NCBI GenBank assembly: GCA_001695595.3
Contig: MBPM02000117.1
Coordinates: 110,439-174,438 of the forward strand
DNA: 64,000 nucleotides
Direction of reading: 5' to 3'
From: Plasmopara viticola
Lineage: Eukaryota > Oomycota > Peronosporomycetes > Peronosporales > Peronosporaceae
The notes under the pieces are model-generated. The model did no database searches and had not been told where the DNA came from. It saw nothing but the letters and a program-made list of their open reading frames with translations. This document shows positions 1-64,000 of the stretch, piece after piece. A program made the position numbers and the translations under genes. Each line of letters starts with the position of its first letter. Within the stretch, counting starts at the first letter, position 1.

Positions 1-568
1 AATATAATCTTTTGATAACCTTTACTATGCAAAGCGTTGTTGATACCGATAGCCTGTCAGCCTCTGTTCTCTGAAATTATTTGACAAAAAGTCAGCACTT
101 ACCATAAAATCGAGTTTTTATAGGGTTCGTTCACAAGTTTAAGACTGCCGGAAGGAGCGTTGCTCTCAATCGATCTACTGTTTTTTTTTCAAGGTACAGA
201 GCATATTGATGAAGTTGTTTTACGGGCGAGTGCCAAGAAGGTCAGAAAAGACTAGATAAGAGAGTGTGACTTCCGCATCCGCCTAATCCGTGACCAAGGT
301 CGCCTTTTGTGACCGTGTTCACTTCCACAACTCAGAAGCAAAGGCCTTGCTATTTCTTTTCTTCAAACGAAAAAAATCAGGCTGGACACCAAAATAAGCG
401 CTTTGGCTGTGGCCTTTTGAAATGTGGCCTCAAACATAGACATTGTTGGTCGAGCTCAAACGACATGACGCTTTTAACTTTTTTGGTAATAGAAAGGGGT
501 GCAAATGCAGTCGGCTCCTCAAATTCATAAATGCAAGTCAGCAGGACGTCTGAGCTCTCTGAACTAGT
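1..568. other. repeat-derived flank, no gene seen
   Basis: No convincing coding region. Positions about 440-475 carry a segment (CATAGACATTGTTGGTCGAG) that recurs in diverged form near 6340 and 6950, on the other side of the gypsy element. This stretch is therefore probably part of the same diverged repeat family, split by the insertion. Confidence 0.45.
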
Positions 569-909
569 TGTCGCGAGACCTGGGGTGTGTAATGTAAAGC
601 AAATTGGTTAATATGGAGAATTAACTACTAATTCTGCTTCTTCCTGTGCAGGTCACAACGGCTCTGCAGCCGTTGGACAAAACGAAAGTCTGGAGCATCC
701 CACAAATGCAGCCAACATGTATCCAGCACACAGCGTGCCAGCAAACGTCGAGTCTGTTGAGGCCGTTGGGCACGCACTGCTGGTTACAAAGGTTGAAGCT
801 CTTCCTACAGGCCAAGCCGACGGAAACGCGGCGGTTGCCACCGCCCTCCATCTTCCCGTGCTCTGCTGGACGGTAGCAGCGGCTTGACGGGAACCGCTAG
901 CACGCAACA
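569..909 (-). repeat. 3' LTR of the gypsy element
   Basis: Starts TGTCGCGAGACC and ends CACGCAACA on the plus strand. It aligns along its length with 5369-5708. It is the 3' LTR because the element is coded on the minus strand. Confidence 0.85.
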
Positions 910-1149
910 CCACCTTCCAAAGCTCGCTGCTGTCGGTTTGGACTAACCAACGTGCGCGATTAGGAGATCACAACCACTGGAGTCCACGTAGGTCTTGACG
1001 AGAGTGGAAATATCCTTTAGCATCTCATCGACACTTTCCCACAAGTCCTCAATCGGTTGTAAGCCAACCCACAAAATCTTGAGATCCCAACGTACATGCG
1101 CTTCGTTTTAGCGGTGGTCGAGGATTTCTTTGACGGCCAGTACCATGTC

Positions 1150-2257
1150 TTAACTTGCAACGAATTCGAGCAGCTCCCGAGTAATACTCAGGCCCTGATC
1201 GCCGTAATACTTCAGTCTCGTGGCGTGTGCTTCGTACGTAGCACCAGAGACCAGGTGGCGTATCTGAAACGAGTGAGAATTCGCCGCGGTAACTTGAAAT
1301 GATTCTAGCCACTGCCCGAGTGCTTTGTTGTTAAAAATTCTCTGGTCTATACTAGACCAGAGCAAATAGTCGCCGACATCAAAATTGTCAGCACTGCCGT
1401 TTTTCTCCACCATCGCATTCAGTCGCCTGCGCTCCTTGTCGTCAACCACCTCCTTTTGTAGACCATGCAGAGAATCGCTCAGGCGCACTAAGTGCTGCTC
1501 AACTGTGCTATAAGACACCTCCAAAAGTTCGGCATTGTCATCACCTGGGGGACGAATAATCACATCAAGAGCTGATGGAGGTCAGAGCTCCGTGAACAGC
1601 TCCATCGGGGAATGTCCACCGATTGACCGAACAGCAGTCTGGTTGAGATATGCTTGGACGACGGCCGAGAGACTCGGCCACTCATGGAGTCGAGCTTGTA
1701 CTCGATGAGCAGGACATTGAACACTTGCAGAATGTCCTTGTTCATTCGCTCGACTATTCCATTTAGCCAAAGTGAGTACACCGAGGAAAACTTCCACTCT
1801 ATTAAACGAGCACACAGATTGTCGAACATCTCATTTCTGAAGTGCGCTCCTTGATCCGAAATGAGGGACTCGGGACAGCCAAACCGCTTGTATCATGCGA
1901 TGAGTTTATCAGCAGCCACGTGAGCAGTTGGGCTGCTGCATGGAAACAACTCGCAATAGTGTGCCAAGGAGTCCTTCAACACAAGTAGGGAGCTGCTGCC
2001 ATCGAATCCATCGCCTAAGTACTTAAAATCCCAATGGAGAGCTTCATTCCTCTTGGTAGCCGTGAAATGGGCCCATATGGTAGCTGGATCTGTTTGGGAC
2101 GCTTTATGTGCTTGCACAGCAAGCAGCCGCGAACGAACTTGGCAACTTTATTGTGAAGCTTCACGATGTAAAGCCGTTTTAATAGCGCAATCTTCATCAG
2201 TTCAGTGCCGCGATGTCCATGGGCACCACAGTGCGCCACCACGAACAACCGTGCCAA
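1150..2257 (-). pseudogene. gypsy integrase, broken, with C-terminal chromodomain-like tail
   Basis: Broken minus-strand frames read as an integrase. At 2015-2257 there is an H2C2 zinc-binding region (H..GHRG, then FVRGCLLCKH). At 1893-2117 the start of the catalytic core follows (LHWDFKYLGDG, aligned to the usual L..D...). At 1560-1829 the core continues (LNGIVERMNKDIL). At 1150-1563 a C-terminal region contains VGDYLLWSS and TYEAHATRLKYY, the kind of barrel/chromodomain tail seen in gypsy integrases. At least three frame changes separate these parts. In a working element the protein would insert cDNA into the genome; this one is inactive. Confidence 0.75.
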
Positions 2258-2590
2258 AAGATCCGTTGCACGACCAGGAATTCAGGGACGGCCGTCTGCA
2301 CAGACAACACCTTCTGCTTCCTCCAACTCGACGCCAAGTCGTGCAAGTTCATCAAGAGCGAGGGCTTGAGCATCTGCGATGTCATCAGTACTGGGAAAAA
2401 CAAAATCCCCATCCTCCAGCGGGCGCAGCGGTGACAGGTCTTCCATAGGACGGTACGCGCTACTACGGGTGAGGACAACAGCAGCATGGGCCACGTGAAC
2501 CGGGCGTCATCTTGAAACGATGTCGGCCCGGACGCTCAGCTCGCCCGGTTTGTGCTCAATCGAGTAGATGAGACTACAGAGGCGCATTGA

Positions 2591-3721
2591 TCAACGCAGG
2601 AGCCGGTCTCGAATGTGCCGTTTGAGCTCCACTTGTGGCGCAAAGATGTAGATTAGGTTGGAGTGGTCACAGAATAGCTTGAATACCCACCGACGGAGTA
2701 GTATAGTCGAGATTCGTACAGGCTTGGATGATAGAAATAGCTTTCTTTTCCACAATCTATTATCCTCGCTGGTGGTCCTTGATATTTCCACGTTTGCAGA
2801 CAATCATGTTATGAGGTTGCTTGTCAACCGAAAGAGAGCTGTCCCACTCGCGCACCAGGGTCACGATGAAGTATCCATCCAGACTTGCGTCGGTAAAAAC
2901 ACAGACGTCATCGTTTTCACCAGGAAATGATCGCAGCGCCGCGGCAGAGATCAGTGACAGCACGTCATGGTACACGGCCTCTTCCTCTGGTGTCCACCCC
3001 AGGGCGACGTTGATATCATTTCGGCTGCGTCGACCGATCTTCTTGCGCTCTGCATCTAGTTTCGACTGCAGAGGCGCAACCGTACGTGGGTAGTCCACTA
3101 GTGAGTCATGCAGCCAGTTGGACGCGCAAACGAAGTACTGGAGCTTGAACATGGTGCCCGGGAGGGGCAGCGTTGATAACGCATGCACTCGCCCTGGATC
3201 ATGACGCCAGTCGTCGCCCGAGATCAGTCTGCCACACCAGATAATTGAAGTTTGGTAGAAAGAGCTCTTAGAAAGATTCAGCTTGAGATTATGCTGGACC
3301 ATTAGCTGGAAAAACGCCTTCAGCGCTTGCAGCAAGTCCTCCATGTTGTCGACGAGTAGAATCACATCGTCCATCCACACTATTGCGTGGTGTGGTATCA
3401 GGGATGCAAGCTCACTCTGCATCGTCGCCCAAATTTGCAAAGAGGAGTCGACAGCACCTTGAGGAACGCGAGTGGGCGTGAAAAATCTCTCGTTCACATC
3501 AATTTCTGGCTATCTTCTGCAAGAAGGAGCTGCCGGAATCCATCGTTCATGTCGAATGAAGCAAATGTCTTGCTCTCGGCAAAGTCTTCCAGCATCTGAT
3601 GTAAGCGCGCCGTACTTGGCATCGTACCAGCTATAGGCACCGTTCTGGCGTTATCCGGGCGGTAGTCGATTGTTAGCCGGAATTTGTCAGCAGTACCCGG
3701 TTTACGCACCGGAACGGTCAC
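2591..3721 (-). pseudogene. gypsy reverse transcriptase/RNase H, broken
   Basis: The part at 3494-3721 reads VPVRKPG...FRLTIDYRPDNART and SFDMNDGFRQLLL, the fingers/palm motifs of Ty3/gypsy RT. The next frame (2760-3497) has FTPTRVPQGAVDS and the catalytic box IVWMDDVILLVD. Further on, an RNase H-like segment carries VCVFTDASLDGY. A last frame (2591-2803) has FKLFCDHSNLIYIF, matching the FxxxTDHxxLxYI motif near the end of gypsy RNase H with the T replaced. At least two frame changes interrupt the domain. Confidence 0.8.
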
Positions 3722-3727
3722 AGAGGC

Positions 3728-4162
3728 CTAGCGAGACTCATTGTTCTTGCCGATGATACATCGGTCGAGGAGCCTCTGCACGGTGTCGAGCAAGAACTGG
3801 CTGTGTAGCGGCGAATACCTCCGCTGCTTGCATCGGAACGGGATCGCGTCATCTTGTAGAGTCACATGCAGTGGCTCAACAGCTGCTGGGGGACCAAACC
3901 CTACCTCGTCCGCCCAGACGTCTTGCTGGTATGCAGCGCCTTGCAAAGCATCCACATACTGTAGTTCCATTTCATTGTGCAGTGCCTTGTCCACTAAGGC
4001 ATCTACACTCGATATGTCCTTGTCCCTCATCACAGCGATTGGTATGACATCCTGTACTGGAAACTCATCTTCCTCGAAGGCCAAACTACTGTCACCCGCC
4101 AGCTGTGCCAGCATTGCATCAACATCAATACCTAGACTGTGCATTGTATCCTTGCTTACCAA
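3728..4162 (-). pseudogene. gypsy protease-RT linker region
   Basis: A 144-codon open stretch lies directly before the RT. Its end (FRCKQRRYSPLHSQFLLDTV then LLDRCIIGKNNES) matches the conserved lead-in to gypsy RT, in which the polyprotein is primed for the fingers domain. A recognisable aspartic protease active site (DTGA/DSGA) was not seen in this stretch, so the protease may lie in the broken part upstream or be lost. Confidence 0.55.
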
Positions 4163-4172
4163 GAACTCTTCC

Positions 4173-5150
4173 TCATCGCTCTAAAGGATCAAACAAGAAA
4201 CGCCTCGGACGTGCACCGGTCCTGCCACTGTTGTCAGGGCAATGTCGACACTGTTCCCATCCACGCACCGCTTCAGCGCAGCTGCCTTCCTCGCAGCCTC
4301 GGATTGGACACGCTGCTCCTTCGCCGCACGGAGCTTCTGCATTGTCTTCTGGCGCTGCCCATTTGTCGCAGTGGGGCACTCCTTAAGTCAGTGCGCACCA
4401 CAACACACCAAACATCCTCCCTGGTGTCGCGGAGGGCGCGCAGCCACAGCGCCCTTCGTCTTGACCTGGCTCGTGGGCGCCGGGTGCCGGGGTCTTGAGC
4501 CTTAGCGTTCTGGCTCCTGGCCGGGCAGGCTGATGTCGCCTGTGGGACATACTCCTTGGCCATCTGGTGGTACCGGTGCTGCGCCTTCGCGTGCTCCAGA
4601 AACAATCCGTACGACGCGACATCGTCCATACGACAGTCCCGCCGCTCCAAATCTAGGAGACGCTCGATCTGCTCAAAACCGCAGGCTGAACGTTTTCCGT
4701 CAGAATCTTGCACCTCGCCTTCATGCGCTCCTTGTGACCAGGGATCGATGGGTCGGTTTTCCGATGATTTGTTGTAGCTCATAGTCTTCGACTATCATCA
4801 CGAAGTCTTGATAGCAGTGGAAGACGCTCGCGTCACAATTGTCAATCGACAGATCCATGCGCACGGTACGCTTGCGACTTAGCATCGGGAACTTAGGCGT
4901 TTTTGAGGCTGTTGCAGCGGCCGTGTACGAGGTAAAGAATCTCGTTGTCCGATATCTCGTCGACATGGCGCTGTAGCACGTCGATAGCATAAATATTTAT
5001 GACCTCTGGCCGAACGCAGTCCTTAACGGCTGACACGACAGCTTCAAACCTCTCTCCGGTGACAGCACAGCGGCGGCGAATTTTTTTATGGTGATGTTCC
5101 CATTCCTGTACCATAGGATCATGGTGGAATGCTTCCAGCTCACTAGCCAC
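4173..5150 (-). pseudogene. gypsy gag-like region, broken
   Basis: Three overlapping minus-strand frames occupy the gag position between the 5' LTR and the protease/RT region. One fragment near 4380-4430 reads CLVCCGAH, a stop, then LKEC. That is close to a CCHC zinc knuckle (CX2CX4HX4C), one residue short and with an in-frame stop. The N-terminal frame (4893-5150) is alpha-helical in character (ELEAFHHDPMVQEWEHHHKK). The call rests on position and the knuckle rather than on a clear capsid match. Confidence 0.5.
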
Positions 5151-5368
5151 AGTGGCCGACCCACTTCGTAGGTAGGTTAAGGCACGGCGTTCTCCATGAC
5201 GGCGTCCCCGTCAGCTCCAAAATCCATCTTGAAAATTGACTTGACTTGGTATACTTGACTCGATACCTTGACTTTAGCACGAAGAGACGTGCAGCTTCGT
5301 ACCACCTCCTACTGTTGTCGAGAGGGGAGAAACCAAAGCGCCAACAATGAGAAGCGCAAAATTAACTT

Positions 5369-5708
5369 TGTCGCGAGACCCGGTGTGTGTAATGCAAAGC
5401 AAATTGGTTTACACGGAGAATTGATTACTAATTTTGCTTCTTCCTGTGCAGTTCACAACGGCTCTGCAGCCGTTGGACAAAACGCAATCCTGGAGCATCC
5501 CACAAATGCAGCCAACATGTATCCAGCACACAACGTGCGAGCAAACGTCGAGTGCGTTGAGGCCGTTGGGCACGCACTGCTGGTCACAAAGGTTGAAGCT
5601 CTTCCTACAGGTTGAGCCTACGGAAACGCGGCGGTTGCCACCGCCCACCATCTTCCTGTGCTCTGCTGGACGGCAGTAGTAGCTCTATGGGGCCGCTAGC
5701 ACGCAACA
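5369..5708 (-). repeat. 5' LTR of the gypsy element
   Basis: Direct-repeat partner of 569-909 with the same TG...CA ends. On the minus strand this is the upstream LTR, so it would hold the element's promoter. No tRNA primer-binding site could be assigned with confidence just inside it. Confidence 0.85.
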
Positions 5709-7400
5709 CTGTTATCCGGCAGTTTAAGCAATGTTGACATGATACCAGATGTTCAGGTGATCAATAAGTCTTCGTGGGTGTTCGATAAACATAACGCGAT
5801 ATTAGGTTTGACTGGATCAAAGAGCACCTTGCACGAAAGGGGCGTGCAGAAATATACAAGACCTTTCAATTAACAAATTCTATAATAAGCGTTCGGGATC
5901 AATGTTACCATTTCTATACAGAGTTTTTTTTTAAGATCTGACGTATTTGATCAAATACGAAATTTTTATGTAGACTAAACAATTCTATGCGCCCTAGTTA
6001 CAATCAATTTAAACATTTTCCGGTAATCTTTGAAAGACTTAAGTACGAAAACACGTATGAGTACCGATAGGGTGTCTGTCGCGCACATGGAGCTAATATT
6101 TAAGGACTTCTTGTAACAAAACCAGGTTGGTGAAGTAGTCAAAGTGGCGGGTTCTCAGCTTTTGGATGCCCTTGCATGTAAATTCACGTTTTCTGTTAAT
6201 TTGTGACCGAAGTTGAGTTCGTAACCATCACCACTTTTGTATATAAATACAAAGGCTTAGAATTATCCATTCGTTAAAAGCAGCTATTTAAACTCAACGG
6301 CTTGAAAAGCTATTGCTGCGGCGACCAGAGCTTATACCTCGAATATAGACGCTGCTGGTCAAGATTGAATGCCAATACACGTTAAATCATCTTGGCAATC
6401 GTTAAAGTCTGTGCATCCAGCTGCCTACACATGTCCGATAAAGCAAAACAGCGGGTCGCCCGAACTGTTTGAACGGGTTATCTAGCAGACGCGAAGAAAG
6501 CTAAATTATTGTTTTTGATCTCTCACGAGGATTCGATAAACCACGTGGGCGTACAATAAGCGGGAAGTGAGACTAGGTGTGATAGGATCACAGACCATTT
6601 CGCATAAAAGTGGCGTGTAGGGAAGTATAAGATCCATCGCTGGGCGCTAGTCCATTAATTTTGATCTTTTAAATGTCAAAGTGACTATTAATTGCAATTT
6701 AAATGGTGACTTGGTTAATACAAAGCTAATTACTTTAAATATATAATTCTAGCAACATTTTAGTCTTTTTGATCGACAGGCTCAAGGCAGCCTTTGTGTC
6801 CATACAAGTATCATTTTCCCGGAATGAAAGCTACTGACTTCCATATCCTGTTTACAGAATGAAAGGTCCTGGATATTTTCAAAAGGCTTATGGTTTTGCT
6901 CAATCACCACAATAAGTGCTATCGCTGGGGTTTTGTAGACCAAGACCTCTAACATGGACATTGCTGGTCGAACTTGAGCGACAAAAGGCATTATTTGGTT
7001 GTCAAAAGTAAAGGCTTGAAAGCAACCGTCTACACAAGCCCATCGAAGCGAAGCAGCAGTTTGTTTAATGTGATCAAACTAGGCATTCAACAGACAAAAA
7101 CGATTCTAATTTAATTCCGAATCTTCGTGAGAATTCAGAGTGTCAATTTGTCCGCGGGAGATTCCAACGAAGAAATGTAATATCTCTTGTTGCGGGATCA
7201 TCGAGCACCGTTTACAAATAAGACATGCGGGAAAATTTAAAATATTCCGCTGAGCGTAAGCGTACCATCCTCAACCTTGAAAGGTAGATGTTATCAACTG
7301 ATTGTTACAAAGATACAGAATTTTTCGGTAAGCGATAGCTTACTATCGTCATTTTAAAGAACTTTGCGCTAGAGAGCACATGATAATTCACGTTGACTTC
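5709..7400. repeat. diverged tandem repeats of ~600-770 bp, no gene
   Basis: Two recurring landmarks show the structure. The first (ATAGACGCTGCTGGTC near 6340, ATGGACATTGCTGGTCG near 6950) recurs near 445, left of the gypsy element. The second (GGATCAAAGAGCACC near 5815, GGATCACAGACC near 6584, GGATCATCGAGCACC near 7196) is followed each time by a GCGTG/GCGGG-type segment and an AT-rich stretch. No open frame of interest lies here. Confidence 0.5.
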
Positions 7401-8105
7401 GCCTAGTAAGCAATACATTATACGTCCTGCAATGTTGTGATATAGCGCATTTCTCGAGAAATTGTCGTCTTTACCCGGATCGTGACGGCGTCTAGCTAAT
7501 CAAAATTCTGTACAATGCCTCGTATGCCATTTGGCTTTGTGTTACAGAATTTCGGCGTAGAATGGGGTCCGCTTTGTCTTAACTATTCCCACCTCATGCT
7601 TTGCAGCATTCAATTCGCTATGACAGCACACTATTCAATTGCAAAATTTTACCGTCGTGTAATAAATTTTGAGACAAGGTCGATGTCATCACGTACACCT
7701 CAATCAAATGGATATTGCAAAGGCGTATCTTCTGAGACGACATCATAATGTTCTTCTGCGAAGTGATGTTTTGATATTTTAAAGCAGTATTGCTTCCCTC
7801 AAATTAGTGCTTGGATAATATTAATAAGATTATATAAACCAATAATGGTAATAATTTGTTCTCCTCATCAGGTAAATTATTTATGCCATCGATCCATGAG
7901 CCTCTACAAATTCTGACATGGACGTTTTGTCCAGATTAAGCGGAGCATCTACAGACAAAATACGTTCAAGGCTTGAAATGCATCCGCCTTCCCTTTTGTT
8001 AGGGTATAAAGGCAAAGGCCATCGTCAATTATCGACAATTCTACATTAGACACTCCTCGTCTAGGACAGGGTGCCTTGTGGTGGTCGATGGGCGCTCAGC
8101 GTAAA

Positions 8106-8790
8106 TTGTGCCGCTCCACACGTGCATCATGAGGGCAGTATTTTGGCTGCCTCAACTTTGTCAGCTCGACATATACTAAACGCTGTCGTCTACGATTATT
8201 GTTCAGTGAGCCGTGCTCGACTCTATGTGCATCCTGAGGTCTGCACCCTGATGTCTTAGTCTAATTCAATTTTATGCTGCATGGTTTGCAGCGATCACGT
8301 TTAACGACAAGAGTTGCTTAGTAAGCAACGTGCCGCTCCACGTGCATCCCAAGGTCCGCGATCTTGATGCATTGAGCCATGACTTGAAAGGTATGCAGTA
8401 AATATTGTGCAGTTATGCTGCCTAGTGGATAACGTGGCGCTTCACATGCATCGTTACGGCTTCACTGTCAATGCCTAGTCGAAAATCGCTCACACCGTTA
8501 TGACGTACAGTGAGCGATGACCTCTACTAGAACTGATTCGTAGCTTACGTGCCACTCTTCATCGGGCCTCACTCGTATTGCCTTAAGTTGGAGCCAGTCT
8601 TGTCACTTCCGGCATACAGCGATAGTTAAAACCTTGTAATGGATTTCTCGCCACTTTGCACGCACAGGAAGGGCCTGGATTTTTATTGTCTTGGCGTATA
8701 GCATTGCCGCGCGCAGCAAATGCTATTTCTTACAAGAATTGCGCATTGACTTACGTGCTACTTCACGCTAAGTCTTTCATACTGATTTAG
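8106..8790 (+). repeat. diverged ~108-bp tandem repeat, about seven units
   Basis: A landmark like CGTGCCGCTCCACGTGCAT recurs in diverged form near 8106, 8213, 8329, 8430, 8549, 8648 and 8755. Spacing is 99-119 bp. It is often followed by a (C)GAGGTCTGCA-like or GGCCT-like string. The units have diverged strongly, so this is an old minisatellite-like array. Confidence 0.5.
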
Positions 8791-10054
8791 CTCAATTTTA
8801 ACCACTTTTCCTCATCTCGACACTATTAATGCCGGCTTCCGACATTCCGATATTCAGCACAGTGACCGGCTGAATCCAGTGTTTGTACCAAAAGCGCTTT
8901 TTCTTCTAATCGGAGGTGAGTTCATGACTCCCCAAAGCTCGATTAGTAGCAAAGTGTGTGGGACTTGAGGTCTATGACTTCTAATCAATCAAGAACTAGC
9001 CATGTCCTGACTTAAAGCGCCAAAATCAAATCACGTTCGACGCTACCAAAGTCGAGTATTTTAACACAGTATTACTTAGTTATTGGGTACAATGACCCGC
9101 TTATCTGTCGCTAAGCAAACAGTGACATTGTCACTTGATGTTCTCAGCGCGCGATTATCGAGCTGCGCCGAGAAATTGCTCAACTTCTTAATGAGATCTC
9201 AGCTTGACAAATTGATTAAAGCGTAAGACTGAGCTTCTTGACCTTATGACAAATATAACGGAGGCTAAGGTCACTATCACTTGCCATTAACCTATTCGTA
9301 TCTGCCTAACCGACAACTTTGAGCGTGAGCATACCTGCACGGAAGACTTCGAGACTTACATAAGGGTTGTAGTATTGAGGATCGTTATGTATTTGAGAGC
9401 CTTTTTGGTGTTCTGAGTGTGTTGAAACAGTCTCGAGGGAGCCGATGTTGTGCGCCGACTCATAATTTTTAGGCTCGTAAAGGTCCGATATACTAATATC
9501 GTATTATGTTTGTATATACCAAGCGTGTTGTTTCTAACAGTAGGCTTTCAGTATCCAACAAAACTTTATGCCTTGTAATAAAGGGGTTGAGATTTTGCAG
9601 TAACGCTTGGTGGAGATTTCCTTATACTTTAACATAAGTAAATACAGTTGCATCTCTTGACCTGCTAATAATTTTCTGTCAAATTTTCGCAATTCCGGGT
9701 AATTGTTTCCATTACCCAAACAAGTCTCAACCTAGCAACTAAAAAACTTTCCGATTTTTTTCCCACTTGTCTTAAAAGGATCTGCACTTATGAGACCAAA
9801 TGAAGGTAAAGGTTATCTCAGTACGTCTATCGAAGAAAATGCAAATTAGGGAGACACATCAATAGCATAAGTGGGTACAATTTAATCTTTGAAAAGTTTA
9901 TCGGTCTACAAAATAACGCTCCTCTGCGCATATACTGCGCATTGTGTTCTTGCAACACACACTTGATCGTTCCATCCGTCATATTCGTCTGCTGTGGATA
10001 TTAGCAAGCAATTAAAAATAGCGTCCACCAGAAGAAAGAGGTCATTATTTTGAG

Positions 10055-10510
10055 TTACCGTGTGCGAATGGCTGCGATACATAAATATTGTATTTCTGCA
10101 GCCTTGATGTTTGCTTTGCGATCGCAATAGCTGAAAAAGGTGCCAATTTCACTACCTTGCTTTGGCAGCACACGAACAAAAAGACACGCAGCGGCCGACT
10201 CGTCTGAAAAGCTCGTGTGTCTGTGGACCCCTTTTACAGGTTGGAGAATGTCTTGAAGCAGCCGTGGTCTAACTGCGAATACAACTCCGAGTGCAATCTC
10301 AAGCGCGTACATTTTGTCGCTCGGGAGACTTTGCTTCTCATCAAAAGAGCACAAGGTCAAGGTGGAAGCGGCGCTCTTTGACCGCCAGGTCCAAAGGCGC
10401 TTCCATGTGGACTTCGTTGTGAAATCGGGGCGCTCACACACAACCATAACATTTTTGTGAGGTGTCGCGGCTGTTTTATACGTGGCAACTACTGCACCAT
10501 ACTGTTGCAA
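10055..10510 (-). pseudogene. unrecognised open frame, possibly a gene remnant
   Basis: About 150 codons are open without an ATG at the left of the frame; the apparent start is TTG, and a stop (TGA) lies a few codons upstream. Composition looks protein-like (KNVMVVCERPDF, DKMYALEIALGVVFAVRPRL, AAACLFVRVLPKQG), longer than its surroundings would give by chance. I do not recognise the family. It could be one exon of a decayed gene. No neighbouring exon was found. Confidence 0.3.
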
Positions 10511-13500
10511 ATTGGAATCAGACGCTGGGGCATGGCAATATTTGCGCTTAAAAATTATACTTCATACATCAAACTTGGTATATGACAGGGCTAAGACATA
10601 TCTACGATAAGCTATCTCCAGCACATTAAAATAAACAAATTGTGCATACGTGTTTCGCTAAATGTCCGATCTCAGAAAATGGCCATTTATTATATTGCTA
10701 TTGTAGTAGCTTTGAGATAGACCGGGTGCATGCCAGACTTGTTTTCCGGCATCTCGTGATTCCTAAACAGAATTGGATGGGAAGCTGATCTTATAAAATA
10801 CATTCGTATCAAGCTGCATTAAGCACGTGCTTTGTCACCATGAAGTTACGCTTAAAAAATGGCTGCTTGGACCAAGCTCTGCTTATAAATGTCTCGCGAG
10901 GTTTAGCTTTCGGAGAGTCCTCGTGGCGCACGAATCGAAAATGTATTCCACTCAACGCCATACGCCATGGCCTGCACCGGACGCGTAATACTCAGACTTC
11001 ACTTTTCCTTTGGATACAGCTGTCCAAAGAGTTAAGGGGATATCACAGGATGACGAGCTGGATCACTACCCAGTGTTGGGCGAGTAATATTGCCGCGGTG
11101 ATGGCTTAAACCCACCCGATAAATGTATTGAGGCTTTTTCTACCTTCGTCCATCTGGTCCCCATTATCGGTGATCTCATCGACGAGGCCACTTTAGATTA
11201 GGGCTTAGCCCGTTAGTGCCACGTCCGTACAGGTGAGGGCTTCTACATGTCCGTCGAGCTTGATGTTTCTTAGGGGCGTGATTGAGCTGTTTTGACAGCA
11301 TAGCCAATAATCAGAGATCACCAATCAGCCAAAGATAGCTGATATTCAAACGATTGTTCGACAGAAAGTCCGCATCGCTTGCTATCATTTGAATTACTAG
11401 CAGGCTCATGAGTTTAGGGCGAAGGAGAAACAATAGATGCGCACATTCCCCACTTGGGATACTTGAGTAAAAGCCCTCCTAGTTTAAGTGGTTCTTTGTT
11501 ATGGCTTGTCGCCCCACGGCTCAGACGCTGCCTTAATCAAAAATGCAGCTTTTGTAGTATGCACAGCCTTAAGAACAGTGGATGATGATGATATATTTTC
11601 GAAGCCTTGAACAACCTCTTTTAAAGCTGGCCCGGTCCACATTGAACATTATGGCCAAAATAATCTGTTTGCTGCCTGTTGGGTTATCAAACCTGCATTT
11701 AGTGCGATGAACACTTCTCGCTCCTTTTCTAAGGAAACAACTGCCAGAAGCTTAGCTTTTGGATTTTGGCGCTTCCCCTTTGGATAGTAAAATTTAGGTC
11801 ATCTCCCTTGGCTTTTGATTAGCTGCAGTGAGCTATTAAACAAATTTTTTGTTTGAGAATCATTGTTTTTAACGAAAAACATTAGATACCCTCAATCACC
11901 TATAATTTGTAAATACAACTCAAGAAAAGCATATATAATAGACAATTGTGTATTAAAAGTCGACGACGAGCCAGCAACATGCAGTGCACTATGTGTTCTA
12001 TGTTATGACGTCGCTCGCAACGACGTCTAATGAATGCAGCCAAAATGTTAGCGAATCATAACACTGATTCTTGACTTGCCTCACCGAATATACACTAGAT
12101 GGCTCAGCTCTGAGATCGTTACGGCTAAAGTGACGAAATCTCAAAGCTACAACAATGTACTCTTATCGGTCTGCGAGCTAGTCGCTTAGGTCATGCCTTA
12201 AAATAAAGTTTGTGTACATCACGCCCAACATAAACTTTTAGCCAGCCGATGATTCGGATTTTCGTGGCTTTATATTATTGCTTTTCTTCTATTGTAGTTA
12301 CCATTGTAGCATGTGTGTAGCGCGAACTTACAAGGGCCATGAAGACTTGACGTCATCCCCACCTTCCATTAAACTATCATTAATTTTTTTCGTTAACTAC
12401 TTTCATATATTTCAAACAAGTTAGTAACTATTAATAGGGGTTGCGCTCGATAAAATGACTCGGTACCAATAAGCTCACCTGATTTATATCATTGTATCGT
12501 CAAAGCAAGCCCACAGAGAATACTGAATGTGTCCGCATTCGTTTCAAGCGTAAAAGCTTAACCTCTGTAAGATTTGACCTTAAATAGCCCAATAAAGATG
12601 AGATGCACCAAAGTCTTGAAAGCAGCAATAGCTGCTCGCGCAGGTAAATCTTTAGTATCAAATTGTATCTAATCTCCAGCTTCAAACTTTTGGTTGTTTT
12701 CCTTTGTGTCGAATAAGTTTTATTTGATCTTGGCTATATTCCATTTGCCTCAATCCCGTCTTATGACACGAAGACTTTGACTTTCTGACGCATTTGGAAG
12801 AGCTCGTATCAATAAGACAACCGTTTTTTCTCCTTTATCAAGCCTAAAGACACAATGTCGTGGTATGAATGGAGCGCGGAGAACGGTAACCCTTACACGT
12901 TAAGCAACGCGTAGCCTGAAAAGCTTAAGCATCAGTGCTCAGCTCAAGCTCAGCGAGTGGAAGCAGGCTGCTCCAACAACGCGGCATTATGCGCACACAC
13001 TGCATAACACATCCTCGACGACGAAGCTAACCCATCTTTTTCTGACCATTTTCTTGCGGATAGTTTATTGTAGACATTCAATCTGAAGCCAAGCCTTTAA
13101 TTCGCAAATTATTTAATACACTGCGCGTGAAGCGCTGTCTCAGTTGAAGACAGTTGGAACTGAAATCAACTTCCTAGAGATAGGATCAACCGATTGCGGG
13201 GCTGTTTTCAATATCGTCGTCTTCAACGCAGCCACTACATGAGCCATTTTCTGTATAATTGGCCGATAAAGGCCTGGAACGTTTAAGTCCTTGACAACTG
13301 TATCATGAACACCCGTATTCGCCTAAGCAACTAGGTCAGTGTTGAGGCGATTGGATCGGAATTACACGATCCAATGTGTGTCACGTTAGTTTGTGATATT
13401 ACTTTATTGTGTGACATGAGCTATGTGAAGGTCCGACCTTTATTAATAAGACAGTACCTATTGCTGAGAAAATAATAGAAAAGCAGTACATGTCCGAATG

Positions 13501-15993
13501 ACATATCGTTACTAGGAATTACTATGATGAGTTGAGGTTGGAGGACAACTATTTCACTTTCTTTCTGAAAAACCTGTATAAAGGTCTGTTGACGTTTTGG
13601 AAATACAAAGTTGCATTAACTTTTGGTAATGAGACTAGTACTAAATCTTAGAGTCAGGCAAATAGCAACTGCAACTAGTACGGACTTTAAATATAAAAGA
13701 GGTTAGTGATGTAAACTCGAGCTTGCAAAAAACTATCGTAGCCCTACTGCATCTGGTAGCACTTGTTGTAATCAGCCTATACCTAAGCCAACAAGACTGA
13801 GCAGTATGCACATCCGTATCAAGGCTGCAAATAAGCTACCAATCCCGCTTAGCTTCAAGTGAGCGTCTGGAGGCTAATTCTGTCATAAAGGCGCTCTAAA
13901 CATCTCGTTATAAGATGACGAAATTGTCCTTGTCCAATGGCCAACCGGCGGCTAATGTGGATGCCCTGCCCGAATAGGACCCGCCCACGGTAAATTTGAA
14001 CACCTCCCAAAAAAAGGAAGGAAAAAATCATTTGCTCAATTTCGAAGGGTGAAATTGATTAAATGTTCATACTGTTGACGCTGAATAACAGAAATGCACT
14101 CAATTTTGAAGCTCGGTAGGAGCAAAAACTTACGTGCAATACCTCAAAAGAGGCAGCGTTTTCATCTGGAAGTTCCAGCTTTTGCAAACCGTTTTGCCCC
14201 GCATAAGGTCAGCCTTGCTAGTGTAAGAAGAAGACTATGAGCTTTGTGCAAGAGCTAAAATCGTTTCCGAGTGACATGGCTAGTAACCCTCTATAAATAC
14301 TAACAGCCTCCATATTTGTGAACTAACTGTGTACGGACATGGCCTGGATGAGACGTTACTTTCCCCAAAGTAGTCACTACTACTTCCACGGAATTTTTAA
14401 GGCCAGAATGTTGCCGTAAATGGCAGCTCAAGCTCTAGAAAGCAAGGGTAGGGTCCCCGTGAGTTTTCAGCTTTGCTGTGCGGATAGAGTGCTGCAAACT
14501 GCTATAAATTTTAGCTTTGCGGTCGAGATAAAGCACTTCAAGCCGGAGGAAGTGCTTTCGTCTATGCTTTATACCCGCTATTTGCGCTTTCTTGTGCCAT
14601 GTGTGCCAAGAGGTGATGAGCCTAATTTACACGGTCAGCGAGTCGTCTTGTCAATGAGAAGAAGGGAAACATAGGAAGCTGTGTTGCTGTCGCGCGTAGA
14701 GCAACGCATGCTTCATCGAACTATAGCTCTGGGTAGCGGAGCTCTTTGCTAGACATCAGCGTAGACGTCCGCGTGTCAATGTACAATCGTGTCGGTACGA
14801 ATACAAGAGGGAAAGGCTCGCATTAATCGGGGACGCATGGAACTCATTATGCGGAGCGAGGCATCTTGTCTTGGACGAAAAGTCTTTAGTATTCAAATTA
14901 AACGAATTGTTCAGACCCCACAGGGCTTTTGAACAGACAAAATTAAATGTCACATAACTGCCCATAGTCGTGCAGAGCTTGATAAGACGAGAGTCTGAAC
15001 CACATTGTCCAGTTGCGAACAATGCTCAAGTGCATGCGCACGAACGTGCATTACGCTAATGTGAAGGAGTGTATCTCCGGTAGAGAAGTACCTGCTTTAA
15101 TAAAATTTCATTGCCTTCGGGCAAATTCTGTCAAGGATAAGCCCATCGTGTATTCGCCAATATGATCACACCAGAAAAACTTAAGTAAGTAAGTTGGTCT
15201 ATACAAGAATATAGTGCCGATTTTGCAAACGTCGCTAGATCACTGCTTATAGTTTTTACAAGAATGGCACATAATACATTCGGGAAAGCAGGTTCCCCAC
15301 AATATTCAAATAACAGCTATTATAGACGCCGATTTTGGCCTTTTCGCATCCAACACGATCATTCAGTGTGAGTTGTGTTGCGTCAAAATTCGCCACCGGC
15401 AACGATCCGACGAAATCGATTCGAGTTCAAATCTTGGAAGCTCAAGGCTGCCGAGAACCCATCTGTCCCAATAGCTACACATAGCTACTTGCGATGAAGA
15501 AATCTCTCGTTGAGTGCAGGATTCATCTGCTATACTCAAGGTCATTCGGGATCGATACAGATTATACGTTTCATCGTCCAGCGCTACAGTCGCCTTAAAA
15601 GTAACTGATCGTAGCGAGGTGGCACCCCCCAGTACAACTTCGATAAAACCTGGAATGGATAATGCTTTGGCTGATTTGTTATCGTGTTCTCCATCCCAAT
15701 GCCCTTGGCGTGTGCCATATCATTCAAATTTCTCATTTTGCGGACAATATGAGCTAGCTTATCGACCTCGTCTGTATTGGTTTCGCTCACGTGCGAGATG
15801 ACACGTGTGTACTCTGGCAAAAGGTGAAGAGAGCGACAAGCTTAAAGACTCAGACAAGAAATTGCCGGCGCGATCGATCGCGAGGTCCACTGCTTTAAGC
15901 TTCTAATGAAAGCTGGGCTGCTGTATCATGTCGGTCGAGAGAAGAGGCACGGTTGGACAAGCCTTACGAATAGGTGCCCGCGATCGTATAAGC

Positions 15994-16104
15994 ACATATG
16001 TGCGTATGTGCGAAGAGTGCCAGCATGCGAAATGCGGTCGCATTATTGGCAAACTTGCGAGCGTCGGCAGCTCAATAGCGACCAAAGTACTGGCCATACG
16101 TTAG
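15994..16104 (+). pseudogene. retrotransposon integrase zinc-finger remnant
   Basis: The plus-strand frame reads TYVRMCEECQHAKCGRI, the CxxC half of the H2C2 integrase zinc finger (typically YV..C..CQ..K). It stops at TAG 16102. The preceding histidine half is out of frame. It is an isolated fragment; other retroelement-like pieces nearby are too decayed to name. Confidence 0.5.
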
Positions 16105-16234
16105 AATGCCATAGGGCTGTGCATGTCAAGTGGTAAGAGCTCTTGACGAGGCAAACGGCTTCCTGACGCATTTGATAGGCCTAGCGCCGAGACGAACTTC
16201 GGTCGGTACGTATATGATGTAGAGGCGGTTTTAC

Positions 16235-16350
16235 AGCCGCCGAGAGCTTCTTGCGAAGTGGCATGATTGTCTCGATATATTGATCTCGTAGAAGCCGCCG
16301 AGAGCTTCTTGCGAAGTGGCATGATTGTCTCGATATATTGATCTTGTAGA
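16235..16350. repeat. 58-bp tandem duplication
   Basis: Two almost identical 58-bp units start at 16235 and 16293 (AGCCGCCGAGAGCTTCTTGC each). A third begins at 16351 (AGCCGCTGA) and breaks off. The two full copies differ at about one base (ATCTCG versus ATCTTG), so the duplication is recent compared with the decayed DNA around it. Confidence 0.85.
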
Positions 16351-17368
16351 AGCCGCTGAAACGTCGCTAACACGAAAGTGGTCCCTGTGATCTAGAATTA
16401 GAAGCAGCAAACGCTTCGTACGTAAGCCGCAGTCCTTTGAGTGCGCGTCGGGAGTTTGGTAGGAGTAACTCCATACTTGCGCTTGAGCTTTACGCTCCCA
16501 GCACCTATGCCGAAGCCAAGAAATCTCGGTGGTGAGTTAGTGAAATGGGTAAAGTTTTTGTCGAGGTTTGAAATGTAGCACTTCGAATATGACTTGATGC
16601 CAAACAAACTTTCCTAGCGGTGATAGTGGTGGTGTGCTCCCAGCCCATATCGGGCACAAGCCACCCTTGTATTTTGGTTTCTTTCAAAAGTAAAATCATT
16701 TAAAAGAATTTGAAGCTGACCGCCATAAGTTTACTCTCTACTTTGAAAATTTCTCTTTTTCATAGATACTTCGCGAGAAGTGGCATTCGGAAAGCCCTCG
16801 CAGTGCGCAAAACAGATGCCATTGCCTGTGTCGGACGGCTTTACCGTTCCTGAAGGTCCTTATTTGTTACATCAGACCCGTTGTGCAGTACATTTTCCGG
16901 GACGGCGACTTGTGTCAGTTTTCGAGTTGCATAGCCTCTCGCCCACTGTACTGTGTGAGCGACTTCAGCCACTGCACCTGTGCATAATCCCTGTTTGAGC
17001 CGCAAAACAAATTTAGTGCAAATAAGAATGATCGGTCAATTCAACATTGAAGTTTAGGATTGCTGATCTATTGCACAGTGTGCAATGTGTGCAATGCGCA
17101 CATCGATTCTTAACAATAGTTAAAGTCGCCCACCATATCTTTACGCGCTTTGTAACTCAGCCAAAGTTAGCCTCAAAAGAGACTTGATAAGGATTTTAGT
17201 CCAGTCAGCAGCTAAATCATAAAACTTCATTCTGTAATCCTAGCGTCATTCCCACTAAAACGGTATACATTTTATAGTATGCATGTATTACTTCAAAGCA
17301 ATATGATGCCCACAACGGCGTGAAGATCGCCCGCCAGCCCAGCAAAATTCGACACCAGCCCGTACGAC

Positions 17369-20300
17369 ATGCAGCTACCAACATATGACGACGTCTTGGA
17401 TCTTTGGGAATGCGCTCGAGTACCCAAAGCCACACCGACTTTGGCGCACTTGCTGCGGGACTCAGTGCCCCCCGACGATCGCGACGACTATGGCGAGACA
17501 GCGCTGCACGTGGCGGCAGCGCATGGAAATGACGAAGCAGTGATTATTCTTCTTCAGTATGGAGCAAATTTAATGGCAGCAGATTGGGTGAGTAAAGAGA
17601 TTGTGGTGAGACGAAGAAATGGACTGACATGTTGTGCATGGGTCGGGTGCAGGAATCTGGCTGGACGCCGCTGCACCGTAGTTTGTATCATCAACATTTA
17701 TCCAGTAAGAAGTTTGTTATAAAGCGATGCACTCAAGCTGTGCACTCAAGCTGTGCTAATAATTTGCTCTTTGTTTAAAGCGTCGTTGCTGCTCCTGCGC
17801 CATGCTCAGCTGCATTTTGGTAGAAACTTTATGCGGAAGTACTTGCGCGAAACAAAAGACCATTCTCAGCAGAGCCCTATGCAGCTCCTCACCTCAAGAC
17901 TGCAGCGCAAGCGTAAGCATTTTTCAGACACTGTAAATGCGCATGATGGCGGCCTCGTCTACACATTTGGGAAACAAGATTACCAGGTAGTACGAGTTTT
18001 CTTATCTTGCTCACCCAATTATTTGCTTCTGAGTGCTCTTGCTTTTGTATATGTGACGTACTTTAGCTGGGATATCATTTGCTGAATGCAGATATGCAGG
18101 TCACTCCACGACTTGTGGAGCTTCCCGCAAACTCACCGATTATTCAGCTAAGTGCCAATAAGTATCACACCATAGCACTGAACGCATTAGGCGAGTGTTT
18201 TGTGTGGGGATTCGGCAAAGGAGGTCGCCTCGGTACCGGAAACGAGTTTGAGTAAGAAATATATTTGCGCAAACGCTCATTGGTAATCAAAACGATATTA
18301 ATTATCACCTGGTGCTTGTTGGCAGCCGTATTGAGCCTACACGTCTAGCTTCACTAGAGACCACACCTATTAAAAGAGTTGCTGCGGGTGAGAACCATAC
18401 GATGGCGCTTTCCCGGGTTGGCCAAGTTTTTTCGTGGGGATCAAACAGTTTTGGCCAGCTTGGGCACACTGGAAAATCAAGCTCGTTGCATAGCTGTTTT
18501 ACACCAAAGCGTATTGATGCTCTTCGCTTTCATGTGATAGCTGAAATTGCAGCTTCCAAGTGCCATTCCGCTGCAATCGATGCTAGTGATGGTGCTGTGT
18601 ACACTTGGGGTAGCAATCGACGGGGTCAGCTTGGGCGCAAGGAAGGCTACGGAACGGATCAGGCTGACGCTACTCCGCGTGGTGTTGATGCGCTCTGTTT
18701 GCGACACTCGATGTGCGTTGTATACGGCAACTACGATTCCGTCCGTGCTGAAAAGGTGGCGCTTTCGGATTGGCAGACTTGTGTGATTCTACGCTGCGCT
18801 TACAATGGTCATAGTCTCGGTCAGGTTTGGCAGTTTGGCTACGATATCTATCGCCCGAGTCGCGTGAAGATTTCGTCTGCTGTCGCGACGAAAAAGGCCG
18901 GCGCCGTCATGTGTGACACGTGGGAACCCACTTGCAAGCAGGGTGGCATAGACATTGTTGAAGTGTCGTGCGCCCTGAACCATTCTATTGCATTAAGTGC
19001 TTGCGGCTCCGTCTTTACTTGGAGGCACAATGTGCCACCGCTTTCACATCAATCAAGCAGCAACTCAAAAAATCATCGTATCAACTTATCAGAAGACAAT
19101 GCATCGTCTACACCGTCACTTGAGGCACCACAGTGTGTCCTGTTAACCGATTTCGGTCCCGTGGCAAATGTATGTGCTTCTCAGGATAATTGTGCCGTTG
19201 TCACGCAGCAAGGTGATCTTGTGACATGGGATTGTGAACAACAAGGCATTCTGGGTCATGAGCGCGGCAACACATGGCAATCAAGCCCAAAGCGCGTTGC
19301 AGGTGTGAAAAAGGCGGTTGCAGTGACAGCAGGCCACCAACACACGGCAGTACTTGTTGCACCCGTCCATCCCGAATTGAACGCTGGTTTAGAGAACACT
19401 CTATGTAGTCGGGGCACGGTACCCTCTTTAATGCAGCTTGTGGAACGTAAGATTTCGACATGTGTGGATGTATCGAATTGTGCGTCAGTGTGGCAATATG
19501 CTGAGCGCTACGCTGCATTCCAACTACTAAACTATTGCGTTGAGTACATGCGATGCAATTGGGATGTTTTGCTGGATGCCGTGGGGCGAGATCGCATGGA
19601 AATGCTATATGACGTGATGCTACCTCCTGTACAAGATTCGAAACCAAAGATAAATTCGATTTCTGGTGAGGTAATTAGTAAGCCTGGAAAGAATACGAGA
19701 ATCGCAAAACATTTATCTGCAACTAAAAGTGCGATAAATAATGGATCGACGTCATTGGGAGCTGCGACACTGAATGAAAATGAGGAGCTACTCGCAAAGG
19801 CCACCCTAGAAAGCGCTTCCAGTACGTCGTCCATGGTATCAAACAAGTCGACCAAACGACGCAAAGGCAGACACAGCAAGTTCGTACCTTTGAAGTCATT
19901 CTTGACCAACGAGGCCACACTAGTATCCAAACGTCGTGAAGCCGGTAGCCCCTGGGGCTTCACTGCCACTACTACCCCTTCTCAGCCTGAGGAAACCCAA
20001 AGCAATACCGTAAGCTTACCCGCTACACCTGCGTATTTGGAAGCATTTCCTTTACCAGTGTCTTCTTTCCGCAAGGTCTGTCTTGACGGCACTATTTCAG
20101 ATCAGCGTGAAGGTAGCATTGGTAGCCATTTATCGGCAAGTCCGGGGCTCCCTTGCTCATCACTTCCAGTGCCAAAGAAGCAGATGCTAGACTACGATGG
20201 TGCAGATTACGAACAAGTGACGGCATTTTCGCTAGATGCATTCCTGAAAAAATCCGCTGTTCGTAATAATCATTGCAAACGGCGTGCGCCTGCTGCTACG

Positions 20301-20915
20301 ACTTGGAGTAGCCAAATCACAGACGCGATAGCCGAGATGAAAATTTGTTCGAAGACGCTAAAAGAGATCCAAGAGGAGGAAGAAGCTTCAGCAGCGTATA
20401 TACGCGAAGCCAAGGCACGTTTAGGTGGCACTGTCGCCCATGTTCAGCGATCTCACTCGACAATTAATAGTTGGGGACTCTGCCAACCTCCGGAGCACGT
20501 GTCGTTGATCGATATTCAACGGCTGCAGGAAGAGCACAAGTTTCTGGAGCAGCAGCGCCACATTATGTCGAATATCGAGCAAGAGCAAGCAGCCACAGCT
20601 CGAGCGATGGCAGCAGCAGCCGTATGTGATACCTTTCAGTCAAAAATGGAAAAAAGTAAAAGGGGCAATCGCCGAGTGCAGAAGGCGGCCAAATTCAGCA
20701 CAGGAAGAAAAGGGCCCGCCACGTCAGCTAGTCGTAAAAATGAACCCTGTGAAAGACAGAGCAAACAGAACAAGCAGAAAAAGGCGAAGGAGCGTCGGAA
20801 GGCAGTGGGTGGGACGCTTGCAGAATATAGAAAGAAAGACAGCGCACAGCGTGTTGGTGTCATGTTCTCGAACGATGGCCACTTGAAACCATTGCATTCG
20901 CACTCACTGCGGTAG
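17369..20915 (+). CDS. ankyrin/RCC1-repeat protein, IBTK-like (5 exons)
   Basis: Exons 17369-17587, 17653-17704, 17781-17986, 18067-18251 and 18326-20915 join in frame, with GT..AG introns of 65-80 bp, to give about 1083 residues. Residues 40-100 hold ankyrin repeats (DYGETALHVAAAHGND, then GWTPLHRSLYHQH across an intron). From about residue 145 come RCC1 blades (GGLVYTFGKQDYQLGYH, GECFVWGFGKGGRLGTG, GQVFSWGSNSFGQLGHTGK, AVYTWGSNRRGQLGRK). A helical region near residues 560-630 (YAAFQLLNYCVEYMRCNWD) resembles the BTB-associated part of IBTK-family proteins; no clear BTB domain was seen. The C-terminus is low-complexity, charged and coiled-coil (LQEEHKFLEQQRH, KRGNRRVQKAAKF). Ankyrin followed by RCC1 matches inhibitor-of-Bruton-kinase proteins, which act as substrate adaptors for cullin-3 ubiquitin ligases in animals; that role is inferred only. 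The ATG at 17369 is the first giving the ankyrin frame. Confidence 0.85.
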
Positions 20916-22320
20916 ACAATGCAGTGTAGATACTGCCACCACACGACTTTAGCAAAGATAGCAGATCTCCATAATTGAGACCTGAAGTGTACTTTTTAGG
21001 CCAATAAAAGGTCTATTTACTCTTGAATTACCAAGAAAAAATGGTTGTAAACCCAAAGTTAACACATCTACTCAAATTTCGACATCGATGTGAATATGTT
21101 GTTGTCTATTTATTGGTGTTTCACATTGCGAATATCAAATAGTCTTCAGCAATTAAAGTATGATTGCTACCGATCAAATCATTTGCTGGTCCCCGACATG
21201 TGCACTATGTACCGCATCAATTATTTGCGTATCATGAAACTCTTCACCTTCTTGGAAGCAAAATCGACAGCGCGGGAAACAATTATAATTTTTTTTTGTA
21301 CGGCATGCGAGAATCACACTTGACGTACTCACACAGGCATGCAAGTTTCACTTTGGAATGGCAAAGCTGAGTCAACAAAAACCATGACTCGAACGCACAT
21401 ATTTAAATCGTTCATGCTTGTATTGTATTGTATTACGTTATCGCGTTGCCAAGTTATGCACGTGCTAGGCTCTATGGCTAGTCCACGGCATAAAGTGGTG
21501 TCCGCATACGTCGGGTCTTGTTCGGCGGGCAGTGCAGCCAGCACCGAGGCCGTGAGGGTCTTCCATTATTTTGTGTAGTTCTGACGTGGTAAGAGCCCAG
21601 GTGGCGCCCTGGTGCCGGAGACCGTCGCGTCGAGAGTGAGACCCGTTAGAGCACCTGCCCGAAGCGCGCGAGCATTTAGCCCCCGCGCTAGATAGGAGGG
21701 CGTCACCCCAACCTTTTCTGAAAACGTTCATGCTTGCTCTGTTGAAAAGCTTTATTTTTGTACAGTGCGAGCATTATTAAATTTTAGCGCCCAATCTTTC
21801 TTGTGGTGTTCGAGAGCAAAAACATTTTAAAAACGAACTTAATTTCGTGGTCGTTGCGTATTTCTTATTCTATTGTGGTAACCATAGCTTTAAGCTTACT
21901 ACGTAGCTCAATTCTAATATGATTATGAGCTACCTTGCAAAGGTGAACTCTTTTTCGGCGGGTGCTAGATCTGACATCTTTTTACACGAACACCAAATTG
22001 CAGTGTACGATACAGTAATGGTTCGTATAGTACTTACTGTATTGTAGCATATTGCTGTATTGAAGCAAATTTGCCCTACCCGCGCAGTTCGTACTTCGCA
22101 CAACGATTGGCTTAAACATTTTCCTTGGATTCCATCTGCTCTAATTATCACAAGGCCTCCACTATTAAATTGGAGCCGGCGCGAAGCCACGGACGAACAG
22201 ATCAGCAACGACGCTCACTACGTGTCGGTGCTTCCTAGCGCGCCACTTCTCGACAGGAATTCTTGACAGCCCATTAAGGGCGTAGTGCTTACAGAAATAG
22301 CCGCAATCCTTACCAACAGT
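20916..22320. other. intergenic, no gene seen
   Basis: AT-rich apart from a distinctly GC-rich block at about 21500-21715. That block could be a repeat or LTR fragment; I could not match it to anything else in the window. AATAAA near 21003 could serve as a polyadenylation signal for the upstream gene. Confidence 0.4.
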
Positions 22321-22608
22321 ATGATCGTCGTGTTCGGCAGCTCAAACGCCTTTGGACGCGACGTAAGCGAAATGGAAATGATGGTCCTGGCCGGTACAGT
22401 CTTTGTAATCTCCGTTCTTCTTGTTCTCGTCTACAAGCTGGCGCGCGGTTGGGACGACTTGGACAAGGATGATTTTGGTGCCAGCGTGCTGCCACTACAT
22501 ACATCGCGCGCCACTAATCGCTGGGTTAACAGTCGCAAGACGCATTTTGGTCGCCTCGGCACGATACAGGAGAACGAAGTGTTTTCTTTTAGCTCAAAAA
22601 AGCGGTAA
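22321..22608 (+). CDS. small single-pass membrane protein, unknown function
   Basis: The 95-codon frame has one clear membrane segment (MVLAGTVFVISVLLVLVYKL, residues ~22-41). A polar, basic tail follows (ARGWDDLDKDDFG, NRWVNSRKTHFGRLG). The frame stays open upstream to a GTG at 22285, but ATG 22321 is the first methionine. The stop lies in GTAAGC, which also looks like an intron donor. With an acceptor at 22848 (TTCGCAATCCAG) a further exon of ~40 codons stays open (contains SVPGAASGTWDYRQRHYP), but the implied ~240-bp intron is longer than those of its neighbours. The family is not recognised. The membrane anchor is visible; the start and the 3' end are uncertain. Confidence 0.5.
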   Translation: MIVVFGSSNAFGRDVSEMEMMVLAGTVFVISVLLVLVYKLARGWDDLDKDDFGASVLPLHTSRATNRWVNSRKTHFGRLGTIQENEVFSFSSKKR

Positions 22609-23168
22609 GCGGCGTTGTTGCGACAGCAGCCGCGATATACTCGAAAGCATTTGTTTGCTGCGAGTCTGGCCAAATGAGCCACCCATTTCGCGATCGTGTT
22701 TAGCCATGTAGAATTAAAGGACAGCCAGTATTTAAGCCGCACTTTCGGACTGAACGTGTTGGGCTGGTTAGCGGGAGTGTCTGTTCCCCGCTGCCGTAGA
22801 ATTCGTATTTAATTTAAACGTTTCATATTTTCTTTCTTCGCAATCCAGTTGTAGCCGATCGCTACCGTTTCGGGACGCACGTATGCACAACGCGCAATAT
22901 TCAGTACCTGGTGCGGCATCTGGGACGTGGGACTATCGTCAGCGGCACTATCCTTGCGTTCAAGATCCATAAGGATGTGTGTGACAAGATGGGATAGTAA
23001 GATGTTGCCATTTGCGAACGCAGATTTTTTTGCTACATGTACATATACAAGTGTCTCGTCGTGACGTCAAGGAACAATTTCCCGACTCTTTGTCACGCAA
23101 TAAATGTAGCGAACGACTGAGTTAATAACATTAAACATGTAAGGTCAGAACTCTGCTAAAAAAATTAA
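22609..23168. other. intergenic or 3' exon region
   Basis: Open in more than one plus-strand frame from 22849 to about 23000, which may be a second exon of the membrane-protein gene or chance. Otherwise no feature was seen up to the stop codon of the minus-strand gene at 23169. Confidence 0.3.
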
Positions 23169-24396
23169 TCACGGCACGCCACCACGCGCTGGGAGCTTAA
23201 GCAGCGCCCGAAGACTCTCCTTAGGCTGCGCTAAATTCCCATACCCCTTAAAGGCACTATCGTAGTAGACGCTAAAGAGCTGTGCTTTTTTCATCTCAGC
23301 CTCCACAATCAACTGATTTACCGTCAGCATTGACGCATCCAGCTGGGACAGCTACACCAAGCCACCCACATTAGACAAAATTGACCCACCATAACGTTCA
23401 TGTGTTGTGACATACCTGCTCCGTCGTTGAACCTAATTGCCGCAGCGCCGATCGCTGAAGGGTATCAAGGTTCTGCGAGAGCTCTAGCTCGCAAGGCAAA
23501 ACTTCCTGCTGTACTTTGGGACCTGGTGCGCATTCTTGCTGAGTAGCGACAGTAAACGTGTCGAAAGCTGGCTCGTCACTTGCTGCATCACTCAAGACAG
23601 ACAATCGATCCGACTCAAGCGTTGCTTTCATCTCCATCCAAATATTTTCTTCCTCTTCCAAGCTGCAAGCACGAAAATTGTTAAAAATGCGAGTAAAATA
23701 CGACTCCAGACCTCCAATTTACCTCTTTATTCGATGCTCGCACGTCTCAATCGTTGCGCGCAAGCGGGCGTTTTCTGGGTTCGCGGTTTTTATCTGTAAG
23801 TGTTATTTAAAACGTTGAGAAACTGTTATTGTATAATAGAAAATCAGATATCATACCGCGACGTTTCCTGGATGGTGCTCCGCCATAAAAGAAATCAGCT
23901 CCTGCTTCATTGTCTGAAGACTAATTTCACTGAGCTGCATGATATCCCGCCGTGCAGCGGAGGTAAGAAATTCTTTTCTGACCTTGCGAAGCTCGCGCTT
24001 AGCCTGACGCTGCACCATGTGGTAAAGCGAAATTTGGTCGGCTGACAGATTTTTGCGCTTCATCTCCTCCTCATTTAGGATCTCACGCGACGCCTCTTCG
24101 CGCTTTTTCTGCCTAACCAGTCGTCGCATCTCAGCCCTTGCAGCCTTTTCCTGCTTAGCTCGCAACGCTGCGGATACGGCTGCAGCATCCACAGCGTGTT
24201 TCTTGCTCACATCTATATAGTCATCTTTCCGCACGCGAAACACAAACATGTTGTCCTTTGCGGGTGTACCAAGCATTCTCTTTCCTACAGGCGTGGCTTC
24301 TGAAACAACCTCATTGACATCCTCCTCCTTCCTATCGCTAAACTTGAAGCCTCGCCGAGGCTTCTTCTCAAAGTCGCTAGAAAAACGTTTAGTCAA
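23169..24396 (-). CDS. coiled-coil protein, four exons; kinetochore DSN1-like architecture possible
   Basis: Exons 24396-23857, 23793-23723, 23662-23416 and 23351-23169 join in frame to 346 residues. Introns are 60-65 bp with GT..AG borders. Residues 1-60 are basic and disordered (FEKKPRRGFKFSDRKEEDVN). Residues 80-180 are strongly helical (AALRAKQEKAARAEMRRLVR, QAKRELRKVRKEFL). Short coiled coils follow (ENARLRATIETCEHRIKS, LEEEENIWMEMKATLESDR). The end is helical and finishes ESLRALLKLPARGGVP. I do not recognise the family from a motif. The order basic N-terminus, helices with a tryptophan-containing coiled coil, then a helix ending in (R)xLLKLP recalls DSN1/Mis13 of the MIS12 kinetochore complex, but that is a guess. 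The exon joins are well supported; the function is not. Confidence 0.65.
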
Positions 24397-24666
24397 GAGG
24401 TTCTAGCGTCACAAGAGATGAGATAAATAAGGTGGATAAATGTGCGCACCTTGAATCGACGACTTTCCGACGCCTCCGTTTCTCGCGCCGAACGACCAAC
24501 GACGCGGCCGGCGGGCCGGCGAAAGGCGTTGGCATCATATGATGTGGAGCTGTCAATTTTCGCGCCTGTTTGACCCAAGTTTTTACTCGCCTAACCAATT
24601 GGTAGAAATTAGTCTAATTAATTAACTAATGAGCGATACAAAAAAGTACATTTTCTATATGGGAGA

Positions 24667-25403
24667 CGCTAACTTCCACCCAGTTTTTGCTAACTTCCAC
24701 CCAGTCTGCGATTATATAGAGCCCTTAACCCCAATACACAACGGTGATTGGCTATAAATACCTCGATCGTGACAAGATATACAAAAGGCAGCTTTGCTCG
24801 AATCTGCTTTTTCCCATGTCAATTTGAATGCACAATCTGCTGTAGTCGTTTTGAGAGAGGAAAATTCATCTATTTAATGACTATTGAGAGCATGTATTCT
24901 AACGCACGCACGCGTCAATGCTAAAATGCCTTCAGACAGTGTTAGCGTGCCTTCAACAAGCTCGAACTTCGAAGGATTGCGCTGTGTCGATTGTGATGCA
25001 CCCAAGGAGCCGCATGTGGATTGGGGTTAGGGGTTCTATGTAATCTTAGGAGCTGCATGTGTGTTGGGGTTAGGGATTTTATATAATGAACCACGGGTAA
25101 TGTCGTTGGTGTCAAGGCACACGCTAACACTGTCTGGAGGCATTTGGCGTTGACGCATTCCTGCGTTAGAATACATGCTCTTAATAGATATCAAATAAAC
25201 GAATTTTCCTCTCTCAAAGTGACTACAGCAGATTGTGCATTCAAATTGACATGGGGAAAAAGTAGATTCGAGCAAAGCTGCCTTTTGTATATTTTGACAC
25301 GATAGAGGTATTTTATAGCTAATCACTGTTGTGTATTGGGGTTAGAGGTTCTATATAATCACAGGCTGGGCGGAAGTTAGCGAAAAATGGGTGGAAGTTA
25401 GCG
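24667..25403. mobile_element. non-autonomous fold-back element with ~290-bp inverted arms
   Basis: The left arm (24667-24956) and the right arm (25112-25403) are reverse complements along nearly their whole length. Both begin CGCTAACTTCCACCCA and both carry an internal second copy of CTAACTTCC-CCA. The ~155-bp spacer has two more copies of the arm motif ATTGGGGTTAGGG (near 25020 and 25058). No coding capacity. A MULE transposase fragment starts about 30 bp outside the right arm, so the element may have been mobilised by, or derived from, a Mutator-like transposon. Flanking duplications were not evident. Confidence 0.8.
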
Positions 25404-25429
25404 GCTCCATTTCTGTTTACCCATTCGCT

Positions 25430-26000
25430 CATTGTGGCACATACATATGCAACAAATACACCGCAGGAAAACATCGATTCTACTGTAAGACCGACCGATT
25501 CGACTTACCACTTATGCAAGTCGTGGCGGTCACTGCCACGGCCTCGATATTCACTTTCGCCTACTGTTTCCTGGCAGAGAGTCTACCTCTGGGTACTTCG
25601 TCAGATCGTGCGTTTGTTTGGCAGCTTTTAGTGGAACCATTGACCTTTGTCACCGATCGAGAATTGACGCTCATTATCGTCGTTAAAAGCGTCGTTCAAA
25701 ATGCCAACTGCCTCCTCTGTCGATTGCTCCACTTCAAGAACATCGAAGTAAAGCTGCGAAAGACCTTCGCATTAACAAAAGCATCCAAGCAGCTTGAAAA
25801 GGATGGAACAAATTAGTTGCCTCCGAAATTGTCGAGACCTACTATCAGCAGCTTGCTGTCATGCGTACAACCTTTCCTGTCCAGGTCATAACAATATGGA
25901 AGATACCTGGCTGTACTACAGACTTGTAGATGCATGTAACAAAAATATGGTTCACTTTGGGTATACAACCACTTCAAGGGTCGAGAGCAAGCTGCCATAA
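25430..26000 (+). pseudogene. Mutator-like (MULE) transposase fragment
   Basis: Plus-strand frames contain VAVTATASIFTFAYCFLAES, which lines up with VTATNNTFTFAYCFMKSE in the larger MULE at 36.9 kb. This is the region just after the first catalytic aspartate. Further on, WLYYRLVDACNKNMVHFGYT then TTSRVES matches the conserved HFG..TTSRVES block that precedes the zinc-finger end of MULE transposases. Several frame changes separate these parts, so the copy is dead. Confidence 0.7.
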
Positions 26001-26235
26001 GAATGTGTTATTCTGTGTTAATTGGTGACAGGCTTGCAGGTCATGCGAAGCATGCAGAGATCCGGCTCCGAAATGCCAGGGAGCGCTCGCTGACTGATTA
26101 AGTACAGTAAAAGCCAGTTTTTTCAGCATTTTTCAGCAAAGTCTCGATCGACGCGCTAAATTTAGTGCAGCGGCAGGTCAAATTGCGATTGCACAGCGAG
26201 GGAGATGGAGTTACCGGCTGCCAATGTAATTATCT

Positions 26236-26430
26236 CTAAAGATGGACATCTTTGTCGGCATTTCTTTTTGGCCGCTGCGAATACCTCAAATCTGCTTGCT
26301 TATTAAGATGCTCATCATTGCTAGTGGCTTGTTCAACATTTTGCGACATCATCAGCAGAAAAAATTCATCACGATCGATTGACGATGCTCTTGAAGAGAA
26401 CGTGAGGAGTACGAAGAGGCTGAAGTGCAT
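26236..26430 (-). CDS. small putative secreted peptide (64 codons)
   Basis: From the ATG at 26430 the frame begins MHFSLFVLLTFSSRASS, which has the length, hydrophobic core and small residues of a signal peptide. About 45 polar residues follow, ending RYSQRPKRNADKDVHL. The alternative upstream ATG at 26454 adds eight residues and would weaken the signal. Short secreted proteins with a polar RxLR-bearing N-terminus are common in oomycetes, but no RxLR motif is present (ADLRYSQ is the closest), so this is not called an effector. It could be chance or a truncated gene. Confidence 0.3.
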   Translation of the reverse strand: MHFSLFVLLTFSSRASSIDRDEFFLLMMSQNVEQATSNDEHLNKQADLRYSQRPKRNADKDVHL

Positions 26431-26454
26431 CGTCAAAAGATCATTCTCGGTCAT

Positions 26455-27999
26455 CCCGGGGCTTCACTGGCTGCGGCAATTTACAGTCCTGCTGTTCTCC
26501 GTAGTCGTGGTCGTTCTGTTGACTTTTTAGGGTATTAAGTTTTATTGTGCAATGGAAGCAATGCATCTAAGGATTTCAGCAGGAAATTGTCAGCGCTGTT
26601 ACGCACGAATCCATCTCGGTGGTTGATGCAAGTCGGGCTGCTATTAAACAAGGTGATACATAACGTTTGATGATATTTTATGATGAGGATATTGAATACC
26701 GTGCCCTTTATAAAGCTTGCAATGCACGTTTATTTTCCATGTCGGACTTGAGGAGATATATAGCTTGAAAAGCACCCATAGTGGTGGCTTTAAACAGATA
26801 AAACAATCAGCTGCATATGTGCGCACACGTGAAACGAGCCAGCAGGTTAAGCCCTCGCCGATTTGTGGCCGCGTTGTTAGCAACTTTTTGCCGGTGCGAT
26901 CACACTGTTGGTAATAATGAGAATACTATTCGTGTCCGGCCTGCTGGGACTTAGCAGGCAACCCTGCGATTGCGGCTGTTGTTTACCGGTCGAGCAGGAT
27001 GGATTTCTAAATGGCTGTGCCTAACACTTTTGAGGGTGACGACACAGCACCGATGTCCCTCGACCGTGAGTTCAAACGATATGGAATCTCAAGACAGTTG
27101 CCATAATTAGAAATTCACACTTTAGAAGCTGTTTAAAAGAGGATTGTTTTAGGAGCTTGGACACTTCCACCGCAGGCCATCTGTAGACCAACAATTATAC
27201 AAATCGAGTGAGACGCGTTTTTTTAATTGTTGTGCAGTTTGTACGCATATACGTAAAGATGTTGACGCAGCAGTCTCTAACTTGTTGCATTTGTGTTGAG
27301 CATTGACATTTACGCCACAACAGGCCACACGTTGTTTACTTGAATCTATTAAAATACCTCTCCCATTTTGTTGACGTTACCGAAGTATGGGTTCTAGCTT
27401 GTAGGGGGTGAATGAGCAAAGCGGCTTACTAATATTAAAATTGACCATATGGGAAGATTACACGATCGTTTAACGCTGAAAAATCATCTTGAAAGCATTG
27501 CTAAGGCTAAACTACACCCGCACTTTAGCAATATGGGTTTGCGCTGGAACACTCAATTCCTCCGAAAGAATGCAATTACAGTTCAATCTGTCGTATGATC
27601 CGCTCTAGGCGAGCACTAGAGCGCTAACGCCGGGTTGCACGCCGACGCAGCTTTTTAAGGCCAAGCAATCAGTTATAATAAAGTCTGATTCTTGACTTTG
27701 GAGTGACACAAATTCTGTCTCATGGGGTGCGAGTCGAGCGACTTGCCCGTACAGCGATGCGAGCACGGACTAGTTGCTTGAGAGCTGGTCGAACAAGCGG
27801 CCTTGAGAGTATGCCTTAGCAAAGACAATTGAGGTTGTCGGTCTAAATTGGCCAGCCGGTGGTCGTTTAAACATGTATTTTTCGAATCGTGTAACATTAC
27901 TGCATTGGCCGGAAAATGCAAAGAAAAGGCATCTATTAGCGTTGACAAACTATCCTGACACACGATTGGCTGAAAATGGTCATTGCTCCACGCGTCTAA
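26455..27999. other. intergenic, no gene seen
   Basis: No frame with recognisable coding features. A 96-codon minus-strand frame at 27673-27963 has no domain or partner exon and was not called. Confidence 0.4.
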
Positions 28000-30376
28000 A
28001 TGAAAGACGAGGCCAAAATGTCTCGGTCACTTCCTGGCGGGTGGCTTGAAAGCGGTCACGGTGCTGTAGCTGTTTTTGTCAAGGACTTTCGTGACCCGCT
28101 CGAGCGCCGCAAAAAACTTATCTTGCGTCCGTGGGCAAGCATTAAAGACGTCAAGGATCAGCTGCAAGTCGTTTTTAAAGTACCATCCAATGCGCAAAAG
28201 CTTTTTTTTCAGGGGCGCGAGCTCAAGAATACGCATAATTTACAACAATGTGGTATTTATCAGGACAACGCTGTTGTTGATTTTGTGGCACGGAGACCGC
28301 AGAACGTTGCGGCAACTTACATGCGCGACTATGACGAGGAGCACGATAGCTGTGCAACGAAAGGAAAAAGTCGTAATCAAGGGGCTGTGCTTAATAATGT
28401 CGCGGCTTCTCACATGAATGGCAAGACATGGCAGAATTTGCGGCCGAACCAGGTACCTGTCGTTAATATTCACCCGTATGGTGTACATCTACTTCCAGTC
28501 TCGCTGATGAAAGCCACGCACCAGGTATTTTCACTTTCTGTTGATGGTCTTGCTAAAATTATTTTTATATATACACTCAATGTGCTACGGATGCATTTGC
28601 GTAGGCGCTGCAAGGTCTCGCATTAGGTCTTGCCCCAGTTCTAGCAATGGACGGAACCGGTGGCACGTACTTTTTTAAAGGTCCGACTCACCGCAATGTA
28701 GGTTGTTTTAAGCCTCAAGATGAAGAACCATTTGGACCTAATAATCCGCGCGGTTTGATCGGACAGCTGGGTCAGGTGCGTTGCGATTTGTGTTAGTGTG
28801 AAGTGATGCTTTCGCTGTTATGGTATGTGAGATGGTTTAATCTTACGGCGACGAATTTGCCTGACAGAGTGGACTTCGTCGGGGTATTTTATCAGGTGAA
28901 GCCTGCGAGCGGGAGCTTGCCGCCTACATACTGGACAAGGTAAAACACCATATGTTATGCGAGCCTGTGACGCCAACGCTGTCGAAGTTTCGGGCAGGCA
29001 TCTGATCTTCTTTCTTTATATAAAACGACTAGGATCACTTCGCCGGAGTTCCTGCCACATCTCTCGTAGAGTCGCGGCATCCGGTCTTCAATTATTCGGG
29101 CAGTGGAGGCGGTTTGCAATTTAAGGTTGGATCTTTACAGGAATATGTTCGACACGACGACGTGGTAAGCGACCTTGCACCGAACCAGTTTTCGACTCAT
29201 CAAGTTCATAAAATTGCGCTTTTGGACATGCGGCTGCTGAACACAGACCGCAATGATGCAAATATCCTCGTGCGCAAACGGCGGTCACCAACCAAAGGCA
29301 ACGCGGAGTTTGAATTAATACCGATTGATCATGGTTACTGTTTACCGCAATTTTTGGAGATTGGGTGGTGTGATTGGTGCTGGTATAATTGGCCGCAAAT
29401 AAAAATGCCCTTGAGTGCTCAGGACCGAGCCTACGTGCTCTCATTATCAGCTCAGGAAGATGCAGAGCGCTTAGCTGCACGAATTCCATTACGACGCGCG
29501 TGTCGACGCAACATGATTATCGCTAGTATGGTGGTGCAGAAAGGCGTACGTGCAGACCTCATGCTATTTGAGATTGCTCGCATTATGTGCCGTGAAGACC
29601 TGGACGCACCTTCAACGCTTGAGCAGCTGTGTGTTGAGGCATTCCACCAAGTACAGATTGCCAAGCAGCGCAATCAAAACGACGCTTTATTTCACAACAT
29701 CCGCATACCACCATCAATTATTTCCTCTAAAAAGGCAAGCGATTTCATTGCTACGAGTGAAAAGCAAGAAACTGGCACGATTGCTATACCGTCCTCACCA
29801 CGAGCACTGTTCCGGAATTTACGGGTATCAATTAATCCCTCGTGTTGCGGTGAAACGCATTCTTATGAGCGGTCCCCTATTGCTAGTGGTGCACAATCTC
29901 CACCTGGGTTTTGGGCTAGTTACGCCCCATTTAGCTCGGAGGAAGGAGGCAAAGATGGCACTCAAATAAATGACGAAGTTTTAGATCGCTGCGATAAAAA
30001 CAAGCATCTACAAAAAGACCCACCACGATTTTCGCTTAATTGGGACGAAATGGCTTTGACTGCTCTTTCTGACGCCGCCCAGCACGTGGATGATGATTAT
30101 GAAACGCTAACGGCTACGCCGATTGAAACATTATCAATTAGTGATAAAACCTCGGCAAGGTCTCGATCACCCATATCTTCTTTCATCGGTGTCGAGGATG
30201 CCAAGGATGATTTTGAAGTTTTGAATGACGCTCTTGACGATGATCAAGATGAGAACCTATTCTTAAGTATCTTAGGTCGATTGCTTGATGAAAGAATCGA
30301 AACAACCAAAATACGGCATTTAGAAGAACTTCAGCAAAAAGCCACATACAGAATGCAACAGCAGGACTGTGGATAG
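28000..30376 (+). CDS. ubiquitin-like domain phosphatidylinositol 4-kinase-family protein (4 exons)
   Basis: Exons 28000-28524, 28605-28775, 28868-28939 and 29033-30376 join in phase 0 to 703 residues; introns are 80-93 bp. Residues ~22-95 form a ubiquitin-like domain (KKLILRPWASIKDVKDQLQ, KLFFQGRELKNTHNLQQCGI). Exons 2-4 encode a PI3/4-kinase catalytic domain of the plant PI4K-gamma/UbDK type: FKPQDEEPFGPNNPRG (~210-225), GILSGEACERELAAYILD, HFAGVPATSLVE, a catalytic-loop segment LLNTDRNDANILV (~325) and IPIDHGYCLP (~355, with the metal-binding D). The last ~230 residues are acidic and disordered. Related proteins phosphorylate phosphatidylinositol or act as protein kinases; which applies here is not visible. 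ATG 28000 is the first in frame; ATG 28018 is an alternative. Confidence 0.9.
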
Positions 30377-33300
30377 AGATAGTCGTCCTTTCGCGAAACG
30401 GATGCATCTGCCAATTTTTCAGCCTCGATCTAAAATTTTACGTGGCATATGAGCGACACTTTGCTGCAAGTTGTCGAATGTATTAAATTTTATACGGGCA
30501 TATGAGTCTGCAAGTTTGCAGATCTATGAAGACATTACTTTATGGTCGCTAAAAGGTGACTTCCAAGGCGACTTTTCAGTGGGCGTGCGCAATACTTTTC
30601 TTCAATTTACAAAACTTGCGACGCTGAGACATGTTGTCTCCAAGTGCCCATTTAGGTTATTTAAAACAGTGAATAGAATTGTGGTATTGCCCAATTATTA
30701 CTTTTACCTCACCACGCGAAACCCTTGATATTGCACATGCTATTAAGTGCTTAAATATTACTCATTTACTGACTGTATACAGACGGACATGGCGATAGTT
30801 GAGCTTCAAGTTGCCCGAATACTACAACAAAGAGACGTATACCGAATCAGTAACTGATGCAAAGACCGTTGTTTCTCTATTGGTGTAGTGTAAGATCTCA
30901 GCTATAACTTCAAGCTTGATGTAGCGCAAATTTTGAAAAAGACGATTAAGTTGGCGACGCCTTTTGTGTGAGTGTTTTGGATCATAACTCACCGGTATTT
31001 CTATCGTGTACGATGCGCCACTTGCTATCTGGCCCTCTAATGCAGATGCCGGCGTGAAAAGGAAAGACTTACTTTTCTTAATAATTTCTGTCTCGCGCTT
31101 TGCCCGAAAGAATGCGCTCGTGACGTCATGTCATCCTTTAATGATTGCAACTACTGTGTCATGCAGACTTTGGCTTCTGGAGCTAAGTGCCTTGTATTAT
31201 ATGACGTACTTTTTATCAAAAAGTAAATCCAAAGTTGGGTTTTTCAAGACGGTCGTTACAATCAAACCATAAGACTAAAAAAAACTGAATTGGCGTTGCC
31301 AATTACTTGCATGTATAGTGCGAGATACGCAAGTTTGTCAAAGCCTTATTCAGTCTCCCTAAAGTCTCCCTAAAAAGATTACGATTTTATCTCATCTGAC
31401 AAAGCCTGTCAGAGGGTGACGATTCTAGCCTTGCATGTTCTATAGCGACAGTTTAGTGTCGTCTGTGACGCGTTATGTTTACCCATCGGTACGACATTGC
31501 GTTAAGCAGACGCTGAGAGGTAATACCAGTCTATCGCTTATATATTTTGACAACACAAGGCAGTTTAAAAGACTACACTGTAAATGATATAAGGCTGCTT
31601 GCAAAGTCATAAGCTCTCATCAACTTCAAAATTTTCTGCTAGGCTCTATGCCATTCGTGATACGTACCGGTCATTCGTCACTAGGTATTTCTACACAGTC
31701 ATCCAACCCCTTCCATAGAATGACCAGATGGCTTCTGTTTTCGCGGTGAATCACTTTAATTCATCCAATAAAGATTTCAGATCAGAATATGATCAACGTT
31801 TTTGTGCAACATGCCGCTTGAGACGTTCGAATGTTATGGACCAGCACAGCGACTGACTCGTTTATATTGCCAAACTATGTGGATGAGGCGTTTGCCATAT
31901 CGCGTGATGTTCAGTTCGTGTAATAGACGCGCTCGGGCCACCGAGGCAGCGGCTACTGAGTTGGTTGGTTTTACCGTGAAGTGCTGTATCAGCTTTTCTA
32001 GCTTAAGCAGCATTTTTTGGGAACTGATAAGAAAGATTCTATTGCGCGTGTGTGTCAACGAAGCTGATTGACTGTTTGTGTGGTAGACTTGTCGAATAAG
32101 ACGGTTGCTGTATGCACCTCTTAAATGTTTGTTATTGACGCCAGATGAAAAAGCTCAAGTTGTACAACGTCGGAATAAAGGAAGAAAAACAGAATTGTAA
32201 AATCTATAGGCATCATCCATAGCTTCTGAAACTTCGAAAAACCAAAGCAATCCGACTTAAATCAACTATCCTTCTGCAAGCGTGTCTACCTGCTCTAGCC
32301 TTTGTCGATATACTCCGATTAAAAGTGCTCTGCGAACAAATTGAATGACCAATTGACGTAGCAGCAGAAGCCTCGACAGAGTTTATGTGTCGACTAATGG
32401 TGCCAGGGACTTCAACGATTTAGTCCAGATTGCGATGACGGACAAAGCAGCCGGAAGACTCTATATATCCTTGGGATACGCCTGTGCCTTTATAGCCATG
32501 TGACTGCAAGCTGAGATGAGAAATGTACCGAGTATCTCCAGAGCGATCGGTGAGCGTATGCCTTAACATCCAACCCTTTTGACAGCAAAACCTTATGGAG
32601 CATAGGGTCGTGTCAACAAAGTGAGCCGGCACACGAATAGCTAGTCGTGACCAATGAAGGACAGAGTTTTTTTGTGTGAGAGCTTATCTCTTATCAGAAA
32701 AGCGTCAATAATGTCGCTTTTAATGATTTAAAGTCTTTGCACTTCTGCGAGGCATAAGGCTTCACAATTGGTTGGGCTATACTGCAGTTTGATGCTCAAG
32801 ATCGAGAGCACGTGTTCTGAGCAGTAGATCCTATAAAAATAGCTAGCTGATGCACTGCAATAAGAAACTTACAGTGTATCTACGTGATCCACAGTTGCTC
32901 GCCATCTCCTCCAATCACACAAATTTTGTATCCAACAGCAGTTGTTCTAGTTCTAGCATATGACTTTTCCGCCCTCATTCAGGATTCGTTATTCACTACA
33001 AGGCGAAAAAGAAACGCTCTGGTGAATGCTCTTTTGCAGTGCTCAAGTTGTTTCTGTTTACTTGATGAGCAAACGCTTTATACTTGATGGTGCCATGTGC
33101 ACAACATCGTGCACATAATCTGACGATCGCGTCTCCGATTCGGTCTTTGCATACTGACATAATATCAGCTGATCTGGGTAACACAACTTATGTTGGCATA
33201 TTAAAAATCCTTGCAAACAGAAGACATTGGAACAACCGCTCAACGATCCATCGTTAAAAGTAATATAACGCTCACAGCCTTACTTTATTGCCCAAATGGG

Positions 33301-35596
33301 CCTCCAGAGTCAGCTAATTTTTATTAGAGCAAATATCGACGAATTTTTTGCCTAAATATGTCTTGGCGGAAATCCATCATGGTTTAGACAATTGCATGAA
33401 CAATAATTGCCTCGTCGGGGTGCCTGGTACCCTTGTTGTAACACTGATCACTTTTACAGCATGCGTTGGATGAAAGTAATAGTAGACACTTATAAGATCC
33501 AGCGCACTATACATCGAACAGTAATGGTGTGCTCAGCATTTTATATGCACAATTCATTTGCCATTTTTGGTCAGTTCTCAGCACACTGATTCGAAGACAA
33601 GTGCAGATATACTCTATCACTCTATTCCATTCTTTGTCATTTTTGCAATGGGGACATCATCGTTGTCATATTGCTCACATGGCAATGATAATCGCCAAGA
33701 GACAAATCTTATGCCTCAGTCTTCCGTCCAGTAGGGGTTTGTATAATGAAGTAAGTCTGAGCTTTCTTTTTACAATTAAAAAGTTCTTGAGTTTTTTCAG
33801 GATCTGAAATGTATTTTCACCCTCGAGAGTTTTTAAATCTACTTTCAAATACACCATGCCGACTTATGAGTAAGCCAAAAGCTTAGTCGCTTCAATTCAA
33901 TTTTATTGTCATTTATCTAATTAGAGCACATCTGATGTGACACAGCGACTAATTGAGCACTTTGTCAGCCATGAGTTCGTTACTACGCCCAAGGATCAAT
34001 TGTATCGCATTCTCTTTTCTCGTGGCAGGGATACGTCACGCGCTTTTGATGCTACTTCACTAGACTTGCGTTACGTAATGCCTTCCGACACCCTATGCTA
34101 TTTACTTGCAATAACTCGTTACCCGCGGTTTAAGCACTATGTCATCTACCTGTAAGGCTGTACTACCTAATTCTACAATGCTACAGTTGCCGTCTTCGGC
34201 ATCCAGAAGAAAATCAGTATCATCTAAGAAAGATAGCAAAGTCACCAACTAGTCTACTTTCGTGGCGATATTAGTACCCTTGATACCTTCTATATTTATT
34301 TCGGGCTTATATTCGCTCGTGTTATGTCCAACGGCTTTTCTCCACCGTCCGATCCAAAAGGCGTGCATCTATAAAGACATAATTGTTCACATTAAGGAAA
34401 AGTAATATCTCTGTGCGGTTTGGAAACATCAGAAGCGATCCATTAGCCAGCCAACAAAACTGGCTGATTTATGTTGCTCTTTGGAAGATCTCAATCTATC
34501 AGTAATGGTGGATGGCAATCATTTGCCAGCGTGCGAGGCTTTGCGACGCGCTACAGTTGGCCAAGACGACTTTGATACTATCGTAAACTGCGTGTGCAGC
34601 CAGCACTCCCCACTGCTGGTTTATTCGTCAGGAGAAGTTCCCATAATTTGTATCAACCCCTTAATTTCAGCGAGGACTCAGTTTTTTTAGGACAACGCGT
34701 AGCTTCCGCTAGCACATCTTTGCGGCTCTATAGCGCCAACTTAGCTTTATTAATTTATACAGTTGTAAGCGAGACAATAGTACAAATCATCGGCCTCCTT
34801 CAAAACAGAGCCTAAATGATGTGCTCTTGCTTGCTGCAGCTAGAGCAGCAAATGTTGCTATGCTCGGCAGCTCGTTAGACCATTGAGACTGACCCGTCCC
34901 AGAGACACCTTTTTCGGGCACCTCTAAGCTGACAATATAGTATTTGAAGTTGAGAGCGTGACTGCGGCTTTACTTTTCTTAATAGCGTTCACCATATTTC
35001 ATCGTTTTTATCGACACTGGGATAAATACACAGACCTTTTTCATGAGCATTGTCACCTTGACTTTTTGTAGTGCACCCTAGTAATGGACACCGCCAACTC
35101 TCTTATTTTATAAATATAATTTTGAGACTTACGGCTACCTTGCTCGTAAACAAGAAAGCGTGAGCGCTAGAGAGCGCTTAAATGATTTGGAATCGTTGCT
35201 TTGAATCTATTATAAGTGCCCAGCTTTTAGCTTTTCCAAGGTCCGAGGGTCTAAATGTCTAGCACTCTCGGTCGCCTGCGATCATGGCCGCCTGAATGGT
35301 TATGCTTACTTTCTTGATCTGACAGAGACGACTTAAGTTTTTCTTCCCTTCATAGACGAAGGCCTAGAGCTCTTCCAGCAGTAGGCGTTACTTCCGGAGC
35401 GGCCCAATTTATTTTTCGGAGCATTGCATACTACGTCGATAAATCTATCTCGGAGCCTTCTAGATTGCTATAAAGAAACTAATCTGACTGTACGCGTTGG
35501 ATTGACCTTAAGTGCTACCAGATGTACTCAGCACCTTGCACAAAGGTGGCATGTAATAATTATTTATCTCAAATTTCTATGATAAGCAATGAAAAA
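30377..35596. other. gene-poor stretch with decayed coding-like fragments
   Basis: No intact gene. Plus-strand open pieces at 33937-34155 (TQRLIEHFVSHEFVTTPKDQ) and 34481-34690 (LSVMVDGNHLPACEALRRAT) look protein-like and may be remnants of one gene, but no family is recognised and they do not join cleanly. Pieces at 31.8-32.6 kb resemble worn retroelement sequence without a diagnostic motif. Confidence 0.35.
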
Positions 35597-35680
35597 CTTA
35601 ATTCTCACCCACCCTTTCTTTGGTTTTCACTCACCCGTTGATCAAATGATCAGATTTGGCATTTCTGTAGTGCGCCACAC
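35597..35680 (+). repeat. left terminal inverted repeat of the MULE
   Basis: Contains TTCACTCACCCGTTGATC at 35626-35643 and TGTAGTGCGCCACACTT at its inner end. It pairs with the reverse complement of 37743-37829 with a few substitutions and short indels. Confidence 0.8.
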
Positions 35681-35736
35681 TTATCTAAATACTTTGGACG
35701 CATGTATTTCGACCTTTTTTTTAAGGTTCAGTTTTA

Positions 35737-37655
35737 TCAGACTGGGAGAGCGTGACCTTGATTTGCGCAAGTTCTAGAGTTGTGCCCTACTTGATTGCAA
35801 TTGCGACATCTTCGTCGCGGTGGAGCAATTTCCGCATTCTCCACGTGCTCAAAGTGCGATGGGTTACGCCTGGTAGATCCGGATGGTCTACCGCGCGCTT
35901 GAACTCGCACTGACTTCTGCAGAGTAACTATTGGAACATCAGAAATATGATGGAGAAGCACTCTCTTGTTACGATTATCAGCAATTGCATACTAATTCCT
36001 GAGTTCGTTTAGAGCGTCTTCAATATTCGGCGGAGTATTGGCAGCCTCTACCAGTATAGCAGGTTGAACGAGATGCCAATGTTGATCGAAGTCGTCAACC
36101 GCAAGTGGCTCTGTGCGACCATGCAGAACGTGGCGGCAACGATGTCCCATTGTCGAAGTAAGCAACTTAACACAAACGACACGGTCATTACCGCGATTTC
36201 CATCGATATACCGCTGGGTGTACTCTCGATGCGTCCGACGGAAGGCTTCCCCGGAATTTTTTCCCATTGCTTGAAAAAATAGCGGACCGAACTGCATATC
36301 CGCGACAGCCCTCTGCTTGGCATGCTTTTGGATGATTCCAGCAAGCTGATTGTCGCAGGCTAGCTATACTGCAACGTCAACGGTTGATAAAGTTTCCGTT
36401 GAGCTGGCAATCCATCGTTTGAGAGCCGCGTGAACACTCTCTACGCGGCTGGTAGTTACATGTCCGAATTGGGGTTTGTTATGTACGATAGCTGACACAA
36501 ATCGGACCTTCCAGACGACCCAGATTTTCTCGACGTAACGCATGACTTAAGGATAATTTAAGATTTCCTGCTGCATCGCGGTAAGTTGGTCTTCGTAGCC
36601 AGCAATGGTTTCTTGACGGACAAAGCGATGCCATAGCCTTGAAAATTCCTCCCATGCCTCGTTTGTCTCAAATGCTCGTTTTTGTCTTGCTAGGATATTC
36701 TTACTAATATGCCATCGGCAAAGTAACCAAACGGCATTTAGGAAAACCCTTTCCAAGTCATTCATCAAAGCAAGTTCCCTGTCCGTCGCAAAGGTGCCGG
36801 TGGCTCTCGCGCCGAATTGCTGGAATACATCGGCGATATAGGACAGTGCTCACACGTGATCAGCCGTGTGCTCACTTTTCATAAAGCAATACGCAAACGT
36901 AAAGGTATTGTTCGTTGCCGTAACGCCGATAATATGAAGCAGGGGCAAGCCATACTTGTTCGTTTTGTGAGTTGAGTCAATGATCCAAACGCGGTTGGCA
37001 CTATAATGTTGGCATATTTCTTTTGCCGACGTTGAGGTAATAAGCAAATGCGTGAGCTTCTGGTCCACATCAAGCTGTGTGAAATACAGAGTCTCGTTTG
37101 CGAGGTTGTCGAGCAAAGCGGTCAGAGGTGTCCGCCCTGCTAACAACTTATTTCGCTCCGCTATGCGAAGATTGTAAACGTCCTTTGCAGTCGAAATAAT
37201 GCCATAATTTGGCGCAGCGATTTAATGATGCGCCCAGGAGTTACCCCAGCGCGTCACAGAGTCAAAACCGCTATCTTTTGCTCTTTCGTCAATCGTCGTC
37301 CTTGTGGATGAGCTGAAACGTGCACAAATGGTTCATGATTGTGCTCTCCAACGTCCACTCCCACTTGCCAAAGTCCGCCCTCTAGCCGTATGCTTGCGGC
37401 AAATAAACAACCAGTTGCCTTGATCGTTCCCACGCGCACCCTTTCTCTATCCGGATTTTGCTCCTTTCTCGTACATCGTCCTTTGGAGCAGTTCAGGATA
37501 AGGGCTTTAATGGCGCCATCTCTTTTATTCACAACCTTTATGGTGTGTGACACTACAAGAGCATATCCGTCTGATAAAGAATGGCAAAAAACGGCATCTT
37601 TCGCCTCCTCTAAGGATTGGTAAGAAAGTGCAGGAGGGGGAGCTAGGCTGTTCAT
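35737..37655 (-). pseudogene. MULE transposase, broken
   Basis: Five minus-strand pieces in order. 37655-37254 is a FAR1/WRKY-GCM1-like DNA-binding part (LNCSKGRCTRKEQNPD, GCLFAASIRL, GEHNHEPF). 37146-36850 holds the transposase core start with IIDSTHKTNKYGLPLLHIIG, whose D is the first catalytic acid. 36768-36547 contains LLCRWHISKNI, the C..H region typical of MULE cores. 36344-35992 is the helical linker. 35961-35737 ends with a CCHC knuckle (CRNCNQVGHNSRTC). Frameshifts and stops separate the pieces, so no functional enzyme is made. Confidence 0.8.
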
Positions 37656-37742
37656 TGTGGGTGCTTAGTAGAATATGAGTGCGTACAAGATGTGGGAGTT
37701 AAAAGTGAGAGTAGAAATTGAGTTTAGTAATGAGTTTAGACT

Positions 37743-37829
37743 AAGTGTAGCGCACTACAAAAATGCTAAATCTGACCAATCGATCAACGGGTGAGTAAAA
37801 ATTGAAAAAAGGGTGAGTGAAAATTAAAG
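37743..37829 (-). repeat. right terminal inverted repeat of the MULE
   Basis: The reverse complement matches the left repeat (CACTCACCCGTTGATC and the GTAGTGCGC block). The outer end is AT-rich (CTTTAATTTTCAC against CTTAATTCTCAC on the left). Confidence 0.8.
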
Positions 37830-37908
37830 TTTCTCGAAGCAATTTATCTCAAATTATTTATCGCAATTTGGACAGGGACCTGGTGTAGGTAGATCAATTA
37901 AGCTCCCA

Positions 37909-38246
37909 TTAATCCTTGGTGCTGCTTCTGGGCACTGTCTTGCTTCGTTCATGACACTTTCGAAACAATTTCCATTCCTGTTTTGTCAAGTGTTAGCCAC
38001 AATATTGTCTCGGGCAACACTCGACAGCTTTACCCACCTCCGTGCACGCCGAGACGAGACCGTTGTTTAGCTTCATGCAGGCTTTAACCATCAAAGTGCC
38101 AGTCAGAGCAGATTTAAGCAAACATCAGCTGGGAAAAACTAACCATCCATGCGCATATAGCTTTCCCCGCAGCCCGTGCTTGCAACAGCGCTCTGGTGGT
38201 GCGTGTTGTCACTCGGCTGGCATGACTTACACTCTTTATTTGGCAT
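37909..38246 (-). CDS. twin-CX9C mitochondrial protein, CHCHD7/COX23-like (3 exons)
   Basis: Exons 38246-38144, 38081-38038 and 37977-37909 join in frame to 71 residues; introns are ~60 bp, the second with GCTAAC upstream of ACAG. The product has two CX9C pairs with ten residues between them: CGESYMRMDAC, then CTEEWKLFRKC. The spacer begins MKLNNG. This matches the CHCHD7/COX23 family, where C-X9-C is followed by M..NN. Such proteins are imported into the mitochondrial intermembrane space by the Mia40 disulfide relay and help assemble respiratory-chain complexes. An extra CKSC lies near the N-terminus (residues 6-9). Each cysteine pair depends on correct splicing, since the first pair spans intron 1 and the second spans intron 2, which supports the model. 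It neighbours a mitochondrial protease gene on the same strand, about 200 bp away. Confidence 0.78.
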
Positions 38247-38453
38247 TGATACGGCTGAAGAATCTTTGTAGTAAGACAACAGCTTTAAAGCGTATCTTTA
38301 TGCTACTTATCCTTATTGTAAACGATGAAGGAGTATCGTAAGTTCTCCTCCGTCACCTTTGACTACCTTACCTTTCGGATGAAAAATCATAAAAATGTAC
38401 GCGCGTTGTATAATGACAATTTTAATGCTATATTCCATGCCATATCTTTTTAA

Positions 38454-41400
38454 CTATATATTTCCCTTCGGCGATGGGTATTGATGCACGTCGAAGCCCT
38501 TGTTGGAAAACTCGTGAAGGCCGTCACCGTTTTTGCCAATGATGACAGTGCACTTCTCAGGTGTATTTTCGCTAAAATACTTTCGTGCGACATCAACAAG
38601 ATCCTGCCGCCTTATCGACAAATACTGCTCACGCCGGCGCTGACGCATGTCGTTTGTAATACCGCGCAGGAAGCTCATCCGACCTTTCATTGATGGCGTC
38701 TTGGGAACGTCAAGACTCGCAAAAATTGAAAGCAGCGCTTCCTGCACGTCCCGATCCGAGAATTGGCCTCTGACGGCCCACTGACGTCCATCAGCGTAAG
38801 CGTCAAGTGTCTTGAATGTGTTAGGGTCATAGTGCGAACTCATAGAAAACGATCCCTCATTCTGAGAGACACTAGAGCCATAAGCTCCTCCTTGTTCGCG
38901 CACTCGCTGATGTAGATAACACGACGAAATGATCTGTGCCAACACGGTGAGCGGCACGTGATCTTGATGGGCAAATGACACAGAAGGCTGTGTCTCCACG
39001 ACAAAATAAACCGAGATCGGAAAAGCGAAATAATTTTTGGGTGAAACGACCGGCAGCTTCAATTCTTCGTTTGATAGCGTCAGCGATGCCACATCAGGTA
39101 GTGATGAGGATTCAGCTAGAGGTTTAAGCAGATTTGTCGTGAGGGATTGCTTCACTTGGTAGCTTAGTTTGTCTTCCGTCACAACAGAAAGACGTAGATT
39201 TTTAGGTATAAATACCACGCGCGCGATATCGTCCAATACTCGAGCGATTTGATGCAGCTCTTGGTCCGAGCATTGTGCCCATTTCTGAAGTTCCTCAATT
39301 TGTGTAAGACCACTGTACAATTCGTTGTAAATGCCTGCAGGAGTTAGTTTTACACGCGAACGTGTTCCAGCGAGGGAAGCACCCGAGGATGAAATGCCGC
39401 TACTAGCAGTCGAAGCACTGCTCTGTAAAATGAGACGCAGTTGACGTATATTTTCATCGCTCAAGTACTGCGTATTCCTAAGCAGCTCTTGCAGCAGACT
39501 CAAAGTTTCATCCAACTTGGAAGGAAGGCACATGGTACTTACCAGAAGCGACTGCTTGCTAAGCTCGCCGTGAACATCAGTGAGCGATGGTGCTGTCATT
39601 GCCAAGCACGACACACCGCCACTGCAATTCGCAATTATAGTGGAAAGGTCGTCGTAGGCGTAGCGCAATGTACCAAGGGATCCAAAAACGGTCGCAAACA
39701 CGTGCATGTACCGATGATATGCTTGAGGCAGCTTTTCCAAGTCAAATAAAAGGCGCACATATGTAATCTCGTTGGTGGATGGCACGTGCGTGAACTCTGC
39801 GGGCGTTGTATCGAGCTCGATCTTATCATAAAAATCAAAATTGGCTTCCTCCACTCGCGGAATGTCGGATAGGGTTAAAGTGGGGAGACACTCGATTGGT
39901 TGTACTTCCTGTTGATGACGCACTAGTTGCTCCGCTATCGTAGCTATGTGGTCCAGATTGGCATTCGAGTGCTCACTAAGTGTAGCGGCCAGAACTTCGT
40001 GCTCGCGACGCTCCTGGTCGCGGACAAATTCATCAGAAGGCAACATAAGCATCTGTACGCTACGCAGGTCATCACGCATGAAGTAATCGCGTAGGTGTCG
40101 TTCAAGAAATTTTGGTTCACGCGCCATTTCTTCATTCAAGCGTTCCAGTAACGGATTTAATTGCAGGTTTTTAACAATGTCACCATCGTGGGCCCAAACA
40201 GAGCTGATGCCGTGCATGAGCTGCAGTCCAAAGTTGCCTGTGACGTGCTTTAAACTCAGCTCCAATTGGTGCAGCAATCCATTCACTCGTTCTTTGTCGA
40301 AACCTTCCGCAGCCACCTTCACCAGCGTGTCGTGCACAGATTTGCGAATGATAGGCACTGCCGCCTCCCCACCCTGAATACCTTCGACACCAATGCCAAA
40401 AGTCGGATAGAATGTGGATGTGTCAAACCCTGTACCCACTGAAAAGTCTTGAGCGAGATTTGAATCAATCAGTGCCTTATACAGCGGAGACGCTGGTCCA
40501 TTCGTCAGAAGGTAACCCAGAATTCGTAGTACGAAGGTCGGAAAAGGATCCGTCGAGTCAACGTCCACGAACTTGCTCATGCAAAACTTGGTGTTGGGGT
40601 CAGCAGCTTCACCGCTCATGTTGCTAGGTGGACCTTTGATCACGATTAGTTTCGGTTCCGAAGCACTTTTCTTGTACATGCTAAACCCTTTTGTGTCCAC
40701 GCGAGTAGCCGCGGAATCGGCACAATACTTAAATTTGCTAAGGATCTCCTGGTTCAAATAGGCCAAGTGGTCGGTGAGCGGTAGGTCTCCATACGAAAAG
40801 AAACAGCAGTTCGACGGGTGGTAGTGTTTTGAGTGGAAAGCGCGCAAATCTTTATAAGTAAGCGAGGGAATTTTCTCAGGATCACCACCACTAACGTGCT
40901 CATAATTTGTACCTCGCATGAGCTCCTGCTGCAATCTCGTGGCGAATAGATTATTGCTATCTGAAAAAACGCCTTTCATCTCATTAAGTACAACTCCCTT
41001 GTACAGAAGCTCACCTTTCTCGTCATCAATTTCGAGATGGTGGCCCTCCTGATAAAAGTCGAGCTTACTTAAATTTGGAAAGAAGACCGCGTCGAGATAC
41101 ACAGTCATGAGGTTGCGAAAATCCTTGGCGTTGGTTGTCGAAAAAGGATAGATCGTATGGTCTTCTCCCGTAAGTGCATTCATGTACGTATTAAGACTGC
41201 GTTTGATCATGTTAAAAAAAGGATCGCGTACGGGAAAGCGCTTGGAGCCGCACAATGTCGTGTGCTCTAGAATGTGCGCCACGCCTGTTGAGTTACTGGA
41301 TGGCGTACGAAACAAGATGGCAAAGACATTGTTGGCGTCTTTGGCGTCCAGATGCAAAACCTTGGCTTTTGTAGACTCGTGGCATAATTCTAATGCGTTA

Positions 41401-41585
41401 ACACCATATTCGGGAACGGTGGCCACTCGCTCCAGCTTGAAATTATGGTAAGTCTCGCCCGCAATTAAAGACTTGCACCCATCCCCACGCTGTAAATTTA
41501 CTATGGACGAAGCAGCTCTACCGATTTGGCGAAGACAATTTGCTTGCAACAGTATTGGCGACGTCGCGAGCACGTGACGCAGCAT
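38454..41585 (-). CDS. M16C metalloprotease, presequence protease (PreP/PITRM1-like)
   Basis: A single uninterrupted frame of about 1040-1063 residues, close to the usual ~1000 for the family. The inverted zinc motif HxxEH is present as HILEH (residues 124-128 counting from the upstream ATG at 41645), with the distal glutamate in VVLNEMKG ~95 residues later. The C-terminal half keeps REQGGAYGSS, the Arg/Tyr substrate-binding motif. The enzyme degrades cleaved targeting peptides and other short peptides inside mitochondria. The start is ambiguous: the frame opens at 41645, but the ATG at 41585 begins MLRHVLATSPILLQANCLRQ, an Arg-bearing, acid-free amphipathic leader typical of mitochondrial import, so that start is preferred. 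No frame damage was seen. Confidence 0.92.
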   Translation of the reverse strand: MLRHVLATSPILLQANCLRQIGRAASSIVNLQRGDGCKSLIAGETYHNFKLERVATVPEYGVNALELCHESTKAKVLHLDAKDANNVFAILFRTPSSNSTGVAHILEHTTLCGSKRFPVRDPFFNMIKRSLNTYMNALTGEDHTIYPFSTTNAKDFRNLMTVYLDAVFFPNLSKLDFYQEGHHLEIDDEKGELLYKGVVLNEMKGVFSDSNNLFATRLQQELMRGTNYEHVSGGDPEKIPSLTYKDLRAFHSKHYHPSNCCFFSYGDLPLTDHLAYLNQEILSKFKYCADSAATRVDTKGFSMYKKSASEPKLIVIKGPPSNMSGEAADPNTKFCMSKFVDVDSTDPFPTFVLRILGYLLTNGPASPLYKALIDSNLAQDFSVGTGFDTSTFYPTFGIGVEGIQGGEAAVPIIRKSVHDTLVKVAAEGFDKERVNGLLHQLELSLKHVTGNFGLQLMHGISSVWAHDGDIVKNLQLNPLLERLNEEMAREPKFLERHLRDYFMRDDLRSVQMLMLPSDEFVRDQERREHEVLAATLSEHSNANLDHIATIAEQLVRHQQEVQPIECLPTLTLSDIPRVEEANFDFYDKIELDTTPAEFTHVPSTNEITYVRLLFDLEKLPQAYHRYMHVFATVFGSLGTLRYAYDDLSTIIANCSGGVSCLAMTAPSLTDVHGELSKQSLLVSTMCLPSKLDETLSLLQELLRNTQYLSDENIRQLRLILQSSASTASSGISSSGASLAGTRSRVKLTPAGIYNELYSGLTQIEELQKWAQCSDQELHQIARVLDDIARVVFIPKNLRLSVVTEDKLSYQVKQSLTTNLLKPLAESSSLPDVASLTLSNEELKLPVVSPKNYFAFPISVYFVVETQPSVSFAHQDHVPLTVLAQIISSCYLHQRVREQGGAYGSSVSQNEGSFSMSSHYDPNTFKTLDAYADGRQWAVRGQFSDRDVQEALLSIFASLDVPKTPSMKGRMSFLRGITNDMRQRRREQYLSIRRQDLVDVARKYFSENTPEKCTVIIGKNGDGLHEFSNKGFDVHQYPSPKGNI

Positions 41586-41754
41586 AAAAATAAAAATGAT
41601 TGGTAATTGTTTGTCGTACCTACGCGGGTGCATACCAAAGCGCATTCTAATTTTAATAGTGTTTAATTACTCGCACACGAAGGTACGACCGTAACATAAA
41701 ACCGTTAAAAAGCCTACCTACCACAATATATACCATTGTATAAACCGCTTTCTA

Positions 41755-41803
41755 GAGTGCATCGCACACTTTGATCCTATTGATTAAAGTGTGCGATGCA
41801 CTC
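41755..41803. repeat. perfect 18-bp inverted repeat (hairpin)
   Basis: Arms GAGTGCATCGCACACTTT (41755-41772) and AAAGTGTGCGATGCACTC (41786-41803) are exact reverse complements around a 13-nt loop. Pairing continues imperfectly outward. It lies between the end of the 41910-42242 gene and the start of the M16C gene, so it sits in the latter's upstream region. Confidence 0.95.
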
Positions 41804-41909
41804 CAGAGACCGGATTATATAATAAAGTGTTCAATGATAAAAAATTGTTTACCGGAAATTCGCGAATCGTCCTGCACACTTCTACTGTGAAAGGTGGTAA
41901 GTAATACCG

Positions 41910-42242
41910 TCACGCATGGCAGCACTTAGTAGTCAAATCTACATCTACCGGGTAAACTATCTGCCTGAACCTCTCGTTGTGGATCGAAAGACCTTCTTTC
42001 ACCAGTCGAACGTGTAGTATGCGCTGCTCGAGAGCCTTGCTAGTCTTTATGAGTTGAAAGGGCGGCACCACTTGCAGCATTTCTGCGGCTAAGAAGCTAA
42101 AATGCGTCAGATCTCTGAGCTGTGCGAGCTGGTTTATGTCGTAGGGTCCTAAAAGCACAGGCTTTGGCGGTTTTGCCTCTAGAAGGCTAAAGCTTGACTT
42201 CAATGCTTCCACAAGAGACGGAAGTGATGCCTGAGATTTCAT
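41910..42242 (-). CDS. small protein of unknown function (110 residues)
   Basis: One uninterrupted frame from ATG to stop with protein-like, mostly helical composition (LPSLVEALKSSFSLLEAKPP, YDINQLAQLRDLTHFSFLAA, EQRILHVRLVKEGLSIHNER). No signal peptide, membrane segment or metal-binding motif was seen. I do not recognise the family. It is in tandem with the M16C gene, 265-325 bp apart. It could be a small subunit of a larger complex, but nothing visible says which. Confidence 0.55.
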   Translation of the reverse strand: MKSQASLPSLVEALKSSFSLLEAKPPKPVLLGPYDINQLAQLRDLTHFSFLAAEMLQVVPPFQLIKTSKALEQRILHVRLVKEGLSIHNERFRQIVYPVDVDLTTKCCHA

Positions 42243-44224
42243 TCGAGTAGTTTAATTTGACCTCATTATTACAGACGATCAAGTACTCGTAGCGTTTGCA
42301 CATTTCTTAGGCCGGGCTCAATACTGGTAATCACACGTAAATCTATTTTGCCTGTCCTAGATACCCTCAAGAAACTTGTTGAGATAGACGATTTTTCTTG
42401 TAAGTTTTAGCTCCACCCGTGCTCACGCTTCATTGACCATTAGTGAGGGAAGCGCGCGCTTCATTAGCTCGCTCATGCGCCTAAGAAAATGACGGCCTCC
42501 AATACTGGGTAAATTGTATTTAATATCTTTTACTTAGTGTAAACTACAAAAACGACAAAGGTATAGATATAAAGACACGAGAGTATGTGTGTTGGCGATA
42601 TGTAGCAAGTAGCCATGTTGGCGGGTCAATGCCACCAGACCATTGCACCGAGATTGATACACTGTGCTGACTCGATCGAATTCCATAGGGATGTGGCTTG
42701 AGCCTAGACGTATTAACGCAGTAAGGTATATCTCAAAAACGATAAGTCGACAGCCCATCCATTCGCAAGTTAATGTCTGTGAAGGAAGTCAGGACCGGGC
42801 ACCGAAGATTGCTTTATGAGCGAATGAGGCACCTACCGAGACCCTGATGGCGATGTGCGCGCAATTACGAAAATTGGTAATGAATTATTGGTTTGTACCG
42901 TGGTTCACGAACAGCTTAAGATCCGTATTTCAGCGGTGGTCTTCTTGTAATTTTCCTCAGCAATGACCCCGAAAGATGTCGATTGGGCTCGTGAGTTATT
43001 ATGGAAGTGTCCAAAATAGTGTCCAATGGGCCAAAAAGCTCAGTCGGTCTACTGTAACAGCGAGGTCAAGGCTGATCCGACCCCACAAAAATGATAAATT
43101 CACACTTGTTAAAGAGAGGCATAGGTCTCATTGACTTCGCAATCCAATCTAACATGAACAAGTTTAAGTAACAGTCAACGTTATACATGCATGGCAAGCC
43201 GCTTCAATCTTGTCGGGTCTAAACGTTCTGTAATATGGAGTGGAGTTTAAACTGAGGCGGTAAATATTGTCGTAAATTAGTCGAATTGACCGAGAAAACT
43301 TATCCTAATCCAGTAACACTTTTAGTAAATCAGTCGTAGCGTAAAGTACATATAAAATCACAAAGTTTGATTGGCGAAGAAAGCTCACATCCATGAGCTT
43401 GTGAACCATTTCTGGACCAACACGCAGGTTAGTATTGAAATTTCCTTTGGTAAATTTGATAAAAAACTTCCAAAGGCTGTACTACTTAATTTATGTAGGT
43501 CGTCTGGAAATGTACTCTTAGTCCATAGCTTAACAGTACATTTCTAGTAATTAGGAAGGAAAATCCACCGACCTTCTTTCATGTAGCGTACAGTTCGTCA
43601 AAACTTTCGTCAAATAGCTGTTAGGAATTCGTGGATTAGCCAGCGCTGAAATCATTTAGCGAAGCTCTTTAAACGTCGCCACTAAAGCGGTATTATTAGC
43701 TCGAAGATACTTTAAATGCAAAGCTTCAACTAAGGCTATCGGTGAAGTAAGCTCAAGACCACCATCACTAATCCTTGTGAAAATTTAGTTTTTATTGTCG
43801 GGGTTGACTGTCGACGTGTTAGATCACAAAATATTGTATTATAACGTAGACTTGCTTAGTGTAAGTAGAAGTGTAGGCATTTAAAGCTAAATGCTACATT
43901 GCCTCGCAAAACGTTCTTACCCGGAAATTTCAAATCGCACCAAGCTTGTTTCTTTTTTAGCCATCATTAATCCGCTATTCTTAGGCAGTCGTAGCTTCTC
44001 ATATAATAACAAGCAGCCGAACGGCTTCCATTTAGTCACAAATTAGCGTCACATGAGTATTTCTGAGCCATCTAAAAAGCTTTTCAGCACAATTCAAGTT
44101 GCTTTAAACTGGTGCAGTCGTCGGCGGGTACCCTTCGTTCGTCTCGCTCACAGGTATACTCTTTGTGTACGTCTACATTTTATAATCCAGGATGTATTTA
44201 AGAATCTTACACCATAAACTTTGT
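42243..44224. other. intergenic, no gene seen
   Basis: AT-rich, with no frame worth calling. It marks the change from the gene-bearing segment to the retroelement-filled subtelomere. Confidence 0.4.
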
Positions 44225-44466
44225 TAGGAATAGGGGAGCAACCCGGTAGTTTTAGTTCTTTCGCTGGTTTGCCTCATCAGTAGGATGACTATTCGAGATT
44301 TTAAGTCTAAGGGTATACTTGAAAAGCTAACACACAAACTTAATGTTGTTCTACAGAATCTAGTCTTCAAATAAATCGATATGATTATTTTATCTGCTGG
44401 TTTGCTTGATCAGTACGACTTTTTATTTAAATGTCGAACTTGGACCTCACGAACGAGTTCGCATTA

Positions 44467-46309
44467 AGGTTTAGGGTCTGCACCCATCGATTGTACAGTC
44501 TTGTATCAAGGCTGCAGCCAAAAATGCACTTGTTGGTAGTTGCAAAGGATCTTGAGAGTTGGAGGCTTAAGATAGCACATTTTAACTTGCGTTCCGAGTG
44601 CCTTTTTCAGCTTATCAATTAGTAAAATAAACCGCAATCTGCTTCTTGAGAGTTCATTTACGTCGTATCAGAGCTTGACGAGTGGTGATGGCGCTTTTCG
44701 TGATGACGTTGTGTCGTCGAGTGCCTGTCGGAACAGTGGTTTTAGTGTTATCGGAGTATATTCTCGGGCAAGGAACCGCACGCATGGCTGTCTGAGGGTT
44801 CATTTGAAATCACGATATCGAACATTCTGTTTGCGGTACTTTCAAAGTTAATTAGTGATTAGTCCTTTGAGAATACCTGATGGATGAGCGCTATTAGCAG
44901 GAATATATCGGTCCAAATAGACTTTTCTGATATGTTCGTGGGTACATTTTTTGTCTGTCCCAAATAACCTACAGATCTAGAAACATAGCTTCATCTAGTT
45001 TTTGCATCGTAGCTTGGACTGTCGGGCAAATGTTGCTCACATGCGCTGGAAGCTATATGGCTCAGTGTGATAACCGCAATGTTAAGATGACATCGATGTA
45101 GCGTTTATAGTAAACTACATGTCGTGAGAATTCTGTAGGTAATATCTCTTCGATGTGAGCCACGTAGAGGCGAAGCGAATGTCGGTGCTACCAATTTTCT
45201 TATAGCCGTTTCGCGTAATAAGCGCCAGCATAAGGTAAAGTAATTTTTATGCATTACTACTCGGAGTCTAGACAGAATTGCATTTTTTCATGGATGACCA
45301 CGTTTACGTTCCGCGATTGCTTCGACAGCGTTGATAATCGGAATATTAGTCCAGATTGATTATACGTCGATAGCGATCAGTAATGTGTCAGACGGGACTA
45401 TCAGAATAGAAGGTCTGTCAAAAGCTGGTCTGAGTCGCGTATTTAGGATTTAAAGGATCTGTAAAAGGGATTTAGTTAAAAAATCTAACCACTTTGAAAG
45501 TCCTTTCACTATACTTGCGCTATCGGGTACAATGAGTCGAGTACAGAGTGCAGATTTGCGAATCCTTGCGCTAGAACGACTCTTGTGGTTTCGCCACAAC
45601 GAGCCTTGTTGTATCTCAGTCAATACGATAGGCATATGTCTTTGCCATATTTCTATACCAAGTGCGAACTTTTGTTCGTACAAGCCGAGTCACTCCTTCG
45701 ACTGAAGCACATTGCAGCTCGTATATCGAATTATCTGAATGGTCAATACACAGTATTACATAGTGATCCGTTGTAAGAACAGCTGGCCGTAAATTCTTAT
45801 CAGTAATGATTACTTTAAGATCTAGGCGGCCTCCGTTGTTTCAAGTTAAGGTTTCTGAGTTTTCTCGGTTCCCATGTCTAGCGACTAACGTTGTCTTGAA
45901 CAAGTGTGAGAATCGTTTCGATTGAAGTCGGTGCTCGTTTCGGTTGATATGATGAATTTGAGACATTAATCTTGCGATTGTATGTTCCTCGATGGTGTTC
46001 AAACTGTGCGGAGAGGCGAACTTTCCGTTCAAATTTTTGAAGAGCAGCGTTAAGATCAGACGGTCGGAAAGGTCGAGAGGTCGGGCAGAATGGGTGGAAC
46101 AATTTATGAAATGCTAAGTTCCTTGCATAGCTATTGACCTCCTTTGGACTGCGACCAGCAAATAGTGCCACTGCATTCCTACCGTCTGACCTGTCTACTT
46201 GGGTTGGGTCTTGCTTTTCGCGTTTGAGCGCCTTTCTGCTTGTTGTTCTTCGTTGACTTCGACTTGGTGGGCGGCTTTTTGAACGTGGCGAGACTGGTAG
46301 CGTCCGCAT
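44467..46309 (-). pseudogene. decayed PLE reverse transcriptase
   Basis: Fragments match the intact RTs: SKWLDF near 45480, EVNSYARNLAFHK and FCPTSRPFRP near 46130-46080, and KVRLSAQFEHHRGTYNRK near 46010. The right-hand piece (46309-45878) is notable because the basic tail equivalent to the end of ORF1 (SPRSKSRPPSRSQRRTTSRK) runs directly into the RT N-terminus (DPTQVDRSDGRN) in one frame. Confidence 0.75.
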
Positions 46310-47001
46310 TTTCTTTTGCGCGTAGCCTTGCCTGTTCAGGATTTGCCGATTCCTTCTGCTGGTGGGGCTTTGCAGTCTTCGTTATGCGCTGATCGGTGCT
46401 CCTTTGATGACCGGCGCTGTCTTTTTACGCTTCATAGAGCCTTGAAACTTGATTTTTCAGTAATTACAGCTTCTGTTGGATGCATTTGTCGACGAGCTCT
46501 TGGATAGAGGGAGACACGGGCGTATCTGAAACAATATTCATGACTGCCGCTCGTTTGGCCTCCTTTGCGGCTTTAGCCTGCTCCATGATGACTTGTTCCA
46601 TCTCTAAGTTGTAGCGAAGTTGAGCCAGTCGGGTGTTTAGAAGAATTTGTTATGAGGACGTCAGGAATCGCCATCGAGTTTTGTGTATCAAGAGAAGTGA
46701 TTGCACTTTTCCAGGACAGGCCCGGCGGCAAAAATACGGTGTAAGTATCTTTATAGAACGATTTTATCCCCCCAATTGCATTTACCGATAATGTCTCTAG
46801 TCCAGTTTGAAGTAAATTCAGTTCAGTATTTGTTGCAGTCTTAATAATATCTGCAAGCGGCTTCTCATGCTCGGCGATTTGTTGATTAAATTGGGCGCAC
46901 AAAGTTGTAGCGCTATCAGTATTTTCGAGCTCTTTAGACACGTTTAAGAAAATCTTCGTCTTCCCAGAGCGGGGCGGGGGCGTAAGAGGCGGCTGTTGCA
47001 A
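46310..47001 (-). pseudogene. decayed PLE ORF1 (coiled-coil protein)
   Basis: The frame at 46573-47001 contains SGKTKIFLNVSKELENTDSA and LETLSVNAI, matching ORF1 of the terminal copies (RSVKTKISLNVSKELENTDS). The downstream part, up to 46310, is broken by frameshifts. Confidence 0.75.
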
Positions 47002-47814
47002 GCAGTCAGCTGGTCAGCTCTGTCGGACTTAGGTCGTGTATCTTGATTGTGAGTCGTGAAGCCGGTCAATTCGTTGATTGGTCATCTGGCTTTGTCGCGT
47101 CCTTCGAATCTTGCTCTTGTCTGTCGGATAATAGTTGGATCTTTGGATCTTGCTCGGCTTCATCGGATACTGACAATCTACGACGTATTGCCTTACTAGT
47201 GTCCCGTTTTATGTTGAATATAGGAGCAGACGAAGAAATTTATCTTTGACCTAACGCGAAGCTAGAAAGAGGATTACAACTTCTCACGCCTTCCTCCCCA
47301 ACTTCCCGGTTTTTCGTAAACTACGGCACTACTTATGTTTGACACGGAGACGCTCTAGGCTCCAATTTCAAGGGTGCTGCTCACTCACACTCCTGTGTGC
47401 CCGCAGAGTCAAGAATCCTTTATGGGATAAAATACTTCGCAAATGAGAACTCCGATTAATGTTACAATAAAATGCAAGCACGATACATAAGGGCACGGTT
47501 TTCTATACCTTTTAAACCCAATCAAAGGGTTTAAGATGTTTTTAATTCGGAAAGCTACAAAACAAACTTAATGTATTCCTAAAGAATATGGTCTCGAAAT
47601 GATCCGGTATGACTTATTGTTTCGCTGGCTTGCTTCATTGGTAGGACTTGTTATTCTTGAAGTTGGGTCTTACGAACAAGTTGCTGTTGTGAAATGACGA
47701 TTTAATACCAATGAACTTACCGTAAACCTGTCCAAGTCGATCCCGCGTAATCACGGCGTTTTTACCGATGATTAGACGCACAGAATGATTGGGAGGTCTT
47801 TATATGATTAATAT

Positions 47815-47976
47815 GTGAACTACATACAAATCAGGTAGCTTAAGTATAACCCACAAATAAAATTACTTCCAAATATTTCTTCTCCTACACAATCGTCTCC
47901 ACTCTACAAGTGCAGACTTTCTTTGCACTCATTAAAGCCTTTCCTTTCTCATTCAGTTCTCAACCGAATTCAACAG
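47815..47976 (+). repeat. probable copia LTR (right end clear, left end approximate)
   Basis: The right end is AATTCAACA, followed at once by GGTTATGAGCCCAAG. That closely resembles the half-tRNA(iMet) primer-binding site of Drosophila copia-type elements (GGTTATGGGCCCAG). The left end is placed at TGTGAAC only because it begins TG, and there is no second LTR to confirm it. Confidence 0.45.
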
Positions 47977-47979
47977 GTT

Positions 47980-48610
47980 ATGAGCCCAAGCACGATGTCC
48001 TCTGTCCAAGATACCACTACCAAGATCTCAATTCACAAATTTGATGGGGACAACTACGTGACATGGAATCGCTACATGCGTGTCGTGTTTTCTGACGTGG
48101 CACGTGGTCAACAGGAAAATCACTCACACCTTCGCCGACTCTCGCGCTATGGAGGAGCATGTCAAGCTGAGAAAATTGCGTTCGGTTTGATGCTTCTTCA
48201 CATGAGTGCAGACTATCATCAAGAAGTGGATGACTGCGAAGAAGCATGGGTCGCTTGGGCACGACTGGAAACGCTCTCAACGGGGCGGATTTTCCTGAAG
48301 CGACAGCTGTTTGGCGTGGCGATGGCGGGAGGCGGCAATGTGATGCATCATTGCAATGAGATTCTCAACATTAGCGCCAAGCTCAGCAGCATCGCGCTAA
48401 GATCGAGGACGAGGACGTGGCGATTTGCTTGTCGCGCAGCCTGTCCAAGAGCTTTGCAAACGTCGCTCTTAACTTGAAGATGAGAAGCGGGGATTTGCGA
48501 TCACTAGAAGTCGTGGAGATGCTTACAAATGAGCATATCAAGAGATAAAGGAACAAGACGACGACGGTGAAGTCTGAGAAAGCAACCATGTCCTTCAGTA
48601 CCGAGTGCAA
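47980..48610 (+). pseudogene. Ty1/copia gag fragment
   Basis: From the ATG at 47980 the frame reads [20 protein letters not shown], the N-terminal motif of copia gag (FxGxNYxxWxxxM). It continues with [18 protein letters not shown] and [14 protein letters not shown], the usual helical core. After about residue 140 a one-base shift moves the continuation ([18 protein letters not shown]) to another frame. Nothing of protease, integrase or RT follows, so the element is truncated. It lies between two PLE-derived fragments. Confidence 0.75.
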
Positions 48611-48639
48611 GTAACTACACTAGCTTAATGTATTCATAG

Positions 48640-48760
48640 ATTCTATAGTCGGACTTGGACCTTACGGACATCTTACCGAAAGTCAAGCTTGAAATCTTTA
48701 CTTGGAAATCGTACTTGAAATCTATACTTGAATATCACACTTAAAAATCATGTCTGAATG
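48640..48760 (+). repeat. degenerate PLE pseudo-LTR minisatellite remnant
   Basis: TCTATAGTCGGACTTGGACC and ACGGACATCTTACCGAAAG match the pseudo-LTR of the terminal PLEs. They are followed by worn 13-bp CTTGAAATC-type units. Confidence 0.75.
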
Positions 48761-50930
48761 TCATAGTGTTTAGGTATTAGGGCATCGAGATCTGTCAAAC
48801 TGACATCAGAATCGCTAAATTGACATCCATTCCCGGCTCGATCAAGTCAATGATCTACAGGGGCTCGCCTTTTCGAGCATCGGACATAGGGAGTTCTTGT
48901 AGACCAACTAACAGTGCTGAAGATACGCCTGACACATCTTTAGCCGACGAAAGGGACATCTTTTTTAGTTTTTATTTGCGTTAAGGAAGCTGGGGCAGTC
49001 GCCGAGTTGCTTTTGAGAATTTGCTCTAAACCGGTCAAAAAGATCGTCTCAGCATATGCTTCTTTCTTGATTTTCTCTATGGCGAGTTTGCGTTCAACCA
49101 GAATTATTAGCTCTGATAGTTGGCGCTCTCGACCCTGGGGTGACCTAAAGCCAGGAAACATGTTGATGTTTGCTATATATGTATAACAAAACAAATAAAA
49201 AAGGAAATATATTGAAGTAGCTGTTTGAGATGCCGATTATAACCATGGCCAACAGTTTCGATCCATATTCTATTTATATATGACACAGTGTGTTACGCTC
49301 GTATAGCACCTTGTTGTATATTTCAAGGCACCATTCATACTTGCACTGAAATATTGCTTTGCTTTGGTTGCGTAGTGCCTCGTTTCAATTCGTCAATCGT
49401 GTATCAGTCTCCGATTAAAGCATAAAAAGCCGAAATTCAACACAGTGCGTGAGATGATACTTCAGCTAAGAATGGACTTCCGCTACCTTTCTTTGGTAGT
49501 ATTTGAGGCGCCTCCTATTTTAATGTGAAGCAGAGAGCTAACGGTCCTTTCTCCTTGCTTGTGTATCATTTTGTACAACATTTGCTTGCGGATCTACATA
49601 AAGGGTTATAATTTCTACCAGTTTAAACAGCTTCGTAACAAAGCGTAATCACACAAAGTGTGAGCATACAAATGTCAAGTCGAAATGAGAAAGGGCACGA
49701 GTGGCCAGCCAGTTTTCTCATTCACCATTTCGCCACCAAAAAGACAAGCAGATACTGAGTAACTTTGCAAACACCAAGAGAGCGGGCTTTGTACATATAA
49801 GCTCGGCACGTGGCCCTGAGGTGGAATGGGTTACTATCAATAGATACCAAGCAAGAAAACTGTATGAGTTACCGCGTTTCTCATGCTTACCATCATAAGC
49901 TGATCTCGCGTTTATCATAAAAGGATTGGATTTCTCAACGCTAGTGAAACTCTCACCGACTTCAGCAATCAACAAAAGGATGCACATGGAGCAATTTTTC
50001 CGCCTAGCTTATCTCCGAAAACGCATTTTTTCAGAAAGTAGAAGCGATTCGCGACTGTTTCCGTTCCGGCTACGTGGAACACTAAGAAGAATCATTAGTC
50101 GAGCTTGGGCATAAAGAGCAAGAGTTTGTTCGCACGGTTGACGGCCTCAAATATAAGCTTCACACTCGGTCGCTCAAGAACCACACCCCATGTGCTATCC
50201 AACTGTCCACATTGCACACCGGACTTTCCAAAGTTTAATCACAATTTTTGTAATCACCCCAAATATGACAAGAAGCTGACTAGTGAATTGCGCTTGGCTA
50301 TCCTCACCTGGATATGGAGTTGGGCGATGGTGAATTTGCTGTAATTCAACGAGTAGAACGTCAGTCCTCACCTTTTTTTCGACAATTTTAGAATCCTTGC
50401 AAGCTTATTTGACGAGCGTGGGTGAAATGCGTTAAATCTTGATGACGGCATTAGCTATTCTGATAGGGAAGACAACACCGAGATTCATCGTAATGAGGTT
50501 GCTTTGCGACAAGAGATCAATAAGCCGAAGACAATTGGAATTGTCAAGAAAGTCTGACTCAACGATGAGATGGGAAAGACTGCTTGACCTAATTGTCGCT
50601 GCAATCTGAGTGAAGTTACGAGTTTGAGAGCGCATCTTGTCACTGCAAGCAGAGACCTCGAATCCTAGGGTGCGAGTTTTACCCATTCCTTCCTGCTTTG
50701 TAGTTTAGGGTTTGTGTTTAGGTTAAAAGCCCAAAGTCGAGTCGAGAACGATTTTGCTAAAGTGTGTAAATGGATGCGTTTATATTAGACTGCAGTGACC
50801 GTTTCGCAGTTTTTTCTTCAGTAGACTAAAAAAGAGAAGTATGCTAATTAAAGGTAAGTAAACTTTTGTAGACCAAATGTAGCAGACCCGCAATTGAATT
50901 CGTTGTCGTCCAATCATTTGAGTTTCTGAA
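48761..50930. other. subtelomeric stretch, decayed fragments only
   Basis: No intact gene. Short minus-strand frames at 48940-49194 and 49718-49987 have no recognisable domain. A possible leucine-rich-repeat remnant is listed at 50432-50686. Near 50702-50725 there are a few telomere-like units (TTTAGGG, TTTAGG), which may be a worn interstitial tract. Confidence 0.4.
50432..50686 (-). pseudogene. possible leucine-rich-repeat remnant
   Basis: The frame contains IAATIRSSSLSHLIVESDFL then CLRLIDLLSQSNLITMNLG. This has the ~28-residue spacing of ribonuclease-inhibitor-type leucine-rich repeats (L..L.L, N, helix L...L). It is a single fragment with no neighbours, so weakly supported. Confidence 0.3.
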
Positions 50931-50965
50931 GTTTAGGGTTTAGGGTTTAGGGTTTAGGGTTTAGG
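50931..50965 (+). repeat. short interstitial telomere tract (about five TTTAGGG units)
   Basis: TTTAGGG units in the same orientation as the terminal array, immediately left of the first PLE. Probably the former chromosome end onto which copy 1 was attached. Confidence 0.9.
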
Positions 50966-51012
50966 ATTTATTAAATTATGCAAGTTACTACACAAACTTA
51001 ATTATTCCTAAA

Positions 51013-51081
51013 GAATAGTCCGAAATGATCCGATTGACTAATTCTTTCGCTGGTTTGCTTCTTCAGTAGGACTTGTTATTC
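51013..51081 (-). ncRNA. hammerhead-ribozyme-like fold, left pseudo-LTR of copy 1
   Basis: Minus strand: closing arms GAATA/GTCC and GGACTATTC pair. Between them lie CTGAAGA (fits CUGANGA), a short GC..GC helix, GAAA and GTC in type I hammerhead order, over 69 nt. Helices II and III are very short, so activity is unproven. Confidence 0.5.
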
Positions 51082-51116
51082 TATAGTTGGACTTGGCCCT
51101 TACGGACATCTTACCA

Positions 51117-51290
51117 AAACTCTAGCTTGAAATTCATACTTGAAATTCATACTTGAAATTCATACTTGAAATTCATACTTGAATTTCATACTTGAATTTC
51201 ATACTTGAATTTCATACTTGAATTTCATACTTGAATTTCATACTTGAATTTCATACTTGAATTTCATACTTGAATTTCATACTTGAAATT
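51117..51290 (+). repeat. 13-bp minisatellite (CTTGAAATTCATA / CTTGAATTTCATA)
   Basis: About 13 units. GAAATTC-type units come first, then GAATTTC-type, ending CTTGAAATTTGTACTAGGG. Confidence 0.95.
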
Positions 51291-51374
51291 TGTACTAGGG
51301 TTTAGGGTTTACTCCCCATCGGCTGTACAATCTTGTATTAAGGCTGCAGTCGACGGGGCAGTTTTCGGAAGTCG

Positions 51375-53170
51375 CTAAGGACACAGAAGCGTCTTGAGAG
51401 TTGGAGGCTTGAGGTAGCAGATTTTAACTTGCGTTCCGAGTGCCTTTTCCAGCTCATCGGTCAGTAGTATAGACCGTAGTCTGCTTCTTGAAAGTCCATT
51501 TGGGTCGTATTGGAGCTTGAAAACTATAGGTGCTGTAGATGACGTGTTGCGTGATGACGTAGTGTCGTCGAGCGCCTGTCTGAACAGCGGTTGCAGTATT
51601 CTCGGAGTATATCCTCGGTCAAGTAGCCGCGCATAGAGTTGTTTGACGATTCGTTTAAAGTCACGATATCGAACATTCTGTTTGCGGTATTTACGGACTT
51701 GGCCAATGATTAGTCCTTTTAGAACACCAGGTGGATGGGCGCTATTAGCAGGAATATACAGGTACAAATTCAGACTTTTCTGATATGTTCTTGTGTATAT
51801 CCTTTGTTTGTCCCGAATGATTCGTAGGTTTAGAAACACAGCTTCATCTTTGTCGATAGAGCTTGTGAATCGTAGCTTAGACCGCCGGGTAAATGTTGCT
51901 AACATGCGCTGGAAGCTATATGGCTCGGTGCTCGGACTCCACAATGTGAAGATGTCATCGATGTAGCGTTTGTAGTAAACTACATGTCGCGAGAATTCTG
52001 TAAGTAGAATCTCTTCGATGTGAGCCACGTAGAGGGAAGCGAATGCCGGTGCCACCGGTGTTCCCATAGCCGTTCCACGCAATTGGCGCCAGCATGAGTC
52101 TCCAAAGGTAAAGTAATTGTTGTGCATTACTACTTGGAGTCCAGACAGAATTGCGTTTTCCCATGGATGACCCCGTATACGTTCCGCGATTGCTTTGATA
52201 GCGTTGATAATCGGAATATTGGTGTAGAGAGATTCTACGTCGATTGTGATCAACAGCGTATCAGGCGGGAGTATCAGGTCCGGGAGGTCTGTCAATAGCT
52301 GGTCTGAGTCGCGTATATAGGATTTAGTGGATCTATAAAAGGGTTGAAGTTGAAAATCTAACCACTTTGAAAGTCCTTCCAGTATACTTGCGCTATTGGA
52401 TACAATGGGTCGAATACAGAGTTTAGGTTTGTGTATTTTTGCTAATGCGTAAAACACATTCAACCTTGACTCTTCTAGTTTCGCCACAATGATCCGTGTT
52501 GTGTCCCAGTCAGTACGATAGGCATATGTCTTTGCCATGTTTCTGTACCAAGTGCGAACTTTTGTCCGCACAAGCCGGGTTAATGCTTCGACTGGAGCGC
52601 ATTGCAGCTCGTATATTGACTTATCTGAAAGATGGTCAATACACAGTCTAACATAATGCTCCGTTGTAAAAAGAGCCGGCCCTAAGTTCTTATCAGTAAG
52701 GATTACTTTAAGATCTGGGCGGCTTCTTAGGAGCTGAAACGTGTTCCATTGTCTCGAGTTAAGGTTCCTGAGTTTCCTCGGTTCCCATGTCTCGCGACTA
52801 ATGTTGTCTTGAACACGTGTGAGTATCGTTTCGATTGAAGCCGGTGCTGGTTTCGGTTGGAACGATGGGTTCGGAACATAAATCTTGCGATTATATGATC
52901 CTTGATGGTTCCCAAACTGTGCGGAGAGGCGAACTTTCCGTATGAAGTCTGGGAGTGCAGCATGAAGATCGGGCGGTCGGAGAGGTCGAGGGGTCGGGCA
53001 GAATCTTAAGTTAAGACCCAGAAGGCGGTTCAGAGCAGGGGGAGTAGCAATTGCAGAAGGAACAAAGTTATGAAAAGCTAAGTTCTTTGCATAGCTATTA
53101 ACCTCCCTTGTACTGCGACTAGCAAATAGTGCCAGTGCATTCCTACTATCTGATCTGTCTACTTGGATTG
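51375..53170 (-). CDS. PLE reverse transcriptase, copy 1 (no GIY-YIG; truncated C-terminus)
   Basis: The RT frame is open from the ORF1 overlap (DPIQVDRSDSRN near 53165) to a TAG at 51375. That stop is made by one substitution and removes 22 residues present in copies 2 and 3. Motifs: TDKNLGPALF (N-terminal), KIHKP, CIRPIVSNS, TIDVESLYTNIP, RGTAMGTPVAP and the catalytic YKRYIDDIF, all of Penelope type. The C-terminus ends at the thumb (PTLKTLLCP); no endonuclease domain follows. There is no ATG before the core, and the frame lies -1 relative to ORF1, so expression would need frameshifting or internal initiation. A role extending telomeric 3' ends is inferred from the context. Confidence 0.85.
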
Positions 53171-54082
53171 GGTCTTGCCTTTTGCGTTCCGCGCGCCTTT
53201 CTGCTTGTTGTTTTTCCCTGAATTCGACTTGGTGGGCGGCTTTCCGGACTTGGCGAGACCGGTAGCGCCCGCTTTTCCGTTTGCGCGTAGCCTTTCCTTT
53301 TGAGGCTTTGCCGATTTCTTCTGCTGCTGGGGCTTTGCAGTCTTCGTTATGCGCCGATCGGTGCCCCTTTGACGACCGGCGCTGTCGTTTAACGCTTCCT
53401 TGAGCCGCGACACTTGATTTTTCAGTGGTCGCAGCTCCTGTTGGATGCGCTTGTTGACGAGCTCCTGGACAGATGTTGCCATGGGCGTTTCTGATTCGAT
53501 GTCCATGGCTGTCGCTCGTTTGGCTTCTTTAGCGGCTTTGGCCCGTTCCTTAATGACTTGTTCCATCGCTAAGTCGTAGCGAAGTTGAGTCAGTCGTGTG
53601 TTAAGAAGGGCCTTGGCCATAAGGAAGTCAGTGACCGCCATCGAGTTTTGTCCATTAGGAGAAGTAATTGCACTTTCCCATGGCGGACCCGATGGCATAA
53701 AAAGGGTGTGAACATCGCAATAAAAAGAACTTATCTCTTTAATTGCATTAACCGATAATGTCTCAAGTTCAGTCTGAAGTAAATTCAGTTCAGCCGCCGT
53801 TGCAGTCTTAATGATTTCTGCCAACGACTTTTCGTTTTCAACGAGTTGCTGATTGAACTGGGCGCGCAAAGATGCAGCGCTATCGGTATTTTCGAGCTCT
53901 TTAGACACGTTCAAGGAAATCTTAGTCTTCACAGAGCGGGGCGGACCCTGCTCAAGGCGTTGAAGAGCTAGCTGCTTAGACTTGATTCTAGCAGTAAGAT
54001 TCCTGTAGCGTTTGATCGTGGAGTCGATGATGCTCAACACGTTTTGCGGCGGACTGCTGCGAGTCGGGTTACTCGGGTCCAT
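53159..54082 (-). CDS. PLE ORF1, basic coiled-coil protein, copy 1
   Basis: 307 residues from MDPSNPTRSSPPQNVLS. Residues ~15-50 and ~60-110 are helical with heptad-like spacing (TARIKSKQLALQRLEQ; LRAQFNQQLVENEKSLAEII). Residues 195-235 form another coiled coil. The last ~70 residues are rich in Lys/Arg/Gln (AKPQQQKKSAKPQKERLRAN), suiting nucleic-acid binding. Helical ORF1 proteins upstream of RT occur in other telomere-linked PLEs; the function here is inferred. The C-terminus overlaps the RT frame. An upstream open segment (54109-54483, MLPICNIKRDISRA) may be an N-terminal extension out of frame in this copy. Confidence 0.8.
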   Translation of the reverse strand: MDPSNPTRSSPPQNVLSIIDSTIKRYRNLTARIKSKQLALQRLEQGPPRSVKTKISLNVSKELENTDSAASLRAQFNQQLVENEKSLAEIIKTATAAELNLLQTELETLSVNAIKEISSFYCDVHTLFMPSGPPWESAITSPNGQNSMAVTDFLMAKALLNTRLTQLRYDLAMEQVIKERAKAAKEAKRATAMDIESETPMATSVQELVNKRIQQELRPLKNQVSRLKEALNDSAGRQRGTDRRITKTAKPQQQKKSAKPQKERLRANGKAGATGLAKSGKPPTKSNSGKNNKQKGARNAKGKTQSK

Positions 54083-54858
54083 CCTTAAGTGTAGTAACCT
54101 AGTTTCGATTAGGCTAGGTCGGATGTGAGTGGCGAACAGCCGGCTGTTGTGTGCACGGTCTGTTGTTCGTCGCGGTCGGCCGGTCGGCTCAGTCGGACGT
54201 TGGTCGTGGATCTTGTCGACTTAGGACCAAGGCTTGAAGCCGGCCGTTTTTTGGTCGGCCAGGGCTTGAGGGTAGGACTTGGGACCGGTCGGTTTGTTGG
54301 TCGACCGGTGACTTGATCGTGTCCGGATCTTGAACTTCGCACTTGGTCGGGTCCTTGGTCGGGTCCTAAGTCGGGTCTTGGTCGGGTCCTTGGTCGTCCT
54401 TTGGATCTTGGCCGTCGGATACCAACAATCTTTTGACGTATTGCCCTACTTATGTCCCGTTTTATGTTGCATATGGGTAGCATTAACGGATAGGTTGATA
54501 TCGAGAACTAGCGCAAGGCTTATGGGAAAAAGCCAGGTCTAGGGGATTATAACTTCTCCGCCTACCTCCCCGGTCACACTTTCAGGTTTTACGTAAACCA
54601 CGGCACTATTTCTGTTCGATACGGAGACGCACTAGGCTCACATATCCAGGGTGCTGCTCACTCACACTCCTGTGTGCCCGCAGAGTCAAAAATCCCTTAT
54701 GGGATAGACTTCTCCGCAAATGAGAACTCCGATAAGCGTTACAATAAATTGCAAGCACGGTGCTCAAGGGCACGGGTTTTTCTAACCTAATTAAAAATAA
54801 AAAGGTTTAGGATTTATTGAATTATGCAAGTTACTACACAAACTTAATTATTCCTAAA

Positions 54859-54927
54859 GAATAGTCCGAAATGATCCGATTGACTAATTCTTTCGCTGGT
54901 TTGCTTCTTCAGTAGGACTTGTTATTC
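54859..54927 (-). ncRNA. hammerhead-ribozyme-like fold, right pseudo-LTR of copy 1
   Basis: Same 69-nt arrangement of pairing arms and CTGAAGA/GAAA/GTC core as at 51013-51081. Confidence 0.5.
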
Positions 54928-54964
54928 TATAGTTGGACTTGGCCCTTACGGACATCTCACTAAA

Positions 54965-55178
54965 ACTCTAACTTGAAATTCATACTTGAAATTCATACTT
55001 GAAATTCATACTTGAAAAGCATACTTGAAATTCATACTTGAATTTCACACTTGAATTTCATACTTGAATTTCACACTCGAATTTCATACTTGAATTTCAT
55101 ACTTGAATTTCATACTTGAATTTCATACTTGAATTTCATACTTGAATTTCATACTTGAATTTCATACTTGAAATTTGT
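54965..55178 (+). repeat. 13-bp minisatellite, right pseudo-LTR of copy 1
   Basis: About 16 units with a few variants (CTTGAAAAGCATA, CACACTTG). Runs straight into the telomere tract through TTTGTACTAGGG. Confidence 0.95.
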
Positions 55179-55180
55179 AC

Positions 55181-55345
55181 TAGGGTTTAGGGTTTAGGGT
55201 TTAGGGTTTAGGGTTTAGGGTTTAGGGTTTAGGGTTTAGGGTTTAGGGTTAGGGTTTAGGGTTTAGGGTTTTAGGGTTTAGGGTTTAGGGTTTAGGGTTT
55301 AGGGTTTAGGGTTTAGGGTTTAGGGTTTAGGGTTTAGGGGGTTTA
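55181..55345 (+). repeat. interstitial telomere tract between copies 1 and 2
   Basis: About 23 TTTAGGG units including one TTAGGG and one TTTTAGGG variant. Ends AGGGGGTTTATTAAATTATG, where copy 2 begins. Confidence 0.97.
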
Positions 55346-55387
55346 TTAAATTATGCAAGTTACTACACAAACTTAATTATTCCTAAA

Positions 55388-55456
55388 GAATAGTCCGAAA
55401 TGATCCGATTGACTAATTCTTTCGCTGGTTTGCTTCTTCAGTAGGACTTGTTATTC
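55388..55456 (-). ncRNA. hammerhead-ribozyme-like fold, left pseudo-LTR of copy 2
   Basis: Identical core and pairing arms to the other copies. Confidence 0.5.
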
Positions 55457-55496
55457 TATAGTTGGACTTGGCCCTTACGGACATCTTACCAAAACT

Positions 55497-55680
55497 CTAA
55501 CTTGAAATTCATACTTGAAATTCATACTTGAAATTCATACCTGAAATTCACACTAGAATTTCATACTTGAATTTCATACTTGAATTTCATACTTGAATTT
55601 CATACTTGAATTTCATACTTGAATTTCATACTTGAATTTCATACTTGAATTTCATACTTGAATTTCATACTTGAAATTTG
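55497..55680 (+). repeat. 13-bp minisatellite, left pseudo-LTR of copy 2
   Basis: About 14 units, GAAATTC-type first then GAATTTC-type, then TTTGTACTAGGG and two telomere units before the RT stop codon. Confidence 0.95.
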
Positions 55681-55696
55681 TACTAGGGTTTAGGGT

Positions 55697-57493
55697 TTAC
55701 TCCCCATCGGCTGTACAATCTTGTATTAAGGCTGCAGTCGACGGGGCAGTTTTCGGAAGTCGCGAAGGACACAGAAGCGTCTTGAGAGTTGGAGGCTTGA
55801 GGTAGCAGATTTTAACTTGCGTTCCGAGTGCCTTTTCCAGCTCATCGGTCAGTAGTATAGACCGTAGTCTGCTTCTTGAAAGTCCATTTGGGTCGTATTG
55901 GAGCTTGAAAACTATAGGTGCTGTAGATGACGTGTTGCGTGATGACGTAGTGTCGTCGAGCGCCTGTCTGAACAGCGGTTGCAGTATTCTCGGAGTATAT
56001 CCTCGGTCAAGTAGCCGCGCATAGAGTTGTTTGACGATTCGTTTAAAGTCACGATATCGAACATTCTGTTTGCGGTATTTACGGACTTGGCCAATGATTA
56101 GTCCTTTTAGAACACCAGGTGGATGGGCGCTATTAGCAGGAATATACAGGTACAAATTCAGACTTTTCTGATATGTTCTTGTGTATATCCTTTGTTTGTC
56201 CCGAATGATTCGTAGGTCTAGAAACACAGCTTCATCTTTGTCGATAGAGCTTGTGAATCGTAGCTTAGACCGCCGGGTAAATGTTGCTAACATGCGCTGG
56301 AAGCTATATGGCTCGGTGCTCGGACTCCACAATGTGAAGATGTCATCGATGTAGCGTTTGTAGTAAACTACATGTCGCGAGAATTCTGTAAGTAGAATCT
56401 CTTCGATGTGAGCCACGTAGAGGGAAGCGAATGCCGGTGCCACCGGTGTTCCCATAGCCGTTCCACGCAATTGGCGCCAGCATGAGTCTCCAAAGGTAAA
56501 GTAATTGTTGTGCATTACTACTTGGAGTCCAGACAGAATTGCGTTTTCCCATGGATGACCCCGTATACGTTCCGCGATTGCTTTGATAGCGTTGATAATC
56601 GGAATATTGGTGTAGAGAGATTCTACGTCGATTGTGATCAACAGCGTATCAGGCGGGAGTATCAGGTCCGGGAGGTCTGTCAATAGCTGGTCTGAGTCGC
56701 GTATATAGGATTTAGTGGATCTATAAAAGGGTTGAAGTTGAAAATCTAACCACTTTGAAAGTCCTTCCAGTATACTTGCGCTATTGGATACAATGGGTCG
56801 AATACAGAGTTTAGGTTTGTGTATTTTTGCTAATGCGTAAAACACATTCAACCTTGACTCTTCTAGTTTCGCCACAATGATCCGTGTTGTGTCCCAGTCA
56901 GTACGATAGGCATATGTCTTTGCCATGTTTCTGTACCAAGTGCGAACTTTTGTCCGCACAAGCCGGGTTAATGCTTCGACTGGAGCGCATTGCAGCTCGT
57001 ATATTGACTTATCTGAAAGATGGTCAATACACAGTCTAACATAATGCTCCGTTGTAAAAAGAGCCGGCCCTAAGTTCTTATCAGTAAGGACTACTTTAAG
57101 ATCTGGGCGGCTTCTTAGGAGCTGAAACGTGTTCCATTGTCTCGAGTTAAGGTTCCTGAGTTTCCTCGGTTCCCATGTCTCGCGACTAATGTTGTCTTGA
57201 ACACGTGTGAGTATCGTTTCGATTGAAGCCGGTGCTGGTTTCGGTTGAAACGATGGGTTCGGAACATAAATCTTGCGATTATATGATCCTTGATGGTTCC
57301 CAAACTGTGCGGAGAGGCGAACTTTCCGTATGAAGTCTGGGAGTGCAGCATGAAGATCGGGCGGTCGGATAGGTCGAGGGGTCGGGCAGAATCTTAGGTT
57401 AAGACCCAGTAAGCGGTTCAGAGCAGGGGGAGTAGCAACTGCAGAAGGAACAAAGTTATGAAAAGCTAAGTTCTTTGCATAGCTATTAACTCC
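55697..57493 (-). pseudogene. PLE reverse transcriptase, copy 2 (N-terminus frameshifted)
   Basis: Open from 57493 to the stop at 55697. Carries the full set of Penelope RT motifs and a C-terminus 22 residues longer than copy 1 (ends PSTAALIQDCTADGE). Compared with copy 3 one base is missing in CTCCCTAG (about 57491), which puts a TAG in frame and cuts the link to the upstream frame. Core RT motifs are undamaged. Confidence 0.8.
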
Positions 57494-57540
57494 CTAGTAC
57501 TGCGACTAGCAAATAGTGCCAGTGCATTCCTACTATCTGA

Positions 57541-58880
57541 CTATCTACTTGGATCGGGTCTTGCCTTTCGCGTTCCGCGCGCCTTTCTGCTTGTTGTTTT
57601 TTCCTGAATTCGACTTGGTGGGCGGCTTTCCGGACTTGGCGAGACCGGTAGCGCCCGCTTTTCCGTTTGCGCGTAGCCTTCCTTTTGAGGCTTTGCCGAT
57701 TTCTTCTGCTGCTGGGGCTTTGCAGTCTTCGTTATGCGCCGATCGGTGCCCCTTTGACGACCGGCGCTGTCGTTTAACGCTTCCTTGAGCCGCGACACTT
57801 GATTTTTCAGTGGTCGCAGCTCCTGTTGGATGCGCTTGTTGACGAGCTCCTGGACAGAGTTGCCATGGGCGTTTCTGATTCGATGTCCATGGCTGTCGCT
57901 CGTTTGGCTTCCTTAGCGGCTTTGGCCCGTTCCTTAATGACTTGTTCAATCGCTAAGTCGTAGCGAAGTTGAGTCAGTCGTGTGTTAAGGAGAGCCTTGG
58001 CCATTAGGAAGTCAGTGACCGCCATCGAGTTTTGTCCATTAGGAGAAGTAATTGCACTTTCCCATGGCGGACCCGATGGCATAAAAAGGGTGTGAACATC
58101 GCAATAAAAAGAACTTATCTCTTTAATTGCATTAACCGATAATGTCTCAAGTTCAGTCTGAAGTAAATTCAGTTCAGCCGTCGTTGCAGTCTTAATGATT
58201 TCTGCCAACGACTTTTCGTTTTCAACGAGTTGCTGATTGAACTGGGCGCGCAAAGATGCAGCGCTATCGGTATTTTCGAGCTCTTTAGACACGGTCAAGG
58301 AAATCTTAGTCTTCACAGAGCGGGGCGGACCCTGCTCAAGGCGTTGAAGAGCTAGCTGCTTAGATTTGATTCTAGCAGTAAGATTCCTGTAGCGTTTGAC
58401 CGTGGAGTCGATGATGCTCAACACGTTTTGCGGCGGACTGCTGCGAGTCGGGTTACTCGGGTCCATCCTTAAGTGTAGTAACCTAGTTTCGATTAGGCTA
58501 GGTCGGATGTTGAGTGGCGAACAGCCGGCTGTTGTGTGCACGGTCTGTTGTTCGTCGCGGTCGGCCGGTCGGCTCAGTCGGACGTTGGTCGTGGATCTTG
58601 TCGACTTAGGACCAAGGCTTGAAGCCGGCCGTTTTTTGGTCGGCCAGCTGGCTTGAGGGTAGGACTTGGGACCGGTCGGTTTGTTGGTCGACCGGTGACT
58701 TGATCGTGTCCGGATCTTGAACTTCGCACTTGGTCGGGTCCTTGGTCGGGTCCTTGGTCGGGTCCTAAGTCGGGTCTTGGTCGGTCCTTGTCGTCCTTTG
58801 GATCTTGGCCGTCGGATACCAACAATCTTTTGACGTATTGCCCTACTTATGTTCCGTTTTATGTTGAATATGGGTAGCAC
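57541..58880 (-). pseudogene. PLE ORF1, copy 2 (frameshifted, with open N-terminal extension)
   Basis: From 58880 the frame is open through an Arg/Thr/Pro-rich extension (RTRPRTRPRTRP, made by the GGTCGGGTCC repeats) into MDPSNP at 58466 and on to 57807. There a one-base deletion near 57857 shifts it. The lost C-terminal basic part continues in another frame down to 57541. Only in this copy is the extension in frame with ORF1, so whether it belongs to the real protein is unclear. Confidence 0.7.
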
Positions 58881-59255
58881 TAACGGATAGGTTGATATCG
58901 AGAACTAGCGCAAGGCTTATGGGAAAAAGCCAGGTCTAGGGGATTATAACTTCTCCGCCTACCTCCCCGGTCACACTTTCAGGTTTTACGTAAACCACGG
59001 CACTATTTCTGTTCGATACGGAGACGCACTAGGCTCACGTATCCAGGGTGCTGCTCACTCACACTCCTGTGTGCCCGCAGAGTCAAAAATCCCTTATGGG
59101 ATAGACTTCTCCGCAAATGAGAACTCCGATAAGCGTTACAATAAATTGCAAGCACGGTGCTCAAGGGCACGGGTTTTTCTAACCTAATTAAAAATAAAAA
59201 GGTTTAGGATTTATTAAATTATGCAAGTTACTACACAAACTTAATTATTCCTAAA

Positions 59256-59324
59256 GAATAGTCCGAAATGATCCGATTGACTAATTCTTTCGCTGGTTTG
59301 CTTCTTCAGTAGGACTTGTTATTC
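59256..59324 (-). ncRNA. hammerhead-ribozyme-like fold, right pseudo-LTR of copy 2
   Basis: Same arrangement as in the other five blocks. Confidence 0.5.
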
Positions 59325-59359
59325 TATAGTTGGACTTGGCCCTTACGGACATCTCACCA

Positions 59360-59547
59360 AAACTCTAACTTGAAATTCATACTTGAAATTCATACTTGAA
59401 ATTCATACTTGAAATTCACACTAGAATTTCATACTTGAATTTCATACTTGAATTTCATACTTGAATTTCATACTTGAATTTCATACTTGAATTTCATACT
59501 TGAATTTCATACTTGAATTTCATACTTGAATTTCATACTTGAAATTT
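59360..59547 (+). repeat. 13-bp minisatellite, right pseudo-LTR of copy 2
   Basis: About 14 units, GAAATTC-type then GAATTTC-type, ending in the telomere tract. Confidence 0.95.
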
Positions 59548-59551
59548 GTAC

Positions 59552-59686
59552 TAGGGTTTAGGGTTTAGGGTTTAGGGTTTAGGGTTTAGGGTTTAGGGTT
59601 TAGGGTTTAGGGTTTAGGGTTTAGGGTTTAGGGTTTAGGGTTTAGGGTTTAGGGTTTAGGGTTTAGGGTTTAGGGTTTAGGGTTTA
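59552..59686 (+). repeat. interstitial telomere tract between copies 2 and 3
   Basis: About 19 uniform TTTAGGG units. Joins copy 3 as AGGGTTTAAATTATGCAAG, without the TTTATT present at the start of copies 1 and 2. Confidence 0.97.
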
Positions 59687-59725
59687 AATTATGCAAGTTA
59701 CTACACAAACTTAATTATTCCTAAA

Positions 59726-59794
59726 GAATAGTCCGAAATGATCCGATTGACTAATTCTTTCGCTGGTTTGCTTCTTCAGTAGGACTTGTTATTC
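59726..59794 (-). ncRNA. hammerhead-ribozyme-like fold, left pseudo-LTR of copy 3
   Basis: Same arms and core as the other blocks. Confidence 0.5.
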
Positions 59795-59826
59795 TATAGT
59801 TGGACTTGGACCTTACGGACATCTTA

Positions 59827-59940
59827 CCAAAACTCTAACTTGAAATTCATACTTGAAATTCATACTTGAAACTCATACTTGAATTTCATACTTGAATTTC
59901 ATACTTGAATTTCATACTTGAATTTCATACTTGAAATTTG
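59827..59940 (+). repeat. 13-bp minisatellite, left pseudo-LTR of copy 3
   Basis: About 8 units, fewer than in the left blocks of copies 1 and 2, with the same GAAATTC-then-GAATTTC order. Confidence 0.95.
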
Positions 59941-59956
59941 TACTAGGGTTTAGGGT

Positions 59957-61801
59957 TTACTCCCCATCGGCTGTACAATCTTGTATTAAGGCTGCAGTCG
60001 ACGGGGCAGTTTTCGGAAGTCGCGAAGGACACAGAAGCGTCTTGAGAGTTGGAGGCTTGAGGTAGCAGATTTTAACTTGCGGTCCGAGTGCCTTTTCCAG
60101 CTCATCGGTCAGTAGTATAGACCGTAGTCTGCTTCTTGAAAGTCCATTTGGGTCGTATTGGAGCTTGAAAACTATAGGTGCTGTAGATGACGTGTTGCGT
60201 GATGACGTAGTGTCGTCGAGCGCCTGTCTGAACAGCGGTTGCAGTATTCTCGGAGTATATCCTCGGTCAAGTAGCCGCGCATAGAGTTGTTTGACGATTC
60301 GTTTAAAGTCACGATATCGAACATTCTGTTTGCGGTATTTACGGACTTGGCCAATGATTAGTCCTTTTAGAACACCAGGTGGATGAGCGCTATTAGCAGG
60401 AATATACAGGTACAAATTCAGACTTTTCTGATATGTTCTTGTGTATATCCTTTGTTTGTCCCGAATGATTCGTAGGTCTAGAAACACAGCTTCATCTTTG
60501 TCGATAGAGCTTGTGAATCGTAGCTTAGACCGCCGGGTAAATGTTGCTAACATGCGCTGGAAGCTATATGGCTCGGTGCTCGGACTCCACAATGTGAAGA
60601 TGTCATCGATGTAGCGTTTGTAGTAAACTACATGTCGCGAGAATTCTGTAAGTAGAATCTCTTCGATGTGAGCCACGTAGAGGGAAGCGAATGCCGGTGC
60701 CACCGGTGTTCCCATAGCCGTTCCACGCAATTGGCGCCAGCATGAGTCTCCAAAGGTAAAGTAATTGTTGTGCATTACTACTTGGAGACCAGACAGAATT
60801 GCGTTTTCCCATGGATGACCCCGTATACGTTCCGCGATTGCTTTGATAGCGTTGATAATCGGAATATTGGTGTAGAGAGATTCTACGTCGATTGTGATCA
60901 ACAGCGTATCAGGCGGGAGTATCAGGTCCGGGAGGTCTGTCAATAGCTGGTCTGAGTCGCGTATATAGGATTTAGTGGATCTATAAAAGGGTTGAAGTTG
61001 AAAATCTAACCACTTTGAAAGTCCTTCCAGTATACTTGCGCTATTGGATACAATGGGTCGAATACAGAGTTTAGGTTTGTGTATTTTTGCTAATGCGTAA
61101 AACACATTCAACCTTGACTCTTCTAGTTTCGCCACAATGATCCGTGTTGTGTCCCAGTCAGTACGATAGGCATATGTCTTTGCCACGTTTCTGTACCAAG
61201 TGCGAACTTTTGTCCGCACAAGCCGGGTTAATGCTTCGACTGGAGCGCATTGCAGCTCGTATATTGACTTATCTGAAAGATGGTCAATACACAGTCTAAC
61301 ATAATGCTCCGTTGTAAAAAGAGCCGGCCCTAAGTTCTTATCAGTAAGGACTACTTTAAGATCTGGGCGGCTTCTTAGGAGCTGAAACGTGTTCCATTGT
61401 CTCGAGTTAAGGTTCCTGAGTTTCCTCGGTTCCCATGTCTCGCGACTAATGTTGTCTTGAACACGTGTGAGTATCGTTTCGATTGAAGCCGGTGCTGGTT
61501 TCGGTTGAAACGATGGGTTCGGAACATAAATCTTGCGATTATATGATCCTTGATGGTTCCCAAACTGTGCGGAGAGGCGAACTTTCCGTATGAAGTCTGG
61601 GAGTGCAGCATGAAGATCGGGCGGTCGGATAGGTCGAGGGGTCGGGCAGAATCTTAGGTTAAGACCCAGTAAGCGGTTCAGAGCAGGGGGAGTAGCAACT
61701 GCAGAAGGAACAAAGTTATGAAAAGCTAAGTTCTTTGCATAGCTATTAATCTCCCTAGTACTGCGACTAGCAAATAGTGCCAGCGCATTCCTACTATCTG
61801 A
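59957..61801 (-). CDS. Penelope-type reverse transcriptase without endonuclease, copy 3
   Basis: 614 codons are open from just after the ORF1 stop to the TAA-type end at 59957, with no ATG before the catalytic core. N-terminal part: NSYAKNLAFHNFVPSA, LLGLNLRFCPTPRP, KVRLSAQFGNH, then TDKNLGPALF. RT core (positions from 61219): KIHKP 45-49, RPIVS 54-58, DVESLYTNI 111-119, GTAMGTPVAP 156-165, YKRYIDDIF 190-198 with the catalytic D195-D196. The thumb ends with LKTLLCPSRLP, where canonical Penelope proteins go on to a GIY-YIG endonuclease; here only ~20 residues remain. Endonuclease-lacking PLEs are known to use telomere ends as primers (Athena and Coprina groups). It shares its frame with ORF1, so stop readthrough would give one ~920-residue protein. 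Confidence 0.9.
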   Translation of the reverse strand, partial: SDSRNALALFASRSTREINSYAKNLAFHNFVPSAVATPPALNRLLGLNLRFCPTPRPIRPPDLHAALPDFIRKVRLSAQFGNHQGSYNRKIYVPNPSFQPKPAPASIETILTRVQDNISRETWEPRKLRNLNSRQWNTFQLLRSRPDLKVVLTDKNLGPALFTTEHYVRLCIDHLSDKSIYELQCAPVEALTRLVRTKVRTWYRNVAKTYAYRTDWDTTRIIVAKLEESRLNVFYALAKIHKPKLCIRPIVSNSASILEGLSKWLDFQLQPFYRSTKSYIRDSDQLLTDLPDLILPPDTLLITIDVESLYTNIPIINAIKAIAERIRGHPWENAILSGLQVVMHNNYFTFGDSCWRQLRGTAMGTPVAPAFASLYVAHIEEILLTEFSRHVVYYKRYIDDIFTLWSPSTEPYSFQRMLATFTRRSKLRFTSSIDKDEAVFLDLRIIRDKQRIYTRTYQKSLNLYLYIPANSAHPPGVLKGLIIGQVRKYRKQNVRYRDFKRIVKQLYARLLDRGYTPRILQPLFRQALDDTTSSRNTSSTAPIVFKLQYDPNGLSRSRLRSILLTDELEKALGPQVKICYLKPPTLKTLLCPSRLPKTAPSTAALIQDCTADGE

Positions 61802-62728
61802 CTATCTACTTGGATCGGGTCTTGCCTTTCGCGTTCCGCGCGCCTTTCTGCTTGTTGTTTTTTCCTGAATTCGACTTGGTGGGCGGCTTTCCGGACTTGG
61901 CGAGACCGGTAGCGCCCGCTTTTCCGTTTGCGCGTAGCCTTCCTTTTGAGGCTTTGCCGATTTCTTCTGCTGCTGGGGCTTTGCAGTCTTCGTTATGCGC
62001 CGATCGGCGCCCCTTTGACGACCGGCGCTGTCGTTTAACGCTTCCTTGAGCCGCGACACTTGATTTTTCAGTGGTCGCAACTCCTGTTGGATGCGCTTGT
62101 TGACGAGCTCCTGGACAGAGGTTGCCATGGGCGTTTCTGATTCGATGTCCATGGCTGTCGCTCGTTTGGCTTCCTTAGCGGCTTTGGCCCGTTCCTTAAT
62201 GACTTGTTCAATCGCTAAGTCGTAGCGAAGTTGAGTCAGTCGTGTGTTAAGGAGAGCCTTGGCCATTAGGAAGTCAGTGACCGCCATCGAGTTTTGTCCA
62301 TTAGGAGAAGTAATTGCACTTTCCCATGGCGGACCCGATGGCATGAAAAGGGTGTGAACATCGCAATAAAAAGAACTTATCTCTTTAATTGCATTGACCG
62401 ATAATGTCTCAAGTTCAGTCTGAAGTAAATTCAGTTCAGCCGTCGTTGCAGTCTTAATGATTTCTGCCAACGACTTTTCGTTTTCAACGAGTTGCTGATT
62501 GAACTGGGCGCGCAAAGATGCAGCGCTATCGGTATTTTCGAGCTCTTTAGACACGGTCAAGGAAATCTTAGTCTTCACAGAGCGGGGCGGACCCTGCTCA
62601 AGGCGTTGAAGAGCTAGCTGCTTAGATTTGATTCTAGCAGTAAGATTCCTGTAGCGTTTGACCGTGGAGTCGATGATGCTCAACACGTTTTGCGGCGGAC
62701 TGCTGCGAGTCGGGTTACTCGGGTCCAT
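61802..62728 (-). CDS. PLE ORF1, basic coiled-coil protein, copy 3 (intact)
   Basis: 308 residues from MDPSNP to a single TAG (61802-61804). Same helical N-terminal two thirds as copy 1. The C-terminal ~60 residues differ because one T is missing (CCTTCC against CCTTTCC in copy 1), so the tail reads GYAQTEKRALPVSPSPESRP and ends KARPDPSR. This shift puts ORF1 in the RT frame, and the codons after the TAG (SDSRNALALFASRS) continue directly into the RT N-terminus. The tail resembles the fused tail of the old copy at 46.3 kb (SPRSKSRPPSRSQ), so this frame may be ancestral. Likely an RNA-binding partner of the RT. Confidence 0.82.
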   Translation of the reverse strand: MDPSNPTRSSPPQNVLSIIDSTVKRYRNLTARIKSKQLALQRLEQGPPRSVKTKISLTVSKELENTDSAASLRAQFNQQLVENEKSLAEIIKTATTAELNLLQTELETLSVNAIKEISSFYCDVHTLFMPSGPPWESAITSPNGQNSMAVTDFLMAKALLNTRLTQLRYDLAIEQVIKERAKAAKEAKRATAMDIESETPMATSVQELVNKRIQQELRPLKNQVSRLKEALNDSAGRQRGADRRITKTAKPQQQKKSAKPQKEGYAQTEKRALPVSPSPESRPPSRIQEKTTSRKARGTRKARPDPSR

Positions 62729-63509
62729 CCTTAAGTGTAGTAACCTAGTTGTAATCAGGCTAGGTCGGATGTTGAGTGGCGTAACAGCCGGCTGTTTCGA
62801 GCACGGTCTGTTGTTCGTCGCGGTCGGCCGGTCGGCTCAGTCGGACGCTGGTCGTGGATCTTGTCGACTTAGGACCAAGGCTTGAAGCCGGCCGTTTTTT
62901 GGTCGGCCAGCTGGCTTGAGGGTAGGACTTGAGACCGGTCGGTTTGTTGGTCGACCGGTGACTTGATCGTGTCCGGATCTTGAACTTCGCACTTGGTCGG
63001 GTCCTTGGTCGGGTCCTAAGTCGGGTCTTGGTCGGGTCCTTGGTCGTCCTTTGGATCTTGGCCGTCGGATACCAACAATCTTTTGACGTATTGCCCTACT
63101 TATGTTCCGTTTTATGTTGAATATGGGTAGCACTAACGGATAGGTTGATATCGAGAACTAGCGCAAGGCTTATGGGAAAAAGCCAGGTCTAGGGGATTAT
63201 AACTTCTCCGCCTACCTCCCCGGTCACACTTTCAGGTTTTACGTAAACCACGGCACTATTTCTGTTCGATACGGAGACGCACTAGGCTCACGTATCCAGG
63301 GTGCTGCTCACTCACACTCCTGTGTGCCCGCAGAGTCAAAAATCCCTTATGGGATAGACTTCTCCGCAAATGAGAACTCCGATAAGCGTTACAATAAATT
63401 GCAAGCACGGTGCTCAAGGGCACGGGTTTTTCTAACCTAATTAAAATATAAAAAGGTTTAGGATTTATTAAATTATGCAAGTTACTACACAAACTTAATT
63501 ATTCCTAAA

Positions 63510-63578
63510 GAATAGTCCGAAATGATCCGATTGACTAATTCTTTCGCTGGTTTGCTTCTTCAGTAGGACTTGTTATTC
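63510..63578 (-). ncRNA. hammerhead-ribozyme-like fold, right pseudo-LTR of copy 3
   Basis: Same arms and core; the block nearest the chromosome end. Confidence 0.5.
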
Positions 63579-63613
63579 TATAGTTGGACTTGGCCTTACG
63601 GACATCTTACCAA

Positions 63614-63724
63614 AACTCTAACTTGAAATTCATACTTGAAATTCATACTTGAATTTCATACTTGAATTTCATACTTGAATTTCATACTTGAATTTCATAC
63701 TTGAATTTCATACTTGAAATTTGT
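63614..63724 (+). repeat. 13-bp minisatellite, right pseudo-LTR of copy 3
   Basis: About 8 units, GAAATTC-type then GAATTTC-type, joined to the telomere by TTTGTACTAGG. Confidence 0.95.
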
Positions 63725-63727
63725 ACT

Positions 63728-64000
63728 AGGTTAGGGTTTAGGGTTTAGGGTTTAGGGTTTAGGGTTTAGGGTTTAGGGTTTAGGGTTTAGGGTTTAGGGT
63801 TTAGGGTTTAGGGTTTAGGGTTTAGGGTTTAGGGTTTAGGGTTTAGGGTTTAGGGTTTAGGGTTTAGGGTTTAGGGTTTAGGGTTTAGGGTTTAGGGTTT
63901 AGGGTTTAGGGTTTAGGGTTTAGGGTTTAGGGTTTAGGGTTTAGGGTTTAGGGTTTAGGGTTTAGGGTTTAGGGTTTAGGGTTTAGGGTTTAGGGTTTAG
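63728..64000 (+). repeat. terminal telomere array (TTTAGGG)n
   Basis: About 38 uninterrupted units up to the last base of the window, G-rich strand running 5' to 3' outward. The unit is that of Phytophthora telomeres. The window either ends at the chromosome end or is cut inside the array. Confidence 0.97.

What the first reader, a model, noticed from the sequence alone, without database searches (positions are those of the whole stretch)
50931..64000. Head-to-tail array of endonuclease-less Penelope elements interleaved with telomere repeats at an oomycete chromosome end
Seen: three near-identical ~4.2-kb elements, all with coding strand pointing away from the end, each followed on its outer side by a TTTAGGG tract and the last by the terminal array. 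The RT has Penelope motifs and no GIY-YIG domain. Known: endonuclease-deficient PLEs (Athena in rotifers, Coprina in fungi) attach to telomere ends in this orientation, because the G-rich 3' overhang can prime on an RNA ending in CCCTAAA-like sequence. Inferred: this end grows by alternating retroelement attachment and telomerase addition, a Drosophila-HeT-A-like mix working alongside telomerase. The sequence does not show whether this family in oomycetes has been described.
Basis: partly seen in the sequence, partly recalled or inferred. Interest (0 to 1): 0.92.

Follow-up and report, generated by a model that had tools for sequence, protein, structure and literature searches.

The report
Retroelements stacked on chromosome ends
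At the chromosome ends of what appears to be the grapevine downy mildew, copying elements related to telomerase seem to attach one after another to the tip, with ordinary telomere repeats added between them, so that two related enzymes may lengthen the same ends in turn.

Summary
Confirmed and extended. The window is the right end of contig C117 of a 92.94-Mb, 358-contig genome that matches Plasmopara viticola. Three ~4.2-kb elements, coding away from the tip, alternate with TTTAGGG tracts; a decayed fourth lies inboard. Each has a direct repeat at both ends, ORF1, and a reverse transcriptase without GIY-YIG whose predicted fold matches telomerase best. Genome-wide, 32 of 32 RT-DNA matches of 1 kb or more lie within 27 kb of a contig end in one orientation. 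Two further diverged families share the tracts. Separate end-attachments explain the array better than local duplication: the three units are closer to copies on other contigs than to one another; near-identical copies have different flanks, tract lengths and 3' junction registers; 5'-truncated copies are capped by telomere repeats. A telomerase-type domain is encoded in the genome. The kind is known (endonuclease-deficient Penelope-like elements: Athena, Terminons). Possibly new: terminal repeats with telomere seeds on both edges, mostly seed-ended copies, and LTR-like similarity of the two repeats of a copy. The key 2007 and 2017 papers were not held, so novelty of these points is unproven.

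The parts
50931..50970 (+). innermost TTTAGGG tract of the array (about 5.7 units); 3' attachment point of unit 1
50967..51302 (-). unit 1, terminal repeat on the 3' (inner) side, 13-bp minisatellite; its outer edge is a telomere seed next to the RT stop
51375..53528 (-). unit 1 RT frame, 717 codons stop to stop; stops early compared with the 739-codon frame of ten copies elsewhere
53159..54082 (-). unit 1 ORF1 (307 aa), overlaps the RT frame by 367 nt in the -1 frame
54813..55185 (-). unit 1, terminal repeat on the 5' (outer) side
55181..55339 (+). TTTAGGG tract between units 1 and 2 (159 bp)
55340..55690 (-). unit 2, 3' terminal repeat
55697..57493 (-). unit 2 RT frame (598 codons stop to stop)
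57494..58470 (-). unit 2 ORF1 region, frame broken
59210..59558 (-). unit 2, 5' terminal repeat (2 edits from its own 3' repeat)
59552..59686 (+). TTTAGGG tract between units 2 and 3 (135 bp)
59684..59944 (-). unit 3, 3' terminal repeat; junction in another register (TTTAGGGTTTAAATTATG)
59957..61801 (-). unit 3 RT (614 aa; TDKNLGP and RYIDD motifs)
61802..62728 (-). unit 3 ORF1 (308 aa), C-terminal part in another frame than in unit 1
63464..63730 (-). unit 3, 5' terminal repeat (3 edits from its own 3' repeat)
63731..64000 (+). terminal TTTAGGG tract, runs to the last base of contig C117
44324..47678 (-). decayed older copy of the same family, same orientation (pieces 73-82% identical)
51036..51066 (-). 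hammerhead-core-like motif in the terminal repeat (also at 55411-55441 and in the other repeats); sequence resemblance only
   Evidence: no Rfam hammerhead hit

Best explanation
The array is a stack of endonuclease-deficient Penelope-like retroelements, each attached separately to a chromosome tip. The element RNA ends in telomere-complementary sequence; the G-rich 3' overhang anneals to it and primes reverse transcription, so the RNA's 3' end lands inboard and its 5' end faces out. The new tip ends either in a telomere seed that the element carries at the start of its terminal repeat, or in a truncation point; telomerase caps it with TTTAGGG, and that tract is the target of the next element. 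Three diverged families use such ends. Shown: anatomy, orientation, confinement of family A to contig ends, separate origin of neighbours, variable junction register, capped truncations, a telomerase-type domain in the genome. Inferred: priming by the overhang, telomerase as the capping enzyme, and that the RT is active.
For: Confinement and strand: 32 of 32 matches >=1 kb. Of 30 contigs on which tract patterns were listed, 27 hold an A, B or C match >=400 bp (tracts; elements). Separate additions: of 26 cores >3.3 kb, 17 have a partner on the same end and 0 of 17 has it as nearest relative (by one change only in two of the 17); window unit 1 is 17 differences from copies on C130/C46/C79 but 39 and 53 from its neighbours, unit 2 15 from C28 (26 and 39), unit 3 4 from C4 (26 and 53). 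Flanks: near-identical copies on C4/C22/C117, C46/C79/C130, C15/C329 and C14/C34/C292 have different tract lengths and share no inner flank except other A elements and short matches. 3' junctions: of 28, 11 keep TTTAGGATTTATT, 11 read TTTAGGGTTTATT, 6 are other; of 27 internal copies 25 read the first form and 0 the second (Fisher P 0.0003). The C4, C22 and C117 unit 3 cores differ by only 2-6 changes yet have three different junctions. 5' edges: of 50 tract edges read, 22 start at the A seed, 10 at the B seed, 1 at the C seed; at least 7 others follow a truncated A or B copy, e.g. C203, where a truncated A copy is capped by about five repeats and followed by a B copy. RT: pLDDT 92.7, telomerase the best structural match; pN/pS 0.43 among 19 open RT copies (14 synonymous, 19 other changes), binomial P 0.022. 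Telomerase RNA-binding domain at C25.
Against: None of the three window units has all frames intact. One family B copy is inverted (C130:120180-122028) and a 412-bp B fragment lies inside C25; diverged family C pieces on C95 and C79 also run the other way, and one lies on C3 (C3 length not read). C39:1-900 and C41:301-900 are telomeric and show no element. One A copy (C22) sits on non-telomeric DNA. Only one telomerase domain was looked for and one of its two matches holds a stop, perhaps an intron. No expression data, reads or activity test. Contig ends stand in for chromosome ends.
Confidence: 0.86

Rival explanations
1. Y'-like subtelomeric repeats: the units are spread by recombination between telomere tracts (break-induced replication, unequal exchange), not by new reverse transcription.
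For: Units are bounded by homologous tracts that could mediate exchange. Some copies on different ends are identical or nearly so (C46 and C79, 0 differences). C14 and C337 share an odd truncated 5' junction, so some arrays may be related by exchange.
Against: Near-identical copies have different 3' junction registers; at least 7 distinct 5' truncations are capped by telomere repeats, among them a 44-bp 3' end on C7, with a 54-bp one beside it capped by only about two repeats; a copy stands on non-telomeric sequence (C22); ten copies keep a 739-codon RT frame, and pN/pS is 0.43.
Confidence: 0.1
2. Assembly artefact: near-identical 4-kb repeats were misjoined at contig ends.
For: The assembly used PacBio reads of mean 8,072 bp (PMC6660063, passages), shorter than the 13-kb array.
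Against: The three units differ from one another by 26-53 changes, tracts differ in length, and similar alternation appears on many contigs. On C203 a truncated A copy, a short tract and the start of a B copy lie within a few hundred bases, inside one read.
Confidence: 0.03
3. Retroelements that cut into internal TTTAGGG stretches (as TRAS/SART are recalled to do in insects) rather than attaching to the tip.
For: Most junction edges border TTTAGGG.
Against: No endonuclease domain found; all 32 A matches >=1 kb face one way; truncated copies are capped by tracts and followed by other elements.
Confidence: 0.02

Closest known systems
Endonuclease-deficient Penelope-like elements at telomeres: Athena (bdelloid rotifers) and relatives in fungi, protists and plants (passages of PMC3846280, PMC6431247, PMC5537684; the name Coprina and the 2007 PNAS paper are recalled, not read)
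   Same: Two ORFs, 4-6 kb, no GIY-YIG, at chromosome ends, 5' ends capped by telomeric repeats, telomere-complementary sequence at the 3' end, head-to-tail or interspersed arrays.
   Different: Most outer edges here end at the element's own seed (33, one of them a solo repeat, against at least 7 truncated), whereas PMC6431247 says most Terminon copies are 5'-truncated; seeds stand on both edges of a repeat found at both ends of the element; three diverged families share one genome.
Terminons of Adineta vaga (passages of PMC6431247 and PMC12477314)
   Same: Telomere-complementary 3' end near a hammerhead-type motif; attachment to G-rich overhangs proposed.
   Different: No giant size or accessory genes seen here; the hammerhead resemblance is a core motif only and Rfam does not call it.
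HeT-A/TART/TAHRE of Drosophila (passages of PMC5537684)
   Same: Head-to-tail arrays at the tip, one orientation, several families; TART carries perfect non-terminal repeats (figure legend).
   Different: Non-LTR retrotransposons in a host without telomerase; here a telomerase domain is present and TTTAGGG tracts separate the units.
Yeast Y' elements (recalled)
   Same: Terminal units separated by telomere repeats.
   Different: Recalled to spread by recombination and to lack an RT of this kind.

Membership tests
Penelope-like elements (PLE) | RT of the PLE/TERT branch | tested here: inconclusive
   Predicted fold is closest to telomerase, but no named PLE reference could be put in the tree; the sequence search of solved structures gives group II intron-like RTs first; residues 1-230 alone had no clear match.
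Penelope-like elements (PLE) | N-terminal DKG-type motif before the RT core (recalled) | tested here: inconclusive
   D154 K155 N156 L157 G158 P159 are invariant in the 62 aligned sequences; that this equals the DKG motif rests on recall.
Penelope-like elements (PLE) | direct terminal repeats (pLTR) | tested here: met
   Present at both ends in families A, B and C.
Penelope-like elements (PLE) | hammerhead ribozyme in the terminal repeat | tested here: inconclusive
   CTGAWGA-hairpin-GAAA core in the terminal repeats of all three families; 102 hits on the sense strand of 311133 bases, at least 10 of them in family B coding DNA, against 3 on the other strand; no Rfam hammerhead match.
Endonuclease-deficient telomeric PLE (Athena type) | no GIY-YIG domain in the element | tested here: met
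   None at E<=1 in window proteins; none at E<=0.1 in the family C RT; family B only through its 99.8% relative P0061 (one search failed).
Endonuclease-deficient telomeric PLE (Athena type) | confined to chromosome ends in one orientation | tested here: met
   32 of 32 matches >=1 kb for family A; exceptions among B and C are told.
Endonuclease-deficient telomeric PLE (Athena type) | 5' ends capped by telomeric repeats, telomere-complementary 3' end | tested here: met
Telomerase-free retrotransposon telomere (HeT-A type) | host lacks telomerase | tested here: not met
   Telomerase RNA-binding domain PF12009, 60.2 bits at C25:506854-507210 (one TAA inside) and 26.7 bits at 507207-507365; the rest of the gene was not read.

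The most novel reading that the evidence does not exclude
The terminal repeat is a portable chromosome-end module that is rewritten at each attachment, as an LTR is. Both repeats of a new copy come from one template repeat, by template switching or on a circular RNA made by a hammerhead-like cut in the repeat, and the seeds on both edges of the repeat let it take the end from telomerase and hand it back. For: the two repeats of one element are closer than permuted pairs (A, 22 pairs: mean 19.8 edits against 39.6, 2 of 20000 permutations as low; B, 9 pairs: 10.3 against 17.0, 0 of 20000), while repeats facing each other across a tract are not (8 pairs: 55.0 against 46.4); in 11 of 22 A pairs the length difference is a non-zero multiple of 13 (lengths). 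Against: a repeat's own partner is its closest match in only 7 of 22 A pairs (7 of 9 in B, ties included), three A pairs differ by 52-64 edits, gene conversion could do the same, and no RNA data exist.
Probability: 0.27. Interest if true: 0.85.

Novelty: new member of a known kind. Interest (0 to 1): 0.62.

Why it matters
Athena-type PLEs are placed by others beside telomerase in RT trees (PMC5537684, passages). This genome offers many recent copies with open RT frames and readable junctions on most of the telomeric contigs found (27 of 30), in a host that keeps a telomerase-type domain. That makes the priming step, the hand-over to telomerase and the question of host benefit or parasitism directly testable in one species, and gives three diverged RTs for biochemistry.

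Tried and rejected

Literature: by title and start of abstract, the listings (capped) show no paper on telomeric Penelope-like elements in an oomycete; one search listed none. The P. viticola genome paper has 0 occurrences of telomer- and Penelope in its main text. The library holds open-licence papers only. Not held: the 2007 PNAS paper, the 2017 Terminon paper, the 2014 hammerhead paper, a 2021 PLE paper. So absence from print is not shown; I recall from the 2007 abstract that stramenopiles were included.
Full report
WHERE IT IS. The window is G000:C117:110439-174438, the last 64 kb of a 174438-b contig in a genome of 92937831 b and 358 contigs. The P. viticola INRA-PV221 paper gives 92.94 Mb and 358 scaffolds (PMC6660063, passages); the species is inferred from that match. 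Linkage maps give 17 groups (PMC11979753, passages), so about 34 ends are expected. Inboard lie ordinary genes: RCC1-like, PI3/PI4 kinase and an M16C/PreP protease.

ANATOMY. Read on the minus strand, each unit is terminal repeat, ORF1, RT, terminal repeat. Two further families at such ends, B (about 4.6 kb) and C (about 4.36 kb), have the same plan. In 5 of 8 copies examined the RT frame overlaps ORF1 by 181-397 nt, always in the -1 frame, in all three families; the other three have broken frames. Frameshifting or re-initiation is therefore likely (inferred). ORF1 of A is related to that of C (31% identity, E 2e-35) and weakly to that of B (23%, E 4e-6). The terminal repeat starts and ends with telomere-complementary sequence in A, B and C, although the repeats are otherwise unlike.

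MAP. Family A: 44 matches, a lower bound because only the best candidates are scored; 32 of 32 >=1000 bp, 34 of 36 >=500 bp and 36 of 38 >=200 bp are within 27 kb of a contig end on the expected strand. Limits: six of the 32 lie on contigs under 34 kb, where the distance test is empty; and the match at C337:1-1420, at the broken left edge of a 25-kb contig, was assigned by me to the right end, towards which that array runs. Family B: 31 matches, C: 19. Exceptions: an inverted B copy on C130, a B fragment inside C25, reversed diverged C pieces on C95 and C79, a 74% C piece on C3, and pieces under 100 bp elsewhere. Contig lengths for several B and C contigs were not read, so no fraction is given for them. 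Contigs with tract patterns in the listings: 30; 27 carry an A, B or C match >=400 bp; C39, C41 and C295 do not. The list was cut and the patterns miss some tracts (C22), so 30 is not all; tracts are not always at the contig end. On C117, C28, C22 and C319, which hold both young and diverged A copies, the diverged one is inboard.

ATTACHMENT OR RECOMBINATION. Neighbours are not nearest kin: 0 of 17, though by one change only for one copy on C11 and one on C130. Near-identical copies have different inner flanks and tract lengths; the matches seen there were another A copy beside both the C14 and C34 copies, a 40-bp match for C22-C117 and pieces of 39-145 bp for C46-C130; only 364 bp of flank was held for C329. 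3' junctions vary in register while internal copies never show the G form; 4 of the 28 junction edges have at most two TTTAGGG units beside them (C22, C28, C7, C130). In each register the joint can be read as a few bases of pairing between the G overhang and the RNA end (inferred). 5' truncations capped by telomere repeats: A on C203, C7 (two) and C319; B on C337, C60 and C7, the last two only about ten bases short of the seed. The script counted the C337:20442 edge as a B seed; it is a truncated B copy and is moved here, leaving 10 B seeds. Of the 22 A-seed edges one belongs to the solo repeat on C59.

TERMINAL REPEATS. Of 55 repeat edges found, 49 repeats with a readable outer edge were compared. 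Within 22 A elements the two repeats are closer than by permutation, as in 9 B elements; repeats facing each other across a tract are not closer (8 pairs). Own partner is closest in 7 of 22 A and 7 of 9 B pairs, ties included. In the 145-bp non-repetitive part the A effect is weaker, 0.45 against 0.64 edits, 70 of 20000. One B copy (C22) has an outer repeat 61-75 edits from every inner repeat and was kept in the mean. This is what LTR-like renewal would give; gene conversion is not excluded.

TELOMERASE. A telomerase RNA-binding domain is encoded at C25; the rest of that gene was not read. The tracts are regular TTTAGGG. Thus retroelement and telomere repeats alternate at the same tip. By length the window's array is about 95% element and 5% telomere repeat.

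VERDICT. Observation confirmed, interpretation supported. [quoted passage not shown] The three families, the genome-wide map and the junction evidence are what this report adds; the double-edged telomere seed and the renewed terminal repeats may be new but could not be checked against the papers that matter most.

Noticed in passing
window 47839-48477 (+): Fragment of a Copia-type gag (PF14223, E 8.4e-13) between the decayed copy and the array.
   Followed up: no
window 48640-48765: Isolated diverged piece of the terminal repeat with the 13-bp minisatellite, outside any unit.
   Followed up: no
G000:C22 about 9174 (left end): A young A copy joined at its 3' end to non-telomeric DNA, as if it had healed a broken end.
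   Followed up: partly
L031 (C130:122600-132147) and L047: An inverted family B copy whose 3' end carries only about 11 bases of telomere repeat, on which an A copy stands.
   Followed up: partly
L014 (C59:523788-524037): A solo terminal repeat between two telomere tracts, like a solo LTR.
   Followed up: partly
G000:C6:1833000-1850242: Four family B copies in a row near one contig end.
   Followed up: partly
window 2760-3497 (-): Partial RT (RVT_1, E 1.4e-11) near the inner edge of the window.
   Followed up: no
L050 (C32:246-845): Stretch about 74% identical to family C directly inside the telomere tract: perhaps a further subfamily.
   Followed up: no
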